Of a stretch of 41,117 bases of DNA, positions 1-41,117 are shown piece by piece. Location: the NCBI GenBank assembly GCA_024638445.1, contig JAHEKH010000016.1:1-41117 (forward strand), in the 5' to 3' direction. The position numbers and the translations under genes were made by a program. Source of the DNA: Gammaproteobacteria bacterium (GTDB lineage Bacteria; Pseudomonadota; Gammaproteobacteria; Steroidobacterales; JABDKV01). A model generated the notes under the pieces. It did no database searches, was not told where the DNA came from, and worked only from the letters and a program-made list of their open reading frames with translations. Position 1 is the stretch's first letter. Every line of letters begins with the position of its first letter.

Positions 1-275
1 CGGCGAAATTACCGGCAAAACAAATTAAGGGACCGCCGGCTAATCCTGGTCACGGTCGGCGCGTCTCCGCGGGTTTTCAGGAAGCGCGGGTTGCACCTGC
101 ACCTAAACCCGGCCATCGCCACGGGACTCCGGTACCGCAATGCACCCGTTTGCGCGCTGCCTGTGCACTTGCTGCGCTGTTGAGCGATTCTGTGCGAGTG
201 GCTATAGCCCGCGATTAGTCGCCAGGAATCATGGCCGAAGCCGCTCCCACCGAGAGCTCAAAGTGAGAGCCGGCG

Positions 276-1955
276 TCAGGCGCGTGCGGTAGCCATTGCG
301 GGTTCCGGGCAGTCTTCTTCCGGTGTCCCGGGATGCTGGTGAATCGCAGTCTGGTCGCGGCCGCGGTGCTTGGCGCGATAAAGTGCCGCGTCGGCTGCAC
401 TCAATACGGGTTCGAGCTGGTCGAGGCCGGGACCGATTTCGCAGATACCCGCGCTGAAACCGACCTCGATGAGGCGGCTGTCAAACTCGACGGGACTGCT
501 CTTCAGGTCGTCACGCGCCCGCTGCAATACCGTGTCGGCGATCGCCGCGCAGGCCGTGGGCAGCAGCAACACAAATTCTTCGCCGCCGAATCGTGCGACG
601 ATATCGTGGCTGCGTGATATCCGCTGCAGCCGCCGGGCAACGTCCTTGATGACGGCGTCACCAGCGGCATGACCCAGCGTATCGTTGATCTGCTTGAAAT
701 GATCGAGATCGACGATGGCCACGGACAGCGGTTCCCCACTGCGTCGCGCCTCTTCGAAAAGGCGGCGGCCGTTCTTCATCAGGTAGTGACGATTCCAGGC
801 ACGGGTCAGCTGGTCCCGGTTCGCCTGGCTGTGCAGCAGCTCCAGCGGGGTCCAGGCCGAGTTGGCCAGCAATGCGCCGATCAGCAGGGCGACCAGCAGG
901 ATGCCGATCGCCACGTACAGGTTGTTGCGTTCGGTCGAGCGAACGTCCTTGAGAAAATCGCTGCGGGCCGCATAGGTGCCGACCAGCCATTGTTCGCCGT
1001 CCGAAAGGCGCATCGGCATGGCATCGGCGATATAGCGGGTCTTGCCAACCGTAAAGCTCGCGGAGCTGCTCTTGGTCATCCTGCGGCTGGCGGTGCGAAT
1101 CGATTCCAGCACCTGGCGACCGATAGGGTCTGCCATGGCGCTGATCGACAGGGACGCCAGGCTATCGGTCCGCTCAATGATTGTCGGCGTCGCAATCAGC
1201 AGGCCGTCGCTGTTGGTGATGAATGCCGAACCCGATTCGCCGATATCAAGGGCCGCGAGAAAGCCCGCAAGATCCTTGAGCTCCAGGTCTACCCCGATCA
1301 CGCCCAGCCGTGTGCCGTTGGCGTCGAACAGCGGGCGGGCGGCGGTGATACCCAGCCGCTGCGAGGTAAAGAAGATATAGGGATCCGTCCACACAAAACC
1401 GTTGGCCGCATTAGCCTCGCGAAACCAGGGCCGGGTGCGGGGATCGAACTGCCCGGGCGCCTCTTCGGTCGCCGTTGGCTCGGCGTGCACATTGTCGCGC
1501 CAGCGCAGGTCTGTCTTGCTGACTCCGCCATCCGTGTGAATGTGCTTGGTCCTGAACTGCTGGCGCTGCGGGTCGCGGGACACATAGAAAAACTCGCCCG
1601 CCGACGTCCCGATGTAGAGACCGGCAAATGATTCGTTGTGCGCGAGCTGGCTGAGGAAATAGCGCTCCAGCCTGTCCGTGTCCGACATGTTCAGCACGCC
1701 CGTGCTGAACAACTCGGCGGCAAGGCTCGCCTCGTGATAGGCATCGTCCAGGAACGCCTCGGTCTGGGCGATGGTTTCCGAGGTCGCACCATTGAGGATC
1801 TTCTGCGCCTGAGTCAGGAGCGCCGACTCGCTCGCCAGGCTGGAAAAGAACAGGATCGCGATTACGGTCACTGCCTGGAGGACGACCAGCAGCAGGATGG
1901 TCCAGCGCTTGAGCCGGTCCAGTTGCGGGTTGTTGTGGTCTGCCGGATCTGCCAT
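276..1955 (-). CDS. Membrane-bound diguanylate cyclase (Cache-GGDEF)
   Basis: Predicted to make c-di-GMP from two GTP at the inner membrane in response to a periplasmic signal. The 559-residue protein has a first membrane segment at about 19-40, a long periplasmic region with Cache-type features (for example DPRTRPWFREA), a second membrane segment at about 345-368 and a C-terminal GGDEF domain. The active-site loop reads RFGGEEF, an active form. RSHD lies five residues before GGEEF, matching the RxxD inhibitory site for product feedback. There is no EAL or PAS domain. The ATG is supported by CGGAGG about 7 nt upstream. A CRP-type box with a -10-like hexamer lies upstream. The c-di-GMP riboswitch at 4.1 kb makes a local signalling link plausible, but the ligand of the Cache domain cannot be read from sequence. 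Confidence 0.93.
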   Translation of the reverse strand: MADPADHNNPQLDRLKRWTILLLVVLQAVTVIAILFFSSLASESALLTQAQKILNGATSETIAQTEAFLDDAYHEASLAAELFSTGVLNMSDTDRLERYFLSQLAHNESFAGLYIGTSAGEFFYVSRDPQRQQFRTKHIHTDGGVSKTDLRWRDNVHAEPTATEEAPGQFDPRTRPWFREANAANGFVWTDPYIFFTSQRLGITAARPLFDANGTRLGVIGVDLELKDLAGFLAALDIGESGSAFITNSDGLLIATPTIIERTDSLASLSISAMADPIGRQVLESIRTASRRMTKSSSASFTVGKTRYIADAMPMRLSDGEQWLVGTYAARSDFLKDVRSTERNNLYVAIGILLVALLIGALLANSAWTPLELLHSQANRDQLTRAWNRHYLMKNGRRLFEEARRSGEPLSVAIVDLDHFKQINDTLGHAAGDAVIKDVARRLQRISRSHDIVARFGGEEFVLLLPTACAAIADTVLQRARDDLKSSPVEFDSRLIEVGFSAGICEIGPGLDQLEPVLSAADAALYRAKHRGRDQTAIHQHPGTPEEDCPEPAMATARA

Positions 1956-1989
1956 CCGTAGCAGCCTCCGAGTGCCTGGTGACCGTTCC

Positions 1990-2032
1990 AGACTAGACCT
2001 GGTTCAGCACGGCTTACGTGACCTGTGTCACA
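1990..2032 (-). promoter_or_regulatory. CRP-type box and -10 element before the diguanylate cyclase gene
   Basis: On the minus strand TGTGA-CACAGG-TCACG (plus 2017-2032) matches the CRP consensus TGTGA-N6-TCACA at 9 of 10 half-site bases. Exactly 21 nt later comes TAGTCT (1995-1990), a weak -10 match that keeps TA---T. This would start transcription near 1983, 28 nt before the ATG, and put the box centre at about -41.5, the class II activator position. The box is clear; the -10 call rests mainly on the spacing shared with four other sites in this window. Confidence 0.6.
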
Positions 2033-2082
2033 TCAAACCGCCGTAAACACAAAAGGTTACAAATACCGGTCCCGAGCAACCG

Positions 2083-3396
2083 TTATCCGAGGTGCGGCCG
2101 GGTGAGGTTTTCGTGCCCCGATGCCGTTATGTACACATCGTCCTCGATCCGCACGCCGCCATAGGGCCGGAACCGCTCGACCGCATCCCAGTCGACGCCT
2201 GCAGCGGAGTCCGACCCGCGAAGCTCTGCCAGCAGCATGTCGATGAAATAAACGCCCGGTTCGATCGTGCAGACCGCGCGCGGCGTGAGCGTACGGGTCA
2301 GCCGGAGAAAGGGATGCGCCTGTGGCGGCGGCTGCACCTCGCCGGCCGGGCTGGCCTGGTGGCCGCCGACGTCGTGTACCTGGGTGCCGATGTAGTGCCC
2401 CAGCCCGTGTGGGAAAAAGGTGCCGACGATCCCGCGCTCGACTGCAGTTTCCGCGCTGCAGGTCAGTACGCCATGGTCCACCAATACAGCCGCCATGCGC
2501 CGGTTCGCCTCCAGGTGCAGGTCCACGTAGTCGACACCCGGCGCGGCGAGATCGCAGATCTCCAGCTGTGCCGCATTCACCGAGCCGATAAGCCCTGCAA
2601 AGTCGTCCTCTTCGGCCGAGTAGGTGCGGGTAATGTCCGCGGCATAGCCGTTGCAGGAGGCACCGGCGTCGATCAGGAAAGCCCGTGGTGTGTCGCGCCG
2701 GTCTTCGTAAGCATGGTAATGAAGTACAGCGCCGTGGCCGTTCAGCGCGATGATGTTGTCGTAGGGAAGTTCGGCAGGCGTCTGCCCGCAGGCGCGGCAA
2801 TACTCCAGGTGTATGTCGAACTCGGAGCCGCCGTCGCGAAAGACTCGCTCCGCAGCCAGGTGGCCGCGCGCGGCGATCGCGTTGGCGCGTCGCATGCACT
2901 CCACCTCGTAGTCTGTCTTCGCGGCGCGCTCGAAGTGCAGGATGTCGATCAGCGACTTCGGATTGACCTCGCCAAGGGCCGCCAGGCCTTCCGGAAGCGC
3001 TTCCCCGATGATCGCGACGTTTCCGGCCAGGTCCGCCAGTGCTGCAACGACTTCGTCGTCGCTGCGCACGATTTCTACTTCGAAATGTTCCGTCCAGTAG
3101 CCGGCCGGGTCCTGCGGTGGCAGGTGCCAGTAGTCGCGCGGCTGCAGGTAGATCAGCCGCGGTGTTTCGCCGCTGCCGGCCACGACGGCGCAGCCGGGAT
3201 GTTCGGTCAGCGGCACCCAGCACTTGAAGTGGGGGTTTGCCTCGAAACTGCAAAGGCGGTCATCGAGAAACTGTGGGTGCGGCTGGCCGGAATAGACAAT
3301 GACCCGGTCGAAGCCGCTAACCGCCAGCGCCTCGTCGTGGCGCGTGCGCAGGGTGCGTTGATGGGCGGCAAAGAGTCCGGCAATCGGGTCAGTCAT
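2083..3396 (-). CDS. pepQ: Xaa-Pro dipeptidase (prolidase)
   Basis: Cytoplasmic metallopeptidase that cleaves dipeptides with a C-terminal proline. The 437-residue length is close to E. coli PepQ (443). The C-terminal pita-bread metal site is visible in order: LIDAGASCNGYAADITRTY supplies the two Asp ligands, HGLGHYIGTQVHDVGG the His, CTIEPGVYF a Glu and GVRIEDDVYI the last Glu. The N-terminal creatinase-like domain begins MTDPIAGLFAAHQ. The ATG has a GGGGGA Shine-Dalgarno-like run upstream. It stands alone: 126 nt separate it from the cyclase gene and it is not obviously co-transcribed with the riboswitch gene behind it. The large plus-strand ORF 2092-3426 is its shadow. Confidence 0.93.
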   Translation of the reverse strand: MTDPIAGLFAAHQRTLRTRHDEALAVSGFDRVIVYSGQPHPQFLDDRLCSFEANPHFKCWVPLTEHPGCAVVAGSGETPRLIYLQPRDYWHLPPQDPAGYWTEHFEVEIVRSDDEVVAALADLAGNVAIIGEALPEGLAALGEVNPKSLIDILHFERAAKTDYEVECMRRANAIAARGHLAAERVFRDGGSEFDIHLEYCRACGQTPAELPYDNIIALNGHGAVLHYHAYEDRRDTPRAFLIDAGASCNGYAADITRTYSAEEDDFAGLIGSVNAAQLEICDLAAPGVDYVDLHLEANRRMAAVLVDHGVLTCSAETAVERGIVGTFFPHGLGHYIGTQVHDVGGHQASPAGEVQPPPQAHPFLRLTRTLTPRAVCTIEPGVYFIDMLLAELRGSDSAAGVDWDAVERFRPYGGVRIEDDVYITASGHENLTRPHLG

Positions 3397-3459
3397 GGTT
3401 ACGGTCCCCCAGGTGAGACCCCATGATATGCCGAATGGGCGTGGCCGCCCAAGCGGAAT

Positions 3460-3879
3460 TCAGATTGCGTTGTAGCTTACGTAGATCTTGAAGTTCAGCT
3501 CGAAGAAGCACTTCTGCTGGCCAACATTAGAGGCGTCGCGCCAGCCCTGGCAAACACGGCGTCCGGTGATTTCGTTACGCCCTTCGTTAACGGCATTGAT
3601 GATCTCTTCCTGCAGGTCGAAGCCGCCGTCTACACAGTCGACGTTTTTACAGCGGAAGTGAAAGTAGGCACGTGACTGAGGACCAAAGCTCCGGTTGTTG
3701 AGACTCGGTTCGATCTCGTTGTCCTGGCCGCGAATCGACAGGTTTACCGCAAGATGCCGCACGCCGGGCAGCACATCTGCGATCGTGTTGGATTCGACCA
3801 GGTTGCCCATACCACAAGTCTCGGTGGCCTCGGCAGGCTGATCTGATTCCTGTTTACGCTTTTTGAATATGCTGAACAT
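3460..3879 (-). CDS. Unknown Cys-containing small protein under a c-di-GMP riboswitch
   Basis: I do not recognise this 139-residue protein. It begins MFSIFKKRKQE. I chose this ATG over the ORF-track start (3918) because AGGAAACAGGA precedes it and because the track start lies inside the terminator hairpin. There is no signal peptide or membrane segment. The C-terminal half has CKNVDC followed by VCQGW and KCFFELNF, which could form a zinc site or disulfides, and GGFDLQEEI resembles a small ribbon-type fold. Its leader holds, in order, a CRP-type promoter, a class I c-di-GMP riboswitch and an intrinsic terminator. Expression is therefore probably set by c-di-GMP. Roles in surface attachment, motility or envelope would be typical of riboswitch targets, but none is shown by the sequence. 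Confidence 0.8.
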   Translation of the reverse strand: MFSIFKKRKQESDQPAEATETCGMGNLVESNTIADVLPGVRHLAVNLSIRGQDNEIEPSLNNRSFGPQSRAYFHFRCKNVDCVDGGFDLQEEIINAVNEGRNEITGRRVCQGWRDASNVGQQKCFFELNFKIYVSYNAI

Positions 3880-3894
3880 TGTCCTGTTTCCTGC

Positions 3895-3928
3895 AAAAAA
3901 CTGACGGCCCGGTGACATGCACCGGGCC
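3895..3928 (-). terminator. Intrinsic terminator in the riboswitch leader (expression platform)
   Basis: On the minus strand GGCCCGGTG pairs with CACCGGGCC (9 bp, 5-nt loop; plus 3906-3928). Five nt later comes a run of six T, then the ribosome binding site and ATG of the downstream gene. The stem lies between the aptamer and the coding region, as expected for transcriptional control. The aptamer contains CACCGGTCCC (plus 4069-4078), nearly the same as the 3' arm, so it could capture the 5' arm and act as an antiterminator. That alternative pairing is inference. Confidence 0.8.
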
Positions 3929-4030
3929 CGCCGGTCGGGTCAGGGGATTGTCACGCAAGGGAAGGACGTTGCCTGTGACGAGTCGCACATAAGTGGGACA
4001 GCATCGCTTGAGCGGATGCGACTCGTTGTC

Positions 4031-4120
4031 GTGGCAGCTCCGCTGTCCGGCCGGCTGGCGCCTGGCTTGGGACCGGTGGCTTTGCGTCCCCGCCTCTCGG
4101 TGGGTTTGCCCTGGTCACGC
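4031..4120 (-). promoter_or_regulatory. Class I cyclic-di-GMP riboswitch (GEMM-I)
   Basis: Read on the minus strand, the hallmark segments appear in order: CCAGGGCAAACCC, a stem capped by the GNRA loop GAGA, then GGGGACGCAAAGCCACCGG, and further on AGCGGAGCTGCC. These match the conserved GGGCAAACC, GGGACGCAAAGCC and AGCGGRGYU-CC segments of the Vc2-type class I c-di-GMP aptamer. The first stem is CCCaCC/GGcGGG with one A-C mismatch. The element is the leader of the unknown gene at 3460-3879. It is separated from the PEP-CTERM-type gene by that gene's own terminator. A further 9-bp stem (plus 3979-3987 with 4017-4025) lies between aptamer and terminator. Confidence 0.93.
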
Positions 4121-4148
4121 GCGTCAGTGCGACGCGTTGTGGAGTGTA

Positions 4149-4191
4149 GTTATACGTCATGCAATGATGCATTGCGGTGATCGCAATCACA
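4149..4191 (-). promoter_or_regulatory. CRP-type box and -10 element driving the riboswitch transcript
   Basis: On the minus strand TGTGA-TTGCGA-TCACC (plus 4176-4191) is a 9/10 CRP half-site match. Exactly 21 nt later comes TATAAC (4154-4149), a good -10. The predicted start near 4142 is about 20 nt before the aptamer, so promoter and riboswitch fit as one unit. No good -35 is present, as expected for class II activation. A second inverted repeat, GCAATG-atg-CATTGC (4161-4175), lies between box and -10 and could be a further operator. Confidence 0.72.
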
Positions 4192-4205
4192 CTTCCGCCA
4201 GGCAC

Positions 4206-4231
4206 AAAAAAGCCGCATCTGACGATGCGGC
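4206..4231 (-). terminator. Intrinsic terminator after the PEP-CTERM-type gene
   Basis: GCCGCATC (4212-4219) pairs with GATGCGGC (4224-4231) around a 4-nt loop. On the minus strand it is followed directly by six T (plus 4206-4211). It lies 24 nt after the stop of the 4256-4852 gene and insulates the riboswitch unit from it. The plus-strand side ends in CTTTTATT, so it may work weakly in both directions. Confidence 0.88.
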
Positions 4232-4255
4232 CTTTTATTGTCTAATTAGACGCTC

Positions 4256-4852
4256 TTAGCTGCGGCGGCGCAGCAGCCCGAGACCCATCAGGCCCGAGGC
4301 AAACAGCAGCAGCGGAGCCGGGATCGGCACCTGCGCGCTGAAGGCGATATCGATACCGATGCCGTTGGCTTCGTCACCGGCCCAGCCGTAAAGGCTGAGC
4401 TTGCCGTTTTCGAGAGTCGATGAGTTGAACGGCGAGTTGCCGTAGCTCGCTTCGGCGAAAGTAAAGGTGCCCGCGAAGGAACCGTCCATCGGCCCGCCGG
4501 TTACATCCATCGTGTAATCCAGGGTGCCACCGGCAAAACCGTTGGCGCCGCTGAGGTCGAAGCTGGCGCTGAGCAGGGTGAACGTCGCGGTCGCGCCGTT
4601 ATCGCTGGTCAGGTTGTATTCCTGCGGTCCGCCCGCAGAAAGAATGGAACCGGTGAGATCGAGCATAATCGTCTGGCCCGGGTCCCAGCGCAGGAAGTCG
4701 GCGGGCGCTGTATTGCCCGGCGTGGCGCTGTCATGCACCAGGGTCCAGCGGTTGCTGTCGAGGAACGTCCCGATCAATGTCGCCGCGTTCGCGCTGAGCG
4801 TGAACAGCGAAAGCGTTGCAACTGCCGCGAGGCGAATCATAAAGGTCTTCAT
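4256..4852 (-). CDS. PEP-CTERM-type exosortase-sorted secreted protein
   Basis: A 198-residue secreted protein of unknown specific role. It has a signal peptide (about residues 1-23, ending SANA) and a C-terminal tripartite sorting signal: VPIPAP, a hydrophobic helix LLLFASGLMGLGLL, then RRRS. This is the VPLPA-type variant of PEP-CTERM, recognised and cleaved by an exosortase in bacteria that make exopolysaccharide. The mature part is Gly, Thr and Ser rich with few charges and probably beta-rich. The ATG follows AAGGGAT. The gene ends in its own terminator. No exosortase or polysaccharide gene is in this window, so the sorting machinery must be elsewhere. The 239 nt upstream show no promoter I would defend. 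Confidence 0.85.
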   Translation of the reverse strand: MKTFMIRLAAVATLSLFTLSANAATLIGTFLDSNRWTLVHDSATPGNTAPADFLRWDPGQTIMLDLTGSILSAGGPQEYNLTSDNGATATFTLLSASFDLSGANGFAGGTLDYTMDVTGGPMDGSFAGTFTFAEASYGNSPFNSSTLENGKLSLYGWAGDEANGIGIDIAFSAQVPIPAPLLLFASGLMGLGLLRRRS

Positions 4853-5091
4853 CTTGTTATCCCTTAGTCTCTTAAACCGGCCAAACGCCGTTATTTATTT
4901 TGTCTTGCGGTGAAACCACCGACCCCCGATCCTGGCCCCCCTCTCGAGGCCAGCACATGGAGATAGTTTAGGCGCTGCGCCGACCCCGGCGCAAATGTTA
5001 AATAAGTGATATTTCTATGTATTTGATCCGTAGGGGTTGAGGCGGCACTACTTCACATAATGCCATAAGGTTTTCAATCGCTTAGCGCGAA

Positions 5092-6609
5092 TCACGCCTT
5101 GCGCGGCCCTTTTTCCAGGGCCTCGCGGACGGCATCGACAATCATCTCGATTTCCGTCGAGGTGATCGTAAACGGCGGCGTGAACCGCAGCGAGTGCGTG
5201 CCGCCGTGAATCACACCGATCCCATGCTGGCGCAGGTATTCCTCGATGCTGCCGCTGCCATAGCACTTGTAGCGGTCACGGTTCAGCTCGCAGCTCACCA
5301 GCAGGCCGGTTCCCTGCACCGCGGTGATGGCATCGCCGGTTTCGCGCGCCAGCGCTTCCAGGCGACGCACGAACTCCTGGCCCCGTTCGCGGATGTTTTT
5401 CCGCAGGTCGTCGTCGAGGTTGCCAAGGACCGCGCAGGCCACGTCGAGAGCGCGCGGATTGGTTGTCATGGTGTTGCCGTAGACACCGGGACGATAGACT
5501 GAGGTAGCACGCTCGCCGATCGCCAGTACCGATAGCGGGTACTGGCCCGCATTGAGGGCCTTGGAATAAGTTTCCAGGTCCGGTGCTTCGCAGTCCCCGA
5601 AACCCGGGTAATCGATGATCGACAGGCAGCCATGGGCCCGCAGCCCCGCCTGGATCGAGTCGATGACCAGCATCGACCCGTGCTCGCGGGTGAGTTGGCG
5701 GGCCGCGTCATAGTATTCGCGCGTGATCGCGCTGCCGGGGTTGCCTTCGCCCATGACCGGTTCCATGCACAGCGCTTCGACGAAGTAGCCCTGCTCGTCG
5801 GCCATCGCGAAGGCTTCCTCGAGCTGCGCAATGTTGTTCTGGTCGATGGTGATCGGACCGGTGCCGTCCCGAAAGCTGGCCAGGTTGGATTCGTAGTTGC
5901 CCAGCGTCGAATCGGAATAGCGTGCCGGGCGGTCGGTGCGGCCGTGAAAGCTCATGTTCAGCGCAATACGGCGAATGGGTTTGCCGGCATGCCGGGCGCC
6001 GGGATCGGTCTGGACCTTGGCGTTGATGTCGGCAATGCGAAGCGCCACGGTCATCGACTCCGAGCCGCTGTTGAGACAGACAAAACTGTCGAAAGGACAG
6101 CTGCCGCGGCGATGTCCCAGCTCCGCGCGCATGGCGTCCACGAAGCGCCGTTGTGAAACGCTGGGCGTCATCACGTTGGCCATGACCTGACGCTGATTCA
6201 TTGCGTCGAGCACCAGCTTTGGCGAGTGCCCGAGCCCGAGCATCCCGTAGCCCCCGGAATCGTGAACCACCGCGCCATTGAGCGTGACGACCCACGGCCC
6301 GCTGGCCGCGATCGCGACGTAGGGGTTGACCGCATCGGCCGCATAAAAATTGGTCAGGCCTTCCTGCAGGCTCGCCGTCTGCTCATGCTCCGGCGCACTC
6401 ACGAGGTCGGGCCGCTCGATGCGCAGCTGGCGGTGGGTGACGGCGGCATCGTTGATCGCCTGTTCGAGGGCAGGATCGATGGCGAGGAAGGTTTCGATAA
6501 CCGGGTCGGGCAGCCCCACCGTGGCCGGGCCGGGGGCGGCAGCGGCGCGGATCTCCGCCAGTAAATCGAGACTGGCGGTGCCGGCATTGATGTCTTTCGG
6601 GTGCAGCAT
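5092..6609 (-). CDS. Class III PLP-dependent aminotransferase
   Basis: Fold-type I transaminase of 505 residues, likely using a diamine, lysine-like or omega-amino donor; the substrate cannot be fixed from sequence. Visible family features are LNSGSESMTVALRIA (phosphate-binding region; usual form NSGxEA), ALNMSFHGRTDRPARYSDS, the cofactor-Asp segment LVIDSIQAGLRAHG (usual DEVQxG) and the presumed Schiff-base lysine in YSKALNAGQYPLS. An extra N-terminal stretch of about 90 residues precedes the core. DSIQAG for DEVQTG is an atypical but reactive-looking variant. The ATG is preceded by AGAGAGG. Neighbours give no pathway: the next minus-strand gene is over 200 nt away and the upstream TIR-like gene is divergent. 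Confidence 0.86.
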   Translation of the reverse strand: MLHPKDINAGTASLDLLAEIRAAAAPGPATVGLPDPVIETFLAIDPALEQAINDAAVTHRQLRIERPDLVSAPEHEQTASLQEGLTNFYAADAVNPYVAIAASGPWVVTLNGAVVHDSGGYGMLGLGHSPKLVLDAMNQRQVMANVMTPSVSQRRFVDAMRAELGHRRGSCPFDSFVCLNSGSESMTVALRIADINAKVQTDPGARHAGKPIRRIALNMSFHGRTDRPARYSDSTLGNYESNLASFRDGTGPITIDQNNIAQLEEAFAMADEQGYFVEALCMEPVMGEGNPGSAITREYYDAARQLTREHGSMLVIDSIQAGLRAHGCLSIIDYPGFGDCEAPDLETYSKALNAGQYPLSVLAIGERATSVYRPGVYGNTMTTNPRALDVACAVLGNLDDDLRKNIRERGQEFVRRLEALARETGDAITAVQGTGLLVSCELNRDRYKCYGSGSIEEYLRQHGIGVIHGGTHSLRFTPPFTITSTEIEMIVDAVREALEKGPRKA

Positions 6610-6729
6610 GGCGAAACCTCTCTGGATCAGCCGGACAGTATACGGGAGGGCCCCCGGCAGGCTCCACCGATCCGGTCAGCGGCGGAGCCGGCCGATGGGT
6701 TAAAATGACCCGATAACCGGAGAGCTACC

Positions 6730-7185
6730 GTGCCCGACGAAGACTCGATCCACGTATTTGCAACGCACCTGTGGGAAAACGACGACGACTACCTGCGTCT
6801 GTTCGACTACCTGGGCGATATCGACAACTTTTATTATGTGAACCACAGCGCGCCGGAGGACGAACCCGAGGGCGCCGATGCGCTGGCTTCCCGCGAGGCC
6901 CTGCTGGCGCAGATCGAGCCGGCGGAGGTGGTCATCGTCCTGTCGACCCAGTACCTCAGGGACCCGGTGATGATCGAACTGCAGATGGCCACGGCGAAAC
7001 GGCACGGGAAACCCGTCCTGGCCGTCGAACCCTTTGGCCCGGATCCTGTTCCGGAAAAGATTAAAGAAATGTCAGATAAGGTGGTGGAATGGTACGCGCG
7101 CAAAATTGTCGATGGTATAAAGATGCTGGCGCGCGGCGAGGAAGAGCATCGCTTTGACACGATCGACTGGCCCGGCGACCTCTGA
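6730..7185 (+). CDS. TIR-like (ThsB/MTH538-type) protein, orphan
   Basis: A 151-residue protein that looks like the MTH538/DUF1863 TIR-like family, which includes the Thoeris sensor ThsB. Evidence is the order IHVFATHLWENDDDYLRLF (strand 1 and helix 1), NFYYVNHSAPEDEPEG (the family's Y-x-x-x-N-x-S-x-P-x-D segment), AEVVIVLSTQYLRDPVMIELQMA and KPVLAVEPFG. In Thoeris, ThsB makes an NAD-derived signal on phage infection that activates ThsA. No ThsA, Sir2 or other NADase effector lies beside it, and cytochrome c4 follows 27 nt later on the same strand. It could be a lone immune sensor or a housekeeping TIR-like protein. The GTG start is supported by GGAGAG 5 nt upstream. Confidence 0.72.
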   Translation: MPDEDSIHVFATHLWENDDDYLRLFDYLGDIDNFYYVNHSAPEDEPEGADALASREALLAQIEPAEVVIVLSTQYLRDPVMIELQMATAKRHGKPVLAVEPFGPDPVPEKIKEMSDKVVEWYARKIVDGIKMLARGEEEHRFDTIDWPGDL

Positions 7186-7212
7186 TTAAAGACAGCTATC
7201 TGGAGAGATTCT

Positions 7213-7833
7213 GTGACTAAAACAGCAGCACTGGTTTGTATTGCATCGCTGGGACTGGCCGGAACGGCCGTCGCGGCCGACCTGGACAAAGGCAAGGCCA
7301 GCTATGAAGTTTGCGCGGCCTGCCACGGCCCGGACGGGGGCGGCAACAAGGATCTCAATGCCCCGCTGATCGCCGGCATGCCCGCCTGGTATACCGAGCG
7401 ACAGCTGCAGAATTTCAAGGACGGCGCACGTGGCACCGACCCCAAGGACATCTATGGCGTACAGATGCGGCCGATGGCAATGACACTGGCAGATGCTGAT
7501 GCGATCGCAAACGTGGCGGCCTACATCGAGGCGATGGAGGCACCGGCAGTCAAGGCGACTGTCGAGGGTGACGTCGAGAAGGGCAAGACGGCCTACGCGA
7601 CCTGCGCGGCCTGCCATGGTCCCGACGGCAGCGGCATGGAGGCACTCAATTCGCCGCCGCTGGCCGGCCAGCACGACTGGTACATCGCTCGTCAGCTCGA
7701 GGCCTACAAGAGCGGTCTTCGCGGCACGAACCCGAAAGACACCTTCGGGATGCAGATGCGGCCGATGTCGATGATGCTGGCCGATGAGCAGGCCATACAT
7801 GACGTCGCCGCCTACATCGCAACGCTGGACTGA
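7213..7833 (+). CDS. Dihaem cytochrome c4
   Basis: Periplasmic electron carrier of 206 residues made of two similar c-type domains. A signal peptide (about 1-22) is followed by CAACHGPDGGG in the first half and CAACHGPDGSG in the second, each binding one haem c. MQMRPMAM and MQMRPMSM supply the Met axial ligands. Cytochrome c4 usually carries electrons from a quinol oxidase complex to terminal oxidases. Here it lies just upstream of an alternative complex III operon, so it is a good candidate for the electron acceptor of that complex (inference). The GTG start is preceded by TGGAGAG. The next gene begins on the base after its stop. Confidence 0.93.
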   Translation: MTKTAALVCIASLGLAGTAVAADLDKGKASYEVCAACHGPDGGGNKDLNAPLIAGMPAWYTERQLQNFKDGARGTDPKDIYGVQMRPMAMTLADADAIANVAAYIEAMEAPAVKATVEGDVEKGKTAYATCAACHGPDGSGMEALNSPPLAGQHDWYIARQLEAYKSGLRGTNPKDTFGMQMRPMSMMLADEQAIHDVAAYIATLD

Positions 7834-8235
7834 GTGCTACAGGCTTTTTTCTGCGATAACGCGGCCGCCGATGGCGGCAAGCTGCACATCCACGGCATTT
7901 TTAACGAGCTGATGGCCGAGGGCTTTCCCGCGCGCCAGGAGCGGCTCGTCCTGTGTGGCGTCATTGAATGGCACGACAAGGCGGCCGGACGGCAGGAATT
8001 TTCTGTCGACCTGCTCGACCCCGGAGACCAGTCGGTTTATACCGTTGAGGGTCATACCGACGTACACGCCGTGATCTCCGGCCGCCCGCCGCCACGCACG
8101 CACCTGGTTTTGCCACTGGAAAACGTGGTGTTTCCTGTTGCGGGTCGCTATCGCACCCGCTTCCGCCTTGCCGAGGGCGAGATTTTCGGTCCCGATCTTT
8201 ACCTGTCGGACGCGCGCGAACTCGATCCCACCTAG
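7834..8235 (+). CDS. DUF6941-like small protein
   Basis: A 133-residue cytoplasmic protein with no signal peptide. The N-terminal pattern (QAFFCDNAAADGGKLHIHGIF) and the beta-rich middle, ending near RTRFRLAEGEIFGPDLYL, resemble DUF6941 proteins as I remember them; their role is unknown. The start is GTG directly abutting the TGA of cytochrome c4, which implies translational coupling and a shared transcript. An 11-bp inverted repeat follows its stop, before the complex III operon. The assignment to DUF6941 is from memory of the pattern and is only moderately sure; that the ORF is coding is more certain. Confidence 0.7.
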   Translation: MLQAFFCDNAAADGGKLHIHGIFNELMAEGFPARQERLVLCGVIEWHDKAAGRQEFSVDLLDPGDQSVYTVEGHTDVHAVISGRPPPRTHLVLPLENVVFPVAGRYRTRFRLAEGEIFGPDLYLSDARELDPT

Positions 8236-8239
8236 CTGC

Positions 8240-8285
8240 GTTGCAGCATGACAGCGAACCGTTAACAAGTGCAACATGCTGTAAC
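8240..8285. promoter_or_regulatory. Inverted repeat upstream of the alternative complex III operon
   Basis: GTTGCAGCATG (8240-8250) and CATGCTGTAAC (8275-8285) are reverse complements at 10 of 11 positions, with a 24-nt spacer. The repeat lies between the upstream stop and the ATG of actA, where the operon promoter should be. It has no T-run, so a regulator operator is more likely than a terminator. I could not identify a matching regulator. Confidence 0.5.
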
Positions 8286-8319
8286 TCTTGCATCGCACTA
8301 ACCATAAAGGATCTGGGGG

Positions 8320-8865
8320 ATGTCCGTATCGGTTCTCGCGGCGCTGCGGACCTTTAAAAAATACGCTCTGATTGCACTGGCCGTGATCGTCGGTTTTACT
8401 GCTGGTCACTGGGTAAATGCGGCGTTTTACAGCGAAAACGCACCGGTGCAACCAATAGAGTTCAGTCACAAGATTCATGCGCAGGACAACGAGATCCCGT
8501 GCATGCATTGTCACGTTCACGTTGCGCGTTCCATCAACGCAACCGTTCCCAGCGTCAACAAGTGCATGAACTGCCACCGCAATATGCCGGGCGTCTGGGA
8601 AACCCCGGAGATCGTCAAGCTGCGTGGTTACTGGGAACGCCAGGAACCCATCCCCTGGATCAAGGTGCACGACCTTCCCGATTTCGCCTATTTCCCGCAC
8701 AAGCGGCATATCCAGGCGGGCGTCGATTGCGCAAATTGTCATGGGGACGTGGCCGGAATGGACCGGGTCAAGCAGGTGGAGCCACTGAAGATGCAGTGGT
8801 GTCTGGATTGCCACAACGAGCGGCAGGTCGAGCACGGGCGCGACTGCTGGACTTGTCACAAGTAA
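8320..8865 (+). CDS. actA: Alternative complex III subunit ActA, pentahaem cytochrome c
   Basis: First subunit of alternative complex III (quinol:cytochrome c oxidoreductase), an inner-membrane complex with large periplasmic subunits. The 181-residue protein has an N-terminal membrane anchor (about 13-33) and five haem c sites: CMHCH, CMNCH, CANCH, CLDCH and CWTCH. Extra His residues such as FSHKIH and FPHKRH fit bis-His ligation. This cytochrome class III/c7-like layout with five haems is typical of ActA. It starts a gene order that continues with the molybdopterin-like, ferredoxin, NrfD, DUF3341, cytochrome and NrfD subunits. An AAAGGATCTGGGGG run precedes the ATG. Confidence 0.92.
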   Translation: MSVSVLAALRTFKKYALIALAVIVGFTAGHWVNAAFYSENAPVQPIEFSHKIHAQDNEIPCMHCHVHVARSINATVPSVNKCMNCHRNMPGVWETPEIVKLRGYWERQEPIPWIKVHDLPDFAYFPHKRHIQAGVDCANCHGDVAGMDRVKQVEPLKMQWCLDCHNERQVEHGRDCWTCHK

Positions 8866-8882
8866 GGCGGGATTGATACGAG

Positions 8883-11084
8883 ATGTCGGGCATAGACCGG
8901 AGAGATTTCCTGATGCTGGTCGGTGCCGGAACCGCGGGTGCCGGAGCGGGTTTCCTGGTCAAGGAAAGCAGCAAGAACCGGCCCGAGCAGTACATTCCCT
9001 ACGTTGCCACGCCCGAGGATTACACCCCGGGCATCGCCACCTGGTACAAGACCGTCTGCCAGCAGTGCGCTGCGGGTTGCGGTATCGAAGTGCGGGTACG
9101 CGAAGGACGCGCCAAGAAAATCGAAGGAAATGCCCTGCACCCGGTCAGCCAGGGCCGCAGCTGTGCGTTGGGCCAGTCGTCGCTCAACGTGCTCTATAAC
9201 CCGGATCGCCTGCGCCAGCCACAGCAGTCCCGTGGCGAACGCGGCTCGGGGGTGTTTCAGCCGATCGGGTGGGAGCAGGCCTATACAACGGTATCGGACC
9301 GGCTGGCGTCGTTGCGTCGCGCCGGCAAGGGCGATCGCGTCGCGCTGCTGACGGGCAACGTACGCGGTCACCTGCACGAGCTGCTGGAAACATTCATGGC
9401 GGGTGTCGGCTCCAGCCGTTACCTGCAGTACGACTTCCTGGTTCCGGAAAACCTGCTCGCCGCCAACCAGGCCAGCTACGGGCGTGCGGAGCTGCCTTAT
9501 TACGACATCGGCAATGCCGACTTCGTGCTGTCTTTCGGCGCCGATTACCTGTCGCACTGGCTGTCGCCGGTGCACTACGGACTGGGCTACGGCAAGCTGC
9601 GCCAGGGCCCCGGCCGCGAGCGCGGACTGGTCGTGCAGGTTGAGCCACGCATGTCGCTGAGCGGCGCAAACGCTGACCACTGGCTGCCGGCCAGGCCCGG
9701 CAGCGAGGGACTGGTCGCGTTGGCGATTGCGGGAAGGCTGGGCGCGCCGGGCGCGTCGGCTTACAGCGTCGAGCGTGCGGCCGCCGCCAGCGGTCTCGAC
9801 GCGGCAAAGATCGAAGACCTGGCCCAACACTTTGCAGAGGCGAAAAAACCGCTCGCGCTCATCGGCGGCGCGGCGCTTGCCGCGGAAAACGGCATGGCCA
9901 ATGCCGCTGCCGTCAACCTGCTTAACTCGGCCGGCGGCGGCGCCGTCACCAGCAATCCCGACCCCGCGTTTGGCGCCAGCGCCGCAAAACATATCGCCGG
10001 CTACCCGGGACTCAGGAAACTGGTTGACGAAATGAATGCCGGGCAGGTGGATGCGCTGATAATTGCCGACACCAATCCACTGCATTCGACGCCCGAGTCG
10101 CTGGGTTTGCGCGAGGCGATTGCCAGGGTGCCCTTCGTCGCCGCGATTTCGCCGTTCATCGACGACACATCGGCGATGGCCGACGTGATCCTTGCGCCTC
10201 ATTCCTTCCTAGAAAGCTGGTCCGATGACACGCCGCAGCCCGGCGTCGGCATCGCCAGTGCGTCGATTGCGCAGCCGGTAGTGGCACCGGTACACGACAC
10301 GCGTGATTTCGGCGACATCGTGATTGAAATTGGCCGGCGGCTGGGCCGCGATGTCGCCACGCAGCTGCCGTGGGAAAACACGCTGGAGTTTCTACAGGCA
10401 CGCTGGCGCGAACTCTATGGTCCGCGCAGCGCCGAACTGGGCAGCATGGAGTTCGGCAAGTTCTGGAACAACGTGCTGCAGGCGGGCGTGTGGGCCGAGA
10501 ACCGGAAGGGACCGGCGCTGCCCGCGGTCAGCCGGGTCATCGATCCGGGCGAACCGGCAGCAGCGGGCGACGGTTTCTACTTTCACCCTTACGTGAGCCT
10601 GGCGATGGCCGATGGCCGCGGCGCCAACCTGCCCTGGCAGCAGGAGCTGCCCGATCCACTGACCGGCATGGTCTACAACAGCTGGGTCGAGCTGAATCCG
10701 GCAACGGCAAAGGAACTCGGTGTGGAGGACGGCGACGTGGTCACCGTCAGCGCTGCCGGCGGCAGCCTCGAAGCGCCGGTCGTCGTTTATCCGGCGGTGC
10801 GGCCCGATGTCGTCGCGATGCCCATGGGGCAGGGTCACCGCACCTTTGGCCGGTACGCCAGCGGCCGGGGCGCCAATCCCCTGTCGATCGTCGACGAAAC
10901 CGTCGACCGCGACAGCGGCGCGCTGGCCTGGGGTTCGACCACGGTAAGCGTTGCGAAGACGGGCCGGCGGGTGAAGCTGATCCGGCAGTCCGGCACGCCG
11001 CGTGACCTGGGCCGCTCGATACTGGGTCCGTACGGCGAGGGCGGCAAACCCGCCCCGCATGGCGATGATGAACATCACGGTTGA
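8883..11084 (+). CDS. actB1: Alternative complex III subunit ActB1, molybdopterin-oxidoreductase-like
   Basis: A 733-residue protein related to the catalytic subunit of molybdopterin oxidoreductases, which in alternative complex III acts as a structural and electron-transfer part. A twin-arginine-type leader (RRDFLML, residues 6-12) precedes AGTAGAGAGFL. Near residues 59-98 it keeps a full C-x2-C-x3-C...C set (CQQCAAGCGIEVRV then RSCALG), the usual N-terminal [4Fe-4S] site of this superfamily. The C-terminal part (about 560-690) matches the Mo-cofactor dinucleotide-binding domain shape (TGMVYNSWVELNPATAKELG). In Rhodothermus ActB this domain is fused to the ferredoxin domain; here the two are separate genes 16 nt apart. 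Whether it binds a cofactor cannot be decided by eye. Confidence 0.87.
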   Translation: MSGIDRRDFLMLVGAGTAGAGAGFLVKESSKNRPEQYIPYVATPEDYTPGIATWYKTVCQQCAAGCGIEVRVREGRAKKIEGNALHPVSQGRSCALGQSSLNVLYNPDRLRQPQQSRGERGSGVFQPIGWEQAYTTVSDRLASLRRAGKGDRVALLTGNVRGHLHELLETFMAGVGSSRYLQYDFLVPENLLAANQASYGRAELPYYDIGNADFVLSFGADYLSHWLSPVHYGLGYGKLRQGPGRERGLVVQVEPRMSLSGANADHWLPARPGSEGLVALAIAGRLGAPGASAYSVERAAAASGLDAAKIEDLAQHFAEAKKPLALIGGAALAAENGMANAAAVNLLNSAGGGAVTSNPDPAFGASAAKHIAGYPGLRKLVDEMNAGQVDALIIADTNPLHSTPESLGLREAIARVPFVAAISPFIDDTSAMADVILAPHSFLESWSDDTPQPGVGIASASIAQPVVAPVHDTRDFGDIVIEIGRRLGRDVATQLPWENTLEFLQARWRELYGPRSAELGSMEFGKFWNNVLQAGVWAENRKGPALPAVSRVIDPGEPAAAGDGFYFHPYVSLAMADGRGANLPWQQELPDPLTGMVYNSWVELNPATAKELGVEDGDVVTVSAAGGSLEAPVVVYPAVRPDVVAMPMGQGHRTFGRYASGRGANPLSIVDETVDRDSGALAWGSTTVSVAKTGRRVKLIRQSGTPRDLGRSILGPYGEGGKPAPHGDDEHHG

Positions 11085-11100
11085 GCAGACGGAGTAACCC

Positions 11101-11845
<745 letters not shown>

Positions 11846-11853
<8 letters not shown>

Positions 11854-13192
11854 TACCGAATACCGCGAACCCGAATGGGATGAGGTAAACAAGGACGTCC
11901 TGCGCTCGATGCTGGTCACCACGCCAAAGTACTGGTGGCTGCTCGGCACGATGATGACCATAGCCGCGGTGTGTTTTTTCCTGCCGTGGATCTACCAGTG
12001 GAACGTCGGCGTCGGCGCTGCGGGCATGAACCGAAATGCCGTGTGGGGCACCTACCTGTCCAACTTCATCTTCTGGATCGGGCTGAGCCACTCGGGCACG
12101 CTGCTGTCGGCGGTGCTGCACATCACCCAGAGTTCCTGGCGCAAGACTATTTATCGCAGCGCGGAGGCCATGACGCTGTTCTCCCTGATGACCGCGGCGA
12201 TGTTCGTCATGGTGCACGTGGGCCGGGTCTGGTACGTGCACTGGAGTTTCCCGCTGCCCAACGCGATGGGCCTGTGGCCGAACTTTCGCTCGCCGCTGAT
12301 GTTCGACGTCATGGCGATCACCACTTACCTGACCGCCAGTTCGATCTTCATTTACATGGGTTCGGTACCGGATTTCGCCGCGGTGCGTGACAACAGTACG
12401 GGTATGCGGCGGCGGCTCTACACAATCTTCTCGTTTGGCTGGCGTGGCACCGAGCACCAGTGGCATACGCTGAACTGGGCCTACACCTTCTTTGCGGTCT
12501 TCGTCATTCCGCTGGCGGTGTCGGTTCACAGCATCGTGTCCTGGGATTTCGCGCTGTCCGTCGTGCCGGGCCTGCACCACACGATCTTTGCGCCGTATTT
12601 CGTTTGCGGCGCGATCTACTCGGGCACCGCCGGCATCGTCACCGTCATGTATCTGCTGCGTAAAGCCTTCGGCTACGAGAAATACATCCGCGAGATTCAC
12701 GTCGACAATCTCGGCAAGCTGCTGCTGGTGCTGTCGCTGATCTGGACCTACATCAACATCATGGAAGTGTTCAATGCCTGGTACGGCGGCACCTCGGCCG
12801 AGGCCGAGTGGCTGAAGTTCCGCATGGCGGGGCCGTACGCGATCCTGTACTGGGAGATGATCCTGTTCTGTGCCGTTGCACCGCTGGTGATGTTCTCCAA
12901 CAAGTTCCGGCGCAACTGGAACAAGATGCTGGTGCTGTCGATCCTGATCAATATCGGCATGCTGACCGAACGTTTCATCATCGTCGGTACCGCGCTGCCG
13001 CGTAAGTACCTGCCGGATTCATTCGGTTTTTACCTGCCCAGCCTGGTCGAGGTGTCGATCACCATCGGCTCGTTCGCCATTTTTGCCACGCTGTTCCTGA
13101 TCTTCGTCAAGTGGGTTCCCTGTATCTCGATCTACGAGACCAAGGAAACGCTGACGCCGCTGCGGAGGGATGCCAAATGGCAGAAAGCCTGA
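11846..13192 (+). CDS. actC: Alternative complex III subunit ActC, NrfD/PsrC-like quinol-binding membrane protein
   Basis: A 448-residue polytopic inner-membrane protein of the NrfD/PsrC family with about ten helices, beginning around YWWLLGTMMTIAAVCFF. It is expected to hold the quinol oxidation site beside the ActB clusters. Family traits include WIGLSHSGTLLSAVLHITQSSWR, ending the first conserved bundle, and FTASC-type loops replaced here by SVHSIVSWDFALSVVPGLHH. The ATG lies inside the last codons of actB2. Its end overlaps the actD start by 16 nt. ActF, later in the operon, is the second NrfD-like subunit. Confidence 0.92.
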
Positions 13193-13674
13193 TCGCAACG
13201 TACGAGTACGAAGAAGACTTTCTCGACGTAGCCGGGAAACTGAAGGGCATGAACGTGCCGCTGACCGTCATGACGCCCATTCCGATGCATGATGTCGAGA
13301 AGGTGCTGGGCATCGGCAAGAGCAAGGTTCGTTTTTTCTCACTCGCCGGGGCGATCCTCGGCGGCCTGTCGGGTTTTGCGCTGGCCGTCGGCACGGCGAT
13401 GGTCTTCGTCCTGCCGACCGGCGGACGGCCGATCATCCCCATCCCGCCTTACCTGGTCATCGGCTACGAGATGACGATCCTGTTCGGCGTACTCGCCACG
13501 CTGCTCGGTTTTCATGTTGTCTCACGGCTGCCTGCCTGGGAGGAGGCGCCGTACACGCCGGAGGCGAATATCGACCGTTTCGTGATTTCCGTACCGATCG
13601 AGGGCGATGTATCGGCGGTCGAGAGCGTCCTGCGGGAAGGCGGCGCGGACCAGGTCAAGCGGGTGGAGTACTGA
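13177..13674 (+). CDS. actD: Alternative complex III subunit ActD (DUF3341)
   Basis: A 165-residue membrane protein of the DUF3341 family, a small ActD-type subunit that packs against the NrfD-like subunits. It begins MAESLIATYEYEEDFLDVAGKL, has the family segment FSLAGAILGGLSGFALA and a second membrane helix near MTILFGVLATLLGF, with a soluble ferredoxin-like fold on either side. I place the start at 13177 rather than the ORF-track start because GGAGG lies just upstream and the protein then begins at the usual family position. The gene overlaps the end of actC by 16 nt and is followed after 1 nt by actE. Confidence 0.9.
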   Translation: MAESLIATYEYEEDFLDVAGKLKGMNVPLTVMTPIPMHDVEKVLGIGKSKVRFFSLAGAILGGLSGFALAVGTAMVFVLPTGGRPIIPIPPYLVIGYEMTILFGVLATLLGFHVVSRLPAWEEAPYTPEANIDRFVISVPIEGDVSAVESVLREGGADQVKRVEY

Positions 13675-13675
13675 G

Positions 13676-14188
13676 ATGCGGCGCATAGTGTTCTTGCTGA
13701 TGCTGGCAACGAGTGGCGCGGCGCTGGCTTTGCCCTGGTCGAAAGACATGGTCGATCAGCCTTCGGTCAAGCCGCAGGAAACGCTGGTGCGCGAGGCTCC
13801 GGACTCTGTGCCGAAGTCCGGCAAAGAGGCGATGCCCGTGCCTTCGGATGTCGCTGAGGTCGTGCGCTCGCGCCTGCAGGCTGGTCAGCAGCTCAACAAC
13901 CCGGCATCGATGACGGCGGAATCGATCGAGCGCGGCAAAGAGATTTACGAGATTCATTGCCTGGTATGCCACGGCGACACCGGCAAGGGCGACGGTGCTG
14001 TCGGCAAGAAGTTCGTGCCACCGCCGATGGACCTCTCGACCGACTACGTGCAGCTGCAGGCCGACGGGCAGATTTACTACACGATTACTCACGGCGGCGT
14101 TGCCATGCCGTTCTACAGGGATGCGATCGAGGAAATCGACCGCTGGCACCTGGTTAATTACGTCAAGAGCGAGTTGAAAGCGCAATGA
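13676..14188 (+). CDS. actE: Alternative complex III subunit ActE, monohaem cytochrome c
   Basis: A 170-residue exported cytochrome c and the probable electron exit site of the complex. The signal sequence MRRIVFLLMLATSGAALA is followed by one haem site, CLVCHGDTGKGDG, with the likely Met ligand in GGVAMPFY. The length and single haem fit ActE. The ATG starts 1 nt after the actD stop; the longer ORF-track start would remove the signal peptide from the N terminus. The stop overlaps the actF start in ATGA. Confidence 0.91.
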   Translation: MRRIVFLLMLATSGAALALPWSKDMVDQPSVKPQETLVREAPDSVPKSGKEAMPVPSDVAEVVRSRLQAGQQLNNPASMTAESIERGKEIYEIHCLVCHGDTGKGDGAVGKKFVPPPMDLSTDYVQLQADGQIYYTITHGGVAMPFYRDAIEEIDRWHLVNYVKSELKAQ

Positions 14189-15471
14189 ACGAGGCCAGCG
14201 CAACGGCGGCGATTCCCCGTCACTACGGCGTCGACCGCCGTCCGGCGTACAACACCGCCCGGCTGGTCGTAGCCGCCGTGTTTGTGCTCAGCACCGTCGC
14301 GGCGATCTTCGCCCTGCCGGGTGACGATGCCGGGGGCTGGGGCATGTTCCTGGCAACCTTCCTGTTCCTGCAGGGGTTGACGCAATTTGGTATCGCCTTC
14401 ACCGCCATCATGCGGTTGTCAGGCGGATTCTGGGCGCGGCCGCCGTTCCGTTTGGCCGAAGTCACCACGCTGGCGTTCATGCCGATTTCCTTCATCGGCA
14501 TCCTGGTGATTTACTTTGGTGCCCGGCACCAGCTGTTTTTCTGGCTGTCGCCGGAGCCCGGCGAACACCTGAGCCCCTGGCTGGGCGAGGGCAAGCTGCT
14601 GTTCCGGGCGCTTGTCACGCAGGTCGTCTTTTACGCCTTTGCCTTCCACTATGTGCGCATGAGCGTGCGGCCTGATATCAACGCCTCCGCGGGCGAGTCT
14701 ACCGGTGGGCTGGGACGACTCGTGCGCAGCCTGTTTGGCGGTGGCGGCGCAACCGATCCCGCGGCGCTGACGCACCGGCTGTACTGGTGGTCGGTACCCA
14801 TCCTGATGATCGCCGGGCTGGCGAACACTTTTATTTCCTGGGATTTTGCAATGATGCTGTGGCCGCACTACCACAGCACCATATTCACGATGTACTACAT
14901 GATTGGCTGCATCTTCGGCGGCACGGCACTCGTTTTACTGCTGGCGGCGCTGCAGCGACGTTACGTCAGCATGGACAGCGTGTTCAGCACGCGGCAGGTC
15001 AAGAACATCGGCATCATGCTGACGGGCTTCATGTGCCTGTGGCTGTATTTTTTCTGGGCCCAGTACTTCGTGTCCTGGTTTGGCAACCTGCCGCACGAAA
15101 TGCGGCCTCTCAACGCCAAGATGACCGGTCATTACGGACCGATTTTCTGGGTGTCGATCGCCTGTCTTTTCATGTTGCCACTGGCCTTCCTGATCTTCGC
15201 CAGGGTCAAGCGCAACCTCTTGCTGGCCAGCATCGTGGCTACCCTGATCTGCACCGGTGTCTGGCTCAACCGGTATCTCATGGTGGTGCCGGCGCGCTGG
15301 GAGGAACACCTTCCGTTCAGCACCCTGGGCGGGGCGGCTGGTACAATCGCACTTTTCAGCGGCTTTCTGCTGCTGCTGCTGTTGCTGTTCGATGCGTTCC
15401 CGATGCTGGCGCGCTGGGAGCTGGAGCAGATCCCGGAAAAAGACCGGGAACAATGGCACAGTAAGCACTGA
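14185..15471 (+). CDS. actF: Alternative complex III subunit ActF, NrfD-like membrane protein
   Basis: A 428-residue polytopic protein, the second NrfD-related subunit and closing member of the operon. About ten hydrophobic segments are visible, from TARLVVAAVFVLSTVAAIFAL to GTIALFSGFLLLLLLLF. Segments such as LANTFISWDFAMMLWPHYHS parallel the ActC bundle and support the shared family. It overlaps actE by 4 nt. The product completes the A-B1-B2-C-D-E-F set, so the operon should encode a whole complex able to replace cytochrome bc1. No oxidase genes follow; the cytochrome c4 upstream is the only obvious electron acceptor in the window. Confidence 0.91.
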   Translation: MNEASATAAIPRHYGVDRRPAYNTARLVVAAVFVLSTVAAIFALPGDDAGGWGMFLATFLFLQGLTQFGIAFTAIMRLSGGFWARPPFRLAEVTTLAFMPISFIGILVIYFGARHQLFFWLSPEPGEHLSPWLGEGKLLFRALVTQVVFYAFAFHYVRMSVRPDINASAGESTGGLGRLVRSLFGGGGATDPAALTHRLYWWSVPILMIAGLANTFISWDFAMMLWPHYHSTIFTMYYMIGCIFGGTALVLLLAALQRRYVSMDSVFSTRQVKNIGIMLTGFMCLWLYFFWAQYFVSWFGNLPHEMRPLNAKMTGHYGPIFWVSIACLFMLPLAFLIFARVKRNLLLASIVATLICTGVWLNRYLMVVPARWEEHLPFSTLGGAAGTIALFSGFLLLLLLLFDAFPMLARWELEQIPEKDREQWHSKH

Positions 15472-15493
15472 TCTCGGGCCGCGGGAAGCGGAT

Positions 15494-16450
15494 ATGCCGG
15501 TAATTCATCTCCAACGCAAGATCAAGGCCCACGCCGATGTGGTCTGGCGGGTAATCAGCGACCTGGAGTCCTTCGCCGAGGTTTCATCCCATATCGCCAG
15601 CGTGGAGATGCTGGGCGGCGAGAAAGAAACCGTCCGTCGGCGGCTGACCAGTCATCACGGCTATTCCTGGACCGAGCACTGCGTCATGTGGAACGAGGGA
15701 CATGGTTATGCCATGGAAGTCGATTCCAGCGACAAGGTCTATCCCTTCAGGTCGATGCACCGGCGTTTCGAGCTGGAGGAGCACGACGACGGCGTAGTCC
15801 TGAGCATGCACTACAAGTACAAGCCCAAGTACGGCCTGTTTGGCCAGGCCTGGGACCTGCTGTTTCTGCATCGCAAGCGGCGCCAGCTATATGAAGACCT
15901 GCTCAATAACTGGATTGCGCGGATTCGCGATCTCGAATGGGCCTACACGGTAACCGTGGCGACGATACTCCAGAGCAAAGGCAGCGACGTGGTAACCGCC
16001 AGCGTCGACGACAGTATTTTCGAGGTCGCCAGGATACTGCGCAAGCACCGCATTGGCTGCGTGCTGATACGCGATCATGACGGCAGCCTGGCCGGGCTCG
16101 CTTCAGAACGCGATATCGTGTCGGGTCTTGGCGATCACGGACCCGAGGCCCTGAAGCTGCCGATTTGCGACGTCATGTCGCGCAAGCTCGTCGTCTGTGA
16201 GCCCCACAACGACATGGTATTCGTGATGGCCTGTATGACCGATCGCAAGGTGCGCCACCTGCCGGTCCTCGACGGCGGCGAGCTGGCCGGAATCATCAGC
16301 ATTGGCGACGTGGTCAAGGCCCGTATTTACAGCCTCGAGTCTGAGTCGGAGACGATGCGGGAGTACATTGCGGGACGCGAGTGGCGTTATCACCACAAGG
16401 TAACGGGTGTTCACGACGTCGCTGCATTGCGCCAGGAGCTGGGCAACTGA
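15494..16450 (+). CDS. SRPBCC (COQ10/START-like) domain fused to a CBS pair
   Basis: A 318-residue cytoplasmic protein of unusual build. Residues 1 to about 150 form a polyketide-cyclase/COQ10-like hydrophobic-pocket domain (MPVIHLQRKIKAHADVVWRVI...LEWAYTVTVA). Residues about 160-290 form two CBS repeats that usually bind adenine nucleotides (SIFEVARILRKHRIGCVLIRD...LAGLASERDIV, then MSRKLVV...VRHLPVLDGGELAGIISIGDVV). COQ10-type domains bind quinones or other lipids. Lying 22 nt after actF, it may tune or deliver quinone to the complex according to energy state; that is inference. I chose ATG 15494, where the SRPBCC fold begins; the longer ORF-track start runs back inside actF. Confidence 0.83.
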   Translation: MPVIHLQRKIKAHADVVWRVISDLESFAEVSSHIASVEMLGGEKETVRRRLTSHHGYSWTEHCVMWNEGHGYAMEVDSSDKVYPFRSMHRRFELEEHDDGVVLSMHYKYKPKYGLFGQAWDLLFLHRKRRQLYEDLLNNWIARIRDLEWAYTVTVATILQSKGSDVVTASVDDSIFEVARILRKHRIGCVLIRDHDGSLAGLASERDIVSGLGDHGPEALKLPICDVMSRKLVVCEPHNDMVFVMACMTDRKVRHLPVLDGGELAGIISIGDVVKARIYSLESESETMREYIAGREWRYHHKVTGVHDVAALRQELGN

Positions 16451-16545
16451 GATTGTAAATTGTTGCTACCCGGCGCCCCGTGGTCCGGGTGTTCCTTTAC
16501 AATCGCCGCATCATTAAAACCCACTTTATTCGGAGGAAACCGGGG

Positions 16546-16950
16546 ATGGCCAGAATTGCTGACATTGAGGGGATTGGCCCCGCCTACGCTGAAAAGCTGC
16601 AGGGTTGCGGCATCAAGACGACCGAGAAATTGCTGGAGATGGGCAGCTCGCCCAAGGGGCGCAAGGAAATCGCTTCCAAGTCCGGCCTGCCCGAAAAGCA
16701 GATCCTCGGCTGGGTAAACCGAGCCGACCTGACCCGCATCAAGGGCGTTGGCAGCGAGTATGCCGACCTGCTCGAATGCGCCGGCGTCGATACCGTGCCG
16801 GAGCTGAAGAATCGCAGCGCCCAGAACCTGCACGCCAAGATGGCCGAGATCAACGAGCAGAAAAAGCTCGTTCGCAAGCTTCCTACGGCCGACCAGGTCA
16901 CCGACTGGGTGGCACAGGCCAAGAAACTGCCGCGTGCAGTGAACTACTGA
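16546..16950 (+). CDS. DUF4332 helix-hairpin-helix protein
   Basis: A 134-residue protein with two helix-hairpin-helix-type segments: IADIEGIGPAYAEKLQGCGI near the start and LTRIKGVGSEYADLLECAGV in the middle. It ends LHAKMAEINEQKKLVRKLP and VTDWVAQAKKLP, which fits the DUF4332 family closely. Such proteins are presumed nucleic-acid or scaffold binding, but the role is not known. ATG 16546 is chosen because CGGAGG lies just upstream and the family starts here. The gene has its own intrinsic terminator 25 nt after the stop. Confidence 0.88.
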   Translation: MARIADIEGIGPAYAEKLQGCGIKTTEKLLEMGSSPKGRKEIASKSGLPEKQILGWVNRADLTRIKGVGSEYADLLECAGVDTVPELKNRSAQNLHAKMAEINEQKKLVRKLPTADQVTDWVAQAKKLPRAVNY

Positions 16951-16975
16951 TTGCGCCCGGCCACGAGCGACCAGA

Positions 16976-16999
16976 GGCCGGGCTTGTCCCGGCCTTTTT
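16976..16999 (+). terminator. Intrinsic terminator after the DUF4332 gene
   Basis: GGCCGGG (16976-16982) pairs with CCCGGCC (16988-16994) around CTTGT and is followed directly by five T. It lies 25 nt after the stop codon and should end the DUF4332 transcript. Confidence 0.9.
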
Positions 17000-17118
17000 A
17001 CATTCTGTGGCACCGGTAACGTGTCGTCACAATGAATCAACAACTGCAAAGTTTGCTGGCAGACGGGCAGGCGCGGGCCGATAATTTGTGCTCACCTGCT
17101 GCTCAAGGATAACAGTCG

Positions 17119-17307
17119 TTGAATTTCTTCTTCCGTAAACGGCGTGACAAAAAGACGGTCGCGCGCAAAGACAGTTCGCGTCAGCAGCCCGGCGAGATCG
17201 GGACTGATAAAGAGCCCCGTGGCTACGACCCTTATGACACCTTTCCCGGTGTATCACGGGAGCGTTTCGGCATGCGTCGTCGCAACGACGGCAAGTGGTC
17301 GTTCTGA
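17119..17307 (+). CDS. Small basic hypothetical protein
   Basis: A 62-residue ORF beginning MNFFFRKRRDKK and ending RRRNDGKWSF. It is strongly basic with no membrane segment. The TTG start has AAGGAT about 9 nt upstream, and GATAAT (17080-17085) could be a -10. I do not recognise a family. Evidence for coding is the ribosome binding site, isolation between terminators and a typical soluble composition; the non-ATG start and short length lower the confidence. Confidence 0.45.
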   Translation: MNFFFRKRRDKKTVARKDSSRQQPGEIGTDKEPRGYDPYDTFPGVSRERFGMRRRNDGKWSF

Positions 17308-17329
17308 CTTAATACGCCCGCCGAAAAAT

Positions 17330-17356
17330 AAAAAAACCCCGCTGATTAAAGCGGGG
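17330..17356 (-). terminator. Intrinsic terminator reading on the minus strand
   Basis: CCCCGCT (17337-17343) pairs with AGCGGGG (17350-17356) around a 6-nt loop. The T-run is only on the minus strand (seven T, plus 17330-17336), so it ends a leftward transcript. No annotated minus-strand gene lies to its right before 17.8 kb, which is the main evidence for a hidden transcript there. Confidence 0.82.
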
Positions 17357-17403
17357 TGTTCAGGTCCGGCGGTGGTGTTATTTTTATTCTTTTCTTGTTG
17401 TAG

Positions 17404-17490
17404 TTATAGCTCGCGGTTTTTGTCAGTTTCGCTTCGGGCGGATCGGGCATTCGGCGTCGCGGTAAGTCTGGGAACCGTGGCGTGACGCAT
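17404..17490 (-). CDS. Candidate small protein, 28 residues
   Basis: ATG-started ORF too short for the ORF track, reading MRHATVPRLTATPNARSARS and eight more residues. AGGGAG lies 11 nt upstream and the stop is about 48 nt before a leftward terminator. The product is basic with no membrane segment, and no family is recognised. A second in-frame-open reading (42-46 codons, from near 17560) overlaps it without a ribosome binding site. It could equally be a non-coding RNA; coding is only a possibility. Confidence 0.25.
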   Translation of the reverse strand: MRHATVPRLTATPNARSARSETDKNREL

Positions 17491-17576
17491 TTCGAAATCT
17501 TCTCCCTGTCTGATCTCCCTGCATGCCGCGTCGTTTTCTCTTGCGGAAACTCGTTGCGTGCATACAGAGACTTATA

Positions 17577-17592
17577 AGCAGGTTCTGTGCCA
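17577..17592 (-). promoter_or_regulatory. Candidate sigma-54 promoter
   Basis: On the minus strand TGGCAC-AGAAC-CTGCT matches TGGCAC-N5-TTGCW with one mismatch and keeps the required GG-N10-GC spacing. The predicted start is near 17566, about 235 nt before the leftward terminator. No enhancer-binding protein site was identified. Confidence 0.45.
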
Positions 17593-17775
17593 GCCTGGCG
17601 GGTTGCTATGCGAATCAGCCGGATACACGATCCGCTGCTAAATTTATGTAAAATAAGAAAAAATTTGGGTCCTCGATAGGGGTTACGCTGTAAGAAATGC
17701 CGACAGCCGCAGCAGGACTTAAGTCATGACGCAAAACGGGTGGTTACGCCGCGACCCTGGCAGTACGCTTTGTCC

Positions 17776-18642
17776 ATGAACGACAAGAGCCAGTTACGGG
17801 ATTACCAGCGGATCGCCGTCGCAATCCGGTTTATCGATCAATCCATCGACCATCAGCCGTCGCTGGAAGAGATCGCCCTCGCGGCAGGCGTCAGCGTTCC
17901 GCACTGCCAGCGGCTGTTTCGCCGCTGGGCCGGCGTCAGCCCGAAACGCTTCCTCGAGTTCCTGACCGTGAAGCACGCGAAGCGGCTGCTCGACCAGTCC
18001 GGCAGCGTGCTGGACACGTCGCTGCAGCTGGGGTTGTCCAGTCCCTCGCGTCTGCACGACCAGTTTGTTTCGATCGAGGCGGTAACGCCCGGGGAATACC
18101 GCAGCGGCGGGGATGGCCTGGAAATTGTCTACGGGCATCACGTGAGCGCATTCGGCCCGGTGCTCGTGGCGCTGACGGTCCGGGGTATCTGCGGTCTGGC
18201 GTTTTGTGACGGGGAGGGCGTGGCCAAAGAACTCGAGCGGCTGCAGAAATTATGGCCGGGGGCCAGTCTGCGTGAGGACGTGCAGTCGACCCGCGCCGTG
18301 GCGGGGCGTCTGGAGCAGCCGGCGGATGCAAGCCGGCCGCTGTCGCTGCTGGTCTCGGGCACCAATTTCCAGATCAAGATCTGGCAGGCTTTGCTCGATG
18401 TGCCGCCGGGAACCGTATGCACCTACGGTCAGCTGGCCGAACGCGCCGGCGTGCCCGGCAGCGCGCGGGCGACGGGCACCGCGGTAGGCGCAAACCACAT
18501 TGCCTGGCTGATCCCCTGCCACCGCGTAATCCGCAGCACCGGCGAGACCGGCCAGTATCGCTGGGGTGCAACCCGCAAGCGGGCGATGCTGGCCTGGGAA
18601 GCGGCTCGGCACCTGTCCGGCAACGTGGCGGCGGTCAGCTGA
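17776..18642 (+). CDS. AraC-type HTH fused to O6-alkylguanine-DNA alkyltransferase
   Basis: A 288-residue bifunctional protein. Residues about 8-105 form an AraC-type DNA-binding domain (LEEIALAAGVSVPHCQRLFRRWAGVSPKRF). Residues about 190-280 form the methyltransferase that repairs O6-methylguanine by transfer to the active Cys in LIPCHRVIRSTGETGQYRWG. The N-terminal zinc methyl-phosphotriester domain of Ada is absent, so if it autoregulates it needs another trigger. ATG 17776 is in the ORF-track frame at MNDKSQ; a GTG at 17740 adds 12 residues and cannot be excluded because neither start has a strong ribosome binding site. The stop touches the next gene. Confidence 0.88.
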   Translation: MNDKSQLRDYQRIAVAIRFIDQSIDHQPSLEEIALAAGVSVPHCQRLFRRWAGVSPKRFLEFLTVKHAKRLLDQSGSVLDTSLQLGLSSPSRLHDQFVSIEAVTPGEYRSGGDGLEIVYGHHVSAFGPVLVALTVRGICGLAFCDGEGVAKELERLQKLWPGASLREDVQSTRAVAGRLEQPADASRPLSLLVSGTNFQIKIWQALLDVPPGTVCTYGQLAERAGVPGSARATGTAVGANHIAWLIPCHRVIRSTGETGQYRWGATRKRAMLAWEAARHLSGNVAAVS

Positions 18643-19517
18643 GCGTTCCGGCCGAACTGAGGCTGGCCGTCAACGGCCGGACGCTCGCCGCACGCCACTG
18701 GGTGCGTCCCGGCGCCCCGCGTGTGATAGCGATCCACGGCTGGCTCGACAACGCGGCAACCTGGGACCTGCTGTTACCGCTGCTCGAATGTTATGACGTT
18801 TGCGCGCTCGATCTCCCCGGTCATGGTCACTCTGATCACCGCCCGGCGGGCGCGCCCTATCATTTCGTCGATAACGTTGCCGATGTCATCGGTGCCGCGG
18901 ATGCCCTGGGCTGGCAGGAATTTGGCCTGCTGGGCCATTCACTCGGCGCTTCGGTGGCAACCCTGGTGGCCGGCACCATTGCAGATCGCGTGACGCATGT
19001 CGTGTGTATCGAGGGATTCGGTGCGCTGACTACACCGGCAGACGGGGCGCCGGCCCAGCTGCGTAAGTCGATCCGGCGCTATGCCGACTCGCGTGGCGAG
19101 AGGCGGCGCTTTTCGTCGCTCGACGAAGCGGTCAAAGCCCGTGCAGGCGCTACCCGGGTCAGCCTGGATGCGGCGCGGCACCTTTGCGAGCGCGGGACCC
19201 TCGAAGACAGCGAAGGGCTGACGTGGAGCTCAGATCCGCGCCTGCGTTATGACTCGCCGGTGCGTCTGACCGAGGAACAGGTGCTGGCCTTTATTGCTGC
19301 GATCCGGGCACCGGTCCTGCTCATCCGGGCAAAGGACGGGCTCGACTTTCCGAAGGACATTTACAGGGTCCGGGTGGCGGCCTGCCGCAACCTGCGTCGC
19401 GTCGAGTTGCCCGGTCATCATCACCTGCACCTGGAAAGTGAAACGGTTGCTGCCGTGGCGGGCGAGATTGCTTCGTTCGATGCCGCGTGTGACTATGTCA
19501 ACAGCACAAGCCTGTGA
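18639..19517 (+). CDS. SERHL-like alpha/beta hydrolase with no canonical start codon
   Basis: Serine hydrolase of the alpha/beta fold, about 290 residues, substrate unknown. It shows the oxyanion segment IHGWLDNAATWD, LDLPGHGHSDHRP, PYHFVDNVADV, the nucleophile elbow GHSLGAS and a C-terminal HHHLHLE with the catalytic His. The order matches serine-hydrolase-like (SERHL) proteins. Homology should begin near AELRLAVNGRTLAARHW, but no ATG, GTG or TTG lies between the last in-frame stop side and that segment. The options are CTG 18639, overlapping the TGA of the upstream gene, the far upstream ATG 18417 inside that gene, or GTG 18701, which would lose the first strand. The CTG with coupling is my best guess for the start. 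Confidence 0.8.
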   Translation: MSVPAELRLAVNGRTLAARHWVRPGAPRVIAIHGWLDNAATWDLLLPLLECYDVCALDLPGHGHSDHRPAGAPYHFVDNVADVIGAADALGWQEFGLLGHSLGASVATLVAGTIADRVTHVVCIEGFGALTTPADGAPAQLRKSIRRYADSRGERRRFSSLDEAVKARAGATRVSLDAARHLCERGTLEDSEGLTWSSDPRLRYDSPVRLTEEQVLAFIAAIRAPVLLIRAKDGLDFPKDIYRVRVAACRNLRRVELPGHHHLHLESETVAAVAGEIASFDAACDYVNSTSL

Positions 19518-19555
19518 CACAGGCCGCGGCGAAAACCGCGATCTGCCGTTATAGT
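19513..19555 (+). promoter_or_regulatory. CRP-type half-site and -10 element
   Basis: TGTGA at 19513-19517 is a perfect left half-site, while the right half (CCGCG) matches poorly. Exactly 21 nt after the 16-bp core comes TATAGT (19550-19555), a good -10. The predicted start is near 19562, 23 nt before the small gene at 19585. The left half overlaps the hydrolase stop codon. This is the weakest of the five CRP-type sites, but it has the same spacing. Confidence 0.4.
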
Positions 19556-19584
19556 TCCGGGCAGTTTTTGACAGGATTCGTTTC

Positions 19585-19740
19585 GTGAAAGCCAAAGACG
19601 AAAAACGCCGCGACGAGCCGGCGAGTTCTCCCCAGCCACTCGACCGGCAGGAGTGGATAGCCCGGGCGGTCGCTGCGGCAGCGATGCGCCCCGGCAAGAA
19701 CAACGATAAGGCAGTCGACGACCCCGACGAGGAAGACTGA
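19585..19740 (+). CDS. Small charged hypothetical protein, 51 residues
   Basis: ORF below the track cut-off, GTG start, reading MKAKDEKRRDEPASS, then LDRQEWIARAVAAAAMRPG and an acidic tail DDPDEED. ACAGGA lies about 10 nt upstream. The N-terminal half is mixed-charge, the middle could form one helix and the C terminus is acidic; there is no membrane segment or signal. It sits between a candidate promoter (19513-19555) and the CRP-type promoter of the next gene, so it would be a single-gene unit. Family unknown; coding is likely but not certain. Confidence 0.5.
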   Translation: MKAKDEKRRDEPASSPQPLDRQEWIARAVAAAAMRPGKNNDKAVDDPDEED

Positions 19741-19751
19741 CCCTCCCGCGG

Positions 19752-19794
19752 TGTGACCCGCATCACGGCTGAGAACCCGTCCAGCTTTTAACAT
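19752..19794 (+). promoter_or_regulatory. CRP-type box and -10 element before the 70-residue membrane protein
   Basis: TGTGA-CCCGCA-TCACG (19752-19767) matches the CRP consensus at 9 of 10 half-site bases. Exactly 21 nt later is TAACAT (19789-19794), a fair -10. The start is predicted at about 19801, 25 nt before the ATG, with the box centre at -41.5. There is no -35 hexamer of quality, consistent with class II activation. Confidence 0.7.
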
Positions 19795-19825
19795 CACTCG
19801 CTCCTGTTCCCATCGGAAGCGCGCA

Positions 19826-20038
19826 ATGCAACAGCTGGCCCGGCTCATGGATGATTTCGACGACATGCTCGGTGTCTGCAGCGCTGCGAGTTCTCCGGCG
19901 TTCATCCTCATTGCCTTCCTGAGTATCGTGTTGCTGCTCGTGGCGACAGCGGTGCTGGGTATTACGGGTTTTGGCGGCGGTCTGCTGGCAGTGGGTGCTG
20001 CGACCGGTGCCGCAACCCGGGCCAAAAAAGACGCCTGA
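19826..20038 (+). CDS. Small membrane protein, 70 residues
   Basis: A short protein with an acidic amphipathic start (MQQLARLMDDFDDMLGVCS) and a long hydrophobic stretch FILIAFLSIVLLLVATAVLG continuing into a Gly/Ala-rich segment, ending in a basic tail RAKKDA. One or two membrane passes are likely, the second being a glycine-rich helix. GGAAG lies 7 nt before the ATG. The CRP-type promoter upstream supports regulated expression. I do not recognise a family. Such small inner-membrane proteins are often regulators of larger membrane partners, but none is indicated here. Confidence 0.65.
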   Translation: MQQLARLMDDFDDMLGVCSAASSPAFILIAFLSIVLLLVATAVLGITGFGGGLLAVGAATGAATRAKKDA

Positions 20039-20140
20039 CGCCCCTGTCAATCTCGCTGGGCGCAGGGGTTTGTCCGGTCTGCGCGATGCACAGGGAAGCG
20101 TCTGCACAGCAAGCCGGAAGCCGTTCCCGGTCTGGCCTTT

Positions 20141-20169
20141 TTGACCGCCAGAGAACAGCATGCTATACA
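20141..20169 (+). promoter_or_regulatory. Sigma-70 promoter of the ParM-like gene
   Basis: TTGACC (20141-20146), a 17-nt spacer and TATACA (20164-20169) match the housekeeping consensus well. The predicted start near 20176 gives a 28-nt leader ending in GGGGAT before the ATG at 20204, which also supports that start over the longer ORF-track one. Confidence 0.75.
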
Positions 20170-20203
20170 GCCTCGCTTTCACCTTGCCGTCCTGGGGATA
20201 ACG

Positions 20204-21241
20204 ATGGAAGTAATCGGGCTGGATATCGGCTTCGGCTATACCAAGGCAACGAACGGCCAGCGATTCATCGTCTTCAAGTCTGTTTACGGAGAGGCTTCGG
20301 AGCTACAGTTTCGTGAGCAGCTGTTAAGCGATCCGGACGAAGAAGAATACCTGCATCTCGAGATCGACGATCACAACTATTTCGTCGGAGAACTCGCCGA
20401 GCGGCAGAGTGTGGAAAGGTATTTCACGCTCGACCAGAGCCAGTTCGTGGCTGAATTCACCAAGGTGCTGGCGCTGACGCCGCTGTCGCAAATGGTCGAA
20501 CGCCAGGAGCCCGTCAAGCTGGTGGCCGGATTGCCGATCAGCCACTACCGGCGTCACCGTTCCGAGTTGATCAATATCCTGAAGGGTCAGCATCCGCTTG
20601 TCATCATCAACAAGAACGGTGAACGCGAGGACTCGGTGGTGCGGGTTTCAGACGTGAAGGTCGTGCCACAGCCGTTTGGCACCGTGATGAACCTGATGCT
20701 GAGCGACCTGGGCGAGGTGCGCGACCGGCGATTCCTCGGGGAAAAAATCGGCGTCATTGACGTGGGTTTCCGGACCACCGATTACACGATCGCGGACCGT
20801 ACCCGCTACTCGGAGCGCGGCAGCAAGACAACGGACACCGGCATCTCGCGGGCCTACGCAACCATTGCGGCCAAGCTGCAGGAGTCGAGCGGGATCAACG
20901 TCGAGTTGTATCGTTTATACAATGCCGTCGACCGCGGTTCGATCAAGATTCACGGCAAGCGCTACGATCTGAAGCTCGTCAAGGAGCACGCCTTCTCGCA
21001 GCTCGCTTCGCAAATTGCCACAGATGCCAACAGGCTTTGGGCCAACGACTGGGATATCGATCGTGTGATGATCACCGGCGGCGGTGGCGCAGTGCTGGCG
21101 CCGTTCATGTCCAGTCACCTGAAGGGCGAGATTATGCCGGTAGAGCCTGGAACCGATACCCGGCTCAATAACGTGCGTGGCTACTGGAAGTATGGAAAAC
21201 GGCTGTGGACTCGTGGCGCAACGGCGACCCAGACCGAATGA
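20204..21241 (+). CDS. ParM/StbA-like actin, chromosomal orphan
   Basis: A 345-residue actin-fold ATPase of the plasmid-segregation ParM/Alp type. The first phosphate loop is IGLDIGFGYTKATNG, the second GVIDVGFRTTDYTI and the nucleotide-binding segment VMITGGGGAVLAPFM, placed as in ParM. ATG 20204 follows GGGGAT and its own promoter, and the protein then begins at the family position. ParM proteins form filaments that push DNA apart through a ParR adaptor bound to parC. No ParR-like gene or iteron-like repeats lie beside it, so it could be a plasmid or phage remnant or a chromosomal actin with another role. Its base composition does not obviously differ from its neighbours. Confidence 0.85.
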   Translation: MEVIGLDIGFGYTKATNGQRFIVFKSVYGEASELQFREQLLSDPDEEEYLHLEIDDHNYFVGELAERQSVERYFTLDQSQFVAEFTKVLALTPLSQMVERQEPVKLVAGLPISHYRRHRSELINILKGQHPLVIINKNGEREDSVVRVSDVKVVPQPFGTVMNLMLSDLGEVRDRRFLGEKIGVIDVGFRTTDYTIADRTRYSERGSKTTDTGISRAYATIAAKLQESSGINVELYRLYNAVDRGSIKIHGKRYDLKLVKEHAFSQLASQIATDANRLWANDWDIDRVMITGGGGAVLAPFMSSHLKGEIMPVEPGTDTRLNNVRGYWKYGKRLWTRGATATQTE

Positions 21242-21283
21242 AAATTTTATAGTTTTCAATTTTTAAGGAATGTAACGCAGGCT

Positions 21284-21312
21284 TGATATCAACTTTTGGC
21301 GGCCGTTAGAAT
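21284..21312 (+). promoter_or_regulatory. Sigma-70 promoter of the small periplasmic protein gene
   Basis: TTGATA (21284-21289), a 17-nt spacer and TAGAAT (21307-21312) form a good promoter. The start near 21319 lies after the longer ORF-track start and so supports ATG 21347. The -35 lies inside the perfect palindrome TTGATATCAA, which lacks the N4 of an FNR site. Confidence 0.65.
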
Positions 21313-21346
21313 GCCAGCTCCGGCGATACCCTGGAGACAACAAGAG

Positions 21347-21595
21347 ATGAAAAAGCTGATATTGATTGCCGCGCTCGGTCTGTTCGCTGCCGCGAGTCAT
21401 GCGTACAGCATCAAGCACAGTTATTCAGGTAAAGATAATTCCACTGAGTACTACGGATCCTGCGACAACGGGCAGCTGCTCAAGGTCGTCGAGCATCGCG
21501 ATGGGCGTTTTTCTTATGAGGGTCCCGCCGGCAACGGCACCGTGCGCGGCACCGGTGCCCTGGACAAGGCTGCGGCTGCAGCCTGCGGCGAATAG
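21347..21595 (+). CDS. Small secreted hypothetical protein
   Basis: An 82-residue protein with a clear signal peptide (MKKLILIAALGLFAAASHA) and a mature part of about 63 residues starting YSIKHSYSGKD. Two Cys residues, in GSCDNGQ and ACGE, could form a disulfide in the periplasm. The rest is small, polar and Gly-rich (SYEGPAGNGTVRGTG). CTGGAG precedes the ATG. It has its own promoter and is followed by the CRP-type promoter of the next gene. Family not recognised. Confidence 0.72.
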   Translation: MKKLILIAALGLFAAASHAYSIKHSYSGKDNSTEYYGSCDNGQLLKVVEHRDGRFSYEGPAGNGTVRGTGALDKAAAAACGE

Positions 21596-21604
21596 TCCCC
21601 ACGG

Positions 21605-21647
21605 TGTGATCCAGGACACATTTCCCCTCACACCCCGCTGCTAACCT
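21605..21647 (+). promoter_or_regulatory. CRP-type box and -10 element before the unknown 324-residue gene
   Basis: TGTGA-TCCAGG-ACACA (21605-21620) matches the CRP half-sites at 9 of 10 bases. Exactly 21 nt later is TAACCT (21642-21647), keeping TA---T. The predicted start, about 21654, coincides with the first bases of the nested hairpin at 21653-21699, so the transcript would begin with that structure. Confidence 0.55.
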
Positions 21648-21652
21648 CTAAA

Positions 21653-21699
21653 GGGCCACTGTTTCGTCCGCGAATCATCGCGGACTCGTATTGTGGCCC
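21653..21699 (+). promoter_or_regulatory. Nested hairpin at the 5' end of the predicted leader
   Basis: GGGCCAC (21653-21659) pairs with GTGGCCC (21693-21699). Inside it GTCCGCGA (21666-21673) pairs with TCGCGGAC (21678-21685) around ATCA. The internal loop is 6 against 7 nt. There is no T-run, so this is not an ordinary terminator. It ends 7 nt before the ATG of a gene without a visible Shine-Dalgarno sequence, so it may control translation or stability of that message, or be a DNA operator. Confidence 0.6.
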
Positions 21700-21706
21700 G
21701 ATAATC

Positions 21707-22681
21707 ATGATTGTTACCGAAGAAAACAAAGCAGCAGCAGATCCACTGGTGGAACTGGTCTCGAATGTGGAGACCCGGTTTTCTATTGCCTGCGATGCGG
21801 TAAGCGGCGGGAAATCTCACGCGGAAGAGGCGGCCGGCCAGTTTTTCGGCACGATCGACAAAGCGCTGGCCGGTTGCCGCGTCGAAGGTCCCTCCGACCT
21901 GCCGCTGGATGAGCGAATCCTCGGACTGATCGAGCGCCTGAAGCCGTTGCGAAACTATTTGCTGCAGTTTGTGGAGATCGTCGAGAAAAGCGACAACGGT
22001 GAGGCTGCACACGCCGCGCTGCGTCCGTTTCTCGGCAGCCTGCTCGGCTTCAAGCATGCTCCGCGCAATGTCATCACCTTCAATCACCTGTGGTGCGATC
22101 ACTACCGGTTCTTTTTGCGTGAAGTGTTTCTCGGTGTCGTTGCGACGCTGATTGCACGCCGCAATTTCGAGGAGATCGACCGCTATCTCGGCTTCGACTA
22201 CCGGTTCGAGACATGCCGGGGTCCGCAGCGTGCGGCTTTCCTGGGATTCGATGCCTACATCAAGACGCTGGATGAGTTTCGCGCCCGCCGCCTGCGGCAG
22301 AACCGCCTCTCGGTCTCGACCGACCTGCTCAACGCCCGTGCAGACATGCCGATGTGCTCTTTCAAAGACATGATGCAGGCTGACTTTATCCTGTGTGTCC
22401 GGGGTCTCTTCGACCATCCGAAAGCGCTGACCCGCTGGTTTCCCCGCACGCTGGTGTTCGCTCACGACTACGAGAAGAGCGGCTTCGACCTGTTTTTTGC
22501 CGCACAGTCAGCCGACAAGTTCGGGCCGGTGGCCAAGCTGCTGGGGGTCAGGAACCGGGCCGAGCTGGTCGAAAAATTTGCGGCAGTTTCCCGGCAGTGC
22601 CGGCTCGACGACTGGAAGTTCGGCGGCATATCCATTCCCTTCGGCAGCTACCTGGCGCTCGATTCAGCCGTTAGCGCCTGA
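21707..22681 (+). CDS. Unknown mostly helical protein, 324 residues
   Basis: I do not recognise this protein. It has no signal peptide or membrane segment and is predominantly helical by composition. The middle has a conspicuous segment NHLWCDHYRFFLREVFLGVV followed by TLIARRNFEEIDRYLGFDY, and the C-terminal half contains ADFILCVRGLF and WFPRTLVFAHDY. It reminds me of helical C-terminal regions of some large conflict-system proteins, but I cannot name one and do not assign a function. The ATG has no Shine-Dalgarno; a nested hairpin ends just before it and a CRP-type promoter lies further upstream. It is monocistronic or shares a transcript with msrB, 48 nt later. Confidence 0.8.
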   Translation: MIVTEENKAAADPLVELVSNVETRFSIACDAVSGGKSHAEEAAGQFFGTIDKALAGCRVEGPSDLPLDERILGLIERLKPLRNYLLQFVEIVEKSDNGEAAHAALRPFLGSLLGFKHAPRNVITFNHLWCDHYRFFLREVFLGVVATLIARRNFEEIDRYLGFDYRFETCRGPQRAAFLGFDAYIKTLDEFRARRLRQNRLSVSTDLLNARADMPMCSFKDMMQADFILCVRGLFDHPKALTRWFPRTLVFAHDYEKSGFDLFFAAQSADKFGPVAKLLGVRNRAELVEKFAAVSRQCRLDDWKFGGISIPFGSYLALDSAVSA

Positions 22682-22729
22682 GACACTGTCCGTTTGGCGC
22701 ATTGGCGCCAGAAGTCTTATCCTGTCCGG

Positions 22730-23134
22730 ATGAGCGACTATGACAAACAAGACGAGCGTCAGCGCCTGACTCCGCTGCAACTTGCGGTAACCCGTGAAGG
22801 TGCAACTGAACCGGCCTTCAGCGGCGATTACGTTTATCACAAGGGTGACGGCAGCTACCACTGCGTTTGCTGTGACAGCCCGCTGTTCGATTCCGCCACC
22901 AAGTATGACTCGGGGTCAGGTTGGCCGAGCTTTACCGCACCCCACGACAACCGCAACGTAACGACCCTGCTCGACACCAGTCACGGTATGCGCCGGCTGG
23001 AGGTTCGTTGTGCCAACTGCGATGCACATCTCGGCCACGTTTTCGATGACGGGCCGGGTGCCGACGGCAAGCGCTTCTGCATCAATTCGGCGGCGCTGAA
23101 TTTCGAGGGCGAAGAAGAGGCCAGCGACGAATGA
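22730..23134 (+). CDS. msrB: Peptide-methionine (R)-S-oxide reductase
   Basis: Repairs oxidised methionine (R form) in proteins using thioredoxin. The 134-residue length is normal. Zinc ligands are the two pairs CVCC and CANC, the active-site Cys is in [11 protein letters not shown], and the core signatures SGSGWPSF and [10 protein letters not shown] are present. ATG 22730 is chosen because the protein then starts at the family position MSDYDKQD; the ORF-track start is 12 codons longer. The stop overlaps the start of the amidohydrolase gene in ATGA, so the two are coupled. Confidence 0.95.
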
Positions 23135-24417
23135 AGCATGGATTTCCGAAGCTGCTGGCAGCGGCAGTTGCCCTGGTCGTGCCGGTCATGTCCGGTGCGG
23201 GAACCGTAATCCATGCCGGTTCCGTCGTAGACCCGGTCATCGGAGTCCTCGGCGAGACCAGTATCGTTGTCGAAGATGGCCGTATTACCGCAATCGAACA
23301 CGGCCATATACCGGCGGGCGGTCATGCACTGGTCGACCTGGGTGATTACACCGTGTTGCCCGGGCTCATGGACATGCATGTCCACTTTACCAGCGCCTAC
23401 AGCCGAGACTCCTACCTGGAAAAGTTCCGCATGGATGCCGCTGACCTCGCGTTGCGTGGTGCGGCTGCGGCCGGGAAAACCCTGGCTGCCGGTTTCACGA
23501 CCGTGCGTGATCTCGGTGATCGCTTCAATGTCAGCGTTGCCCTCCGTCGCGCGATCGACAAGGGTTACGTGCAGGGTCCGCGTATCTTCGCCGCCGCGAA
23601 ATCGCTGGGAACCACCGGCGGACATGCCGACCCGACCAACGGCTGGCGGCCGGACCTGCGCGGCGATCCCGGGCCGCGGGAAGGCGTGGTCAACGGCGAG
23701 GACGATATCGCCAAGGCCGTACGACAGCGCTACAAGGATGGCGCCGACCTGATCAAGATTACTGCGACCGGTGGCGTGCTCAGCATGGCCAAGAGCGGCC
23801 AGAACCCGCAATTCACCGAGTCGGAAATCGAGGCGGTCGTGCGCATCGCGCAAGACTACGGTTTTCATGTTGCTGCGCATGCCCACGGGGCCGAGGGCAT
23901 GAAGCGCGCAGTGCGCGCCGGCGTGCGCTCTGTCGAGCACGGGACCTACATGGACGCCGAAATCATGCGACTCATGAAGCGTCACGGCACGTACTACGTG
24001 CCGACGCTGCTGGCCGGCCGGTGGGTGGCAGAAAAAGCCGCCGAGCCGGGTTTCTTCCCGGAGGAAGTTCGGAAAAAGGCGGCGACCATCGGTCCGCAGA
24101 TTACAGCGACATTCGCCCGCGCCCACGAGGCCGGCGTAACGATTGCCTTTGGCACCGACAGCGGCGTTTCGGCGCACGGAGAGAACGCCCGCGAATTTGC
24201 GTTGATGGTCGAGGCCGGCATGTCTCCGGCCGATGCTATCCGGGCAGCAACGTTGACCGCCGCCGAGCTGCTCGGCGTAGACGACCGGCTCGGCAGCATT
24301 GCCGTTGGCAAGCTCGCGGATCTCGTGGCGGTGCGCGGTAATCCGCTGGATGATATTGCCGTCCTCGAGAACGTCAGCTTCGTCATGAAAGACGGCGTGG
24401 TCTACCGGAGTCCCTGA
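23131..24417 (+). CDS. Secreted amidohydrolase (imidazolonepropionase-like, Xaa-Pro/Arg peptidase group)
   Basis: A 428-residue metal-dependent hydrolase exported by a signal peptide (about 1-23, ending SGAG). The TIM-barrel metal site is readable: HVH in [11 protein letters not shown], the bridging carboxylated Lys in [13 protein letters not shown], His in AAHAHG and in SVEHGTY, and the catalytic Asp in FGTDSGV. The C-terminal beta sandwich returns with [16 protein letters not shown]. This layout is typical of periplasmic amidohydrolases that split dipeptides or related amides, but the substrate cannot be told. It overlaps msrB by 4 nt and is followed after 2 nt by a small membrane protein gene. 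Confidence 0.9.
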
Positions 24418-24419
24418 CG

Positions 24420-24677
24420 ATGACGGCGCTGCGGCTCGCGATTTCGTTGCTGCTCGGCATCGTCGTCGTGCTGGCCATGCTGGTGATCGGCCTGCGCCTG
24501 TTCTACGGCAAGGAGGCCCCGCCCGAGTCCTCCCTGGAGGCCTTCGAGGTCGAGTACCTCACGCCGGAGGAAGCCGCCAGGCTGCTCGGCGAGGATCCAG
24601 ACCGCCGCAGGCTGCCCGACATGCCTGTTGCGCCGCCATCGCAAGTGGCACCCGCGGATCCACCCGAACGGCGCTAG
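24420..24677 (+). CDS. Small single-pass membrane protein
   Basis: An 85-residue protein with one N-terminal membrane helix (LAISLLLGIVVVLAMLVIGL) and a hydrophilic, acidic then Pro-rich tail (EYLTPEEAARLLGEDPD, PVAPPSQVAPADPP). The ATG is 2 nt after the amidohydrolase stop, so it belongs to the msrB operon. The last 4 nt overlap the end of the convergent gene at 24674. No family recognised. Confidence 0.65.
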   Translation: MTALRLAISLLLGIVVVLAMLVIGLRLFYGKEAPPESSLEAFEVEYLTPEEAARLLGEDPDRRRLPDMPVAPPSQVAPADPPERR

Positions 24678-25762
24678 CCGCGTCTCTGCCGCGCCAGGGT
24701 GGCCGCCTGCTCGATCCAGCGATCGCGCACGATGCGTCCGGGGAAGCTCTTGAGGTGACGCGCGACCCACAGGATATCGTCCTTGCCGAACGCGGCAATC
24801 TGGTCGAAATGAAAAACGCCGAGGGCGTTGAGCTGTTGCTCGAGCTTCGGGCCGATGCCGTAAATGGCCTGCAGGTTGTCCTGTTGCCCGCGCGGCTGGT
24901 CCAGGCGCCAGTCGGGTTCGTACGGCCGCCGGGGTGGCGGGGTGGGGGTTGCCATGGGCAGGTCCTGCTGCGGACTGCTGGTCGTGTTCGCCGTGTCGTT
25001 TTCCGAAGCCGGCGTGCGATCTCCGGTAACGACCGGTGCTGTATGCCCGGCAGCCGGCGCCACGGATTGCGGGGCGGGTGCGGGGCGCGGCGCCGGGGCT
25101 TTCGGCCGCATCGGGGTATCAGCATCCGGCGTCGCCGCAGGCGTCTCTGGAGTTGTGCCGGCGGCTGAAGACACCGTTACGGGTTCTTCCGGCGCGTCGT
25201 CGCGTCGTTGCGCCTGTTCCAGCCGCAGCTGCGCACCGCGTAACGAGCGCATCTCCTTCTGCAGGGTGGCGATCGTATTGATGGCGTGCTGGCGTTCCTG
25301 GCTCATTCGGCCGATCTCGCTCTCCCGCTCGCGCAGTCGCTGTATCAGCAGCTCCTTGTCCCGGGCGCCCTGTTCCACCTGCTGCCGGTAATCGTCGGTT
25401 GTGGCCTGCAGACCGGCCACCTTTACCTGCAGGTTTTCCTGTTCTGCTCTTGTGGCGCCGCTCTTCCCGCGCGCGGATTCTGCACCGGCCAGCCCAGTCT
25501 TCAGCGTCTCGAGCGCCGCGTCGCGTTGCGCGAGCTGCTGGCGTAGCTGGCCGATCTCGGCGGCATCCCCGGCCATGGCGGGATCGGCCGTGCGCAGGTG
25601 GTTGAGCTGGGATTCCAGCTCGGCCAGGCGTGCGCGCCAGCCGGCCTCCAGCGACTCGGTCTGGCGGGACGTCCCCAGGCCGCGGAGCAGCCAGCCTACC
25701 GTTATGCCGATAACCAGCGTGAACAACAGGCACAGGATGATTTGACCAACGAGGTAGAGCAT
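24674..25762 (-). CDS. Membrane-anchored coiled-coil protein with C-terminal helix-hairpin-helix domain
   Basis: A 362-residue protein in four parts: an N-terminal membrane helix (MLYLVGQIILCLLFTLVIGI); a long coiled coil (about 38-200, LEAGWRARLAELESQLNHL to MRSLRGAQLRLEQ); a Pro/Ala-rich linker (about 205-290); and a C-terminal helix-hairpin-helix domain starting DNLQAIYGIGPKLEQQLNALGVF, like the tail found on some NuoE-type and flap-endonuclease-like proteins. The last domain may bind DNA or a protein partner. It follows the OmpA-BON gene by 3 nt, so the two likely form an operon for an envelope-spanning structure. Specific role unknown. Confidence 0.82.
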   Translation of the reverse strand: MLYLVGQIILCLLFTLVIGITVGWLLRGLGTSRQTESLEAGWRARLAELESQLNHLRTADPAMAGDAAEIGQLRQQLAQRDAALETLKTGLAGAESARGKSGATRAEQENLQVKVAGLQATTDDYRQQVEQGARDKELLIQRLRERESEIGRMSQERQHAINTIATLQKEMRSLRGAQLRLEQAQRRDDAPEEPVTVSSAAGTTPETPAATPDADTPMRPKAPAPRPAPAPQSVAPAAGHTAPVVTGDRTPASENDTANTTSSPQQDLPMATPTPPPRRPYEPDWRLDQPRGQQDNLQAIYGIGPKLEQQLNALGVFHFDQIAAFGKDDILWVARHLKSFPGRIVRDRWIEQAATLARQRRG

Positions 25763-25765
25763 GCG

Positions 25766-26980
25766 TTACCTGTTCTCGAAAACGAATTCTATGCGCCGGT
25801 TCACCGCCCGGTCCTCTGCGGTTTCGTTCGGCACCAGGGGACTTTCCTCGCCAAAACCCTGGGCGGTCATACGGCCGAGACTGATGCCTCGCGCCACCAG
25901 GTGCTGCATGACTGCTTCAGCGCGCTGCTGGCTGAGTGCGAGGTTGTTTTCCAACAGGCCCTGGTCGTCGGTGTGACCCTCGATCGACAGCCTGGTGCCC
26001 GAACAGCTCTTCAACACGACGGCAAGCTCGTCGAGCAGCTGCCTGCTGTCTGCCGTGAGCGTGGCGCTGGCCGTATCGAACAGGATACGGCGGTCGCCGA
26101 GGGTCTCGCGGAACCGCAGCTCACAGTCCGAAGGCGCGAGCACTTCCGGCGGCGGCAGGGGCTCTGTCCGGTTCGCAGCCCGCTGTGACAGCCGCTGCGC
26201 CAGCGCAGGTGTCGTTCGCAGTACCGATTCGAGTTCCGTACGCGCGCCGGTCTGCGCGGTGCCGGCGTAGCCGGCGGGCAGGGATTCGGCCACCAGGCGG
26301 CGCACCCGTTCATCGCCTTCACGCGTCGCGGTCACCCCGGTGACGTGCAGGGCCTGGTCGACCAGGGTCACCTCGCCGAAAACCAGTTCGTCGGCGATAT
26401 CGAGCGCCAGTGCAGCCGCGGCGAGCCAGCCGTCGGGTGCGGGCGTGCCGCTGTCACGCAGCTGCGCCTCGACCGTGGCGATACCAAAACGCGATTGCGC
26501 CAGCTCCACCAGGTCGCGTCGCTGTCGCTCACCCGGTGCGGCGCCTTCGAGCACCAGCCGGCCGTCGACCACGACAATCCGTGTCCGGGCCGGTTCGCTC
26601 GTTTTGACCGGTTGCTTCGGGACCGGTGTCACCGTGGCTTCGCGCCGGCGGGCTTCGGCAGCTCGGGGACCGGACGCCACGTAGTCGACGACCGTCGTCA
26701 GGTTGCTGGCCACCAGTCGCACGCCCGCGACCCGGGCAATCTCCGTGGCGGCCGCCAGTGCGTCGTCATCCGGCGCGACACCGGTGAGCGTGAGGTCGCG
26801 TCCGCTCATCTCGACGCTCGCCCAGCCCATGCGCTGCTTTTTCAACGCCTGCGATGCACGGTTGGCCAGGTCGGCTTCGATGGCCGGCACATTGTGACGA
26901 ATGCACAGCCCTCCGAAAACGACCACGGCCAGGATGCCGGCGCCCAGCACGGTTGAACGATTGATGGATTGTCCGGCCAC
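25766..26980 (-). CDS. OmpA/BON-domain envelope protein (ArfA-like layout)
   Basis: A 404-residue protein anchored by an N-terminal helix (STVLGAGILAVVVFGGLCI), with BON-like repeats (GRDLTLTGVAPDDDALAAA; then DGRLVLEGAAPG and similar) and a C-terminal OmpA peptidoglycan-binding domain (RLSIEGHTDDQG, NLALSQQRAEAV, GFGEESPLVPN, NRRIEFVF). The order helix-BON-OmpA is that of mycobacterial OmpATb/ArfA. It probably ties the inner membrane to the cell wall. The GTG start has no strong ribosome binding site. The next gene in the operon supplies a coiled-coil protein. The divergent antiporter gene starts 140 nt away. Confidence 0.87.
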   Translation of the reverse strand: MAGQSINRSTVLGAGILAVVVFGGLCIRHNVPAIEADLANRASQALKKQRMGWASVEMSGRDLTLTGVAPDDDALAAATEIARVAGVRLVASNLTTVVDYVASGPRAAEARRREATVTPVPKQPVKTSEPARTRIVVVDGRLVLEGAAPGERQRRDLVELAQSRFGIATVEAQLRDSGTPAPDGWLAAAALALDIADELVFGEVTLVDQALHVTGVTATREGDERVRRLVAESLPAGYAGTAQTGARTELESVLRTTPALAQRLSQRAANRTEPLPPPEVLAPSDCELRFRETLGDRRILFDTASATLTADSRQLLDELAVVLKSCSGTRLSIEGHTDDQGLLENNLALSQQRAEAVMQHLVARGISLGRMTAQGFGEESPLVPNETAEDRAVNRRIEFVFENR

Positions 26981-27120
26981 GGCGTGACCCAGGCCCCTCG
27001 ACGAGTACGATGCGCCATTCTACCGGCGGCCCGGCTGCCGGGGAACCGCGCCGGGCTGTTGTTGCCGCCGGTTCCGGCTGATACCGTTATCCCCGTTGCG
27101 CAGGCAGGGGAGCGTAAGGC

Positions 27121-28992
27121 TTGGAACACCATCTATCAGTCGTCATCGTCGCCATCGTGGCGCTGGGCGTCGGCGCCCAGTGGCTGGCCTGGCGGACCCA
27201 TCTGCCCGCCATCATCCTGCTCGCCGTGGCCGGGCTGCTGGCCGGCCCCGTATTCGGCCTGATCGACCCCTCGGAGGAGCTGGGCAGCCGGCTGCCGGCT
27301 GTCATCAGTCTCTGTGTCGCCATTATTCTCTTCGAGGGCGGGCTCAACCTGCAGCTGCACGAACTCAAGGTGGCGGCAGCGGGCGTACGCCGGCTGGTTT
27401 ATGCGGGTGCACCCCTGGCGTGGGGGTTTTCGAGCGCGGCGGCGCACTATATCGGCGGCCTGGGCTGGCCGGTGGCACTGGTATTCGGGGCGATCATGGT
27501 CGTGACCGGTCCGACGGTGATTATGCCGATGCTGCGCCAGGCGCGGCTCAACCGCCGCACCGCGTCCTATTTCAAGTGGGAAGGCATCGTCAACGACCCT
27601 ATCGGCGCACTGCTGGCGGTGCTGGTGTTCCAGTTCATCTCGTTCCAGGACCTCGGCCTGGCCGGGGTCGCCCAGGGGCTGGGCTGGGCGCTGCTGTCGG
27701 GTGGCCTGCTCGGCGGTGTCGGCGGCTGGCTGACCGGTCTGGCGTTCAAGAAAGGTCTCGTACCGGAATATCTCAAGTCACCCGTCATGCTCGGCCTGGT
27801 GCTGGTGGTGTACGTGCTGTCCAATGAGCTGCAGCACGAAGCCGGGCTACTGGCCGTGACGATTATGGGTATCACCGTCGGCAACATGCGGCTGGCGGGC
27901 ATCCAGGACATGAAACGATTCAAGGAATACATCACCGTCATGCTTGTGGCCGTGGTGTTTGTGATCCTCACGGCGGATCTCGAGCGCGAGGTGCTGGGCC
28001 GCATCGACTGGCGTGGTGCTGCGCTGGTTGCCGCCGTGCTGCTGATCACGCGTCCGGCGACCATCATGCTGGCGACCATCGGTGCCGGCATGGACATTCG
28101 CGACCGCCTGCTGCTGTCGTGGATTGCGCCGCGCGGCATCGTCGCTGCAGCGACTGCCGGTGTCATGGGCTCGGCGCTGGTCGCCCGTGCGGCGGAAATC
28201 GGGCCGGAGGCGGCCGGCATGGGTGCCGACGCCCAGTCGCTGCTGCCGCTGGTCTTCGCGGTTATATTTGCGACCGTCTTTTTTCACGGCATCAGCATTC
28301 GCTGGCTGGCACGGCGGCTCGATCTCACCACCGGCGACCAGATGACCCTGCTGATCGTCGGGGCTTCGCCGTGGAGCATCGCGCTCGCTGCAAAGCTCAA
28401 GGAGATCGGAATTGAAGTCATGATCGCCGACAGCTCGTGGCAGAAGCTGCGTGCGGCGCGGCTGGCGGGTTTGCCGGTGTTTTATGGCGAGATACTGTCC
28501 GACTTCGCCGAGGAATCGGTCGAGATCAGTCACATCGGCCTGGTGCTGGCGGCGACCAGCAACGACGCCTACAACGCGCTGGTCTGCACCGCCCTGTCGC
28601 ACGAAGTCGGGCGCAGCAAGGTATTCCAGCTACCGATGGGCGATGGCGACGAAGAAGATCCGAGAGCGGTGGCACGGCCACTGCGGGGCCAGCCGGCGTT
28701 CGACTCCGGTGCGGTGTTTGAGCGCCTCTGGCGGCTGCAGGTGCGGGGCTGGAAGTTCTACCGCACCCGGATCACGGCTACGTACAAGTACAGCGACTTC
28801 CTCGGCGATTTTCCCGCCGACGCGATCCAGGTCCTGGTGGTACGGGCCGATGGCACCTTCCGGCTGGTATCCCCCAGCGATACCCGGGAGCCGGTTGCCG
28901 GCGACACGATCCTGTACTTTGCGCCGGAACGCCAGGCAGCCCGCGAGAAGCCGGCGGAGACGCCGGTCGAGCCGGCACCCAGCCCGGTATGA
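27121..28992 (+). CDS. CPA1-type sodium/proton antiporter with C-terminal nucleotide-binding domain
   Basis: A 623-residue membrane protein. About 12 helices cover residues 1-400. Motifs typical of monovalent cation/proton antiporters are visible: ILFEGGLNLQLHEL, VVTGPTVIMPMLRQ and WEGIVNDPIGALLAV, with the ND pair expected to carry the exchanged ions. From about 410 a Rossmann-like TrkA-N domain follows (MTLLIVGASPWSIALAAKL...VMIADSSW), then a TrkA-C-like part, implying control by a nucleotide. It likely handles pH and sodium homeostasis. The start is TTG, preceded by GGGGAG; no ATG fits the N terminus. The stop overlaps the next gene (ATGA). Confidence 0.9.
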   Translation: MEHHLSVVIVAIVALGVGAQWLAWRTHLPAIILLAVAGLLAGPVFGLIDPSEELGSRLPAVISLCVAIILFEGGLNLQLHELKVAAAGVRRLVYAGAPLAWGFSSAAAHYIGGLGWPVALVFGAIMVVTGPTVIMPMLRQARLNRRTASYFKWEGIVNDPIGALLAVLVFQFISFQDLGLAGVAQGLGWALLSGGLLGGVGGWLTGLAFKKGLVPEYLKSPVMLGLVLVVYVLSNELQHEAGLLAVTIMGITVGNMRLAGIQDMKRFKEYITVMLVAVVFVILTADLEREVLGRIDWRGAALVAAVLLITRPATIMLATIGAGMDIRDRLLLSWIAPRGIVAAATAGVMGSALVARAAEIGPEAAGMGADAQSLLPLVFAVIFATVFFHGISIRWLARRLDLTTGDQMTLLIVGASPWSIALAAKLKEIGIEVMIADSSWQKLRAARLAGLPVFYGEILSDFAEESVEISHIGLVLAATSNDAYNALVCTALSHEVGRSKVFQLPMGDGDEEDPRAVARPLRGQPAFDSGAVFERLWRLQVRGWKFYRTRITATYKYSDFLGDFPADAIQVLVVRADGTFRLVSPSDTREPVAGDTILYFAPERQAAREKPAETPVEPAPSPV

Positions 28993-29633
28993 AGCGCCCG
29001 GTCAGCGAACGCCTGGTCGTCGCCGGACCGGCCGGGGCGCTCGAGACCCTCGTCGAAGCACCCGAAAACGCCGTCGGTATCGCGGTCGTTTCGCATCCGC
29101 ACCCGCTGTACCAGGGCACCATGACCAACAAGGTCGCACATACGCTGGCGCGGGTTTTTAACGATCTCGGTTTCGTTGCCGTGCGCTACAACTTTCGCGG
29201 TGTCGGCGAGAGCGAGGGCGAATACGCTGAAGCTATCGGCGAAACCGACGATGCGCTGGCGATGGCTGACTGGGCGCGACAGCGCTGGCCCGGTCTGCCG
29301 TTATGGCTGGCGGGTTTTTCCTTCGGCGCTTTTGTGTCGCTGCGCGCGACGGACAAGGCCGGTCCGGCCGGCCTGGTGACGGTTGCGATCCCGGTGCAGC
29401 GGTTCGAGGTTGGCGGGGTGGCGCAACCGTCCTGTCCCTGGATCGTGGTCCAGGGCGACCAGGATGAGCTGGTCGATGTAGACGCAGTGGTCGACTGGGT
29501 CGACCGGCTGGAACCGGGACCCGAACTGGTGGTCATGGAAGGTGTGGACCACTTTTTCCATGGCAGGCTGCGGGAATTGCGTGAGCGTCTTTATGACCTC
29601 GTGACGCGGCACCTCGATTCGGCCGATGCTTGA
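28989..29633 (+). CDS. Alpha/beta hydrolase (COG2945-like)
   Basis: A compact 214-residue hydrolase. It has the strand and oxyanion region VSHPHPLYQGTMTNKV, YNFRGVGESEG, the nucleophile elbow in WLAGFSFGAF, the acid in VQGDQDELVD and the catalytic His in GVDHFFHG. The GxSxG is GFSFG. The layout fits small intracellular alpha/beta hydrolases of the COG2945 type. The substrate is not predictable. It overlaps the antiporter gene by 4 nt and the TerB-like gene by 8 nt, so all three are one transcription unit. Confidence 0.88.
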   Translation: MKRPVSERLVVAGPAGALETLVEAPENAVGIAVVSHPHPLYQGTMTNKVAHTLARVFNDLGFVAVRYNFRGVGESEGEYAEAIGETDDALAMADWARQRWPGLPLWLAGFSFGAFVSLRATDKAGPAGLVTVAIPVQRFEVGGVAQPSCPWIVVQGDQDELVDVDAVVDWVDRLEPGPELVVMEGVDHFFHGRLRELRERLYDLVTRHLDSADA

Positions 29634-30090
29634 CCGTTTGCGCGAGTTGCTCGGCGGTCGCAGCGCGGAGACCGAACCGGCCGACGATTCGAAAGCCCTG
29701 CGGGTCGCCACCGCAGCGCTGCTGGTCGAAATGGCGCGCGCGGATTTTTCCGAGGACAGCGACGAGCACGCGGAGATACTCCGGGTTCTCGCCGATCATT
29801 ACAGCCTCGAGGCCGACGAGGCGAGGGCATTGCTGGACAAGGCCGGGACTCGTGCGGACGAGGCAGTTTCGCTGCATGAATTCACGAAGCTGTTGCACGA
29901 GCAGCTCGATGTCGAAGAAAAACACCGGATCGTTGAAATGCTCTGGCGCGTTGCGCTGGCCGATGCCGAGCTGGACAAGCACGAGGATTATCTCGTTCGC
30001 AAGGTCGCCGATCTGCTGTATGTCTCGCACGGCGACCTCGTGCGGCTGAAGCACCGCGTGCTCGGCGAGCTTGACGCCGGCGAGGACTGA
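29626..30090 (+). CDS. TerB/DjlA-like protein
   Basis: A 154-residue soluble, mostly helical protein of the TerB-like family (COG4103 type). Typical segments are ALRVATAALLVEMARADFS, EILRVLADHYSLEADEARALL and LWRVALADAELDKHEDYLVRKVADLL, with acidic residues arranged as in the metal-binding TerB fold. The family is linked to tellurite resistance clusters but also occurs alone as here. It overlaps the hydrolase gene by 8 nt. No other ter gene is present, so a tellurite role is not implied. Confidence 0.85.
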   Translation: MLDRLRELLGGRSAETEPADDSKALRVATAALLVEMARADFSEDSDEHAEILRVLADHYSLEADEARALLDKAGTRADEAVSLHEFTKLLHEQLDVEEKHRIVEMLWRVALADAELDKHEDYLVRKVADLLYVSHGDLVRLKHRVLGELDAGED

Positions 30091-30142
30091 TACCGTAATC
30101 CGTTTTCTGGATTAGCCCGGCAGGGGCGACTACGCTCAGGAC

Positions 30143-31006
30143 ATGGATAGCGTAGGATCGGGCCCGTGCAGCTGGCCGGCCAGGATGGCGCTTGCCGTCC
30201 TGCTCGTCGCCCCCGCCTGCGAAACGATGCGCACACCGGTCAACCCGCATAATTTTCGCCCGCAGGAAAGTTACGATATCGTCCCCGCCGATACCCTCAT
30301 CGGTACGCAGCGAGTGCCGCACAATTGCAGGCCCTGCGGCACCGAGGCACTGGCGCGTTGCGAGTCCGGCAGCGCCGGCAGCTTTCCCCGCTGGTATGGT
30401 TTCGACAGCGAGGGTGTGTGCAACGCACAGTGCACGTTCAACGGCGGTAATCAGTACATCGGAACCCTTCGTGGCAAGCCGGGGCAGGCCTGTATCTACC
30501 GGCTCGACATGCCGCCGCTGCAATTTAACGGTCCGGTGTGCCCGACAGACGCCAACCTGGCACGGGGCGATCGGGAGTTCGACGGGCACGGCCCGTGGTT
30601 GCAGCTTGGTCTTACCGGGCGGGTTTCTCCGGACGGCCGCCGGATCATGGCCGTCGTGCAGGCGCGCTGGACCGAGTTAGACCGGGCCAGCCGCCGCTGG
30701 GCAGGCGACGGCACCGATGTTGATCTTTCGCCCCGGGTCGTTGCCATGAGCCGGGACCTGGGCTCGGATTACCTGGGAAACCCTGTTCGGGTGCGGCAAC
30801 ACTGGTTCAACGGACTATTTGAGAGTCGTTACATGGAGGACAGTCGCGAGGCGCTGGAGGATTTCTCTGGCAGGCCCTATGTATGGGTCGTAGGCGACAC
30901 CAGCGGTCTCGACGTCAGTGACGATGACGATTGCAATGACGATACACGAATTGACGCGATCGACTTTCCGTCCTACGAGGTCGAGATCGGCCCGCCCGGG
31001 CCATAA
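30143..31006 (+). CDS. Unknown exported protein with acidic C terminus
   Basis: A 287-residue protein that I do not recognise. A hydrophobic segment MALAVLLVAPAC (about residues 15-26) looks like a signal peptide; the Cys could be lipid-modified, though PAC is a poor lipobox end. The mature part has many Cys residues (HNCRPCGTEALARC, GVCNAQC, QACIYRL, GPVCPTD) suited to disulfides, and a strongly acidic run DVSDDDDCNDDTRID near the end. CAGGA precedes the ATG at 30143; an in-frame ATG at 30185 would start at the signal core. A bidirectional terminator follows immediately, so it ends this plus-strand block. Confidence 0.75.
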   Translation: MDSVGSGPCSWPARMALAVLLVAPACETMRTPVNPHNFRPQESYDIVPADTLIGTQRVPHNCRPCGTEALARCESGSAGSFPRWYGFDSEGVCNAQCTFNGGNQYIGTLRGKPGQACIYRLDMPPLQFNGPVCPTDANLARGDREFDGHGPWLQLGLTGRVSPDGRRIMAVVQARWTELDRASRRWAGDGTDVDLSPRVVAMSRDLGSDYLGNPVRVRQHWFNGLFESRYMEDSREALEDFSGRPYVWVVGDTSGLDVSDDDDCNDDTRIDAIDFPSYEVEIGPPGP

Positions 31007-31034
31007 AAAAACCGGGGCACTGCCCCGGCTTTTA
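31005..31034. terminator. Bidirectional intrinsic terminator
   Basis: CCGGGGC (31012-31018) pairs with GCCCCGG (31022-31028). Seven A precede it (31005-31011) and CTTTTATC follows it, so it can end the exported-protein transcript on the plus strand and the HU-like gene transcript on the minus strand, where the T-run is stronger. Confidence 0.87.
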
Positions 31035-31055
31035 TCTTTCAGGAGAGCCGCTGGC

Positions 31056-31379
31056 TCAGACCATGTCTTTCAGGCCTTTCAGTGCCGATACCTTCACGAC
31101 TTTGCGTGCCGGTTTGGCTTTGAAAATGGTCGGTTCGCCGGTGAACGGATTGATGCCTTCGCGTTCTTTTGTCGGCGGCTTCTTCACGACCTTGATTTTC
31201 ATCAGGCCGGGTACGGAAAAGACACCCGGGCCACGGCGGCCAAGGTTCTTCTTGATCAAAGTCTGCAGACTGTCGAAAACGGAACCGACCTCTTTGCGGG
31301 TCAGACCGGTATCGTCAGAAATAAAGCGCATGATCTCGCCTTTTGTCGGCGGCTTTGCTGCGGTGCTCTTAGTAGCCAT
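31056..31379 (-). CDS. HU-family DNA-binding protein
   Basis: A 107-residue nucleoid-type protein. The HU fold is visible from TKGEIMRFISDDTGLTRKEVGSVFDSL through GPGVFSVPGLMKIKVVKKP (strands), the DNA-gripping arm GINPFTGEPTIFKAKPARK and the last helix SALKGLKDMV. The N terminus is extended by about ten residues (MATKSTAAKPP) relative to HupA/HupB. It is a divergent HU rather than IHF. A ribosome binding site GAGGAG precedes the ATG. TTACCT with 17 nt and TATTTT (plus 31444-31472) is a plausible promoter. It stands alone and ends at the bidirectional terminator. Confidence 0.9.
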   Translation of the reverse strand: MATKSTAAKPPTKGEIMRFISDDTGLTRKEVGSVFDSLQTLIKKNLGRRGPGVFSVPGLMKIKVVKKPPTKEREGINPFTGEPTIFKAKPARKVVKVSALKGLKDMV

Positions 31380-31510
31380 TTGCGTTCTCCTCGATGAGCG
31401 TTTGCACTGAAAATAAAGCCGAATCGTGATCGTCTCGGCGCAGAAAATAGCACAAGATAAGGGGTAAGGTAAGCGGTTAAGCTAATTCTTTTTGGCGCGT
31501 GTTTCCCGGT

Positions 31511-32005
31511 TTAGCGGGTGAAGAACTGTTGCTGAAAACGCACCGTCATCGGTTGTGTCGTTCCTTCCGGAGTTGCCTCGATGTCGAAGACCAGGACTTC
31601 GCTATCCGCAACCTGAATGGTTCCGATGTAATAGGTCGCATCACCCTCTGTGAGAGGACGTAGCTCTAAGTTCTTGAGTTGTCCCGTTAGATTCGTGGTC
31701 TTCGCGGTGACTTCACCTTTCACGGAACGGCCCAGGGTTCCTTCGACCTTTTGGATCATTACAATATTGAGCATTGCCCTCGACTTGCTCCTGGCGATGC
31801 CGAAGTTCTTTGCGACATCGGCGGGCAGCTGATCCGTGGTCAGGGCATTGAAGTGAAGGACGTAATCACCGAAATCCTTAGACCGCTCCGCAGCCTGGGG
31901 TGCGGCCGGACGGGATGCGCCCGATTCCGGGCTGGAACCCCCACAGCCGGCCGCCAGCATCGCCGCGGTCAACAGGCCGGTGGCCATCGCGAGTCTGGTA
32001 TTCAT
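31511..32005 (-). CDS. DUF4426 lipoprotein
   Basis: A 164-residue lipoprotein of the DUF4426 family. The signal MNTRLAMATGLLTAAMLAAGC ends in a clear lipobox (LAAGC). The mature domain starts with the family pattern KDFGDYVLHFNALTTDQLPADV and includes TNLTGQLKNLELRPLTEGDATYYI. The role is unknown. In Pseudomonas a DUF4426 gene also lies a few genes from yggT and proC, so this is a conserved neighbourhood. It is 73 nt after yggU on the same strand. Confidence 0.9.
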   Translation of the reverse strand: MNTRLAMATGLLTAAMLAAGCGGSSPESGASRPAAPQAAERSKDFGDYVLHFNALTTDQLPADVAKNFGIARSKSRAMLNIVMIQKVEGTLGRSVKGEVTAKTTNLTGQLKNLELRPLTEGDATYYIGTIQVADSEVLVFDIEATPEGTTQPMTVRFQQQFFTR

Positions 32006-32078
32006 GCGTGACTACTCCCTGACGATTCTGCGAATCGCCGTACTATAGCCTATCCGGCAGGCCGGATTGCAAGCGTGC

Positions 32079-32381
32079 TCAACCATTCGGGTCAATCTTG
32101 TCGAGTACGGAGCGGGCCGGTCCTTTCCCGGGGCGGGCAACACGAACGCGCTTGCGGCGCCCGGTTGCGCCGCGCAGGAGCCTGACCGCCGACGGGGCTA
32201 CCGCGAAGGCGTCGGCCAGAAGCCGGACTACTTCGCGATTCGCCCGGCCGTCCTGTGGTGCGGCGCTGACCCTGATTTTCACGGCATCACCGTGCAATCC
32301 GGCAATGCCCGGGCGGGAGGCGCCGGGTTGTACGTGCAGGGACAGCAACAGGTCGTCGCCGTCCCAGCGGTGCCAGCTCAC
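32079..32381 (-). CDS. yggU: YggU/DUF167 family protein
   Basis: A 100-residue protein of the DUF167 (YggU) family, with LSLHVQPGASRPGIAGLHGD, VKIRVSAAPQDGRANREVV and RLLRGATGRRKRVRV in the order seen in E. coli YggU. Function unknown. The true start is the GTG at 32381, whose last two bases and the next A form the yggT stop (GTGA). The ORF track gives a much longer frame because it runs back through yggT. The two are translationally coupled. The C-terminal tail is a little longer than usual. Confidence 0.87.
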   Translation of the reverse strand: MSWHRWDGDDLLLSLHVQPGASRPGIAGLHGDAVKIRVSAAPQDGRANREVVRLLADAFAVAPSAVRLLRGATGRRKRVRVARPGKGPARSVLDKIDPNG

Positions 32382-32908
32382 CGCAACTCGCCGAGAAGGA
32401 TTATGAACGCCTGGATGGCCAGCAGCGCGAACAGCGGCGACAGGTCGAAGCCCGCAATGGGCGGTATCAGGCGTTGAAACGGACGCAGAACCGGTCCGGT
32501 CAGGGTATGCAATACGCCGGCGATCGGGTGATGCGGGGCGAACCACGACAACAGCACCTGCGCGATGATCAGGAACCAGACGATCTGCAGGATCATCATG
32601 CCCATTTCCCACAGGGACCCGATGAGCAGCCCGGGTACATCGCCCAGGGCCTGACCGAGTATGAGTCGGCTGACGACTGCCGCGAGCACGATCAGCAAAT
32701 AGGCAATCAACAGCGTGGAGAGGTCCATCCCGCGAAAGCCGGGCACGAAGCGCCGCACCGGCCGCGTTACCGGGTTGGTTACCTGGAAAATAAACTGTGA
32801 GAGAGGGTTGTTGAAACCGGTTCGGGTCCACTGCATCAGGAACCGCAGAATGAAAGTCATCGTGTACAGATGGAACAGCGTGCTGACGATAAACTCGAGT
32901 GCGCGCAT
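32378..32908 (-). CDS. yggT: YggT family membrane protein
   Basis: A 176-residue inner-membrane protein made of two repeats of the YggT domain (LYTMTFILRFLMQWTRTGFNNP and LIIAQVLLSWFAPHHPIAGVL, each followed by PVRRFVPG or LRPFQRLIPP). About four helices are expected. YggT proteins are tied to cell envelope and ion stress, and the E. coli copy lies next to proC and yggS, as here. It starts 3 nt after proC and overlaps yggU by 4 nt. Confidence 0.92.
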   Translation of the reverse strand: MRALEFIVSTLFHLYTMTFILRFLMQWTRTGFNNPLSQFIFQVTNPVTRPVRRFVPGFRGMDLSTLLIAYLLIVLAAVVSRLILGQALGDVPGLLIGSLWEMGMMILQIVWFLIIAQVLLSWFAPHHPIAGVLHTLTGPVLRPFQRLIPPIAGFDLSPLFALLAIQAFIILLGELR

Positions 32909-32911
32909 GCT

Positions 32912-33739
32912 TTAGTCCTTTCCGAACTCGTCGGCCAGTTCGATGGCACGGTCGCGTGCCCGGCCGATCGCGGTTTCAATCAGGCTGGACAAGGCATCGC
33001 TGTCCAGGACTTCCAGTGCAGCCGCCGTCGTCCCGCCGGGCGAGGTGACCTGGTGACGCAGCGTTGCGAGATCTTCGCTGGTCTCCAGCGCCATGCGTGC
33101 CGCACCCAGCGCCGTTTCGACGGTCAGCAGCCGGGCGATGTCGGGCGCCAGCCCGGTTTTCCTGGCTGCGGCAGCTATCTGTTCCATGAAAAGGAAAAAA
33201 TAAGCGGGGCCGCTGCCGGACACCGCGGTGACTGCATCCATTAGCCCCTCGTCGTCGAGCCAGACCACGGCACCGACGGCACGCAGTATGGATTCCGCCA
33301 TCTCCCGCTGTGTTTCGCTGGCCTGTTGGTTTGCGTACAGGGCGGCTACGCCGCTGCGTAACAGCGCAGGTGTGTTGGGCATAGCCCGCACAATGGCTGC
33401 ATTGCCGCCGAGCCAGCGACGTATGTCCGGTTCGCGGATACCGGCCGCAATCGAGATCACCAGCGTCTTGCGCTCGGTTACCGTCGCGGCAATTTCCCCG
33501 GCGACGGCACGCAGCACCTGGGGCTTGACCGCGGTGACGACGACGTCGGCTGCAGCCGCCGCGTCGGAGTTGGCGGCGTAAGTCCGGATCCGGAAGTTTC
33601 GCGCGAGGGCGTCGCGCTGAGTCTCATCAGGATCGGCGGCGCAGATGCTTTCGGGCGATGCGCCGTCAGCGATCAGCCCGCCAATCAGGCTGCGCGCCAT
33701 ATTGCCCGCGCCAATGAAACAGATTGTCTTGTCGCGCAT
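32912..33739 (-). CDS. proC: Pyrroline-5-carboxylate reductase
   Basis: Catalyses the last step of proline synthesis, reducing pyrroline-5-carboxylate with NADPH. The 275-residue protein begins with the Rossmann segment KTICFIGAGNMARSLIGGL, has VTAVKPQVLRAVAGEI and the signature region VTAVSGSGPAYFFLFMEQI, and ends with the oligomer-forming QVTSPGGTTAAALEVLDS. Length is normal. It sits in the order yggS-proC-yggT. A 21-bp-armed inverted repeat separates it from yggS. Confidence 0.95.
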   Translation of the reverse strand: MRDKTICFIGAGNMARSLIGGLIADGASPESICAADPDETQRDALARNFRIRTYAANSDAAAAADVVVTAVKPQVLRAVAGEIAATVTERKTLVISIAAGIREPDIRRWLGGNAAIVRAMPNTPALLRSGVAALYANQQASETQREMAESILRAVGAVVWLDDEGLMDAVTAVSGSGPAYFFLFMEQIAAAARKTGLAPDIARLLTVETALGAARMALETSEDLATLRHQVTSPGGTTAAALEVLDSDALSSLIETAIGRARDRAIELADEFGKD

Positions 33740-33794
33740 TCGGTTTCGACCCCGATTAATGAGTGCCTAGGATAACCATCGCCATGCGTCCGGG

Positions 33795-33853
33795 CTAGCC
33801 TGCATGATTCATGAGGGAACGCGAGGAGTGCTCTCGTGAATCATGCAGGCTAG
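33795..33853. repeat. Long imperfect inverted repeat between yggS and proC
   Basis: Arms of 21 nt (33795-33815 and 33833-33853) are reverse complements at 20 of 21 positions, with a 17-nt spacer. The motif TGCATGATTCATGAG is part of one arm. The right arm contains the yggS stop codon. There is no T-run. It could be a dispersed extragenic palindrome or a structure that shields the 3' end of yggS mRNA. Copies elsewhere in the genome cannot be seen here. Confidence 0.8.
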
Positions 33854-34533
33854 TCACGCTCGCCAAAGATTGCAGTGCCGACCCGTATCATCGTCGAGCC
33901 GGCAGCTATGGCGGCTTCCATGTCGCCGGTCGTGCCCATCGACAGGGTGTCGAGTTCGTAACCGGCCTGCCGTAATGACTCATAAATACCGTATGTCTTG
34001 TCGAAGTGCTCACGCTGCAGCTGCGGATCGGTTTCCAGCGGCGGCATGCACATCAGGCCGCGCAGGCGCAGATGCGGCAATTCGCTGATCGTCGCCGCCA
34101 GCGCCGGCAGATCCTCCGGTGCCGCGCCCGGGCGCTGCGGATCGTCACCCAATGCGACCTGCAGACAGACTTCGAGCGGCGCCTGGTGCGCGCCGCGATG
34201 CTGGTTCAGGCGCCGCGCGATGCGCTCCCGGTCGACGGTCTGGACCCAGTCAAAGTGGCTGGCGATCGCGCGGGTCTTGTTGGACTGGACCCGGCCGATG
34301 AAATGCCAGCACGCATTCTGCCCGGAAAGCGTCTGGATTTTGACGGTGGCTTCCTGTAGATAGTTTTCACCGAAGTCGCGTTGGCCGGCTTCGAGGGCCT
34401 CGCGGATCATCCGGGCGGGCTTGGCCTTCGATACGGCCACCAGGCGGATACGGGCGTGATCCCGGCCTGCCGCTGCCGCGGCCGCAGCGATACGATCGTG
34501 GATTTCTCTAAGTGTGACTGTGACTTCCGTCAT
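33850..34533 (-). CDS. yggS: YggS/PROSC-type PLP homeostasis protein
   Basis: A 227-residue PLP-binding single-domain protein that helps keep free PLP and amino acid levels in balance. The lysine that binds PLP is in RLVAVSKAKPARMI, followed by QRDFGENYLQEA, and the C-terminal phosphate-binding segment is LSMGTTGDMEAAIAAGSTMIRVGTAIFGERD. The ATG has no strong ribosome binding site. It is divergent from pilT, with 109 nt between the two starts, which is the arrangement in many gammaproteobacteria. Confidence 0.95.
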   Translation of the reverse strand: MTEVTVTLREIHDRIAAAAAAAGRDHARIRLVAVSKAKPARMIREALEAGQRDFGENYLQEATVKIQTLSGQNACWHFIGRVQSNKTRAIASHFDWVQTVDRERIARRLNQHRGAHQAPLEVCLQVALGDDPQRPGAAPEDLPALAATISELPHLRLRGLMCMPPLETDPQLQREHFDKTYGIYESLRQAGYELDTLSMGTTGDMEAAIAAGSTMIRVGTAIFGERD

Positions 34534-34642
34534 ACTGGCATAACGCCCGCTCGGCTATACTACGCCGCGCGCAGTGGTCAGGTGCGAGCGGCGATAACGC
34601 AACTCTTTGTTTTGCCTGATGTAACTCACGCAAGGATATCGT

Positions 34643-35683
34643 ATGGCTGTTGACATTTCGCAACTTCTTGCTTTTGGCGTCAAGAACGACGCCTCGGACC
34701 TCCACCTGTCGGCGGGCATGCCGCCCATGATCCGGGTGGATGGCGACATGAAACGTATCAATATGCCGTCGCTCGAGCACAAAGAAGTGCACAGCATGGT
34801 GTACGACATCATGAATGACAAGCAGCGCAAGGACTTCGAGGAATTCCTGGAGACCGACTTCTCCTTCGAAATTCCCGGCCTCGCCCGTTTTCGTGTCAAC
34901 GCCTATAACCAGAATCGCGGCGCCGGCGCCGTGTTCCGGACCATTCCCTCGAAGATCTTAAGCCTCGAAGATCTCAACGCACCGAAGAGCTTCAAGGAAA
35001 TCGCCCTGACCGCACGTGGCATCGTCCTGGTGACTGGTCCGACCGGTTCGGGTAAGTCCACCACGCTGGCGGCGATGATCGACTACATCAACGACACCCG
35101 CCCGGATCACGTCCTCACCGTCGAGGATCCGATCGAGTTCGTGCACGAGAGCAAGAAGTGCCTGATCAACCAGCGCGAGGTGCATCGCGACACGCTGGGC
35201 TTTAACGAGGCACTTCGTTCGGCGCTGCGCGAAGACCCGGATGTCATCCTGGTCGGCGAGATGCGCGATCTCGAAACGATCCGCCTTGCGCTGACCGCGG
35301 CCGAAACCGGTCACCTGGTGTTCGGCACCCTGCACACCAGTTCCGCCGCCAAGACCATCGACCGTATTGTCGACGTGTTTCCCGCGGGCGAGAAAGAAAT
35401 GGTTCGGTCGATGCTGTCGGAATCGCTGCGCGCGGTGATTTCGCAGACGCTGCTGAAGAAAAACGGCGGCGGCCGGATAGCGGCGCACGAAATCATGATT
35501 GGCACACCGGCAATCCGAAACCTGATCCGCGAAGGCAAGATCGCGCAGATGTACTCGGCGATCCAGACCGGTCAGCAAAGCGGCATGCAGACCCTGGACC
35601 AGTGCCTGCAGGATGTCGTCAAGGCCGGCCTCGTGTCCCGCGAGGAAGCTCGCTACAAGGCAGTTAACAAAGAGAACTTCTAG
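34643..35683 (+). CDS. pilT: Type IV pilus retraction ATPase PilT
   Basis: Hexameric ATPase that disassembles type IV pili and drives twitching and DNA uptake. Canonical length (346). It shows DASDLHLSAGMPPMIRVDGD, Walker A GPTGSGKSTTLAAM, the Asp box LTVEDPIEFVH, Walker B VILVGEMRDLETI, the His box TGHLVFGTLHTSSAAKT and the PilT-specific retraction motif AIRNLIREGKIAQM. AAGGAT lies before the ATG; TATACT (about 34555) could be the -10. It starts a run of three related ATPases. A 40-nt tract at Walker A is identical to pilU. Confidence 0.96.
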   Translation: MAVDISQLLAFGVKNDASDLHLSAGMPPMIRVDGDMKRINMPSLEHKEVHSMVYDIMNDKQRKDFEEFLETDFSFEIPGLARFRVNAYNQNRGAGAVFRTIPSKILSLEDLNAPKSFKEIALTARGIVLVTGPTGSGKSTTLAAMIDYINDTRPDHVLTVEDPIEFVHESKKCLINQREVHRDTLGFNEALRSALREDPDVILVGEMRDLETIRLALTAAETGHLVFGTLHTSSAAKTIDRIVDVFPAGEKEMVRSMLSESLRAVISQTLLKKNGGGRIAAHEIMIGTPAIRNLIREGKIAQMYSAIQTGQQSGMQTLDQCLQDVVKAGLVSREEARYKAVNKENF

Positions 35684-35710
35684 CCCCGGGGGCACTTGGA
35701 GAACGACCAG

Positions 35711-36871
35711 ATGGAACGAGACCAGGCAATTAAGCTCATGCGTGAGCTGCTGCAAAAGATGGTCGACAGCGAGGCCTCGGATCTTTTTATTACCGCGGGC
35801 TTTCCGCCGGCTCTCAAGGTCGACGGGCTCGTCAAACCGGTGGCCCAGACCGGTCTGACCGCTACCCAGAGCGCCGCGCTCGTCCGTTCGATCATGAACG
35901 ACAAGCAGAGCAAGGAATTCGATTCCACCAAGGAATGCAATTTCGCCATCAGCCCCAAGCCGATTGGCCGGTTTCGCGTCAACGCGTTTATCCAGCAAGG
36001 CATGATGGGCGCAGTCCTGCGCCGGATCACCACCGATATCCCTGAATTCGATCAGCTGCGGCTGCCACCGATTCTCAAGGACGTGGTGATGGGTAAACGC
36101 GGGCTGGTGATCATCGTCGGCGGCACCGGTTCGGGTAAGTCCACCACGCTGGCGGCGATGATCGGTCACCGCAACGCGAACTCCCGGGGACACATTGTCA
36201 CGATCGAGGACCCGGTCGAATACGTGCATCCCCACCTGGGTTGCGTGATAACCCAGCGTGAGGTCGGGGTCGATACCGACTCCTGGCACATGGCATTGAA
36301 AAACACCTTGCGCCAGGCGCCCGACGTCATCCTGATCGGCGAGATTCGCGATCGCGACACAATGGAGTACGGCGTCCAGTTCGCGGAAACCGGTCACCTG
36401 TGCCTGGCTACGCTGCACGCCAACAGCGCCAACCAGGCGCTCGACCGGATCATCAACTTCTTCCCCGAGGAGCGCCGCGACCAGCTGCTGATGGACCTGT
36501 CGCTCAACATCAAGGGGCTGATTTCGCAGCGCCTGATCCCGCTGGAAAACGGCACCGGCCGGATTGCCGCGATGGAAATCATGCTGAATTCGCCGCTCAT
36601 CGCCGACCTGATCTTCAAGGGCGAGGTAGCCCAGATCAAGGAAGTCATGGCCAAGTCCAACCGGCTTGGCATGAAGACCTTTGACCAGGCGTTGTTCGAT
36701 CTTTACGAAGAAGGCCTGATTGCCTACGAAGACGCGTTGCGCAATGCAGACTCGAAGAACGAGCTGCGGCTGCGTATCAAGCTGGAGAGCAAGCGCGAGT
36801 TCCAGGCTAGCGAAGAGGGCGGCCAGTCACTTCGTATCATGGACAATGAGTCAGGCGGCTCGCACTTCTGA
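35711..36871 (+). CDS. pilU: PilT-dependent retraction ATPase PilU
   Basis: Second retraction ATPase, normally working with PilT. 386 residues, with EASDLFITAGFPPALKVDG, Walker A GGTGSGKSTTLAAM, VTIEDPVEYVH, Walker B VILIGEIRDRDTM and the His box TGHLCLATLHANSANQA. The PilT AIRNLIRE motif is replaced by PLIADLIFKGEVAQI, as in PilU. The C-terminal tail is extended. I use ATG 35711, which has GGAG 9 nt upstream, over the track's TTG at 35696, whose own GGAG would lie inside the coding region. It is 27 nt after pilT. Confidence 0.93.
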   Translation: MERDQAIKLMRELLQKMVDSEASDLFITAGFPPALKVDGLVKPVAQTGLTATQSAALVRSIMNDKQSKEFDSTKECNFAISPKPIGRFRVNAFIQQGMMGAVLRRITTDIPEFDQLRLPPILKDVVMGKRGLVIIVGGTGSGKSTTLAAMIGHRNANSRGHIVTIEDPVEYVHPHLGCVITQREVGVDTDSWHMALKNTLRQAPDVILIGEIRDRDTMEYGVQFAETGHLCLATLHANSANQALDRIINFFPEERRDQLLMDLSLNIKGLISQRLIPLENGTGRIAAMEIMLNSPLIADLIFKGEVAQIKEVMAKSNRLGMKTFDQALFDLYEEGLIAYEDALRNADSKNELRLRIKLESKREFQASEEGGQSLRIMDNESGGSHF

Positions 36872-36885
36872 TCGCCGGAACCTGA

Positions 36886-37941
36886 ATGAATACAGAACCA
36901 CTGTTCAAGCTGATGGTGGAGAAGCAGGCGTCTGACCTGTTTTTCACCCCCTACGCCCCCGTGATGGTCAAGATCGAGGGCAAGATCATTCCGGTCAACC
37001 AGACCGAGCTGACACCGAAGATGATCAAGCAGGCGGCGCTCGCGTTGATGAACGACGACCAGGTCGACACCTTCGCCCGCGAGCTGGAGATCGATTTCGC
37101 GATCTCCGAGCCCGGCCTGGGCCGCTTTCGTGTCAACGTGTTTCACCAGCGTGGCAACCCGGCCATGGTCATGCGTTACATCACCGGCGAGCTGCCGCGG
37201 CTCGATGAGCTGGGTGTCCCCCAGGTCCTGAAAGACTTGTCAATGCGCAAGCGCGGCATGATCCTGATGGTCGGCGCAACCGGCTCGGGTAAGTCCACGA
37301 CGCTGGCGGGGATGATCAATCACCGCAACGAGAACAGCGCCAACCATATCCTCACGATCGAGGACCCTATTGAATTCCTGCACCCGAACAAGCGCTCGAT
37401 CATCAACCAGCGTGAGATCGGCGTCGACACCAAGTCGTATGCAAGGGCGCTGAAAAGCGCAATGCGCGAGGCGCCCGACGTCATTCTCGTCGGCGAAATT
37501 CGCGAGCGTGAAACCATGGAGGCCGCGATTGCCCTCGCCGGCACCGGTCACCTGGCCATCTCGACCCTGCACGCCAACAACACGGCCGAAACCCTCGACC
37601 GGATCATCAACATGTTCCCGCAGGCCCAGCACGCCCAGATCCTGATGGACCTGGCGCAATATCTGCGGGCAATCGTTTCGCAGCGGCTGGTCCCGGCCAA
37701 AGACGGCAAGCGGGTGGCCGCGGTCGAGGTCATGATCAATACGCCGCACATCGCCGACCTGATCAAGGCCGGCGATATCCATGGCGTGAAAGAGGCGCAT
37801 CGCGACAGCTCCGAGCCGGGGATGCAGACTTTCGACGATTCGCTCTACCAGCTGTATCGTGACGGCCGTATCGAGCTGGAGGCTGCGTTGCTCAACGCCG
37901 ACTCGCGCGCCAACCTGGAAGCGAAGATCAATTTCGGCTGA
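36886..37941 (+). CDS. Third PilT/PilU-family ATPase
   Basis: A further 351-residue retraction-type ATPase: QASDLFFTPYAPVMVKIEGK, Walker A GATGSGKSTTLAGM, LTIEDPIEFLH, Walker B VILVGEIRERETM and the His box TGHLAISTLHANNTAET. The position of the AIRNLIRE motif reads HIADLIKAGDIHGVKEAH, so it is PilU-like. It differs clearly from the other two along its length, so it is an old paralogue, not a recent copy. It starts 14 nt after pilU and ends at an intrinsic terminator, so pilT, pilU and this gene look like one operon. Whether it retracts another pilus or tunes PilT is unknown. Confidence 0.9.
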   Translation: MNTEPLFKLMVEKQASDLFFTPYAPVMVKIEGKIIPVNQTELTPKMIKQAALALMNDDQVDTFARELEIDFAISEPGLGRFRVNVFHQRGNPAMVMRYITGELPRLDELGVPQVLKDLSMRKRGMILMVGATGSGKSTTLAGMINHRNENSANHILTIEDPIEFLHPNKRSIINQREIGVDTKSYARALKSAMREAPDVILVGEIRERETMEAAIALAGTGHLAISTLHANNTAETLDRIINMFPQAQHAQILMDLAQYLRAIVSQRLVPAKDGKRVAAVEVMINTPHIADLIKAGDIHGVKEAHRDSSEPGMQTFDDSLYQLYRDGRIELEAALLNADSRANLEAKINFG

Positions 37942-37963
37942 TAGCCATTGATCGCAAGAACCG

Positions 37964-37989
37964 AAGGGACGGCCCGGCCGTCCCTTTTT
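37964..37989 (+). terminator. Intrinsic terminator after the pil ATPase operon
   Basis: AAGGGACGG (37964-37972) pairs with CCGTCCCTT (37978-37986) around CCCGG, followed by a T-run. It lies between the convergent ends of the third ATPase gene and the PyrK-like gene. The minus-strand side has no comparable T-run, so it mainly serves the pil operon. Confidence 0.9.
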
Positions 37990-38001
37990 CGTTTCAGGCG
38001 A

Positions 38002-38880
38002 TCAGAACACCAGGGCGGCGTCGAAGACCGGCCCGTCCACGCAGACGCGTTTCATCGCCAGGCCCTCGGGGGTGCGAACTTCCACCGCGCAGCCGGCGCA
38101 GCCACCGACCGCGCAGGCCATGTATTCCTCCAGCGAGACCTGGCAGGGCAGATCGAAATCGCGCGCAACGCCGGCGGCCGCGCGCAGCATCGGTGTCGGC
38201 CCGCAGGCGAAAATCTCGATCTCGTTTCGCGTTGTTTCATCGAGCGAATCCAGCCACACACGGGCCAGCTCGGTGACAAAACCGTCGTAGCAGCCGGCAA
38301 AACCGCTGAAACTGGCCAACCGGCTGGGGATACCCCAGTCGTCGAGTAGCGGCATGCAGCCAATGACACCATCGGGGATCCCGGGCACCAGGAGTTTCGA
38401 CGGGCGAGTGCGAAACGGAAAAGGAATTTCCGAACCCATGAACACCATGGGGTTCCAGCGGCCGGAATCGTTTTTCAGCCACTCGGAGAGAAACACCATC
38501 GGCGGGATGCCGACACCGCCACCGATCAGGACGGTCCGTGGGCGCTCCGGGTGCGGGCGAAACGGCTGGCCGATCGGGCCGATCAGGCTCACGGTGTCGC
38601 CGGGACGACGCGAGGCGAGATGACGCAGGCCGTCGCCGACAATCTTGTAGAGAAACTCCACCCAGCCGGCGTCAGCATCGGCCCGCATGATCGACAGCGG
38701 CCGGCGCATCGGGACTGCCGGGTCGCAGGTGAGATGGCCAAAGCAACCCGGTTGCGCGCGGGCAGCGCATTTCGGTGCCTCGAGACGCAGCACGAACTGG
38801 TCTCCGGGATACGCGCGCTGCTCCACGACGACGCCTTCCTCGACGTGGATCGTGCCGCGATGAGGTTTATCGTTGGTCAT
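38002..38880 (-). CDS. PyrK-like FAD/NAD/[2Fe-2S] electron-transfer protein
   Basis: A 292-residue flavo-iron-sulfur protein resembling the electron-transfer subunit of dihydroorotate dehydrogenase type B. The FAD part has MRRPLSIM, the NAD part TVLIGGGVGIPPMVFL, and the C-terminal cluster YMACAVGGCAGCAVEV then KRVCVDGPVF holds the four Cys of a [2Fe-2S] centre. No PyrD type 1B partner is in the window. Its gene follows ruvX with a 1-nt stop-start overlap (TGATG), in the place where Pseudomonas has pyrR-pyrB-pyrC, so a link to pyrimidine synthesis is suggested by context. I use the ATG at 38880 rather than the track's TTG at 38883. Confidence 0.82.
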   Translation of the reverse strand: MTNDKPHRGTIHVEEGVVVEQRAYPGDQFVLRLEAPKCAARAQPGCFGHLTCDPAVPMRRPLSIMRADADAGWVEFLYKIVGDGLRHLASRRPGDTVSLIGPIGQPFRPHPERPRTVLIGGGVGIPPMVFLSEWLKNDSGRWNPMVFMGSEIPFPFRTRPSKLLVPGIPDGVIGCMPLLDDWGIPSRLASFSGFAGCYDGFVTELARVWLDSLDETTRNEIEIFACGPTPMLRAAAGVARDFDLPCQVSLEEYMACAVGGCAGCAVEVRTPEGLAMKRVCVDGPVFDAALVF

Positions 38881-39344
38881 CAATCGTGCCTTTCGTGCCC
38901 GGTTTGTGCCAGCCAGCTTTCCAGGATCAGTCGCGCCGCAATACGGTCACTGTCATCGCGCCTGACCCGGCGACGCAGCATCCCGCTTCTGCGCTGATGA
39001 CGCAACTCGGCATCCGCTTCCCGGGAGGTCAGGCTCTCGTCGACAAGTTCGACCGGCAGCCCGTAGCGCTCGCCCAGCGCCGCACCGAAAGCACGGGCGG
39101 CCTTGCCGGTGTCGCTCTCGCGGCCGTCGGCGTGGTGCGGGACACCGACCACGAGCACGACAGGTCGCCATTCCCCGACCAGTGAATCCAGCTTTGCCCA
39201 GTCGGGCTCGCCGTCGCGCGCCGCGACCGTATCGAGACCGGATGCCGTGCGGGGTTCGCGCTCGCCAACCGCGACGCCAATGCGGCGGCCACCGTAGTCA
39301 AAAGCCAGGATCGTACCGCGCGGCGGAACGCCGGACGGATTCAC
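38880..39344 (-). CDS. ruvX: Holliday junction resolvase-like protein RuvX (YqgF)
   Basis: A 154-residue RNase H-fold nuclease, in E. coli tied to 16S rRNA 5' processing and to a Holliday-junction resolvase fold. It begins with the catalytic-Asp strand GTILAFDYGGRRIGVAVGE, then LVVGVPHHADGRES, VELVDESLTSREADAEL and the last acidic site RDDSDRIAARLILESWL. The start is GTG at 39344 overlapping the yqgE stop (GTGA); the ORF track runs further back through yqgE. The gene order yqgE-ruvX is the usual one. Confidence 0.92.
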   Translation of the reverse strand: MNPSGVPPRGTILAFDYGGRRIGVAVGEREPRTASGLDTVAARDGEPDWAKLDSLVGEWRPVVLVVGVPHHADGRESDTGKAARAFGAALGERYGLPVELVDESLTSREADAELRHQRRSGMLRRRVRRDDSDRIAARLILESWLAQTGHERHD

Positions 39345-39904
39345 GCGTGGCCGGCCTCGCTGGAGATGCGGTCTATATCGACGCCGACCAGCTGCGCGGC
39401 CGCCTGCCAGCGGTTGTCGTAGGGCGTGGAGAAGATGATTTCGCCGCTGGCCGGAACGCTGAGCCAGGCGTTGGCCTGCATTTCGGCCTCGAGCTGACCG
39501 GCCGTCCAGCCGGCGTAACCGAGGGCCACCAGCGATTCCTGGGGCCCGTCGCCGCTGGCAATTGCCGTCAGGATATCGCGGGAGGTCGTCACGCCGATCT
39601 CGTCGGAGACGCGCAACGTGGATTCCCATTCGTTGTCGGGGTGGTGCAGAACAAAGCCGCGCTCCTGCTGCACCGGACCGCCGTTGAGCACGTGGCGCTC
39701 GGCGACTTCGCTGGCCGGTTCGCTCAGCTCGAGCTGCTCGAATATCTCGCCCATCTTCACGGTCATCGGCCGATTGATGACAATGCCCAGCGCACCGTCC
39801 TGGTTGTGTTCGCAAATCAGTGTGACGGTACGCTTGAAGTTCGGGTCGCCCAGTGCCGGCATGGCGATGAGCAGCTGGTTGGTAAGTCCGTCGAAAGCGT
39901 TCAT
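39341..39904 (-). CDS. yqgE: YqgE/AlgH family protein
   Basis: A 187-residue UPF0301 (YqgE/AlgH) protein: FDGLTNQLLIAMPALGDPNFKRTV, the core ICEHNQDGALGIVINRPM and VLNGGPVQQERGFVLH, then GYAGWTAGQLEAEM and AWLSVPAS. Function not settled; AlgH was linked to alginate regulation in Pseudomonas. ATG 39904 is chosen because GGAGAC precedes it and it matches the family start; the track start adds 33 codons. It lies 38 nt after the TonB-like gene and overlaps ruvX. Confidence 0.94.
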   Translation of the reverse strand: MNAFDGLTNQLLIAMPALGDPNFKRTVTLICEHNQDGALGIVINRPMTVKMGEIFEQLELSEPASEVAERHVLNGGPVQQERGFVLHHPDNEWESTLRVSDEIGVTTSRDILTAIASGDGPQESLVALGYAGWTAGQLEAEMQANAWLSVPASGEIIFSTPYDNRWQAAAQLVGVDIDRISSEAGHA

Positions 39905-39942
39905 GTCTCCAGTATCCACGTTGTCAGGTTCCTGACAAGCGC

Positions 39943-40833
39943 TTAGACATCCGAGTCGGGCCGGGGTTTCACCGCCGCTGACTGGCCCTCGATAAACTGC
40001 CATTCATAGACGAAACGCAGGACATCGTATTGATTTTGCAGGTCTATCGGGAATGGATCGAAAGGGGAAGACATGCGCAGTATCTGTACTGCTGCTTCGT
40101 CTACCGCGCGAACCCGCGACGAACGGCGAACGACGATATCGTGCAGGTGGCCGTCAGAGCGCACCGCCACTTCCAGTACGGGGTTCTCGGCGCGCGCCCC
40201 GAGTTCATTCAGCGCGGGGAAGTTCAGTGTGCCGACCTGCTCGATCTTGCGTTTCCAGCCGGCCAGGTAGCCGGCAATCTCCGATTCACGCGTGCTGACC
40301 GAAACGATTTTCTCGCGCGGGTCGTCGTCGCGGCTGCGGGTTTCGTCGTAGACGTCGCTCAGCGGCACATCCAGCGACGGCGCGCTCTGCATCAGGATGG
40401 CTTCTTCTCGCTGCGAATCGGTTTCGCGCAGCGAGATCAGCGAAAACGCCGACAGTGAGCGGGTAACGACCAGTTCCAGTGTCGGATCCTCCGGCCCCGG
40501 GCGACTGCGTTCCGGTGCGGTGCCATCGGGCACACCGGCGGAATCGGCTGGCGCGGGTTCCGCCGACCGGCTGGCGGGTGTAACCCGCTCGCTGGTGTTG
40601 CCCGCGCCGAGGCTGTTTTCCATCGACAGGTAGCGGGCAGTCTCGTTGGTTTCCGCGGTCGGCGTGATGCTGTTGACCAGCACCACTTCGAGGGTCGGGT
40701 CGACGACGCTGTCCGGGAAGAGGCCGGCGTTGAACGAGATGCCGAGTATCAGCAGGCCATGAAACAGGGTCGCGATGAACAGCGTGGACACCAGCCGGTC
40801 GTTCGCCGCGTTTTCCGCGACGGCGAAACGCAT
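39943..40833 (-). CDS. TonB-like energy transducer (TonB3 type)
   Basis: A 296-residue TonB-family protein: cytoplasmic start, one membrane helix (LVSTLFIATLFHGLLILGI), a long Pro/Ser/Glu-rich periplasmic spacer and a C-terminal TonB domain (YLAGWKRKIEQVGTLNFPAL, LEVAVRSDGHLHDIVVRRSS, AVQILRMSSPFDPFPID). It lies in the order tonB3-yqgE-ruvX known from Pseudomonas, where TonB3 affects twitching and pilus assembly. I prefer ATG 40833 with GAAGG upstream, because a TATAAT at 40876-40881 would begin transcription at the track's ATG (40869), leaving no leader for it. If leaderless, 40869 is correct and adds 12 residues. Confidence 0.85.
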   Translation of the reverse strand: MRFAVAENAANDRLVSTLFIATLFHGLLILGISFNAGLFPDSVVDPTLEVVLVNSITPTAETNETARYLSMENSLGAGNTSERVTPASRSAEPAPADSAGVPDGTAPERSRPGPEDPTLELVVTRSLSAFSLISLRETDSQREEAILMQSAPSLDVPLSDVYDETRSRDDDPREKIVSVSTRESEIAGYLAGWKRKIEQVGTLNFPALNELGARAENPVLEVAVRSDGHLHDIVVRRSSRVRAVDEAAVQILRMSSPFDPFPIDLQNQYDVLRFVYEWQFIEGQSAAVKPRPDSDV

Positions 40834-40875
40834 CGATTCGCGGCCTTCGGCGATCAGTTCCTGTTGCATTACAAA

Positions 40876-40881
40876 ATTATA
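40876..40881 (-). promoter_or_regulatory. Candidate -10 element of the tonB3-yqgE-ruvX operon
   Basis: A perfect TATAAT on the minus strand lies 6 nt before the track ATG of the TonB-like gene. No good -35 is found at 16-18 nt. It predicts a start at about 40869, which is why the downstream ATG 40833 is preferred. Confidence 0.45.
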
Positions 40882-40896
40882 CCGCGCGATTGACCG

Positions 40897-40920
40897 CAGG
40901 AGCGGCTTCCGGCCGCGATC
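40897..40920. repeat. REP-like palindrome
   Basis: GCGGC-ttccg-GCCGC (40902-40916) sits in the context AGGAGCGGCTTCCGGCCGCG. This closely resembles the extragenic palindromes of Pseudomonas, Xanthomonas and relatives (GGAGCGGCTT-x-GCCGCG type). It lies in the intergenic space beyond the tonB-like gene. Such elements are spread by RAYT transposases, none of which is in this window. Confidence 0.7.
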
Positions 40921-40934
40921 ACTCGGGCTTTTTT

Positions 40935-41117
40935 GCGAGATTGCGCGAGCGATCTGCCGGTACCTTTCATTGCTGCCGAGGATCTGACGTCATCAAAGAA
41001 AGGCACCGGCAGCTCTCTCGCTGGGGCTGTTGCAAGCCTGGGGGGATTCCCGGTCGGGGCAGCTTGCTGCGGCGACGCCTGGGGTGTTGTGGCGAGATTG
41101 CGCCAGCGAGCTGGCGG
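40935..41117. repeat. Cluster of related direct and inverted repeats at the window edge
   Basis: A 26-nt unit at 40935-40960 recurs at 41092-41117 with 23 of 26 identical bases (shared core GCGAGATTGCGC). A related segment lies inverted at 40998-41021: it and 40945-40968 are reverse complements at 21 of 24 positions with a 29-nt spacer. The layout of alternating palindromic units looks like a REP/BIME-type cluster. The second copy ends at the last base of the window and may continue. No ORF is seen in 40870-41117. Confidence 0.7.

Follow-up and report, generated by a model that had tools for sequence, protein, structure and literature searches.

A CRP-type promoter and a class I c-di-GMP aptamer precede an undescribed four-cysteine protein gene in uncultured gammaproteobacteria

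The window analysed here is a whole contig of 41,117 bases from a draft genome that is 82% complete, and all window coordinates given below are on its minus strand. Between a gene for a PEP-CTERM-like secreted protein (4256-4852) and pepQ, encoding an Xaa-Pro dipeptidase (2083-3396), a CRP-type box, a -10 hexamer, a c-di-GMP aptamer, a hairpin with a T6 run, a ribosome binding site and a 139-residue open reading frame follow one another, every piece lying where a preliminary description of this DNA had put it. An intrinsic terminator of the PEP-CTERM-like gene, recognized by its sequence (4206-4232), sets that gene apart from the riboswitch unit, and the same hairpin and T run precede the CRP box at four related loci (L005-L008). 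The PEP-CTERM-like gene is the upstream neighbour of the aptamer unit in the family; it was seen only where the aptamer occurs and is missing at the same locus in the aptamer-less L029 and L030. A Shine-Dalgarno sequence, AGGA (3882-3885), precedes the target gene (3460-3879), and pepQ, a conserved neighbour that starts 63 bp downstream, may be co-transcribed with it. It may also have a promoter of its own. A TATCAT hexamer at 3427-3422, shortly before pepQ, recurs in the family's genomes, and in L029 and L030 a terminator-like hairpin and its T run lie between a TATCAT or TATGAT hexamer and pepQ.

The promoter proposed in the preliminary description was borne out. The CRP-type operator TGTGATTGCGATCACC (4176-4191; box TGTGATTGCGATCAC, 4191-4177) is centred 29 nt from the -10 hexamer TATAAC (4149-4154), such that transcription would start near 4142 and the operator would be centred at about -41.5, the class II position. 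Three matches to the box occur in the window against 0.25 expected. The operator is conserved in L005-L011, with the same placement and a near-identical sequence in the orthologues, and the 29-nt spacing recurs wherever a -10 is recognisable (the window, L006-L008, L010 and L011); in L005 and L009 the box is present and the hexamer at exactly that spacing is poor. The genome encodes a protein that matches the CRP equivalog NF008732 with 324 bits (cut-off 266). A TGTGA-N6-TCACA-like box at -41.5 together with an encoded CRP describes a class II CRP-dependent promoter, at which binding itself is predicted. Further downstream, a gene for a dCache-GGDEF diguanylate cyclase (276-1955) has a CRP-type box of its own (TGTGACACAGGTCAC, 2032-2018), so active CRP might increase the target mRNA and c-di-GMP alike, which would form an incoherent loop. 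As a candidate conserved partner the cyclase gene was rejected: it is adjacent in G000 and G003 alone, and the stretches from G001 and G002 do not show it there.

The aptamer (4029-4120) matches the Rfam family RF01051 (c-di-GMP-I, also called GEMM-I) at 4120-4030 with 47.5 bits, above the gathering score of 35 and with an E-value of 2.3e-6 over 41 kb and 4227 families, confirming the class I assignment made earlier. Its sequence and architecture are those of the family. The segments AGGGCAAAC and GACGCAAAGCC align with the RF01051 consensus at the ligand-contacting G20 and the stacking A47 (numbered as in Vc2), and the window and all related aptamers shown have G and A, respectively, at these positions. 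P2 carries a GNRA tetraloop, which is GAGA in the window, L005 and L007 and GAAA in L006. Unlike the consensus, the window's P3 has a degenerate receptor side for this tetraloop (CCAAG...CGG in place of CUAAG...UAUG in the alignment), a receptor that is common in the class and not universal. This degeneracy fits the modest score, which compares with 75-90 bits for many aptamers of the order (the class occurs in 105 of 147 genomes), and it might lower affinity. The canonical G20 and A47 argue for c-di-GMP as the ligand rather than cGAMP, and the predicted aptamer would probably bind c-di-GMP in vivo. A cGAMP riboswitch (GEMM-Ib) was rejected because it needs A at position 20, where the window and all orthologues have G; G20A is the change reported to accommodate cGAMP (PMC6274999). 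We also considered RF03167 (c-di-GMP-I-GGC), a model without the receptor, which these aptamers may lack too, and one that scores them well: L001 and L005-L008, five in all, exceed its threshold, but the window, with 55.3 bits at the same place, stays below the cut-off of 59. Model position 37, the A47 equivalent, is the G of GACGCGAA, whereas every aptamer shown has A there (GACGCAAA or GGCGCAAA), and this identity was rejected.

The 139-residue target protein (P0001) had been described as having no recognisable family, and sequence, profile and fold searches agreed, returning no relative in Pfam, NCBIfam or the PDB. An AlphaFold2 model built from six sequences (mean pLDDT 75, pTM 0.64) found no convincing match in a fold search (best E-value 0.17, TM 0.26). 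Ten members share, without exception, four cysteines (77, 82, 110 and 124) and the motif FRCKN-x2-C-x2-GGF, a pattern suggestive of a metal site; any function of the protein is one that we infer. Of 147 relatives, 19 have a homologue, and for ten of these, the window genome among them, the E-value is below 1e-13. A sample of 369 genomes spanning the class gave matches only in the genome of the window and in one more. A single-sequence search of genome contigs gave no match; a profile search gave five named MAG records, all of uncultured gammaproteobacteria.

The gene is present in all five genomes of its GTDB family that were examined, and the aptamer lies upstream of it in all five. Within the family, then, the riboswitch stays with the protein. 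In the other families of the order, a search of about 1.4 kb upstream of the homologues revealed no aptamer. Outside the family the neighbours vary between families and no stable gene partners were found; the order argD-like gene, P0001, pepQ is common to the aptamer-bearing loci and to the aptamer-less L029 and L030. The CRP box also lies upstream of the gene in L009-L011, aptamer-less relatives from two further families, and to judge from these sequences it is older than the association with the aptamer. It therefore seems that the aptamer was added to an ancestral CRP promoter in a single family, or else that it was lost from the others.

Four leaders from the genus (the window and L005-L007) can be aligned past the aptamer as far as the start codon, and in L008, a family sister, a shorter and different platform follows the aptamer. 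Three hairpins in the genus leaders carry one compensatory change each: a 5' hairpin ahead of the aptamer (CGCGTC-GCACT-GACGCG, 4120-4136; U-A to C-G), the conserved hairpin H1 (GAGTCGCA...TGTGCGACTC, 3980-4024) and the GC-rich, 9-bp hairpin H3 (3906-3928). This covariation is thin, since the four sequences are closely related.

H3 is the hairpin that the preliminary description had called a terminator. In its model, ligand binding frees the 5' arm of H3 from an antiterminator formed with the aptamer segment CACCGGTCCC, and polymerase then stops at the hairpin and its T6 run. The hairpin and T6 do exist in the window, where H3 is followed by GTCAG and six T residues (3900-3895), and an additional CTGAC:GTCAG pairing, which was seen only when the aptamer was enforced (rising from 0 to 0.13-0.20 at lengths 242-248), would extend the stem to the T run. 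The near-duplicate on which the antiterminator was founded, CACCGGTCC in the aptamer and CACCGGGCC in the 3' arm of the hairpin, is likewise present in the sequence, but we found no folding support for a role of this repeat: in partition-function folding, the antiterminator had a pairing probability of 0.00 at all eight transcript lengths in four orthologues, and it was rejected. The hairpin forms to about 0.9 both with and without the aptamer enforced, which argues against a ligand-dependent terminator. In L005-L007 both arms have been altered in concert, becoming GGCCCGGCG/CGCCGGGC (ACCCGGCG in L007), while the aptamer segment stayed CACCGGTCC; the complementarity between aptamer and hairpin is therefore not maintained. 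The T run is missing in L005-L007, and in the window, the only leader to have it, it begins five bases past the stem. With an antiterminator probability of 0.00 besides, the leader lacks the marks of an intrinsic-terminator riboswitch. By pattern alone the hairpin and T6 are at chance level, because a simple terminator scan finds 3 such sites in 3.2 kb and 3.1 in shuffled sequences. We consider this terminator model decidedly unlikely for the leader, although the window-specific T6 could make the window copy a terminator. That ligand binding turns the gene off is still plausible, though by another route.

That route involves a strand between H1 and H3 (3941-3973, GGCAACGTCC...CCCCTG), which is predicted to pair, when no ligand is bound, with CAGGG...GGGGACG...GCC of the aptamer. 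The four genus leaders share a predicted helix in which the pocket strand's CAGGG is matched with CCCUG or CUCUGG and its GGGGACG with CGUCC. The pairing probability is about 0.8 at nearly every transcript length (in the window it drops to 0.14-0.49 at two intermediate lengths), and native P2 is at about 0 without ligand; the two folds are mutually exclusive. When the part of each leader that follows the aptamer was shuffled, both arms were equally strong in 1, 0, 1 and 1 of 200 sequences for the four leaders. The shuffle means were 0.2-0.55 per arm, indicating that chance pairing between a GC-rich leader and the aptamer is fairly common. Support for the anti-aptamer helix is moderate, since neither arm is as unusual on its own and the leaders are related to one another. 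Nearest-neighbour energies favour the unbound folds over those with the aptamer enforced by 7-19 kcal/mol, a difference for which ligand, tertiary contacts and kinetics have to compensate.

Enforcing the aptamer clearly lowers the mean unpaired probability of the Shine-Dalgarno region in two leaders, from 0.50 to 0.27 in L006 and from 0.62 to 0.36 in L007. The drop is small in L005 (0.38 to 0.33) and almost nil in the window itself (0.51 to 0.48), which, like the divergent platform of L008, speaks against control by this route. From this lower accessibility and the recurrent anti-aptamer helix, we infer both the direction of control (OFF) and its level, and favour a CRP-activated, c-di-GMP-repressed leader that works mainly at translation, a reading to which we give an even chance. 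Direction is not fixed by the anti-aptamer fold alone, and nearly alike class I aptamers are known to act as ON or OFF switches (PMC9262584). An ON switch, in which c-di-GMP binding raises expression, would have to accommodate the drop in Shine-Dalgarno accessibility in all four orthologues, even if it is only slight in two, and we regard it as unlikely.

The favoured OFF switch would operate as follows. A cAMP-CRP-type activator would drive the class II promoter, yielding a transcript that starts with the class I aptamer. In the absence of ligand, the downstream strand (GGC-CGUCC ... CCCUG) would capture the pocket strand (CAGGG ... GGGGACG), and this anti-aptamer fold would leave the ribosome-binding region relatively free. 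With c-di-GMP bound, the aptamer would keep its own strands and release the pyrimidine-rich strand, which could then form base pairs in the direction of the Shine-Dalgarno sequence or serve as a signal for termination, such that output of the four-cysteine protein, and perhaps also of pepQ, would drop. The net logic would be CRP active AND c-di-GMP low. Should the released strand serve termination, it might do so through Rho, the ligand freeing a C-rich strand (GUCCUUCCC...CCCCUGACCC) as a loading site instead of blocking the Shine-Dalgarno sequence. In each of the four genus leaders this strand is rich in pyrimidines, and the U-run is not conserved, as such a mechanism would allow, but its basis is purely compositional and we hold it to be highly improbable.

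The conservation that follows the aptamer could in part have another source. The palindrome TGTGCGACTCGTCACA (3989-3974) matches the CRP consensus at 9 of 10 positions, is invariant in the four genus members except for one central base, and is followed 29-30 nt downstream by -10-like hexamers (in the window GACAAT, 3952-3947). A second CRP-dependent promoter inside the leader would let part of the mRNA escape the riboswitch, and part of the conservation would be that of promoter DNA; this is compatible with the OFF leader. However, the palindrome overlaps the 3' arm of H1, has C instead of A in its left half and is missing in L008, and an internal promoter seems doubtful.

In Cd1 of Clostridioides difficile, an OFF switch, and in Vc2 of V. 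cholerae, the aptamer has been described as pairing alternatively with downstream strands (PMC9262584), and the window leader resembles them in this respect. Cd1 uses an intrinsic terminator, whereas the leaders studied here have no conserved U-run; in Vc2, which acts translationally, the switching part is described as P1, whereas here P2 and the pocket strands are predicted to be captured. The closest likeness in promoter design is gbpA of Vibrio cholerae, where a putative class I c-di-GMP riboswitch, Vc1, lies behind a CRP-activated promoter, and where c-di-GMP inhibits transcription independently of Vc1 (PMC4545359). Both loci place two second messengers on one gene through a CRP promoter and a class I leader, but the gbpA product is a known colonisation factor. 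By analogy, the caution that a c-di-GMP effect may be independent of the riboswitch applies to the window leader too, and a class I leader that binds its ligand without changing expression is known (PMC11218506).

Because the pairing of CRP with a class I leader and class I aptamers of either direction have precedents (PMC4545359, PMC9262584), the riboswitch is of a known kind, and what is new is its undescribed target: an unannotated, narrowly distributed four-cysteine protein tied to c-di-GMP and CRP signalling through a conserved, testable leader. We tentatively suggest, as a possibility short of an even chance, that throughout this family of uncultured gammaproteobacteria an undescribed, possibly metal-binding protein is jointly controlled by CRP and by a class I aptamer that apparently lacks the receptor and carries an anti-aptamer platform, which would make the protein a new c-di-GMP effector.

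The same genome has two further c-di-GMP-I aptamers (L033, 1828-1914, and L034, 11676-11755, both on the minus strand), without a clear CRP box. Each precedes a gene for a large lipoprotein, the encoded proteins being of at least 603 and of 714 residues, respectively, with lipobox signals.
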